DNA of 25,925 bases from positions 1-25,925 of IMG/VR virus record IMGVR_UViG_3300030090_002921, one strand, 5' to 3'. The translations under genes were made by a program, and so were the position numbers. This document shows positions 1-25,925 of the stretch, piece by piece. Numbering within the stretch: position 1 is the first letter of the stretch; each line of letters starts with the position of its first letter. The stretch comes from a virus. The notes below the pieces were generated by a model, which was not told where the DNA came from, did not search any database, and saw only the letters and a list, made by a program, of their open reading frames with translations.

Positions 1-49
1 CTCATTCGCATACTTTTTAGCTTTAACTCCTTTCACCTCTATTCACTCA

Positions 50-448
50 ATGACGACTCAAACTGTTTTACCTCGCGCAACTGAGTCTTTCGAGGCTTGG
101 TATGACGCAAAAGATGAAGACACACAGCTGTTGATTGACGAAATCAACGACAGAATCCATGAGGGTTTTGATGCTGACGAATACGAAGAGTTTATGTCTC
201 TTCTTGATGATTATGGCATCACATCAGCTGAACAACTAAGCGATGCATTGTGGTATCAATCTGATGCATACACTGGTGCAGAATGTGAGTTTGCTGAGTA
301 TATCGAAACTGAAATCAATTGCACTGACATTCCCTCACATTTAGAGGGCTGCATTGATTATCAACTTGTTTGGGATACTCACTACAGTTTCGATTTCTTT
401 TCATTCACATATAAAGATACAACTTATTTCTTTCACAACAACTTCTGA
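50..448 (+). CDS. ArdA-like acidic protein (putative antirestriction DNA mimic)
   Basis: A 132-residue protein that is extremely acidic: by my count 31 Asp/Glu against 4 Lys/Arg. The C-terminal half (about residues 79-130) has a pattern like the last domain of ArdA antirestriction proteins: a FAEY-type helix, then IPSHLEGCIDYQ, then an aromatic-rich strand region ending at the C-terminus. ArdA proteins mimic B-form DNA and block type I restriction enzymes, so the acidity fits. It is shorter than typical ArdA (about 165 residues) and the N-terminal match is weak, so it may be an ArdA fragment or another acidic early protein. It is followed directly by a Rho-independent terminator, so it forms its own unit. 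The upstream 49 bases are T-rich with no clear Shine-Dalgarno site. Confidence 0.6.
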   Translation: MTTQTVLPRATESFEAWYDAKDEDTQLLIDEINDRIHEGFDADEYEEFMSLLDDYGITSAEQLSDALWYQSDAYTGAECEFAEYIETEINCTDIPSHLEGCIDYQLVWDTHYSFDFFSFTYKDTTYFFHNNF

Positions 449-467
449 TTAGTTTTTTAATACTAAT

Positions 468-500
468 ACTATCCAGAAATGGATAGTTATTTTTTCTTTT
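468..500 (+). terminator. Rho-independent terminator after the ArdA-like gene
   Basis: A 7-bp perfect stem, ACTATCC (468-474) with GGATAGT (481-487), closes a 6-base loop AGAAAT and is followed by a T-rich tract at 488-500. It ends 20-50 bases after the upstream stop codon and before the tiny-gene cluster, so it separates two transcription units. Confidence 0.8.
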
Positions 501-534
501 CCATCCGACGCTCACACTCACCAGGGACGCAGCC

Positions 535-678
535 ATGTATCTCATCATCCATCGAAGTTCAACTGGCAAGCGTCAAGTAATTACGCGAGAGCGTGATTGG
601 TTCATGACAAAGCAAGCCAAAAACTACTACGAAGGTTTCTACGGACAGGGACACGTATTCATCGACTTCATTAAATGA
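535..678 (+). CDS. Small hypothetical protein (47 aa), first gene of overlapping cluster
   Basis: ATG at 535 opens a 47-codon frame starting MYLIIHRSSTGKRQV and ending FIDFIK. A weak AGGGA ribosome site lies about 10 bases upstream. The stop overlaps the next ATG as ATGA. I do not recognise a family. It looks like a small beta-rich early protein with several aromatic residues in its second half (YYEGFYGQG). Support comes mainly from its place at the head of a chain of overlapping frames. Confidence 0.55.
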   Translation: MYLIIHRSSTGKRQVITRERDWFMTKQAKNYYEGFYGQGHVFIDFIK

Positions 679-794
679 CATTCAACGAATCCACAATCAT
701 CCTTGCCATTATTGGAATGGTAGGGCTATTTGCTACGGCAACTGTTTATCAGCGTTCCCATCGCATTACTCAACGTTATTACGCAAAAAAATGA
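675..794 (+). CDS. Small single-pass membrane protein (39 aa)
   Basis: The 39-codon frame starts at an ATG overlapping the previous stop by 4 bases. Residues 6-25 (STIILAIIGMVGLFATATVY) form one hydrophobic segment able to span the membrane. The short tail QRSHRITQRYYAKK is strongly basic, so the C-terminus should stay in the cytoplasm. Family unknown. The stop overlaps the next start by ATGA. Small early membrane proteins are common in phages, but a specific role here would be a guess. Confidence 0.55.
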   Translation: MTFNESTIILAIIGMVGLFATATVYQRSHRITQRYYAKK

Positions 795-898
795 CCAAAG
801 CATTCATCACATACTTACAGAACAAAAAGCGTCGTGATGCACGTATTGCACGACAATATTCACACGCATTGCAACACAAAACAGCTGATTGTTTATGA
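791..898 (+). CDS. Small basic hypothetical protein (35 aa)
   Basis: A 35-codon frame joined to both neighbours by ATGA overlaps. The product is rich in Arg, Lys and His (NKKRRDARIARQYSHALQH in the centre) and probably a single amphipathic helix. No family recognised. Its reality rests on the uninterrupted chain of stop-start overlaps on either side, which would be unlikely by chance four times in a row. Confidence 0.5.
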   Translation: MTKAFITYLQNKKRRDARIARQYSHALQHKTADCL

Positions 899-1014
899 AC
901 ATACCTAATTGGCAACATCATAGCAATAAAGAAGCTAAACGAAAACTTAAACCACGTGCTATGCAATCACGTAAACAATCACTAAATCAATTCAAGAAAA
1001 AGTATTGTTTATGA
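895..1014 (+). CDS. Small basic hypothetical protein (39 aa)
   Basis: A 39-codon frame starting MNIPNWQHHSNKEAKRKLK, with about a quarter Lys/Arg. Like the previous product it ends in Cys-Leu, using the same TGTTTATGA ending before the next start. No known domain. The shared ending suggests either duplication of the junction or a favoured translational-coupling sequence. Confidence 0.5.
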   Translation: MNIPNWQHHSNKEAKRKLKPRAMQSRKQSLNQFKKKYCL

Positions 1015-1193
1015 ACGCGAAATCATTAGATGACGATTACTTCGTCAAAAATGCAATCAGCTGTTGGTTGCATCATTTCCCTGAACATAAATGGGCACCT
1101 ATTTATCAAGAACTTGTTAAAAAGGATTTCATTGAAAAACCCAAACCTAAGCCAAGAGCAGCACGACGAAGAAAGCCAGGTGGCAACTTATAG
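1011..1193 (+). CDS. Small hypothetical protein with basic C-terminal tail (60 aa)
   Basis: I chose the ATG at 1011 because it overlaps the preceding stop as ATGA. An upstream TTG at 1005 would add only two residues. The first 45 residues look like a small folded domain (SLDDDYFVKNAISCWLHHFP). The last 17 residues, KPKPKPRAARRRKPGGNL, are a Pro-spaced basic tail that could bind nucleic acid. No family recognised. Confidence 0.6.
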   Translation: MNAKSLDDDYFVKNAISCWLHHFPEHKWAPIYQELVKKDFIEKPKPKPRAARRRKPGGNL

Positions 1194-1377
1194 GCTTTCA
1201 CAATCACCGCTGCAAGAATATGTAGTGACATTGAGTAATGAAGACGATGCAGACATTGCCTTCGATACTATCTACATTCTTGCGCGAGATTCCATGCAAG
1301 CTGCATACAATGCCCTGGAATTATCCACCGATAAACACTGCAAACTTCTCGACGTTCGACTCTGCGATGAATGGTAA
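1180..1377 (+). CDS. Small hypothetical protein (65 aa), GTG start
   Basis: The frame is open from 1030, but the likely start is GTG 1180, preceded by a purine-rich GAAGAAAG segment and overlapping the previous gene by 14 bases, in line with the neighbours. The product contains EYVVTLSNEDDADIAFDTIY and ends KLLDVRLCDEW. The alternating hydrophobic pattern with a central helix (ARDSMQAAYNALEL) suggests a small alpha/beta fold. Several small phage proteins that handle surface exposed loops look similar, but no firm assignment is possible. Confidence 0.55.
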   Translation: MATYRLSQSPLQEYVVTLSNEDDADIAFDTIYILARDSMQAAYNALELSTDKHCKLLDVRLCDEW

Positions 1378-1690
1378 AAAACCGTATTTTAAAAACAACT
1401 GGAAGAAATGGAAATCCATCCCTGATGAAATGTTCGAGACACACCTTTTTGAAGAGGTAATGGAATGGAAGGTTGGTGGCTGGGAACTGCCCATGGACGT
1501 GTTCTGTTTAATTCGCACAACTAACAAGAAAAACAAGAAGGTCAAGGAATACGTCTATAAGCGACCACTAGCTGCCAACAAAAAGATCGCACAACTAGCA
1601 CTTAACCCAAATTTAGAACTTGTCGTCACCACCCATGAAGCACAGCACGGACTTGCAAGAAACTACGAAGATGACAAGGGGGACCTTTAA
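1367..1690 (+). CDS. Hypothetical protein (107 aa)
   Basis: The start at ATG 1367 was chosen over an upstream ATG at 1238 because the longer frame would lie inside the previous gene and its extra N-terminus reads as a shadow. The product begins MNGKKPYFKNNWKKWKSIP and is rich in Lys and Trp at its N-terminus. A central MEWKVGGWELP segment is followed by a basic strand (NKKNKKVKEYVYKRP). Family unknown. It overlaps the gene before by 11 bases and the one after by 20. Confidence 0.6.
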   Translation: MNGKKPYFKNNWKKWKSIPDEMFETHLFEEVMEWKVGGWELPMDVFCLIRTTNKKNKKVKEYVYKRPLAANKKIAQLALNPNLELVVTTHEAQHGLARNYEDDKGDL

Positions 1691-1787
1691 CTTTCTTGTC
1701 GATACATTAATACACGAACTAGAAATGCACCCTCACTGTAAAGAAATCATCACAATCATGCAGCAGCAGATACAAGACGATACCTAG
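1671..1787 (+). CDS. Small hypothetical protein (38 aa), last of the overlapping cluster
   Basis: A 38-codon frame starting MTRGTFNFLVDTLIHELEMH, overlapping the previous gene by 20 bases. It is probably one or two helices with a Gln-rich end (IMQQQIQDD). The ATG is preceded by AAGA a few bases upstream. It is followed immediately by the inverted repeat in front of the ribbon-helix-helix gene. Unknown function. Confidence 0.45.
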   Translation: MTRGTFNFLVDTLIHELEMHPHCKEIITIMQQQIQDDT

Positions 1788-1789
1788 AC

Positions 1790-1804
1790 TGAGAACCATT
1801 CTCA
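1790..1804 (+). promoter_or_regulatory. Perfect inverted repeat, candidate operator of the downstream RHH gene
   Basis: TGAGAA-CCA-TTCTCA is a perfect 6-bp inverted repeat with a 3-base spacer, ending 10 bases before the ATG at 1814. It has no T tract, so it is not a terminator. Ribbon-helix-helix proteins often bind short repeats upstream of their own gene, so self-regulation is a reasonable inference. It could instead act as a hairpin covering the ribosome site. Confidence 0.4.
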
Positions 1805-1813
1805 TTGGGGACC

Positions 1814-2047
1814 ATGAAACGAGTTAATTTCAACATGGCTTCCGAGTGTCACGCTTTACTCAAAGGTGTATGTGCACTAAAGGGAGTAACCGTTTCTGAG
1901 TATGTTTACGAAATCATTGCTGAGGACTTTCGCAGACTGGTGAAAACGGATATCCAAGTGCAACAGATGTTCCTTGCTGGTGAATATCCAGTAGGTACTA
2001 AGGCTTATTCTTTAAAAGAACAATTAAAAAAGGATCTCAACCTTTGA
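1814..2047 (+). CDS. Ribbon-helix-helix DNA-binding protein (77 aa)
   Basis: The N-terminus KRVNFNMASECHALLKGVCALKGVTVSEYVYEII matches the ribbon-helix-helix plan: a short basic beta strand (residues 2-7), helix A (about 9-22), the turn after G24-V25-T26, and helix B (about 28-42). Arc/CopG/ParG-type proteins bind DNA as dimers through the strand and repress transcription. The remaining 30 residues are charged and may mediate oligomerisation. The ATG at 1814 was preferred to TTG 1805. It sits just behind a perfect inverted repeat and ahead of a MarR-like gene and the integrase, so it may regulate early genes or the integration decision. Confidence 0.65.
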   Translation: MKRVNFNMASECHALLKGVCALKGVTVSEYVYEIIAEDFRRLVKTDIQVQQMFLAGEYPVGTKAYSLKEQLKKDLNL

Positions 2048-2223
2048 CACTGCTCTCTTTCGGTGATTTCTATCTCGGCATTGATAAGCGATGCTTTACT
2101 AATTTATCTATCCATTTATGGAAAATAGAGTTAGAGTGGGGAGGTCCAAGACCTACAGCCCATGGACCCGCTCAGGGGTGCAGTTACAGATCTGAACTTC
2201 CTTCTGATTTTCAAAGCGATTGA
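2044..2223 (+). CDS. Possible small protein (59 aa) with TTG start
   Basis: TTG at 2044 overlaps the RHH stop as TTGA, the same junction used by the exonuclease gene at 10602. The frame reads LTLLSFGDFYLGIDKRCF onward with good aromatic content, then a Pro/Gly segment, and ends inside the MarR-like gene. It would fill an otherwise empty 114-base gap. With no ATG and an overlap of 62 bases downstream it may be translated only by coupling, or may be non-coding leader. Confidence 0.35.
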   Translation: MTLLSFGDFYLGIDKRCFTNLSIHLWKIELEWGGPRPTAHGPAQGCSYRSELPSDFQSD

Positions 2224-2542
2224 ACTTGTTCGATCCCTGTCACCAGAAGGGAACATGCCATTGCAGGCGTTGCAAGTATTCCTATATGTCTGCTCTCACG
2301 ACAATTGCCACAAGGCAAAGATGGAGCAAGACCTAGGACTCAGCGTTGCTTCTGGCAGTCGGAATGTTGACTACCTCTGTTCGCAAAATAGGTACAAGGT
2401 TGCAGGACTCAATCTAATCACCAAGGAGGTAGACCCTTTTCACGGACGTAGATTACAACTACGACTGACGCCGTTAGGTGTTCGTATTAAAAACGACTTA
2501 CTTAATGAATTGAATGGACTTCACAATCATTCCAGCAACTGA
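2162..2542 (+). CDS. MarR-like winged-helix regulator (126 aa)
   Basis: A winged-helix pattern is visible: helix LQALQVFLYVCSH (about residues 34-46), then KAKMEQDLGLSVASGSRNVDYL as helix-turn-helix (about 52-73), then the wing DPFHGRRLQLRLTPLGVRIKNDL (about 91-114) with the typical LT..G ending of MarR family proteins. These bind DNA as dimers and sense ligands or regulate small operons. It lies directly upstream of, and overlaps by 29 bases, the integrase gene, so control of integration or of early transcription is plausible. The N-terminal dimerisation helix is short compared with bacterial MarR. Confidence 0.65.
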   Translation: MDPLRGAVTDLNFLLIFKAIELVRSLSPEGNMPLQALQVFLYVCSHDNCHKAKMEQDLGLSVASGSRNVDYLCSQNRYKVAGLNLITKEVDPFHGRRLQLRLTPLGVRIKNDLLNELNGLHNHSSN

Positions 2543-3437
2543 GTATGTGAAACCCGACAAGATTACTAAATTCTCTGAGGGTTTCCACCACACGTTGCAG
2601 ACATTGCCAACGTGGCGTGAATCTGAATTGCCATCTGGTAATCAGAACAACATACGCAACTTTCACAAACTAAAAGAACATTGGGGTGATCCACCACTCA
2701 CAATGATTGACCACGATTTTTTGCATGAAACACTTGCTGAAATCAAAGAGATCACAGGCAACACACCTGCAACACTGAATCGAGCCATCTCGACTGTCAA
2801 AAAGGTTTTGTCTTTGTGTGCCCGTAGTGGCTACATCAGAGGCGTGCCTGTCATCGAGAAACTCAAAGAGACTGAGAAGCGTCGTCCTGCTTTTTACACA
2901 AAAGCTCAAGTTGATCGATTAATTCAGATAGCCCGTGAACGTGGCGACGATGCAATGGCAGAAGCAATCGAGCTAAGTGCCTACTCAGGGTTACGTCAAG
3001 CTGAATGCAGACGTTTGCATGTGGATGACATCGACTGGCGGGGCAACCTCTTGCTTGTAGGTGGTACATCTGCAACCCGCACCAAAGGACGGAACTACCG
3101 CGAGGTGCCCATTCATCCACGTCTTGTTCCCCTGCTTAAAGCCCGCTCAGGCTTAGATCGTGGGTTCCATGACATTGTGTTTGATGAGTTTCCCACCCAG
3201 TGGAACCTGCATCGCAGATGGAAACGGGTGCTGAACCTCATGAACCGTGAGGATCGCACTGTCACAGATCGTCACATGTGGAAGACGTTGCGCAACTCTT
3301 TCATCACGTGGGCACTCGATGACGGTGTGCCATCCATGAAGGTCAAAGGCTGGGCTGGACATTCCTCCATCACCGTGACGGAGGGTTATTACAGTCAGAA
3401 CAGTGACCACGATCACCGCCTGATGTCGCAACTCTAG
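2514..3437 (+). CDS. int: Tyrosine recombinase (phage integrase)
   Basis: A 307-residue site-specific recombinase. A core-binding domain (about residues 25-110) is followed by a catalytic domain (about 125-307). The catalytic set is visible: R161 in SGLRQAE, hairpin lysine K191, R260 in KTLRNSF, H283 in GHSSITVTEGYY, and nucleophile Y292, nine residues after H283 as in the family. The position normally His in the H-x-x-R motif is K257. The enzyme should recombine phage and host attachment sites; a tRNA-Leu fragment that could be attP lies 84 bases downstream, as in other marine cyanopodoviruses. The start ATG 2514 lies inside the MarR-like gene, implying coupled translation. There is no N-terminal arm-binding domain as large as that of lambda Int, so arm recognition is uncertain. 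Confidence 0.93.
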   Translation: MDFTIIPATEYVKPDKITKFSEGFHHTLQTLPTWRESELPSGNQNNIRNFHKLKEHWGDPPLTMIDHDFLHETLAEIKEITGNTPATLNRAISTVKKVLSLCARSGYIRGVPVIEKLKETEKRRPAFYTKAQVDRLIQIARERGDDAMAEAIELSAYSGLRQAECRRLHVDDIDWRGNLLLVGGTSATRTKGRNYREVPIHPRLVPLLKARSGLDRGFHDIVFDEFPTQWNLHRRWKRVLNLMNREDRTVTDRHMWKTLRNSFITWALDDGVPSMKVKGWAGHSSITVTEGYYSQNSDHDHRLMSQL

Positions 3438-3520
3438 TTGCGTCTAGCGGTTCAGGAAAACAGGTCTACCTCACCTGTCAACCTGGCTTTATCCACGTCT
3501 AGCTACGCTGAGATTGCCCT

Positions 3521-3559
3521 GGGGGCATGGCGGAATCGGTAGACGCACGCGACTTAAAA
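3521..3559 (+). other. Candidate attP core: 5' half of a tRNA-Leu(UAA) gene
   Basis: The sequence reads as the 5' half of a bacterial tRNA-Leu: acceptor strand GGGGGCA, D-arm with GGCGGAATCGGTAGACGC, anticodon-stem strand CGCGA and loop CTTAAAA carrying anticodon TAA. After the loop it departs from a tRNA, as the expected TCGCG partner strand is missing. A truncated tRNA-Leu identical to the host gene next to the integrase is known in cyanopodoviruses and is taken to be the integration site. Because the 5' half is present, recombination would rebuild a complete tRNA-Leu on the phage-promoter side, while the other junction keeps only a 5' half. Confidence 0.85.
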
Positions 3560-3606
3560 AGGCGTGTTTTTACCATTCCGCTAGTGGATGAATACAGGAC
3601 AAAAAG

Positions 3607-3644
3607 TCCACACTCACTGCAGCGCAGTGTTATTCACTTGTGGA
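3607..3644 (+). promoter_or_regulatory. Compound hairpin ahead of the RNA polymerase gene
   Basis: An inner perfect hairpin CACTGC-AGC-GCAGTG (3615-3629) is enclosed by an outer 6-bp pairing TCCACA (3607-3612) with TGTGGA (3639-3644). There is no T tract, so it is not a standard terminator. A second small hairpin GGAC-AAAAA-GTCC (3597-3609) would compete with the outer stem. It may be an RNA processing or leader structure 45 bases before the polymerase ATG, or part of the attachment region. Confidence 0.4.
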
Positions 3645-3689
3645 TAGAGGCAAATAACGAATCTAGTGCGTCTAGCACATCAATATTGA

Positions 3690-6029
3690 ATGCCTACACC
3701 TGCCGAAATCGATGAGCAAGTAACACTCGAACGCAAGCAAATCAAGAAAGGACTTGAGAAGCTCAAAGACAACACCGTCAAGCTCCAGGACAAAAGCTAC
3801 GCATCAGCAACGGTGTATGGGGTGAGTTACATCACTAAGTTGATTCCACTTGTCGTGGATAAAATCAACGACACCAACCACCGCATCAAAAAGGGAAAGA
3901 CGGGCGTTGCATTTGCAGAGATCCGTCAATTTCTGGCAGACATCGAGCCATCAGCGGCCGCGGCCATTGCTTGCAAGGTCACTTTCGACAAGGTTTTCTC
4001 CAGCAAACGAAAGGCAAATCTTTTACAAAACGTAACGGATTCCATCGGTAAAGCAGTCGAAGACGAGTGCATGATCCGCCACTACGAGCGGAGCGTGCCG
4101 GGGCTGCTGCACACCATCAAAAAGAACTACTGGCACAAAGCCAGCGGTACTGAGCAAAAGGTGGTGAACGTCAGGACAATGATGAACCGTCATGACGTGG
4201 ATCACTGGAAACCCTGGGGCATTGCCAATCGAATCAAGCTGGGTGGATGGCTGCTGGACTGCATTTGCGTAGCCAGTCAGTATTTTGAGCGAGAGCTGCG
4301 AAGAGAAGGCAGGAAGACATACACCTATGTCAATCCAACGCCTGAGTTCCTTGAAAAAAGGGACGAAATCATGAGCATCGCTGAGCTTTTCAGCCCTTTG
4401 GCTTGGCCAATGCTGATTGAGCCAAACGATTGGACCCATGAAAAGCAAGGCGGATACCTCCTAAACGAAGTGATGAAGGGGTATGACATGGTGCGTAGAT
4501 CAGATCCCTGCCTTATACAGGGAGAAACTCCAATCAAGTTTCTGAATCACATTCAGAAGGTTGCTTACCGACTAAATCCATTCATTGTTGATGTCGCAGA
4601 GACATTACAAGAGAAAGGTATAGCTATTGGTAAGTTTGTCCCTGTCGTTGAGTTACCTCTACCTCCTAAACCTGCAGACATAGCAGAGAACTATGATTCT
4701 CGGATGGACTACAGGCGAAGGGCAGCAGAGGTGATGAATGTCAATGCTCAACAGTTTAAGCGGTCATGTCGTACAAGAATGACCATGAACGCAGTAGCAG
4801 AGTTCAAAGACAGAGATAAATTTTTTATACCTTGGAGCTTTGACTACCGTGGAAGAGCATACCCAATTCCTGCATTTCTCACGCCACAAGATACAGACTT
4901 TGGTAAGAGCTTATTGAGCTTTTACGAGCCTGCATTTATGACTCATGAGGCAGAGAGTTGGCTACGTTTTCAAGTGGCTACAACATATGGATTAGACAAA
5001 TCCACTATGGAAGAGAGACAAGAATGGACTCTTCACAATCATAATTTAATCCGACGTGTTGTCACTGATCCCATTGGTAACTTATCCGATTGGGAGTCAG
5101 CTGATGAACCTTGGCAGTTCTTGAGTGCAGCAGAAGAATACTACTACACATGTATAGTTTGCGAAAGAAATTACACACGTAGTTGTATTGCAGTAGATGC
5201 AACTTGCAGTGGACTACAAATCCTAGCTGGATTAGCTAGAGATAAAAGTACAGCTAAGCTGGTTAATGTAATACCAAGCAGCAAACCACAAGATGCATAT
5301 GCTGTTGTAGCTGAGACTGCCAAGCCAAACTGTCCACAGGAAATACAACCTTACATGGACAGAAAGACTGTGAAACGTGTTGTTATGACCGTCCCATATA
5401 ATGCAAAACCCTTCTCAAACAGAGGATATATCAGAGATGCGTTAAAAGAAAAAGACGTAGAAGTTGAGAAGGATGTATTAACTGCCACAGTTAAAGCGGT
5501 CAGAGATGCAATGGATAAGGTCGTACCTGGACCCATGAAAGTGATGAAATGGATCGAACAGGAAGTTTCATCTGCAATCGATAGGGGTTTGAACGAGCTG
5601 AAATGGGAAACACCTTCTGGGTTTATTGTTACTCAACGGCTAATGAAGCCGCAATTAGAAACAATTGAGTTACAATTGCTTGGTAGATGTCAAATCAAAG
5701 TAGCTACAACAGATAGTGAAGAGGTAGACAAATCACACCACAAGAATGCAACAGCTCCGAATTTAATTCATTCGCTGGATGCAAGTCTCCTCCACCTATC
5801 TGCAATACGATTTAATGCACCGATTGCATTGATACATGATTCTGTCTTGTGTCGTGCAACTGATATGTCAATCCTGTCAGAGTTAGTCAGGGAAACATAC
5901 ATGCATTTATTTGCTGAACAAGATTATCTAACGTCTTGGGCAAAACAAATAGGTGCAGAAACAGAACCACCGATTATTGACACACTAGAACCTGAGTCAG
6001 TAATTGAATCCACATACTTTTTTTGTTAA
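3690..6029 (+). CDS. T7-type single-subunit RNA polymerase
   Basis: A 779-residue DNA-directed RNA polymerase that should transcribe middle and late phage genes from phage promoters. The family motifs are intact: the DYRGRAYPIP segment before the palm, motif A VDATCSGLQ with catalytic D503, motif B RKTVKRVVMTVPYNAKPF with K562 and Y570 (spacing as K631/Y639 of T7), and motif C IHDS with H716 and D717. The protein is about 100 residues shorter than T7 RNAP (883), mainly in the N-terminal domain, as in other cyanophage polymerases. The C-terminus STYFFC corresponds to the aromatic 'foot' of T7 (FAFA). It is the first gene after the attachment region, and its stop overlaps the next start (TAATG). 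Confidence 0.97.
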   Translation: MPTPAEIDEQVTLERKQIKKGLEKLKDNTVKLQDKSYASATVYGVSYITKLIPLVVDKINDTNHRIKKGKTGVAFAEIRQFLADIEPSAAAAIACKVTFDKVFSSKRKANLLQNVTDSIGKAVEDECMIRHYERSVPGLLHTIKKNYWHKASGTEQKVVNVRTMMNRHDVDHWKPWGIANRIKLGGWLLDCICVASQYFERELRREGRKTYTYVNPTPEFLEKRDEIMSIAELFSPLAWPMLIEPNDWTHEKQGGYLLNEVMKGYDMVRRSDPCLIQGETPIKFLNHIQKVAYRLNPFIVDVAETLQEKGIAIGKFVPVVELPLPPKPADIAENYDSRMDYRRRAAEVMNVNAQQFKRSCRTRMTMNAVAEFKDRDKFFIPWSFDYRGRAYPIPAFLTPQDTDFGKSLLSFYEPAFMTHEAESWLRFQVATTYGLDKSTMEERQEWTLHNHNLIRRVVTDPIGNLSDWESADEPWQFLSAAEEYYYTCIVCERNYTRSCIAVDATCSGLQILAGLARDKSTAKLVNVIPSSKPQDAYAVVAETAKPNCPQEIQPYMDRKTVKRVVMTVPYNAKPFSNRGYIRDALKEKDVEVEKDVLTATVKAVRDAMDKVVPGPMKVMKWIEQEVSSAIDRGLNELKWETPSGFIVTQRLMKPQLETIELQLLGRCQIKVATTDSEEVDKSHHKNATAPNLIHSLDASLLHLSAIRFNAPIALIHDSVLCRATDMSILSELVRETYMHLFAEQDYLTSWAKQIGAETEPPIIDTLEPESVIESTYFFC

Positions 6030-6598
6030 TGTCACGAAACACATTTGTAACTGAACAGCCCGTCATCCTTGATGGATATCAAGCTGTACTGGCCCCTTCT
6101 AAGTACGGTTATTCCCTAGCCGCTATTGTTGATCAAGATATTATCGACAAACTAGAAGACGATCGAATTGAAACGCTGAAATGGGCTGAGTCAAAACTCA
6201 AGAACCCTAAGCGCAGTAGCTTGAAGCCCGAACCATGGGAGGAAGTTTCAGATGGTAAGTATCGAGTTAAATTCAGCTGGAATGCAGAAACACGTCCACC
6301 TGTTGTTGATACTGAGGGAACCGTTATTACTGATGAGCGTACTCCTGTTTACAGCGGCTCAACAGTAAAGCTAGCCTTTTACCAAAAGCCATACGTCCTT
6401 CGGGATGGAGTTACCTACGGAACAAGTCTGAAGCTTAAAGGTATTCAGATTGTCACTGTGTCATCTAGTGCTGGCGTTGATGTCGGTGACATGAATGATG
6501 AAGATGTGGCTGCACTGTTCGGTACGACAAGCGGGTTCAAAGTGTCTGAACCGAACGTGGTGACTGATGAGGAAGTAGAACCAGACTCTGACTTCTAA
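6029..6598 (+). CDS. Single-stranded DNA-binding protein, T7 gp2.5-like
   Basis: A 189-residue protein placed between RNA polymerase and endonuclease I, as gp2.5 is in T7-like phages. Its middle is beta-rich (YRVKFSWNAET; STVKLAFYQKPYVL; SLKLKGIQIVTV), consistent with an OB fold. Its C-terminus is acidic and ends EVEPDSDF; an acidic tail with terminal Phe is the known contact of gp2.5 with polymerase and helicase. ATG 6029 was chosen because it overlaps the polymerase stop; a TTG two codons upstream is less likely. It should coat ssDNA and coordinate the replisome. Confidence 0.9.
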   Translation: MSRNTFVTEQPVILDGYQAVLAPSKYGYSLAAIVDQDIIDKLEDDRIETLKWAESKLKNPKRSSLKPEPWEEVSDGKYRVKFSWNAETRPPVVDTEGTVITDERTPVYSGSTVKLAFYQKPYVLRDGVTYGTSLKLKGIQIVTVSSSAGVDVGDMNDEDVAALFGTTSGFKVSEPNVVTDEEVEPDSDF

Positions 6599-6951
6599 TG
6601 GCATTTCGATCAGCCCTTGAAGAGAGGGTTGCTGATCTAATGGTAAACTTAGGAGTCAAATATGAGTATGAACCTACCAAGATTCCTTATGTGATTATGC
6701 ATAACTACACCCCAGACTTCTTGCTTCCCTCAGGCATTTACCTGGAATGCAAGGGGTACTGGGACAGTGATGATCGCCGCAAGATTAAAGCAGTTAAACA
6801 ACAGAACCCTGAGCTTGATATACGCATGGTGTTTCAAGCCCCATATAACACTATCTCAAAAAAGTCCAAGACAACTTATGCAAAGTACTGCGATAAGCTA
6901 AACATACCTTGGACATCGTTCGCAAACATACCAATCGAATGGTTCATCTAA
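6598..6951 (+). CDS. Endonuclease I-like Holliday junction resolvase, T7 gp3-like
   Basis: A 117-residue PD-(D/E)xK nuclease. The sequence shows E8/E9, then YTPDF with D40, then LECKGYW with E50 and K52; the 10 and 2 residue spacings match D55, E65, K67 of T7 endonuclease I. The enzyme cuts branched DNA, resolves replication intermediates and helps break down host DNA. It is shorter than T7 gp3 (149 residues), lacking part of the N-terminal swapped segment and C-terminus. It starts inside the SSB stop (TAATG) and is followed by a small gene after one base. Confidence 0.9.
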   Translation: MAFRSALEERVADLMVNLGVKYEYEPTKIPYVIMHNYTPDFLLPSGIYLECKGYWDSDDRRKIKAVKQQNPELDIRMVFQAPYNTISKKSKTTYAKYCDKLNIPWTSFANIPIEWFI

Positions 6952-6952
6952 A

Positions 6953-7201
6953 ATGACCAACCTTGACCTTTTGAAAGAACACAACCCTGACAGAGCGTAT
7001 GAGGTAATTGAAGAATTTCATAAGTTATGGACTACTCGGAGTAATGACTTATCTGAAATATTTAGTGATAAGGAAACCCGTCAGGAAGCAGCTGATCTTG
7101 AATGGAGAGCCTATGAGTGGGCTTTAGATCACCAACAGTTTATTCAACAATACAAAAAAGAACATCCGGAAATTACATATCGCTATTTCAGTAATGAATG
7201 A
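6953..7201 (+). CDS. Hypothetical helical protein (82 aa)
   Basis: An 82-residue, mostly helical, charged protein beginning MTNLDLLKEHNPDRAYEVI and ending RYFSNE. No known domain. It sits between endonuclease I and primase-helicase, where T7 carries the lysozyme gene 3.5, but none of the amidase zinc ligands is present, so it is not a lysozyme. It overlaps the primase-helicase start by 8 bases, so the two are probably coupled. Confidence 0.75.
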   Translation: MTNLDLLKEHNPDRAYEVIEEFHKLWTTRSNDLSEIFSDKETRQEAADLEWRAYEWALDHQQFIQQYKKEHPEITYRYFSNE

Positions 7202-8780
7202 GCAAGAAAATGAGTTTGTAGAACATATTCCATGTCCAGCGTGTGGCTCATCGGATGCAAATAGCTTGTACTCAGATGGCCACACCTTTTGTTTTAGATG
7301 CCATACAAGAACAAATGGCAATGTAACCACTCACAATCATCACGTGCACAATGTTCAACTGGAAGGATCAGCCAGACGGCTGCAATCAAGAGGAATCTCA
7401 GAACGAACCTGTGAACAGTTCAAAAGCTACACAGACGGAGAGATCCTACGCCACTATTATTTCGACAGCACTGGAAAGGCTGTCGGAGCAAAAGTAAGAA
7501 CAAAGGACAAAGAATTCCGTTGTGAAGGCGAAGTAAAGTCTCTGTTCGGAATGCAGAACTTTCGCCACAAAACAACGAGCAAGGATCAAAAGCTTGTCAT
7601 TGTCGAAGGCGAAATGGATGCCATGGCAGTGTGGGAGGCACAACCCAATTGGGACGTTGTTTCTATACCAAATGGTGCCGCCGCCGCAAAAAAAGCCGTT
7701 CAATATAACTATGAATGGATTAACTACTACGACAAGGTAGTTATATTTTTTGATAATGACGAAGCGGGCCAGAAGGCTGCAAAAGAAGCTGCCGGGGTGT
7801 TACCACCTGGCAAGGCATTCATCGGCTTCCTAGAGGACTACAAGGACGCCTCAGAGGCTCTACAAGCCAGGGATACAGATGCAATCAGAGAGGTATGTAA
7901 TTACGATCATTCTCAATTCCAACCTGATGGCATTGTCGATGCCAAAACACTACTTGACTTAATTACAACTCCATCACCACCAGCAGATCATGACTACCCA
8001 TTTCAAGGATTACAAACAAAGTTACACGGGATCAGGTATGGCGAGCTTGTTACAATTACTGCAGGGTCTGGAATCGGAAAAAGCTCCGTCTGTCGTGCAA
8101 TCGCAGCTCACCTTCTTGATAAAGGAGAGCGGGTCGGTTACTTGGCACTTGAGGAATCCATGCGTCGTACATCTCTCGGACTCATGTCCGTCGCCGCTGG
8201 AAAATCTCTACACATCGGAGAGCAACAACGAAGCGAGTTAACAGAAATCTTTGACAAAACAATATCGAATTGGAACCTACACCTGTTTGATGGTTTTGGA
8301 AGTTATGACCCTGACCATATCTACAATCGCATTGAATACATGGCAGCTGGTCTTGAAACCAAGGTTGTCTTCTTAGATCACTTATCTATCTTGTTGAGTG
8401 GTCTCGATGGAGACGAACGGCGGATGATAGACACCACCATGACAAAACTAAGGTCGCTTGTGGAGCGAACTGGCATCGCATTATTTCTTGTATGTCATAC
8501 AACTACACCACCTAATGGACAATCACATGAAGAGGGCGGAAGAGTGCAGCTCCGAAGCCTTAGGGGAAGTCGAAGCATTGGTCAGCTCAGTGACGCAGTT
8601 ATTGCACTCGAACGAGATCAACAGAGTGGACCTGAACGAAATGCTACGACTGTGCGCGTCCTTAAAAATAGATATTCAGGCGAAGTTGGCGAAGCGTGCC
8701 AACTGAACTACGACCTAAATACTTGTAAATTTAATGAAACAGCAATCGAAAAAGAGTTCGACCCAACATCTGATTTCTAA
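7194..8780 (+). CDS. DNA primase-helicase, T7 gp4-like
   Basis: A 528-residue bifunctional replication protein. In order: zinc ribbon with C14, C17, C33, C36; TOPRIM primase core with EGEMDA (E138, E140) and FFDNDE (D187-D189); linker; hexameric RecA-like helicase with Walker A GSGIGKSS (291-298), catalytic Glu in LALEES (E320), Walker B VVFLDHLS (D395) and sensor His in CHTTTP (H435). The C-terminus DPTSDF is acidic and ends in Phe, like T7 gp4, which uses this tail to bind the DNA polymerase. Length is close to T7 gp4A (566). It primes lagging strands and unwinds the fork. Confidence 0.97.
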   Translation: MNEQENEFVEHIPCPACGSSDANSLYSDGHTFCFRCHTRTNGNVTTHNHHVHNVQLEGSARRLQSRGISERTCEQFKSYTDGEILRHYYFDSTGKAVGAKVRTKDKEFRCEGEVKSLFGMQNFRHKTTSKDQKLVIVEGEMDAMAVWEAQPNWDVVSIPNGAAAAKKAVQYNYEWINYYDKVVIFFDNDEAGQKAAKEAAGVLPPGKAFIGFLEDYKDASEALQARDTDAIREVCNYDHSQFQPDGIVDAKTLLDLITTPSPPADHDYPFQGLQTKLHGIRYGELVTITAGSGIGKSSVCRAIAAHLLDKGERVGYLALEESMRRTSLGLMSVAAGKSLHIGEQQRSELTEIFDKTISNWNLHLFDGFGSYDPDHIYNRIEYMAAGLETKVVFLDHLSILLSGLDGDERRMIDTTMTKLRSLVERTGIALFLVCHTTTPPNGQSHEEGGRVQLRSLRGSRSIGQLSDAVIALERDQQSGPERNATTVRVLKNRYSGEVGEACQLNYDLNTCKFNETAIEKEFDPTSDF

Positions 8781-8889
8781 ACCTAATCCACCTACAGCTG
8801 AAGCAATTGAACGAGCACAGTTTGTAGATAAAACATACATCTGGAAAAATGCTGGTATTCGATCTGGAGACGGACGGTCTTCTAAATGA
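8734..8889 (+). CDS. Small hypothetical protein (51 aa) overlapping helicase and polymerase genes
   Basis: ATG 8734 opens a 51-codon frame (MKQQSKKSSTQHLISKPNPP..., ending RSGDGRSSK) that starts inside the helicase gene and ends inside the exonuclease-domain gene, covering the 68-base gap between them. The N-terminus is basic; the middle AEAIERAQFVDKTYIW looks helical. No family recognised. It may be real, as it bridges an otherwise non-coding gap with translational overlaps on both sides. Confidence 0.45.
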   Translation: MKQQSKKSSTQHLISKPNPPTAEAIERAQFVDKTYIWKNAGIRSGDGRSSK

Positions 8890-9376
8890 TGTTACCCAAA
8901 TCCACTGTCTCGTTATTTATGACAGCGAGACTGATACAACATGTGTTTACAACGATCAGGGTTCACAAGAACCTATTAGCAGAGGAGTACAAAGACTAGA
9001 AGATGCTGATGTCATTGTCGGACACAACGTAATTGGTTACGACATACCGGTAATCCAAAAGATTTATCCTTGGTTTGACCCTAAAGCTTTTGTACTAGAC
9101 ACGTTGCTTTTATCACGTCTGTATCACACAGACATTATGGGGATCGATAAGGAACAGAACTTTGCTTACATGCCATCACAACTGTGGGGCAGGCACAGCT
9201 TAGAAGCATATGGGTATCGCTTGGGTGAATACAAAGGTGAGTTCGGCAAGACAACAGATTGGCAAGAATGGTCTCCCGAAATGGAAATATATTGCTGTCA
9301 AGACGTAAAAGTAACCACCAAACTATGCGACCACTTCCACAAATACCTGAGTGGGTACAACTTGAGCACAAAGTAG
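8849..9376 (+). CDS. DNA polymerase 3'-5' exonuclease domain (separate ORF)
   Basis: A 175-residue protein matching the N-terminal proofreading domain of T7 gp5. It has Exo I FDLETDG (D5, E7), Exo II GHNVIGYD (D65) and Exo III YCCQD (Y148, D152), so all metal-binding acids are present. The frame stops at 9376, where T7 polymerase continues into its polymerase part. That part is encoded in the next frame (9325-10605). The two products could associate, be joined by programmed frameshifting in the 52-base overlap, or the split could reflect a sequence error. Proofreading should remain possible in each active version. Confidence 0.88.
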   Translation: MLVFDLETDGLLNDVTQIHCLVIYDSETDTTCVYNDQGSQEPISRGVQRLEDADVIVGHNVIGYDIPVIQKIYPWFDPKAFVLDTLLLSRLYHTDIMGIDKEQNFAYMPSQLWGRHSLEAYGYRLGEYKGEFGKTTDWQEWSPEMEIYCCQDVKVTTKLCDHFHKYLSGYNLSTK

Positions 9377-10605
9377 CTCAAATATTAACTGAACAAGAAC
9401 TACATGGATGGTATTTTGACCAACGTGCTGCATGGAAACTTGCATCTACTCTCAGAAAAGAGCTTGAAGAAACTGTTGAGTTACTACGCAACAGGCACCC
9501 TTTCGTCGCAGGATCGGAATTTACTCCAAAACGAAATAATAAACCGGCTGGGTATGTCGAAGGGGCCGTATTCCAAAGACTAAAAGAAACTAATCCTACA
9601 TCTAGAGATCACATATCATGGATCCTGCAAACATTTCATGGCTGGACTCCGACTCAACTGACACCTACTGGGAAGCCGATTATCGACGAGATTGTCTTGA
9701 AGGAGACGGCTGCATCAGGTGGGCCATTGATTGCTTTGGAGTTTCTGAAATGTCTCGATATTACGAAGAGCTTGGGGATGATCTCCGAAGGCACCAACGC
9801 ATGGCTCAGGCTATGTACGAGTGCTAGCCGGATACATCATCACTGCTCTGTCGCTACAAACACACATCGTTGTGCACACCGTAAACCAAATTTAGGACAG
9901 ACAAAAAGTGACCCAGAATTTAGAAAATTATTCCAAGCCACGCCTGGTCAAATTATGGTGGGTGCCGATCTTAGCGGCATCGAGCTTCGGATGCTCGCAC
10001 ACTATCTTGGACGTTGGAGTTCCGACTTTGGAGATACCCTCCTTACCGGAGACATCCATCAAGTCAATGCCGATCGAGTCGGTGTTACCAGACGACAAAT
10101 CAAAACTATTACCTATGCCTTCATCTATGGGGCCGGCAACGAAAAAATTGGATATTCCTACGACCCCCTTCTAACCAGTGCACAGGCTAAGAAGAAGGGT
10201 AAGGAAATTAGAGAAGCATTTGTTTCTGCGATTGATGGACTTGCGGAACTTCTGGAGGCAATCAAAGAGAAGAGCAAGGAGGGCTATATCAAGTCTATAG
10301 ATGGACGACACATCAAAGTAGAGAGTCCTCACAAAGCATTGAACTATTTGCTTCAGTCATCGGCTGGCATAGTCGCGAAGAGGCAAATGGTCATCGTTCA
10401 CAATCATCTAAAACAACTAAAGCTGTGTGCGTCACAGCTTGCATTTATACATGACGAATTACAATTTGAATGCCACCCAGGCGACGCAGATGACCTATCA
10501 GCATCCCTGGTACTTGCAGCTGCAGAAGCTGGAGAATATTACAACCTCAGAGTACCAATCGCAGCTGAGGCAAAACAAGGGAAAGACTGGTCGGAGGTAC
10601 ATTGA
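9325..10605 (+). CDS. Family A DNA polymerase, polymerase domain (separate ORF)
   Basis: A 426-residue protein equal to the palm, fingers and thumb of T7 gp5. It has motif A ADLSGIELRMLAHY (D215), motif B RRQIKTITYAFIYGAG (K260, Y264, Y268 with the T7 spacing) and motif C IHDELQ (H376, D377), ending KDWSEVH like T7. The region PEWVQLEHKVAQILTEQE aligns to T7 residues just after the exonuclease domain, so the ORF starts where the first one stops. ATG 9325 lies inside the exonuclease ORF. The usual TGR motif before the palm reads THR, followed by CAHRKPNL. It copies phage DNA with helicase and SSB. Confidence 0.93.
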   Translation: MRPLPQIPEWVQLEHKVAQILTEQELHGWYFDQRAAWKLASTLRKELEETVELLRNRHPFVAGSEFTPKRNNKPAGYVEGAVFQRLKETNPTSRDHISWILQTFHGWTPTQLTPTGKPIIDEIVLKETAASGGPLIALEFLKCLDITKSLGMISEGTNAWLRLCTSASRIHHHCSVATNTHRCAHRKPNLGQTKSDPEFRKLFQATPGQIMVGADLSGIELRMLAHYLGRWSSDFGDTLLTGDIHQVNADRVGVTRRQIKTITYAFIYGAGNEKIGYSYDPLLTSAQAKKKGKEIREAFVSAIDGLAELLEAIKEKSKEGYIKSIDGRHIKVESPHKALNYLLQSSAGIVAKRQMVIVHNHLKQLKLCASQLAFIHDELQFECHPGDADDLSASLVLAAAEAGEYYNLRVPIAAEAKQGKDWSEVH

Positions 10606-11375
10606 CAAAACTACTCATTGACGCTGACTATATTGTTTATAAAGCGTGTGCAGGAGCTGAAGATGAAATTAACTGGGGTGATGACGTAATTACAGTAGTC
10701 AGTAAGTTCAGCGAAGCATATGGACATGTCATCAAAGAACTGAACAAGATCAAAGGAATGTACCTTTGGGACGTACCTGATCCAATACTGTTCTTTAGCG
10801 ACTCTAAAAATTTCAGGAAAAAAATTTACCCAGATTACAAAGGTCATCGAAATAGAAAGAAGCCCTGTGGATACAGGCGCGTTATATCAGAACTAAGTAA
10901 TCACTACGAGGTGATTCGTATACCTGAACTAGAAGCTGACGATGCCATGGGTATCTACGCAACAGAAAAACCGGGCAACATTATTGTCAGTCCGGACAAA
11001 GATATGAAACAGATTCCTGGCTATGTATTTAACATGGAAGAGACACTTCATATCACACCAGAAGAGGGTGCACGTTGGCACCTGATTCAAACACTAGCTG
11101 GCGACCAAACAGATGGTTACAGCGGAGTGCCTGGCATTGGAATCAAGCGTGCAGTTGCATTATTTGAAGAGGATGGATACAGCTGGGAAACAGTTGTCAA
11201 AGCCTTTGCAAAGAAAGAGCTTGACGAAGAGGTAGCACTAATGAATGCACGTCTGGCACGAATCCTTACATGCGATGACTATGACTCAACCAATAGACAG
11301 GTCATTCATTGGACCCCCGCCCCCGGTTACAAAGTTGACGATGGAGCAGGAGTTCAAGATGAGAAGGTTGGATGA
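10602..11375 (+). CDS. 5'-3' exonuclease, T7 gp6-like
   Basis: A 257-residue FEN-type exonuclease. Metal-binding acids are visible: D7 and D9 in LLIDADY, D67 in FSDSKNFRKKIYP, D113/D114 in ELEADDAM, D132/D134 in SPDKDM, D168/D171 in AGDQTDGYSG, followed by the helix-hairpin segment GVPGIGIKRA. The start must be TTG at 10602, overlapping the polymerase stop as TTGA, since the first Asp residues come right after it and no ATG precedes them. T7 gp6 removes RNA primers and degrades host DNA for nucleotide reuse. It is slightly shorter than T7 gp6 (300). Confidence 0.93.
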   Translation: MTKLLIDADYIVYKACAGAEDEINWGDDVITVVSKFSEAYGHVIKELNKIKGMYLWDVPDPILFFSDSKNFRKKIYPDYKGHRNRKKPCGYRRVISELSNHYEVIRIPELEADDAMGIYATEKPGNIIVSPDKDMKQIPGYVFNMEETLHITPEEGARWHLIQTLAGDQTDGYSGVPGIGIKRAVALFEEDGYSWETVVKAFAKKELDEEVALMNARLARILTCDDYDSTNRQVIHWTPAPGYKVDDGAGVQDEKVG

Positions 11376-11553
11376 CCTTCTACCTAAAGCAGAACGTGAA
11401 GACTTGATTACTGTCTTCATGGCATTGCAGCGACAAAACTATGTCCTATCAAACACCGTTAGTAATCTCGTACAACAATGGCCCATTTTTCACCCGACTA
11501 TTACACCCGAGGATCAATCGAATGCTGGGATGCAATCCGAGACTGGGAACTAA
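11359..11553 (+). CDS. Small hypothetical protein (64 aa)
   Basis: ATG 11359 has a good ribosome site (GCAGGAG, 6 bases upstream), so it is preferred to ATG 11341 in the same frame. The product MRRLDDLLPKAEREDLITVF has two predicted helices and a polar tail. It overlaps the end of the exonuclease gene by 17 bases and the next gene by 76. No family recognised. Confidence 0.55.
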   Translation: MRRLDDLLPKAEREDLITVFMALQRQNYVLSNTVSNLVQQWPIFHPTITPEDQSNAGMQSETGN

Positions 11554-11768
11554 ACTATCACCTTGGCTGTGCTATTAAATATATTTGCAGAGCCGGTTTC
11601 AAAAGTAATAACACAAAGGCTAACGACCTTAAGAAAGCTATCCACTATCTTGAAAATGAACTCCTACATTCACACATCCCTGATGGATCAGGCGGAGCAA
11701 TTCCGCGCAGCCTACTCTCTGACGACAGGGAGGAGTCAGAAATCAGTACAAAAAGCACTGATCGATGA
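11478..11768 (+). CDS. DUF3310-like protein (96 aa)
   Basis: The segment IECWDAIRDWELNYHLGCAIKYICRAGFK with DLKKAIHYLENEL (about residues 14-62) is the hallmark of the DUF3310 family, frequent in phages near nucleotide metabolism genes. Function of the family is not settled; helix packing like MazG-type proteins has been suggested by its sequence pattern. The last 34 residues are polar and overlap the MazG-like gene in another frame. Its position before MazG-like and RNR genes supports a role in nucleotide pools, as inference. Confidence 0.8.
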   Translation: MAHFSPDYYTRGSIECWDAIRDWELNYHLGCAIKYICRAGFKSNNTKANDLKKAIHYLENELLHSHIPDGSGGAIPRSLLSDDREESEISTKSTDR

Positions 11769-12021
11769 GGAGTGGAGTGAATTCCATGAGGCTTATTACT
11801 TCAAGGCAGAAGAGGAGCAGCTGAAAGAACTAGCTGATTTGGTATACGTCTGTTATCAAATGGCAGCTAGTCAGGAATGGGATCTCGATGAAGCTATGCA
11901 TCGTATCCACGAATCAAATATGTCGAAGCTTGGAGAAGACGGTAAGCCTATCTACAGAGCTGATGGCAAGGTTCTGAAAGGACCAAAGTACAAAGAACCA
12001 ACACTTACTGATCTTATTTAA
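11656..12021 (+). CDS. MazG-like nucleotide pyrophosphohydrolase (121 aa)
   Basis: The motif DEEWSEFHEA (E38, E39, E42) followed by LKELADLVYV (E58, D61) gives the EExxE...ExxD metal site of the all-alpha NTP pyrophosphohydrolase superfamily. These enzymes hydrolyse (d)NTPs to monophosphates; cyanophage MazG proteins have been proposed to act on dNTPs or the alarmone ppGpp. The C-terminal stretch SKLGEDGKPIYRADGKVLKGPKY is typical of the phage type. The start may be ATG 11656 or ATG 11683; both precede the domain. It lies upstream of the RNR genes by 3 bases, so the same operon. Confidence 0.85.
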   Translation: MNSYIHTSLMDQAEQFRAAYSLTTGRSQKSVQKALIDEEWSEFHEAYYFKAEEEQLKELADLVYVCYQMAASQEWDLDEAMHRIHESNMSKLGEDGKPIYRADGKVLKGPKYKEPTLTDLI

Positions 12022-12024
12022 TAA

Positions 12025-13395
12025 ATGACCACCTCGCTAATCTCACGTACTGGACGTGTTCAATCGTGGCTCGACAATCCTGAGTCACGGCTTCCAGTTT
12101 CATGTACTGTGTTCGTCGTTGAAGACGAAATGGAAGGACCAAATGGAATCGAAGCTAGCTGGAAATTTGCTAGTCATGCTCTGCGATATGGAGCAGGCTG
12201 CGCGATCCACCTGTCGAAACTGCGACCCAAAGGAGCAGAAAATGGAAAGGGACTTGTGGCGTCAGGTCCAATATCTTTCGCAAAAATCTACTCGACGTTG
12301 AATGAAATCCTTAGGCGTGGTGGCGTTTATAAAAACGGTGCGATTGTATGTCATCTTGATCTATCCCACCCTGATGCTCTTGAGTTTATTACTACTCCTA
12401 GAGCCGAACTACCGTGGATTAAACGATGCATCAACATCACCCCCGAATGGTGGGAGGGGTGTGCGTTTAAAGAAGAACTCCTGCACGGAATTAAATCAGG
12501 AGACATCTGGCTAAACAAAGTTAAGTATGACGAAAATGGAAAACGAATTCGCGGCAACGTATGTCTTGAAGTGTACTTGCCCAGCCGAGGAACGTGCCTG
12601 CTTCAGCATGTCAATCTCGGTGCCTGTGAATTTGACGACATTCCGAGAGCTTTTACTCAAGGGATGTCCCAGCTGTGCGAACTCCATGGTCGAACTGGCG
12701 TTGGCGATTCAGGGGAGTACCTCCCTTCCGAGTCCGATCGACAAGTCGGACTGGGAGTACTTGGACTCGCAAATCTCCTACGGCGGTACGGCGTAACTTA
12801 TGCACAGTTTGGAGAAGCACTGGAGCAATACAACACTGGTGAAACCATCCGAACACCTGCCTATGAACTCGCCTCACAATTTGCATCTGGCATTAACGCA
12901 GCAGCCGAAATTGCTCGCGCTAATGGAATGGTTCGAGCCTTTGCTATCGCACCAACCGCCAGCTGCAGTTACAGAAGCGTGGATTTGGATGGCTATACTT
13001 GCACACCAGAAATCGCTCCGCCTATCTCGCAGACAGTCGATCGCGACAGCAGTACTTTTGGAGTACAAACATACAATTACGGTGAAGTAGAGGTTGCCTC
13101 AGAAGTTGGATGGCGTGCGTACACACGTGTTGCTAACAATCTGATGGTGATGTTCGACAACACAGGGCTTCTTCATGGATACAGCTTTAACTCTTGGAGT
13201 GATGTTGTGACCTACGACAATACGTTCGTCGAAGAGTGGCTTCGGTCCCCGCAAACAAGTCTTTACTACAGTCTGCAAGTCATGGGTAACACCCAAGATA
13301 AGTCAAGTGCATACGCTGCACTAGATGAAGCTGATGTAGACAGTTATTTGGAAGACCTATTAAAAGATGAACCACAATGTGATTGTCAAGAATGA
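12025..13395 (+). CDS. nrdA: Class I ribonucleotide reductase, large (alpha) subunit, compact cyanophage type
   Basis: A 456-residue catalytic subunit that reduces ribonucleotides to deoxyribonucleotides. Active-site residues are visible: C27 in VSCTVF, N178-x-C180-x-E182 in NVCLE, C191 in GTCLLQH, the radical-transfer pair Y414-Y415 in SLYYSLQ, and a terminal C452-D-C454 for re-reduction. The YY pair and the small subunit gene next door show class I; similar cyanophage proteins were often annotated as class II. At 456 residues it is far shorter than E. coli NrdA (761) and lacks an N-terminal ATP cone, so dATP shut-off should be absent, useful for a phage. The stop overlaps the beta gene start (ATGA). 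Confidence 0.9.
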   Translation: MTTSLISRTGRVQSWLDNPESRLPVSCTVFVVEDEMEGPNGIEASWKFASHALRYGAGCAIHLSKLRPKGAENGKGLVASGPISFAKIYSTLNEILRRGGVYKNGAIVCHLDLSHPDALEFITTPRAELPWIKRCINITPEWWEGCAFKEELLHGIKSGDIWLNKVKYDENGKRIRGNVCLEVYLPSRGTCLLQHVNLGACEFDDIPRAFTQGMSQLCELHGRTGVGDSGEYLPSESDRQVGLGVLGLANLLRRYGVTYAQFGEALEQYNTGETIRTPAYELASQFASGINAAAEIARANGMVRAFAIAPTASCSYRSVDLDGYTCTPEIAPPISQTVDRDSSTFGVQTYNYGEVEVASEVGWRAYTRVANNLMVMFDNTGLLHGYSFNSWSDVVTYDNTFVEEWLRSPQTSLYYSLQVMGNTQDKSSAYAALDEADVDSYLEDLLKDEPQCDCQE

Positions 13396-14105
13396 ACCCT
13401 TATCAAAAACTACTAACCCGAAAGAGGAAATGGACACCAGTTCAAACAACAGCTGGTATGTGCAAAGACGGGGCAAACGAAACGATTTACCGCGCACTCG
13501 CCATGCGGCATATGGAACTTCCCGTTGGAGACTTTATTCGTGATGGACTGGATACCGACGTACCAACGCTATCGCGGGAACTTTTGGAGTCAAACGTCAG
13601 GGACGAAGAAAACCATGATGTGGCACTTGGTTACATTGCCAATGCTTACGGGGTTGATGAAAAAGCTGAGGCTGAAGCGCTACGGCTACGCGATGCTTGG
13701 ACATCGCATCCGGATCATACGGTCCTCAAAGCGATGGTTGCCGAGCGTGCAATATTCTTCGTTCTTCTACCATTCTTTCGCTTTAATGGTGACGCAGGAA
13801 TGCGAACCGTAAGTGCAGATATTTCCAGAGATGAACAAATTCACGTAGCGGCTAATAGTATTGTCTGTCGTGAACTTGGTCTCAACATCTCACCTAGCTT
13901 GGACAAACTCCGCAAGGCTACTATCAACTGGGTGATGCAACCTCTCGGTCAATCAACCGATAAATATTTGAACAAAAAATTTTGGCTGGATTCCAGTGAC
14001 CGCTTAATGTATGAAGGTAAGGCTCCAGAGCTTTCCGATACCAGAGCAGCACGGATGCCAGCATTCTTCGAGCATAGTAATGTCAATCTCCCTCAATACG
14101 CTTGA
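13392..14105 (+). CDS. nrdB: Class I ribonucleotide reductase, small (beta) subunit without radical tyrosine
   Basis: A 237-residue ferritin-like R2 protein. Metal ligands are visible as E72-x-x-H75 (RDEENHD), E119 (VAERAIFF) and E148-x-x-H151 (SRDEQIHV); E42 may be the first ligand. In standard R2 the radical Tyr lies four residues after the first His; here that position is L79. The enzyme probably uses a metal-based or other oxidant, as in tyrosine-independent class I types. It is much smaller than E. coli NrdB (376). ATG 13392 overlaps the alpha stop. Published reanalysis of related cyanophage RNRs also placed such proteins in class I; I state this from memory. Confidence 0.87.
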   Translation: MNPYQKLLTRKRKWTPVQTTAGMCKDGANETIYRALAMRHMELPVGDFIRDGLDTDVPTLSRELLESNVRDEENHDVALGYIANAYGVDEKAEAEALRLRDAWTSHPDHTVLKAMVAERAIFFVLLPFFRFNGDAGMRTVSADISRDEQIHVAANSIVCRELGLNISPSLDKLRKATINWVMQPLGQSTDKYLNKKFWLDSSDRLMYEGKAPELSDTRAARMPAFFEHSNVNLPQYA

Positions 14106-14265
14106 AACATACGGGATGCAATCCCGAGGTCTAGTGTATCAACTAGAAGAAAGTTTTCCACCAGTAAATCCATCCCCGGACGACTCAATCGAAAAGATTA
14201 TGTTTCGTGCTGGCCAACGTAATGTTGTTGAGTGGGTCATTAAATACATGGAAGAAAATAGATGA
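14080..14265 (+). CDS. Small hypothetical protein (61 aa)
   Basis: ATG 14080 begins a 61-codon frame (MSISLNTLETYGMQ..., ending YMEENR) overlapping the RNR beta end by 26 bases; upstream ATG 14011 would lie within that gene. The C-terminal half (SIEKIMFRAGQRNVVEWVIKYM) is helical. A similar short ORF commonly sits before the structural genes in cyanopodoviruses, but I recognise no function. The stop overlaps the next start as ATGA. Confidence 0.6.
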   Translation: MSISLNTLETYGMQSRGLVYQLEESFPPVNPSPDDSIEKIMFRAGQRNVVEWVIKYMEENR

Positions 14266-14831
14266 ATTTCACAAAAGAACAAAAACGTATTGCCGAACTC
14301 ATTGGCATTAGAAATCTTAATAGTAGGAATGATCTAAACAGGATCGCTGCTGCACAACAGACTGCTAAGTTACTGGGGATTAGAAATTTCGATAGCGCAA
14401 AAGATGCTGGTCAAGTAACTAGTGCTATGGAAACAGCCCAACGTCTGGGCATCAGAAACATCGACAGTGCAAAAGATATTGCACAGATCAGAGCAGCTCC
14501 TCCTGCTCCTGCTCCTGCTCCTGAACCCGAACCTGAGCCTGAAGAGCCATTTGATTACGAGCGAGCACTACAAACTTATCAAAGTGATTTTGAAAGACAA
14601 ATGGCTGAGAATGAGAGGGGATATGCAGAAAAACTTGGATCACTAGAGGATCGACTGCATCATATGCTGAGCAGACCTAACACTGATCCATTGCGAAGAT
14701 CACGTGTGATGGGCGTGAGATTTGCTACTGGTAAACCAATAAGGAAAAAGAAGAATGTCTTTGCTAATAGGAACATGGATCGAATCAACGATAGAGGTAT
14801 GAGGATTAAAAGTTCAGCAATTAACATCTAA
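14262..14831 (+). CDS. gp7.3-like virion protein candidate with 24-residue repeats
   Basis: A 189-residue protein just before the portal gene, the place of T7 gp7.3 (a tail/host-range virion protein). Residues 10-79 hold three repeats of 24 residues centred on LGIRN-x-(D/N)-S (G15, G39, G63). A Pro-Ala then Pro-Glu linker follows (about 79-94), then a charged helical region (95-138) and a basic C-terminal domain. The C-terminus SSAINI recalls the end of T7 gp7.3 as I remember it (GGGINI). Apart from the tail and position it does not resemble gp7.3 in sequence, so the call is inference. It starts on ATGA overlap and ends 2 bases before the portal. Confidence 0.55.
   Translation: MNFTKEQKRIAELIGIRNLNSRNDLNRIAAAQQTAKLLGIRNFDSAKDAGQVTSAMETAQRLGIRNIDSAKDIAQIRAAPPAPAPAPEPEPEPEEPFDYERALQTYQSDFERQMAENERGYAEKLGSLEDRLHHMLSRPNTDPLRRSRVMGVRFATGKPIRKKKNVFANRNMDRINDRGMRIKSSAINI
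14289..14498 (+). repeat. Three 72-bp coding repeats (24-residue period)
   Basis: Units of about 72 bases begin near 14289, 14361 and 14433, each encoding LGIRN followed by (L/F/I)-(N/D)-S-(R/A)-(N/K)-D. DNA copies have diverged but amino acids are kept. They are followed at 14496-14540 by a short GCTCCT then GAACCT-type microsatellite encoding Pro-Ala and Pro-Glu pairs, a spot prone to length change. Confidence 0.75.
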
Positions 14832-14833
14832 TA

Positions 14834-16390
14834 ATGAGCGCACGTATAAGGTATGATTATTTATCAAGCGATCGTTCTCAATTTCTAGAAGAAGCACGGC
14901 AAGCATCAGAGCTTACCCTGCCTTATTTGATTAAAGGACATGAAGAACATATCTCAGGTATGAAACAGCTGAAGACACCTTACCAATCGGTAGGTGCTAA
15001 GGCATGTGTCACATTGGCAAGTAAGCTTATGCTTGCCTTGCTACCTGTACAAACAAGTTTCTTCAAACTACAGCTAGACGAAAGTCAACTCGGTGAGAAC
15101 TTTGCACCTGAGATGAAGTCGGAATTAGATCTTGCATTTGCAAAGATCGAAAGAATTATTCTGGAATCTATCTCTGCATCAGATGATCGAGTAGCTGTAC
15201 ACCAGGCATTGCTTCACTTAGTTGTGGCAGGTAATGCACTTGTGTTCATGAGCAAGAAAGGCATCAAGGTATATCCTCTGAACCGCTACGTAGTGGATCG
15301 AGATGGGAACGGTCAAGTGATTGAAATAGTCACAAAGGAACGAATTGCTAAAGAGCTGATAGAAAGTCAGCTACCTAAAGAACAACTAGAGCCTAACCGT
15401 GTTGATGACGAAGGTGACTATGGTGACGATGTTGATGTCTACACGCATATCAAGCGAGACAACAACAGGTTTATTTGGCATCAGGAAGTCAACGGTCAAA
15501 CAGTTAAAGGCTCACAAGGTAAAGCACCTGTTGATGTAAATCCATGGATTGCATTGAGGTTCAATACCGTCGATGGTGAAGCCTACGGGCGCGGCAGGGT
15601 TGGCCAGTTTATTGGCGACCTAAAATCTCTTGAGGGTTTATCTCAAGCATTAGTAGAAGGATCGGCAGCAGCGGCTAAGGTCGTGTTTACAGTTAGCCCG
15701 TCCAGTACAACTAAGCCTTCGACACTGGCATCAGCTGGTAACGGAGCAATCATTCAGGGGAGACCTGATGACATTGGTGTCATTCAGGTAGGCAAAACAG
15801 CCGACTTCCGTACAGCATATGAAATGGTAGGTACGTTGTCTCAACGTATCAGTGATGCATTCCTAATTCTGAACATCAGACAGTCTGAACGCACTACTGC
15901 TGAAGAGGTGCGGATGACACAGATGGAACTAGAGCAACAGCTGGGTGGATTGTTCTCCCTGTTGACTGTTGACTTCCTCGTTCCGTACCTGAATAAGAAA
16001 CTGAGTGATGCGCAAAGGAATGGAGACATTCCAAAGATCCCTAAGAACATTGTCAAGCCAACCATTGTGGCTGGCATCAATGCATTAGGACGTGGACAGG
16101 ATCGTGAAAGCCTTAGTGCTTTCTTGACAATCCTTGCACAGACACTTGGCCCAGAAGCAATCGCTAACTTCATCAATACTGACGAAGTGATTAAACGATT
16201 GGCTGCGGCACAAGGTATCGATGTATTGAATCTTGTACGTTCTATGCAGGAAGTGCAGGAAGAACAGGCTGCAGTACAGCAACAACAGATGCAGATGCAG
16301 GCAGCACAGATGGAGATTGATGCGATGAAAGCACCAATTAATGATCCATCTAAGAATCCTGATATAGCACAACAACCACCCATGGAATAA
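14834..16390 (+). CDS. Portal protein (head-tail connector), T7 gp8-like
   Basis: A 518-residue protein, close to T7 gp8 (536). Recognised by its opening RYDYLSSDRSQFLEEARQASELTLPYLI, the conserved KTPYQSVGAKACVTLASKLMLALLP (about 45-70), the PLNRYVVDRDGNGQV region, and RTTAEEVRMTQMELEQQLGGLFSLL (about 352-377), which is typical of podovirus portals. It forms the dodecameric ring through which DNA enters and leaves the head. The C-terminus is Gln/Met rich (QQQQMQMQAAQM), likely flexible. The scaffold gene follows after 6 bases. Confidence 0.96.
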   Translation: MSARIRYDYLSSDRSQFLEEARQASELTLPYLIKGHEEHISGMKQLKTPYQSVGAKACVTLASKLMLALLPVQTSFFKLQLDESQLGENFAPEMKSELDLAFAKIERIILESISASDDRVAVHQALLHLVVAGNALVFMSKKGIKVYPLNRYVVDRDGNGQVIEIVTKERIAKELIESQLPKEQLEPNRVDDEGDYGDDVDVYTHIKRDNNRFIWHQEVNGQTVKGSQGKAPVDVNPWIALRFNTVDGEAYGRGRVGQFIGDLKSLEGLSQALVEGSAAAAKVVFTVSPSSTTKPSTLASAGNGAIIQGRPDDIGVIQVGKTADFRTAYEMVGTLSQRISDAFLILNIRQSERTTAEEVRMTQMELEQQLGGLFSLLTVDFLVPYLNKKLSDAQRNGDIPKIPKNIVKPTIVAGINALGRGQDRESLSAFLTILAQTLGPEAIANFINTDEVIKRLAAAQGIDVLNLVRSMQEVQEEQAAVQQQQMQMQAAQMEIDAMKAPINDPSKNPDIAQQPPME

Positions 16391-16396
16391 ATATAA

Positions 16397-17140
16397 ATGG
16401 CAGAAGTTATGTCAATGCTCCCTGATGAAAATGCACAGGGAGAACTTAATTCTGATGAGCAGGAGTCGCTGCAGATTGGCGAGGAAATTGCCAAAGAGCA
16501 AGACACCATGCTTGCAGGTAAGTATAAAGATGCACAAGAACTTGAAGCTGCATACCTAGAACTACAGAAGAAACTGGGTGAAGGTGGAGAAACACCTGAG
16601 GCTAGTGAAGATACAGAAGATGTAGAGGAACAGGCAGCTTCACTGTTCGATCGACTTTGGGATGAATCTCAAGGCGATGAATTTAATCAAGACACATTGC
16701 AAGAGCTATCAAAATCTGATCCAGCTGAACTTGCAAAGATGTATCTTGATTATCGCAACAGTGTTGCTAACAAAGAGTTTAGTAATGATGATGCTAACGC
16801 CCTGAAGAACAGTGTTGGTGGTGAGCAACAGTACTCACAACTGATGCAATGGGCTAATGAAAATTTGGATAGCAGTGAGATTGACAGGTTCGATTCAGTC
16901 ATCGATTCAGGTGATGTGAACGCTGCATACTTTGCTATCCAAGCGTTGTCGTATAAGTACGGTGACTCGGTTGGAGTAGAGGGCAAGCTTGTACAAGGTA
17001 AGGCTCCAACCGATGGATATAAGGGATACAAAAGTCAAGCTGAGGTTGTCGCTGCAATGCAAGACCCCAGGTATGACCGTGACCCTGCTTACCGCCAAGA
17101 AGTCATGGCCAAGCTTGAAAGATCAAACGTAAATTTCTAA
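16397..17140 (+). CDS. Scaffolding protein, T7 gp9-like
   Basis: A 247-residue, very acidic, helix-rich protein between portal and capsid modules. Signs are the YKDAQELEAAYLELQKKLGEG segment (about 42-62), an acidic linker (EDTEDVEEQ), DEFNQDTLQELSKSDPAELAKMYLDYRN, and a basic-charged C-terminal end (RYDRDPAYRQEVMAKLERSNVNF) that in scaffolds binds the capsid protein. It directs procapsid assembly and leaves before DNA packaging. It is separated from the capsid gene by the host-derived psbA cassette, unlike in T7. Confidence 0.93.
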   Translation: MAEVMSMLPDENAQGELNSDEQESLQIGEEIAKEQDTMLAGKYKDAQELEAAYLELQKKLGEGGETPEASEDTEDVEEQAASLFDRLWDESQGDEFNQDTLQELSKSDPAELAKMYLDYRNSVANKEFSNDDANALKNSVGGEQQYSQLMQWANENLDSSEIDRFDSVIDSGDVNAAYFAIQALSYKYGDSVGVEGKLVQGKAPTDGYKGYKSQAEVVAAMQDPRYDRDPAYRQEVMAKLERSNVNF

Positions 17141-17160
17141 TTTAAACCCACAAAATTACA

Positions 17161-17505
17161 ATGAAAAAAATTTTTGCAATCCTCCCTGCCACTCTGCTGG
17201 CTGCAAACGCTGCTTACGCAGGTCCTTACGTTAATGTAGAAGCGAATTCTGGTTGGTCTGGTAATGATTATAATTCCACCGTCATCGATAACCACGTTGG
17301 TTACGAAGGTGAAGGATGGTATATCCAGGGCGGACCTGCCATCGTTTCTGAAGACGGCATGGATGCTGAGCTGGAACTGTCAGGTAAGGTCGGTGCTTCC
17401 GTAGCTCTGTCGGAATCCGTTGATCTCTACGGAGAGGTCTCGTTCATGACTGGCGATGAGTCCAGTTCCTATGGCACCAAAGCAGGTGTCAAGTGGACGT
17501 TCTGA
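17161..17505 (+). CDS. Secreted beta-barrel-like protein with signal peptide (114 aa)
   Basis: MKKIFAILPATLLAANAAYA is a clear Sec signal peptide with cleavage likely after A20. The mature 94 residues have alternating aromatic and polar residues (GPYVNVEANSGW; GWYIQGGPAIVS; AELELSGKVGASVAL; VDLYGEVSFMTG) and end in GTKAGVKWTF, an aromatic C-terminus like the insertion signal of outer-membrane barrels. It has room for about 6-8 short strands. It probably goes to the outer membrane or periplasm of the host; function is unknown. It sits just before hli, whose ATG overlaps its stop. It could come from a cyanobacterial outer-membrane protein. Confidence 0.7.
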   Translation: MKKIFAILPATLLAANAAYAGPYVNVEANSGWSGNDYNSTVIDNHVGYEGEGWYIQGGPAIVSEDGMDAELELSGKVGASVALSESVDLYGEVSFMTGDESSSYGTKAGVKWTF

Positions 17506-17675
17506 TGAACGACACACAAATCTGGCCCACTGAACCCACCATGTACATGCAAGAAGTTACTGAAACTCACAACGAAAAAGCAGAGATGCTGAATGGACGC
17601 CTGGCAATGCTTGGCATGATCGCAGCACTGGGTGCATACGCACTGACTGGTCAACTAATCCCTGGAGTCTGGTAA
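17505..17675 (+). CDS. hli: High-light-inducible protein (Hli/HLIP)
   Basis: A 56-residue single-helix protein of the chlorophyll a/b-binding superfamily. EKAEMLNGRLAMLGMIAALGAYALTGQL contains the ExxNGRxAMxG signature (E27, N30, R32), which binds chlorophyll, in one membrane helix (about 27-49). Hlis protect photosystems and aid photosystem II repair in thylakoids under stress; phage copies are expressed with psbA. It overlaps the upstream gene by 1 base (TGATG) and the downstream tiny gene by 1 base (TAATG). Acquired from cyanobacteria. Confidence 0.96.
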   Translation: MNDTQIWPTEPTMYMQEVTETHNEKAEMLNGRLAMLGMIAALGAYALTGQLIPGVW

Positions 17676-17734
17676 TGCCACAAGGTAAAGGAACATACGG
17701 AACGAAGAAAGGTCGTCCACCTAAGAAGAAATAG
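17675..17734 (+). CDS. Tiny basic protein (19 aa)
   Basis: ATG 17675 overlaps the hli stop (TAATG). The peptide MPQGKGTYGTKKGRPPKKK is nearly half Lys/Arg/Gly and ends in KKGRPPKKK, an AT-hook-like GRP core. Very similar short ORFs starting MPQGKGTYG occur, as I recall, in many marine phages near capsid genes. It may bind DNA or RNA; function unknown. Confidence 0.6.
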   Translation: MPQGKGTYGTKKGRPPKKK

Positions 17735-17736
17735 TT

Positions 17737-17886
17737 ATGGCTAAACCTGGACTTTATGCAAACATCCACGCTAAGCGCAAACGCATTGCTGCTGGCAGTG
17801 GTGAGAAAATGAGAAAGCCTGGAAGCAAGGGTGCACCTACTGCAGCCAACTTCAAGCGGTCAGCTAAAACTGCAAAGAAAAAGTAA
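17737..17886 (+). CDS. Small basic protein (49 aa), common in marine phages
   Basis: The peptide starts MAKPGLYANIHAKRKRIAAG and ends AKTAKKK, with 14 or more Lys/Arg in 49 residues. The GSGEKMRKPGSKGAPT centre is Gly/Pro rich and likely disordered. I recall near-identical small proteins in cyanophages and pelagiphages, but no function. It follows the 19-residue gene after 2 bases and is the last gene before the psbA leader. Confidence 0.7.
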   Translation: MAKPGLYANIHAKRKRIAAGSGEKMRKPGSKGAPTAANFKRSAKTAKKK

Positions 17887-17902
17887 CAGCTAAATAGAAT
17901 AA

Positions 17903-17921
17903 GGGAGGTGCAATTCCTCCC
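17903..17921 (+). promoter_or_regulatory. Hairpin in the psbA leader
   Basis: GGGAGG (17903-17908) pairs perfectly with CCTCCC (17916-17921) around a 7-base loop. No T tract follows, so it is a poor intrinsic terminator; it may be a processing or stability element at the start of the 107-base region before psbA. The rest of that region shows AGCC-AGCCA-GGCT as a second small hairpin (17930-17942) and no clear promoter or Shine-Dalgarno site. Confidence 0.4.
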
Positions 17922-17993
17922 CTAGCTCTAGCCAGCCAGGCTCTAAATGGTCTTACTTACTGATTACAGAACGACAATGCACTATTACTTTTG

Positions 17994-19073
17994 ATGACCA
18001 CTGTACTAACTAAACAACAACAACGAAGTAACTGGGATGAGTTTTGCTCTTGGGTTACTTCTACAAACAACCGACTATACGTCGGCTGGTTTGGTGTCCT
18101 TATGATTCCAACCCTGCTGGCAGCTACTACCTGTTTCATTATTGCCTTCATTGGCGCACCACCCGTAGATATCGATGGAATTAGAGAACCAGTTGCAGGA
18201 TCTCTCCTGTACGGAAACAACATTATTTCAGGTGCCGTCGTACCCAGCTCGAACGCAATTGGGTTACATATGTACCCAGTGTGGGAAGCCGGTTCGCTGG
18301 ACGAATGGCTTTATAACGGAGGCCCTTACCAGCTTGTCGTGTTCCACTTCCTCATTGGCATCTTCTGCTACATGGGTAGGGAGTGGGAACTCAGCTATCG
18401 ATTGGGAATGAGGCCCTGGATCTTTGTTGCATACTCAGCTCCGGTTGCTGCTGCAGCCGCGGTTTTCCTTGTCTACCCGTTTGGGCAGGGCAGTTTTTCA
18501 GACGGCATGCCTCTTGGCATTTCCGGTACGTTCAATTACATGTTCGTCTTTCAGGCTGAACATAATATCCTTATGCATCCATTCCATATGTTGGGTGTTG
18601 CCGGCGTTTTTGGTGGGGCTTTGTTCTCTGCTATGCATGGCAGTCTTGTCACCAGTTCCCTGGTTAGGGAGACGACCGAAACAGTTTCTCAAAACTATGG
18701 GTATAAGTTTGGGCAAGAGGAAGAGACATACAACATCGTAGCTGCACATGGATATTTTGGTCGTCTTATTTTTCAGTACGCTTCTTTTAATAACAGCCGC
18801 AGTCTCCACTTCTTCTTGGCTTCATGGCCAGTCGTGGGGATCTGGTTTACCGCCCTCGGCGTCAGCACCATGGCGTTCAACCTCAACGGATTTAACTTCA
18901 ATCAATCAATCGTCACCCGAGATGGTCGAGTGGTTAATACGTGGGCAGACCTATTGAATCGTGCTGGTCTTGGTATGGAAGTAATGCACGAACGTAACGC
19001 ACATAACTTCCCACTTGATTTGGCATCAGCTGAGACTACACCTGTCGCACTGACTGCACCATCCATTGGTTAA
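17994..19073 (+). CDS. psbA: Photosystem II D1 protein
   Basis: A full-length 359-residue D1, the reaction-centre subunit that carries electron transfer from water to plastoquinone in the thylakoid. Key residues are at canonical numbers: Y161, H190, H198 and P680 ligand region, H215 and H272 (iron), S264 (QB pocket), H332, E333, H337, D342 (manganese cluster), and A344 where CtpA cuts before [15 protein letters not shown]. Residue 130 is Glu, the high-light D1 type. Phage copies replace photodamaged host D1 during infection. Start ATG 17994 was chosen over TTG 17991. It comes after hli, as usual in cyanophages, and lies between scaffold and capsid. Confidence 0.99.
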
Positions 19074-19091
19074 TTAAACGTCCGTTCATCT

Positions 19092-19256
19092 ATGTTTGAC
19101 ATCAAAATCGACGACAACGGAGCACGGATAATCCGTGATGCTCTTAGGGAATACAAAAGAAGATGGTCCGGTGGTCACCCACAAGAACAGATTGACATTG
19201 AGTTCCTAGAGATGCAGTTCAATCGTATGGTTTTGGAGTCAACCTTAGACGCATGA
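19092..19256 (+). CDS. Small hypothetical protein (54 aa)
   Basis: The frame opens 18 bases after the psbA stop region and encodes MFDIKIDDNGARIIRDALRE followed by a second helix (DIEFLEMQFNRMVLESTL). It looks like a short two-helix protein; similar ones occur in cyanophage genomes near psbA in my recollection. A perfect repeat CACGGAT-A-ATCCGTG lies inside its 5' part (19123-19137). Confidence 0.6.
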   Translation: MFDIKIDDNGARIIRDALREYKRRWSGGHPQEQIDIEFLEMQFNRMVLESTLDA

Positions 19257-19305
19257 CATGAGATGACATGGAACGGGGTCTCTCATTCTTCTTAAGGAGG
19301 AAACC

Positions 19306-19368
19306 ATGCAAGCAAAACGTCAAGTACGTCTTGTCTATCGCGGTGTTCCATACACCCGAAACAAGTGA
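19306..19368 (+). CDS. Tiny DUF4278-like peptide (20 aa)
   Basis: ATG 19306 is preceded by AAGGAGG at an 5-base distance, one of the strongest ribosome sites in the window, so translation is likely. The peptide MQAKRQVRLVYRGVPYTRNK contains L-V-Y-R-G-V-x-Y, the core of DUF4278 peptides found in cyanobacteria and their phages. It is shorter than most members. Its last codons form the 5' strand of the tRNA-like structure that follows. Confidence 0.6.
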   Translation: MQAKRQVRLVYRGVPYTRNK

Positions 19369-19407
19369 TCTGGTGATGAAAGAGGGGTTCGATTCCCCTC
19401 CTCACTA
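19364..19407 (+). ncRNA. tRNA-like acceptor/T-arm minihelix 1
   Basis: GAGGGG (19382-19387) pairs with CCCCTC (19395-19400) around TTCGATT, which fits the T-loop consensus TTCRANY. The outer AGTGA (19364-19368) pairs with TCACT (19402-19406). The two stems could stack as in a tRNA acceptor-T arm, with 13 unpaired bases in place of D and anticodon arms. A similar structure is found 250 bases later. This shape is a minimal RNase P substrate, so an mRNA processing role is possible, but unproven. Confidence 0.5.
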
Positions 19408-19450
19408 TTGGCATTGGGTAAACCTTTGCTGTATTTAATTTAAAAATTCT

Positions 19451-19615
19451 ATGCATAAGAGAGGACACACAGGAAGGCAACCCCAGAGAAAACATGCTTC
19501 TTACGCACAAAACTTTATAGAAGGATACTTAAATCGTACAGGTAGGCACACGCCACAAGCAGCGACAAAACTAGCAAAAAGGTTGAGCAAACATCAAAAC
19601 AACCAATACACCTAG
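19451..19615 (+). CDS. Small basic protein (54 aa)
   Basis: ATG 19451 opens a 54-codon frame beginning MHKRGHTGRQPQRKHASYAQ and ending SKHQNNQYT, very rich in Arg, Lys, His and Gln. The centre FIEGYLNRTGRHTPQAATKLAKRLSK is helical. Ribosome site is weak. It lies between the two tRNA-like elements, with its stop codon inside the second. Unknown function; such basic proteins may bind nucleic acid. Confidence 0.5.
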   Translation: MHKRGHTGRQPQRKHASYAQNFIEGYLNRTGRHTPQAATKLAKRLSKHQNNQYT

Positions 19616-19653
19616 CAGATGGTGAAGAGGGGGTTCGACTCCTCCTCCTGCTC
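19614..19653 (+). ncRNA. tRNA-like acceptor/T-arm minihelix 2
   Basis: GAGGGGG (19627-19633) pairs with CCTCCTC (19641-19647, one G-T) around loop TTCGACT, again a T-loop. The outer AGCAG (19614-19618) pairs with CTGCT (19648-19652). The loop side is shorter (8 bases, containing GGTGA as in element 1), and the 3' flank TATGGCACTGAG resembles the 3' flank of element 1 (TATTGGCATTGGG). The outer stem differs in sequence but keeps pairing, which suggests selection on structure. Confidence 0.5.
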
Positions 19654-19688
19654 TATGGCACTGAGCCCGTACGCGGACACCTCAGCTG

Positions 19689-19700
19689 CCGTCTAGACGG
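19689..19700. repeat. Perfect 12-bp palindrome before the capsid gene
   Basis: CCGTCTAGACGG is a perfect palindrome. Its first half contains CGTCTAG, the same heptamer that is repeated around the att site. It lies right after a small hairpin (CTGAG 19661-19665 with CTCAG 19681-19685) and 73 bases before the capsid start. It may be a protein-binding site or part of an RNA fold. Confidence 0.45.
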
Positions 19701-19731
19701 TGGGATAGACCACAAATACAATTAAATAAAA

Positions 19732-19768
19732 CTCAAAGATCTTTGAGAGTTGAATGATAATTACTCTC
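19732..19768 (+). promoter_or_regulatory. Two mutually exclusive hairpins before the capsid start
   Basis: CTCAAAGATCTTTGAG (19732-19747) is a perfect 16-base palindrome. GAGAGT (19745-19750) can instead pair with ACTCTC (19763-19768). The two pairings share 19745-19747, so only one can form. The second covers the bases just upstream of the capsid ATG at 19773, where no Shine-Dalgarno site is seen. A role in translation or RNA stability is inferred. Confidence 0.4.
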
Positions 19769-19772
19769 TAAA

Positions 19773-20918
19773 ATGGCACAACAACTTACTTCTCCTAAGG
19801 CACCACAGGTAATCCCTGGTGCCAGTAATCTGGCCGGTGGCCAGACACCTACAGTCGACCAACGTCGCGCCCTATATCTCAAGCTATTCAGTGGCGAGAT
19901 GTTTAAAGGCTTCCAGCATAATGCTATCGCCCGCGACATGGTTATGAAGCGTACCTTGAAGAACGGCAAATCATTGCAGTTCATCTATACAGGTCGCACC
20001 CAGGCGGAATATCACACCCCCGGCAACCCAATTTTGGGTAACTCGGATGGTGCACCGCCCGTGGCAGAGAAGACTATTACGGTCGATGATCTGCTAATCA
20101 GTTCAGCCTTTGTATACGATCTCGATGAGACTCTTTCTCATTACGATCTGCGTTCTGAGATCTCTCGGAAAATCGGCTATGCCTTGGCTGAAAAATATGA
20201 CCGTCTGATCTTCCGTGCTATTGCACGTGGAGCCCGTTCTGCTTCCCCTGTTAGTGCAACTAACTTTGAGGAGCCCGGCGGTACTCAGATCCGTGTTGGT
20301 TCTTCTACCAACGAATCTGATGCATTCTCTTCTTCCGCATTGGTCGCTGCTTTCTATGACGCAGCTGCTGCTATGGATGAGAAGGGTGTGTCTGGTGATG
20401 GCCGTGTGGCTGTCCTCAACCCCCGTCAGTACTACGAACTGATCCAAGCTGTTGGTTCCAACGGACTCGTAAACCGTGACGCCCAGGGCACTGCTCTGCA
20501 AGGCGGCAACGGCATCATCGAGATCGCTGGTATCAAGATCTACAAGTCCATGAACATCCCGTTCCTGGGTAAGTACGGAACCAAGTACGGCGGCACTACT
20601 GGTCAAACATCTCCTGGCAATACCGGTGACTTCATCGGACCTACCCTGGAAGATGCTTCCGGTGCTTCTACTGGTATCAACAATGACTACGGTACTGCTA
20701 CTGAATTCGGTGCAGTGTCTGCTGGTCTTATCTTCCAGCGCGAAGCTGCTGGTTGTGTTGAGGCAATCGGTCCTCAAGTCCAAGTCACCAGCGGAGATGT
20801 GTCCGTGATTTACCAGGGAGACGTAATCCTGGGGCGCTTGGCCATGGGGGCGGACTACCTGAACCCTGCTGCAGCTGTTGAGCTGTATGTGGGTGCTTCT
20901 GCTCCTTCCGTCTTCTGA
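19773..20918 (+). CDS. Major capsid protein, T7 gp10-like
   Basis: A 381-residue HK97-fold shell protein, a little longer than T7 gp10A (345). Recognised by the N-terminal region VDQRRALYLKLFSGEMFKGFQHNAIARDMVMKRTLKNGKSLQF (about 27-70), the E-loop/P-domain pattern VDDLLISSAFVYDLDETLSHYDLRSEIS, and GRVAVLNPRQYYELIQ (about 209-224), conserved among podovirus capsids. Codon use is smoother and more GC rich than in the tail genes, as expected for the most abundant virion protein. It is preceded by a structured leader and followed by a strong terminator. No slip site for a 10B-type frameshift was seen. Confidence 0.96.
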   Translation: MAQQLTSPKAPQVIPGASNLAGGQTPTVDQRRALYLKLFSGEMFKGFQHNAIARDMVMKRTLKNGKSLQFIYTGRTQAEYHTPGNPILGNSDGAPPVAEKTITVDDLLISSAFVYDLDETLSHYDLRSEISRKIGYALAEKYDRLIFRAIARGARSASPVSATNFEEPGGTQIRVGSSTNESDAFSSSALVAAFYDAAAAMDEKGVSGDGRVAVLNPRQYYELIQAVGSNGLVNRDAQGTALQGGNGIIEIAGIKIYKSMNIPFLGKYGTKYGGTTGQTSPGNTGDFIGPTLEDASGASTGINNDYGTATEFGAVSAGLIFQREAAGCVEAIGPQVQVTSGDVSVIYQGDVILGRLAMGADYLNPAAAVELYVGASAPSVF

Positions 20919-20933
20919 TTTTATACACTTTAT

Positions 20934-20960
20934 GGGGATCCTTCGGGGTCCCTTTTTTTT
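20934..20960 (+). terminator. Rho-independent terminator after the capsid gene
   Basis: Stem GGGATCC (20935-20941) pairs with GGGTCCC (20946-20952), one G-T pair, closed by the stable TTCG tetraloop, followed by eight T (20953-20960). It lies 16 bases after the capsid stop and just before the tail tube gene, the place of the T7 late terminator T-phi after gene 10. Confidence 0.95.
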
Positions 20961-20966
20961 AATTAT

Positions 20967-21581
20967 ATGGCTTTTCCTACCACTAACGCTCAAAAAGAGT
21001 TACCTGCTGTCAACCAAATCCTGCAGTCATGTGGTCAAGCGCCTGTGACTACCCTTGATCAAACCAACCCGGACGTTGCGATTGCCTATCAGACTTTGCT
21101 CGAAGTCTCACGGGAAGTACAGGCTGAGGGATGGACATTCAATAAGGAGTCGCACTACGAAATGACTCCTGATACAAATAAGAACATCACTATTCCAAAC
21201 AATGTTCTGCAGATTGATCTTTCACAAGACGGTACTAACGTCGGCAAAGATGTAATTAGACGAGACGGTAAGCTCTACGATAAAGCAGAACATACTTACA
21301 CTTTTGACAATAATGTTGACTGTGACATTGTGTGGCTGTTCGATTGGGTAGACATCCCAACCCCAATTGCAGATTTAATTACAAACAGAGCTGCATCAAT
21401 TGTATCTAGTCGGATCGTTGGTGATTCAAATCAATACTCCATGCTTCAACAGAAAGAAGCTCTTAGCAGAGCTAATGCTATGGAATATGAATGTAACCAA
21501 GGTGACTATACGTTCTTTGGTCATCCTGGAAAGACTAATAACTACAAAGGCTACCAACCATACAACGCACTTTATCGATAA
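20967..21581 (+). CDS. Tail tubular protein A, T7 gp11-like
   Basis: A 204-residue protein (T7 gp11 is 196). Typical features are the opening ELPAVNQILQSCGQAPVTTLD, the helix LLEVSREVQAEGWTFNKE, and the C-terminal DWVDIPTPIADLITNRAASIVSSRIVGD. It forms the ring that joins portal to nozzle. Little space for a ribosome site is left after the terminator T tract (start at 20967), so translation may depend on a new phage promoter or read-through. The stop is followed directly by the tail tube B ATG. Confidence 0.93.
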   Translation: MAFPTTNAQKELPAVNQILQSCGQAPVTTLDQTNPDVAIAYQTLLEVSREVQAEGWTFNKESHYEMTPDTNKNITIPNNVLQIDLSQDGTNVGKDVIRRDGKLYDKAEHTYTFDNNVDCDIVWLFDWVDIPTPIADLITNRAASIVSSRIVGDSNQYSMLQQKEALSRANAMEYECNQGDYTFFGHPGKTNNYKGYQPYNALYR

Positions 21582-24218
21582 ATGGCTGCAGTAACTCAAC
21601 GGATCTCTAACTATCTTGGTGGAGTATCAAAACAATCAGATGACAAAATGCTCCCCGGTCAGGTCCGTGAGTGCTACAACGGATTTCCCGATGCTACCTA
21701 TGGACTCACAAAAAGACCTGGCTTTAAGCATATTGTAAACCTAGGGACAGGATCTACTTACGACAATGCTAAGTGGTTCTACATCAACAGAGATGACGAC
21801 AACAATGAATATATTGGCTGCATTAAAGGCAGCAATATCTATGTATGGAACGCAGTAACAGGTGTTGTATGTACCGTTAATTATAATGCAAACGCCCAGA
21901 ACTATCTAACAGGAAGCAGAGATAATTATAAACTTCTTACTGTTGAAGATACGACTATTATTGTCAATAACTCGGTAACAGTAACGGAACAAACAGTACC
22001 GTCATATTTAGTTGCCACACAAGGCACAATTGTTTTGCAAACAGCAGCTGCAAGTACCGCATATAAAATCACGCTACAAGGAATAAATATAACGGTAACG
22101 TCTCACTCAAGTGATTTTACTTTTGACGATATCCTAGAAGATAAGTCAGGCCATAATATTAAAGAGGCAATAAATAATACAATTATAGCTCAGGCTAATG
22201 CTGGTAACACTAACTTCAGTGGAACTTGGGACGTACAGAAAAAAGGAAATGTAAGCATACATATCACTCGCACGGTTGGTGGAACTCCAACATCATTTAC
22301 ATTGCAGGCAAGAGGCGGCGGCGGAAACGATGCAGTTACTAGCTTCCAGAACGAAGTAGATAACATCAGCCAGCTGCCTAAGACTTCGTTCCATGGGCAT
22401 ACGGTCAAGATTGTAAATAGTGAAAACTTACTAGATGATTATTTTGCAAAGTTTGTTGCCGAAAATAACTCAATGGGTGTTGGATATTGGGAAGAGACTC
22501 TAGCTCCGCATGCTTCAGCTGGATTCAATAAATCCACAATGCCACATGAGCTTGTAAACACAGCAACAAACACATTTAGTTTTCAAGAGGTTGCATACGA
22601 TAATCGTTTAGTAGGGGATAACGACACAAACTCACATCCAAGCTTTGTAGGATCAAAGATCCAAGCAGCATTCTTCAGTAACAACAGGCTGGGATTCTTG
22701 TCAGATGACAATGTTTCAATGAGTCGTTCTGGAGATCAATTAAATTTTTACTTTAAGACTGCACAGACTATTGTTGATTCAGATCCGATTGATCTAAGTT
22801 GCTCATCTATCCTGCCGACAAGGCTGAATTCAGTTCTTCCGACAGCTCAGGGTGTATTGCTATTTTCTGCAAGACAGCAGTTTGTATTGTTTTCTGATAG
22901 TGGTGTACTGACACCAAACGATGCAACTATTCGTGCTATTTCTAATTACGAAGTAGATGAAAAAATTCCACCTGTAGACGTAGGCACACAGATTAACTTC
23001 ATTACAAAGACTCCTGGATACTCACGTGTATTCAGCATGACTACGAGAGGACAGCAAGAGAACCCCCAAGTAATCGATCTATCCCGAGTGGTGAAAGAAT
23101 GGATCTCTCCGTCTATAGATCAAATCGTATCAAGTCCACAAAACTCGATGATTGCATTGGCTGAACAATCGTCTAACGAAGTGTATGTATTCAGGTACTA
23201 CAGCGATGGACAGGAGAATTTGATGCAGGCATGGGTTAAATGGTATATGCCGGGACATACCCAATTCATTGCAATCGAATCTGATGAAATGTATGCCGTG
23301 ACAAAACAGGGCAATCAAGTTATCTTATCTAAAGCTGCTTTAAGTCAAAGTCCTGAGCAGGCCATTATTGTCAATAATCAAGGGATTAAGGTTAATCCAT
23401 CAATTGATTTATATGCCACAGCTTCTAGCGTTGTGTATGACGCAGCAAACGAATTATCGAAGTGCTATCTACCGTACAACGATGTATCAGAACTGACGCC
23501 AGTATTGCTTATTAAGGGCAATACAAGTACAGGTACTTTTGTGGAGTCTGGATTTACGATTACACCAGAACGAAACAGTGACGGCACAGGTCCTTATTTT
23601 ATTGTACCGAAAAAAAATCTTACAAGCGTAGCTAGTGATGTAATTGTAGGTTTTAAATATAACTTTGATGTACATCTACCAACAACATATTACAGACCTG
23701 ACCCTAAGGAAACTGACTTCACAGCAACACTGACTGTTGCTCGCATGAATTTTTCTGTTGGCTTGTCAGGTGCTATGAATTTTAAAGTCAAACAGAAAGG
23801 CAGGGAGCCATATCGAGTTGAGTTCACTGGAGACGGAACAACTACTAATTTTGTCTTTAACAAAAGAGATCTTGATTATCAAGACAGATCAGATGTAAAA
23901 GTCCTGGTAGATGGAATCGCTACTACTGCGTTCAGTTTTACTAACGATACTACCATCGTTATGAACAGTGCACCTGCTAATAATGCAAAGGTGTCGTTTG
24001 TAATTGAAGAGTGGTTTAGTACCACAGCTGTGATTCAAGCTAATGACTACTTAGCCAATGATGTCCCCCTAGATAACGAGACGATATTTTCCATACCTAT
24101 TCATCAACGAACTGAGAATTTTAAATTGAGGATGTTTAACAACACACCATTCCCCGTTGCACTTAACGCAATGATGTGGGAAGGAAACTATACGCCCCGT
24201 TTCTATAGGAGGGTCTGA
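21582..24218 (+). CDS. Tail tubular protein B (nozzle), T7 gp12-like
   Basis: An 878-residue tail nozzle protein, somewhat longer than T7 gp12 (794). Start AAVTQRISNYLGGVSKQSDDKMLPGQVRECYNGFPD is diagnostic: the protein begins by coating the tail tube and lists gpB-like repeats. Central VVKEWISPSIDQIVSSPQNSMIALAEQSSNEVYVFRYY and the C-terminal LRMFNNTPFPVALNAMMWEGNYTPRFYRRV are conserved. A predicted insert (about 160-240, TAYKITLQGINITVTSHS...) rich in Thr and Ser may be a surface domain. It follows gene A with no gap. Confidence 0.95.
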   Translation: MAAVTQRISNYLGGVSKQSDDKMLPGQVRECYNGFPDATYGLTKRPGFKHIVNLGTGSTYDNAKWFYINRDDDNNEYIGCIKGSNIYVWNAVTGVVCTVNYNANAQNYLTGSRDNYKLLTVEDTTIIVNNSVTVTEQTVPSYLVATQGTIVLQTAAASTAYKITLQGINITVTSHSSDFTFDDILEDKSGHNIKEAINNTIIAQANAGNTNFSGTWDVQKKGNVSIHITRTVGGTPTSFTLQARGGGGNDAVTSFQNEVDNISQLPKTSFHGHTVKIVNSENLLDDYFAKFVAENNSMGVGYWEETLAPHASAGFNKSTMPHELVNTATNTFSFQEVAYDNRLVGDNDTNSHPSFVGSKIQAAFFSNNRLGFLSDDNVSMSRSGDQLNFYFKTAQTIVDSDPIDLSCSSILPTRLNSVLPTAQGVLLFSARQQFVLFSDSGVLTPNDATIRAISNYEVDEKIPPVDVGTQINFITKTPGYSRVFSMTTRGQQENPQVIDLSRVVKEWISPSIDQIVSSPQNSMIALAEQSSNEVYVFRYYSDGQENLMQAWVKWYMPGHTQFIAIESDEMYAVTKQGNQVILSKAALSQSPEQAIIVNNQGIKVNPSIDLYATASSVVYDAANELSKCYLPYNDVSELTPVLLIKGNTSTGTFVESGFTITPERNSDGTGPYFIVPKKNLTSVASDVIVGFKYNFDVHLPTTYYRPDPKETDFTATLTVARMNFSVGLSGAMNFKVKQKGREPYRVEFTGDGTTTNFVFNKRDLDYQDRSDVKVLVDGIATTAFSFTNDTTIVMNSAPANNAKVSFVIEEWFSTTAVIQANDYLANDVPLDNETIFSIPIHQRTENFKLRMFNNTPFPVALNAMMWEGNYTPRFYRRV

Positions 24219-24220
24219 GC

Positions 24221-25624
24221 ATGATTGGAGACGCAATAGGTGGAGCCTTAGGAGGTGCTGGGGCAGGTGCAGGCATTGGTGCTGTATTAGCACCAGCGGC
24301 CCAAGGCGCGGCTGGTGGTGGTCCTGTCGGCGCTGTAATCGGTGCCGGTCTAGGACTTGTCAGTGGAGTATTGGGCGGCAGCAGTAAGAAAAAAGCAAAA
24401 AAAAAGGCTAGTCGTGATCAAAGGAAGGTAACTAGAAAAACCCACAAATACAATAGGTCTGTCTGGAAGTATAACTGGAAAGAAGCCAGAGATAAATATG
24501 AATATGAAAAAGATGGTCTTGCTATACGTAAACGAAATGACAGAGAGCAAAGGGAATATCAAGAGCAGATAAATGAGAATAACTATGATCACGCGATGGC
24601 AATCCGTGATTATGAGTTTAATCAGGCTAACCGAGCATATGAAGCATCAATAGATGCTGCTAATGAGCAGATCTCATTCAACGAAATGGCAAGTAACTTT
24701 GCCGTTCAGCAGCAGGATCGTCATAGAGACGAGATGATGCGCGGATTGATGTTTGACAAAAAACAAACATTGATAGATTATGCATTAAAAACAGCAGGCT
24801 TTGAAAATCAACGAGGTATGCTCGTTAATCAAAGAAAGACGATAAAAGCTAAGTCTGCATTTGAAACACAAGCTTCGAGACTAGAAGGTCTAAAAGCAAG
24901 TAGTGCAGCAGAAGCAAGAGGGCCTGGCAGATCTAATGCAAAGGCAGTACAAGCCGCTATGGCTGAATCTGGAGCAAACGAGGCTGCCATTGCGGAGCAA
25001 CTGATGTTTGGCCTGAAAGATATCAATATGTCTATTGATGCTGTCAATATTCAGGCTGAAGCAATGTCAAATCAATTGATATTAGACAATGCAAGACTTG
25101 CTGCAACAGTAGCAAATCTGAATGTACAGGACAAAATGGCTAGGGAAAATATTGAATTCCAGTTGTTAGATGCAAATAGAAGAGCAGAGGCATCAATCCA
25201 CATGAGACCTGAGATGACACCACCTATGCCTAAACCTGTAGCACTACCTACTCCTGAATATCAAGACATCTACGAGCCGAAGAGACCGCCTAAGCCGAAG
25301 AAAGGTGCGAATGTTGCAATCGGAGCACAGCCGTCATTTGCACAGTCAGTTATTCCGCAAGCTATGGGGGCAATCCAAAGCTTTGCTAAAGCAGGAATGT
25401 TTAGTGGTGGTGGAGGTTATGCAGAGAACACCAGTCCTTTGTCTATGTTCCAAAACGCACCAACGAATATGTATAACCAAGGATTAAGTAGCAGCTTAAA
25501 CAGTTCAGGCTTGTTCAGTGGTATTGGTTCTGTTGTTGGAAACCTAACGTCGGCACCCAGTGGATTTAATAATATATCACCGATGACATCAGGTATGAGT
25601 TATAGCAGTGCTTTCAACGTGTAA
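24221..25624 (+). CDS. Internal core protein, gp14-like
   Basis: A 467-residue protein in the place of T7 gp14 (196). The N-terminus (about 5-53) is a Gly/Ala hydrophobic stretch (IGGALGGAGAGAGIGAV and GAVIGAGLGLVSGVLGG) of glycine-zipper type that could insert into the host membrane, as gp14 does on DNA ejection. A Lys-rich patch and a long helical, coiled-coil region (about 60-330) follow, and then a Pro/Gly/Ser-rich tail. Cyanophage gp14 homologues are usually longer than in T7. The gene starts 2 bases after the nozzle stop. Confidence 0.8.
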   Translation: MIGDAIGGALGGAGAGAGIGAVLAPAAQGAAGGGPVGAVIGAGLGLVSGVLGGSSKKKAKKKASRDQRKVTRKTHKYNRSVWKYNWKEARDKYEYEKDGLAIRKRNDREQREYQEQINENNYDHAMAIRDYEFNQANRAYEASIDAANEQISFNEMASNFAVQQQDRHRDEMMRGLMFDKKQTLIDYALKTAGFENQRGMLVNQRKTIKAKSAFETQASRLEGLKASSAAEARGPGRSNAKAVQAAMAESGANEAAIAEQLMFGLKDINMSIDAVNIQAEAMSNQLILDNARLAATVANLNVQDKMARENIEFQLLDANRRAEASIHMRPEMTPPMPKPVALPTPEYQDIYEPKRPPKPKKGANVAIGAQPSFAQSVIPQAMGAIQSFAKAGMFSGGGGYAENTSPLSMFQNAPTNMYNQGLSSSLNSSGLFSGIGSVVGNLTSAPSGFNNISPMTSGMSYSSAFNV

Positions 25625-25626
25625 TT

Positions 25627-25925
25627 ATGAGTCAATACAAAGTAATGGCAAAGCCTGGCGACTTTAATGCCAGGCGTTCAAAAGCAGTAGATCAATCAGC
25701 AAAAATTGAAAAGGAAGCTGCTAGACAAATCAAAGGCATGAATGCTGCACGTGACCTCAAAGCACAGCAGGAGCAAGTCTATCTACGTGCAATGCAATTT
25801 GCACATAGTAGTGAAGAAAAAAGTAGGGAAACGAACTACAAGCTTGAGACTGAAAACCGCAGGGATTTTGCAAAAGCAAGGCAACAGGATCTTAAGTATG
25901 AGATTGAGAATGCTAAAGCAGTAGC
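25627..25925 (+). CDS. Internal core protein, gp15-like (partial, cut by window end)
   Basis: ATG 25627 opens a frame that remains open to the window edge (99 codons seen). Start MSQYKVMAKPGDFNARRSKAV is followed by a charged helical region (SAKIEKEAARQIKGMNAARDLKAQQ...) likely to form a coiled coil. It comes 2 bases after the gp14-like gene, the position of gp15, a large internal virion protein ejected into the periplasm, but the seen part alone would also fit another structural protein. Confidence 0.6.
   Translation, partial: MSQYKVMAKPGDFNARRSKAVDQSAKIEKEAARQIKGMNAARDLKAQQEQVYLRAMQFAHSSEEKSRETNYKLETENRRDFAKARQQDLKYEIENAKAV

Follow-up and report, generated by a model that had tools for sequence, protein, structure and literature searches.

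Mitochondria use tRNAs as punctuation marks between the genes of long transcripts, where they define mRNA ends (Ojala, 1981, as reviewed in PMC4394434), and in plant mitochondria tRNA-like structures are found at the ends of mRNAs (PMC10941002). A comparable placement of tRNA-like folds between genes characterizes the viral DNA analyzed here, a stretch of 25,925 nucleotides (the window) that contains psbA and the major capsid gene and is part of a T7-like cyanophage genome. We found no description of such elements in cyanophages or other phages in the open-licence literature and no Rfam family for them; none of 4227 Rfam models reaches its gathering score for the mini-elements or for the leader behind them, and the only models above cut-off nearby in relatives are those for true tRNA, the Glutamine-II riboswitch, and abiF.

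An earlier note on this sequence had placed two T-loop elements at 19364-19407 and 19614-19653, and we find both exactly there, with the stems and loops it gave. Element 1 (19364-19407, + strand) pairs AGTGA (19364-19368) with TCACT (19402-19406) as its acceptor, has a T-stem GAGGGG/CCCCTC with the T-loop TTCGATT (19388-19394), ends in the discriminator A19407, and carries a D-arm of 3 bp, ATC-TGGT-GAT (19368-19377), that includes the GG which contacts the T-loop in tRNA. Element 2 (19614-19653, + strand), which occupies the standard slot immediately 5' of the capsid leader, pairs AGCAG (19614-19618) with CTGCT (19648-19652), has a T-stem GAGGGGG/CCTCCTC with the T-loop TTCGACT (19634-19640), and keeps only a D-loop remnant, TGGTG, which retains TGG without a true D-stem. 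A third, element 0 (17885-17928, + strand), was overlooked in that note; it precedes psbA, pairs AGCTA (17888-17892) with TAGCT (17923-17927), has a T-stem GGGAGG/CCTCCC with the T-loop TGCAATT (17909-17915) and a D-loop, UAGA, that lacks GG, and has counterparts in 14 other psbA leaders. Judged by comparison with relatives, all three are mini-tRNAs, composed of an acceptor stem, a small D-arm, and a T-arm. The note was right that they lack an anticodon arm but not that they lack a D-arm, which is present in element 1, survives as the TGG remnant in element 2, and exists in small form in most copies of the mini-element.

A strict scan of the window, requiring a T-loop, a T-stem of at least 5 pairs, and an acceptor of at least 5 pairs, returned these three elements on the + strand and none on the - strand, against 0.08 matches per dinucleotide shuffle; chance is a poor explanation of the three. 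A covariance model built from relatives recovered element 1 at E = 3.2e-13 and element 2 at E = 5.4e-05, both of which were in its training set, and element 0, which was not, at E = 2e-06. Single-sequence folding is uninformative here, with folding energies at z = -0.8 to -1.9, and in the minimum-energy fold of element 1 TCACTA pairs with TGGTGA; it is comparative evidence rather than folding energy that decides for AGTGA/TCACT as the outer pairing. ARAGORN calls no tRNA within the window, and we rejected canonical tRNA as a description of the elements, which do not form a cloverleaf and have no anticodon arm, true tRNAs being confined to the slots of some relatives.

The elements are set tightly among genes. 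Element 0 lies upstream and element 1 downstream of psbA, which encodes the photosystem II D1 protein (17994-19073, + strand; PHROG 182, E = 3.8e-197), and the major capsid protein gene (19773-20918, + strand) lies downstream of element 2. As previously noticed, the elements near the capsid gene begin at or next to stop codons: a small ORF ending in ...VYRGVPYTRNK (19307-19368, + strand) has its TGA stop (19366-19368) within the acceptor strand of element 1, and a 54-aa ORF between elements 1 and 2 (19451-19615, + strand), without a PHROG match, has a TAG stop (19613-19615) that overlaps the acceptor strand of element 2. A separate feature of this region, at 19079-19290, is a Glutamine-II riboswitch-like motif, CGUUCAUC...GACGCAUGA...GGAACGGGG, apparently split by another 54-aa ORF (19092-19256, weak PHROG 628 match) inserted into its hairpin loop; P-SSP7 and other relatives carry an intact Glutamine-II riboswitch before the same small YRGVxY ORF.

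Covariation among relatives supports the fold. Across 67 mini-elements taken from relatives, the acceptor helix lies at the right position in 54 (27 different stem sequences; 7 expected when the 5' side is shuffled), bearing out the claim that the outer stems differ in sequence and still pair, and compensatory changes are abundant in the acceptor and present in the T-stem as well; the acceptor pairing of element 1 survives sequence change in this way. In a plain MAFFT alignment the covariation score is 0.321, against 0.150 for shuffled sequences and 0.09-0.16 with the partner slid. MAFFT puts some of the acceptor strand in the wrong place, with 61.6% of acceptor cells paired on A1, and acceptor pairing was therefore also counted sequence by sequence.

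The strongest evidence for a reduced-tRNA fold is covariation at the elbow, where the D-loop and T-loop of tRNA touch (18-55 and 19-56). Elements with a TTC T-loop (TTCRA) carry GG in the D-loop and those with TGC (TGCRA) carry AG, a rule obeyed by all 62 sequences; in tRNA numbering, G18-U55 is swapped for A18-G55 while G19-C56 is unchanged. The elbow state switches 17 times on the capsid tree, which was built by a quick method and may be blurred by recombination, and in independent pairs on supported branches the D-loop followed the T-loop in 10 of 10 cases (p = 0.002). Although the rule ([AT]GG in the linker) was picked after inspecting the sequences, 11 of 11 copies outside the capsid slot, read by eye and not used to derive it, agree with it, and a blind automatic D-loop caller recovers the same association (20/28 versus 1/39, p = 9e-10), less cleanly because it sometimes picks the wrong hairpin. 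The elements are thus tRNA-like, with a maintained D-loop/T-loop contact, rather than the bare acceptor-T minihelices proposed earlier.

In relatives, the slot before the capsid leader is occupied by one of a few alternatives. Within about 230-260 nt, 224 of 233 leaders contain either a T-loop element (76 cases) or an alternative hairpin (148 cases), in a collection enriched for both occupants, since some loci were fetched by leader or hairpin patterns, so that these proportions are not natural frequencies; the T-loop type appears in 1.3% of random windows. In the alternative hairpin, a stem of freely varying sequence but maintained pairing (115 contexts) carries a 15-nt loop, CACCUCAGAGUCGGA, that is nearly invariant, and the capsid tree shows at least 26 exchanges between the two types. 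One exact form of this hairpin, GAGGCACCTCAGAGTCGGACCTC, has no match in 84,980 prokaryote genomes, so none of the sequenced hosts supplied that form. In some contigs a second CACCUCAGUGUCGGA hairpin, with a long hairpin (AUUCCCUUGACC...GGUCAAGGAAU) behind it, stands before an unnamed gene (MAFNSNT.../MSSFNLD...; L186:1060 in reverse strand numbering, L201:122, L121:374).

True tRNAs can fill the slot as well. NATL1A-7 has an annotated tRNA-Gly(UCC) there, loci L094 and L129 carry tRNA-Gly(UCC), and L065 and L066 have a tRNA call, which ARAGORN names tRNA-Leu in L065; in that locus the tRNA is preceded, at a distance of 5 nt, by an abiF RNA match (2761-2797; 47.8 bits, cut-off 37). The tRNA-Gly genes all lack an encoded CCA, and their discriminator directly precedes TTGGC, the start of nearly every capsid leader, so that normal tRNA 3' processing would yield a capsid mRNA beginning at the leader. 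Intermediate forms occur too: L127, L142, and L201 keep an anticodon arm and have a degenerate D-arm, and S-RIP1 has an extra hairpin at the would-be anticodon-arm position. The psbA slot shows the same range, with a mini-tRNA in the window and other relatives, the alternative hairpin in L259, L291, and L298, and a true tRNA-Ala(CGC) in L134; the recurrence of these three exchangeable occupants at two unrelated leaders speaks for a general signal.

The 3' flank that elements 1 and 2 share, TAT(T)GGCA(T/C)TG, is real, as the earlier note reported, but we read it as the beginning of a distinct leader, conserved and structured, that is complete behind element 2 and shortened behind element 1. On the evidence of covariation, and of RNAalifold, which recovers the same helices unguided, the capsid leader is an RNA structure. 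Its hairpin P2 (19655-19690, + strand) pairs GGCA (19657-19660) with UGCC (19687-19690) and CUGAG with CUCAG around an inner hairpin, CCG-UACG-CGG (19667-19676); relatives show 42 different inner hairpins, all paired, and the outer fourth pair is U-A in 55, A-U in 41, and G-C in 10. The general layout is UUGGC-W...GCC-[UACG-capped hairpin]-GAYACC...W-GCC, then a palindrome, then GUGG...CCAC. The conserved palindrome, CCGTCTAGACGG (19689-19700), and the hairpin GUGG-gauaga-CCAC end the leader (19689-19713, + strand), a unit recovered in at least 120 stretches among the matches listed and by RNAalifold. In other phages the palindrome is CCGTCATGACGG; it stays perfect when the central CTAG becomes CATG or TCGA, and others have the near-palindromic GAACCGGTTTGG, a pattern of conservation that points to a dyad in the DNA or a kissing dimer of the RNA more than to a simple hairpin. 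In L178, L183, L200, and L292 much longer stretches, apparently longer hairpins, replace the UACG hairpin between the same flanks. Comparison with relatives' leaders suggests that the hairpin behind element 1 (19408-19430, + strand; GCA UU GG / CC UU UGC, loop GUAAA) is a degenerate copy of the capsid leader hairpin. The psbA leader behind element 0 (17929-17993, + strand) has an AGCC-AGCCA-GGCU hairpin and UGGUCUUACUUA.

Copies of the element occur both in relatives and elsewhere in the same genomes. Together with the compensatory changes, they contradict the two sequence-level outcomes that the earlier note had named as refuting its reading, a lack of such changes in related phages and a lack of homologous elements elsewhere. 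In complete genomes, intergenic sense-strand copies lie at 602 and 1007 in P-SSP7, 2728 and 19865 in Syn5, 1015 and 1468 in S-TIP37, 957 and 1353 in S-SBP1, 23743 in NATL1A-7, 12630 in P-GSP1, and 43107 and 43744 in NATL2A-133; S-TIP37 and Syn5 have a published recombination system (PMC8776855). The early, psbA, and capsid copies are all intergenic and in coding orientation. An adjacent hairpin follows 1-4 nt downstream in 10 of the 11 non-capsid copies tested (for example CAGCU AUU GCAUCAC-ACUGA-GUGAUGC in NATL2A-133), a part played by P2 in capsid leaders, and hairpins of comparable strength occur at 0.2-16% of random positions; a P-SSP7 copy at 630 is without a clear adjacent hairpin. In P60 the capsid gene is preceded by a plausible copy that includes a D-arm plus an additional arm, at a covariance-model E of only 0.66. 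The coding strands of T7 and of a 42-kb part of Pelagibacter phage HTVC008M contain no such element.

The sequences themselves present the fold, the elbow contact, the fixed slot, the sense orientation, the downstream hairpin, and the replacement by true tRNAs, and we propose, with a probability of roughly 0.6, that the elements are tRNA-mimicking punctuation marks in polycistronic phage mRNA, with cleavage inferred. Host tRNA-processing enzymes would recognize the elbow and the acceptor end; genes for RNase P and for RNase Z are both present in cyanobacteria (PMC10989914), and the D/T-loop region is recognized by RNase P enzymes of varied architecture (PMC12630138). RNase Z, cutting after the discriminator base and thus 3' of the element, would be the most likely enzyme, with predicted cuts at 19407|19408 for element 1, near 19653/19654 for element 2, and near 17928 for element 0. 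We favor it over RNase P because a 5' cut at the acceptor would remove the stop codons of the small upstream genes in the window, whereas a 3' cut spares them and puts the hairpin at the new 5' end; this choice, the more likely one, rests on the stop-codon overlap seen here, which is absent in some relatives. After one such cut, the upstream mRNA would end in a tRNA-like structure, which might carry a CCA tail and withstand 3' exonucleases, and the 5' end of the downstream psbA or capsid mRNA would lie beside a hairpin that could shield it from 5'-end-dependent decay. Where a true tRNA fills the slot, its excision is needed for tRNA function. Separation of psbA and capsid mRNAs, one of the roles suggested earlier, remains the best explanation, together with a tRNA-like 3' end, and RNase Z is a more likely enzyme than the RNase P raised in the earlier note.

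The hairpin with the 15-nt loop may be an alternative signal with the same role in other phages; it is not obviously tRNA-like, and its equal function is suggested by interchange alone. We offer more tentatively, with the odds somewhat against it, the broader idea that marine T7-like cyanophages might use two structurally unrelated, interchangeable cut signals genome-wide, with the host tRNA-processing enzyme that acts on the mini-tRNA also accepting the CACCUCAGAGUCGGA hairpin, as a substrate of a new, non-tRNA kind.

The elements could instead act as a structural barrier rather than a cut signal, with RNase E or another enzyme cutting nearby single-stranded RNA, the fold stopping 3' exonucleases, and the next hairpin protecting the 5' end. 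Such a barrier would share the same position and the same paired-hairpin logic, would accommodate a plain stem with a fixed loop as the alternative occupant, and fits the rise of host RNase E expression during P-SSP7 infection (PMC9692554; PMC10989914). We nevertheless consider it rather unlikely, as it would require neither an elbow contact kept through at least 10 independent switches nor replacement by tRNAs, and the nearly invariant 15-nt loop of the alternative hairpin suggests recognition. The small RNA might instead be the product itself, a released mini-tRNA that mimics tRNA or acts as a decoy, with host tRNA-binding proteins or defence nucleases among the conceivable targets. A tRNA-like fold with an elbow contact suits that role, and the nearest matches in Rfam, all weak, are to mascRNA and to tmRNA T-arms; however, copies within one genome differ in sequence, the acceptor sequence is unconserved, the elements hold a fixed place ahead of the leaders, and a non-tRNA hairpin can stand in for them, which makes a decoy improbable.

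We give little credence to a DNA element, promoter or terminator, for the phage RNA polymerase. The leader motif TTGGC...GCCCGTA superficially resembles the Syn5 promoter sequence ATTGGGCACCCGTAA, characterized previously (PMC3950665) and the only characterized promoter among the relatives considered here, and the perfect palindrome in the leader could also belong to such an element. Yet the sequence of the inner hairpin varies freely while its pairing is preserved, the stems are not followed by a U-run, and the promoter-like motif is repeated nowhere else in P-SSP7, S-TIP37, S-SBP1, or Syn5 (four leaders tested), whereas the real Syn5 promoter, a positive control, repeats perfectly; a phage RNA polymerase promoter was rejected because the motif does not recur at several genome sites. 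The known Syn5 promoter has just two sites, 4929 and 44797, both distant from the capsid gene, and together with the lack of repeats this suggests that capsid mRNA probably arises by read-through and processing. Nor is there much left of the idea that the elements lack any function and are remnants of phage tRNA genes or of attachment sites. A series from full tRNA-Gly through the forms with degenerate D-arms to the mini-tRNA could be read as decay, but compensatory changes are kept in acceptor, T-stem, and elbow, and one slot stays fixed across divergent genera; we rejected this reading as largely refuted by covariation and regard it as scarcely credible. The likely attachment site lies elsewhere, at 3527-3580 of the window, where a tRNA-Leu-like 5' segment, GGCGGAATCGGTAGACGCACGCGACTTAAAA, downstream of the integrase gene is probably the attP site known from related phages.

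Prochlorococcus and Synechococcus phages are among the most abundant marine viruses, and tRNA-style punctuation bears on how a T7-like phage with few promoters sets psbA and capsid mRNA levels separately. If cutting does take place at the elements, bacteriophages would share with mitochondria a control of operons through tRNA mimicry, and phage late mRNAs would depend on host tRNA maturation. The series from a full tRNA to a 40-nt mini-tRNA, with its repeated switches of a tertiary contact, would also constitute a natural experiment on the minimum recognizable tRNA.

Their covariation-supported tRNA-like fold and their intergenic, sense-strand placement make the elements, on sequence evidence, candidate members of the class of tRNA punctuation and tRNA-like mRNA-end signals. 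Unlike their mitochondrial counterparts, the phage elements belong to a lytic bacteriophage, lack an anticodon arm, have a hairpin attached directly downstream, and are interchangeable with a non-tRNA hairpin, and their cleavage is a prediction. The mammalian mascRNA of MEN beta likewise terminates a long RNA with a tRNA-like fold and is cut by RNase P and RNase Z; its family (mascRNA-menRNA, RF01684) was rejected as an identity for the phage elements, the match scoring 18.5 bits (E = 0.58), short of the cut-off of 42.5, with no sign of common descent. The tRNA-like domain of tmRNA also has an acceptor and a T-arm, a D-loop of reduced size, and no anticodon arm, but the phage elements have neither a tag reading frame nor pseudoknots, and tmRNA, permuted or ordinary, which a weak Rfam hit had suggested, was rejected since only 17 T-arm positions match, at 8-14 bits, below cut-off. 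Viral tRNA mimicry is familiar from the 3' tRNA-like structures of plant viruses such as TYMV, which are processed by RNase P; those lie at genome 3' ends and use an acceptor pseudoknot, whereas the phage elements are internal, are built of ordinary helices, and belong to a DNA phage. In their stack of about 12 bp of acceptor and T-stem with a T-loop they resemble the acceptor-T minihelices that are minimal substrates of RNase P and RNase Z, and differ from these models in being natural and repeated and in a D-loop contact maintained by covariation. The late mRNAs of T7, a relative within the Autographiviridae, are similarly polycistronic with structured capsid mRNA ends; T7, however, has the phi10 promoter at its capsid gene, uses RNase III sites, and carries no such element on its coding strand.
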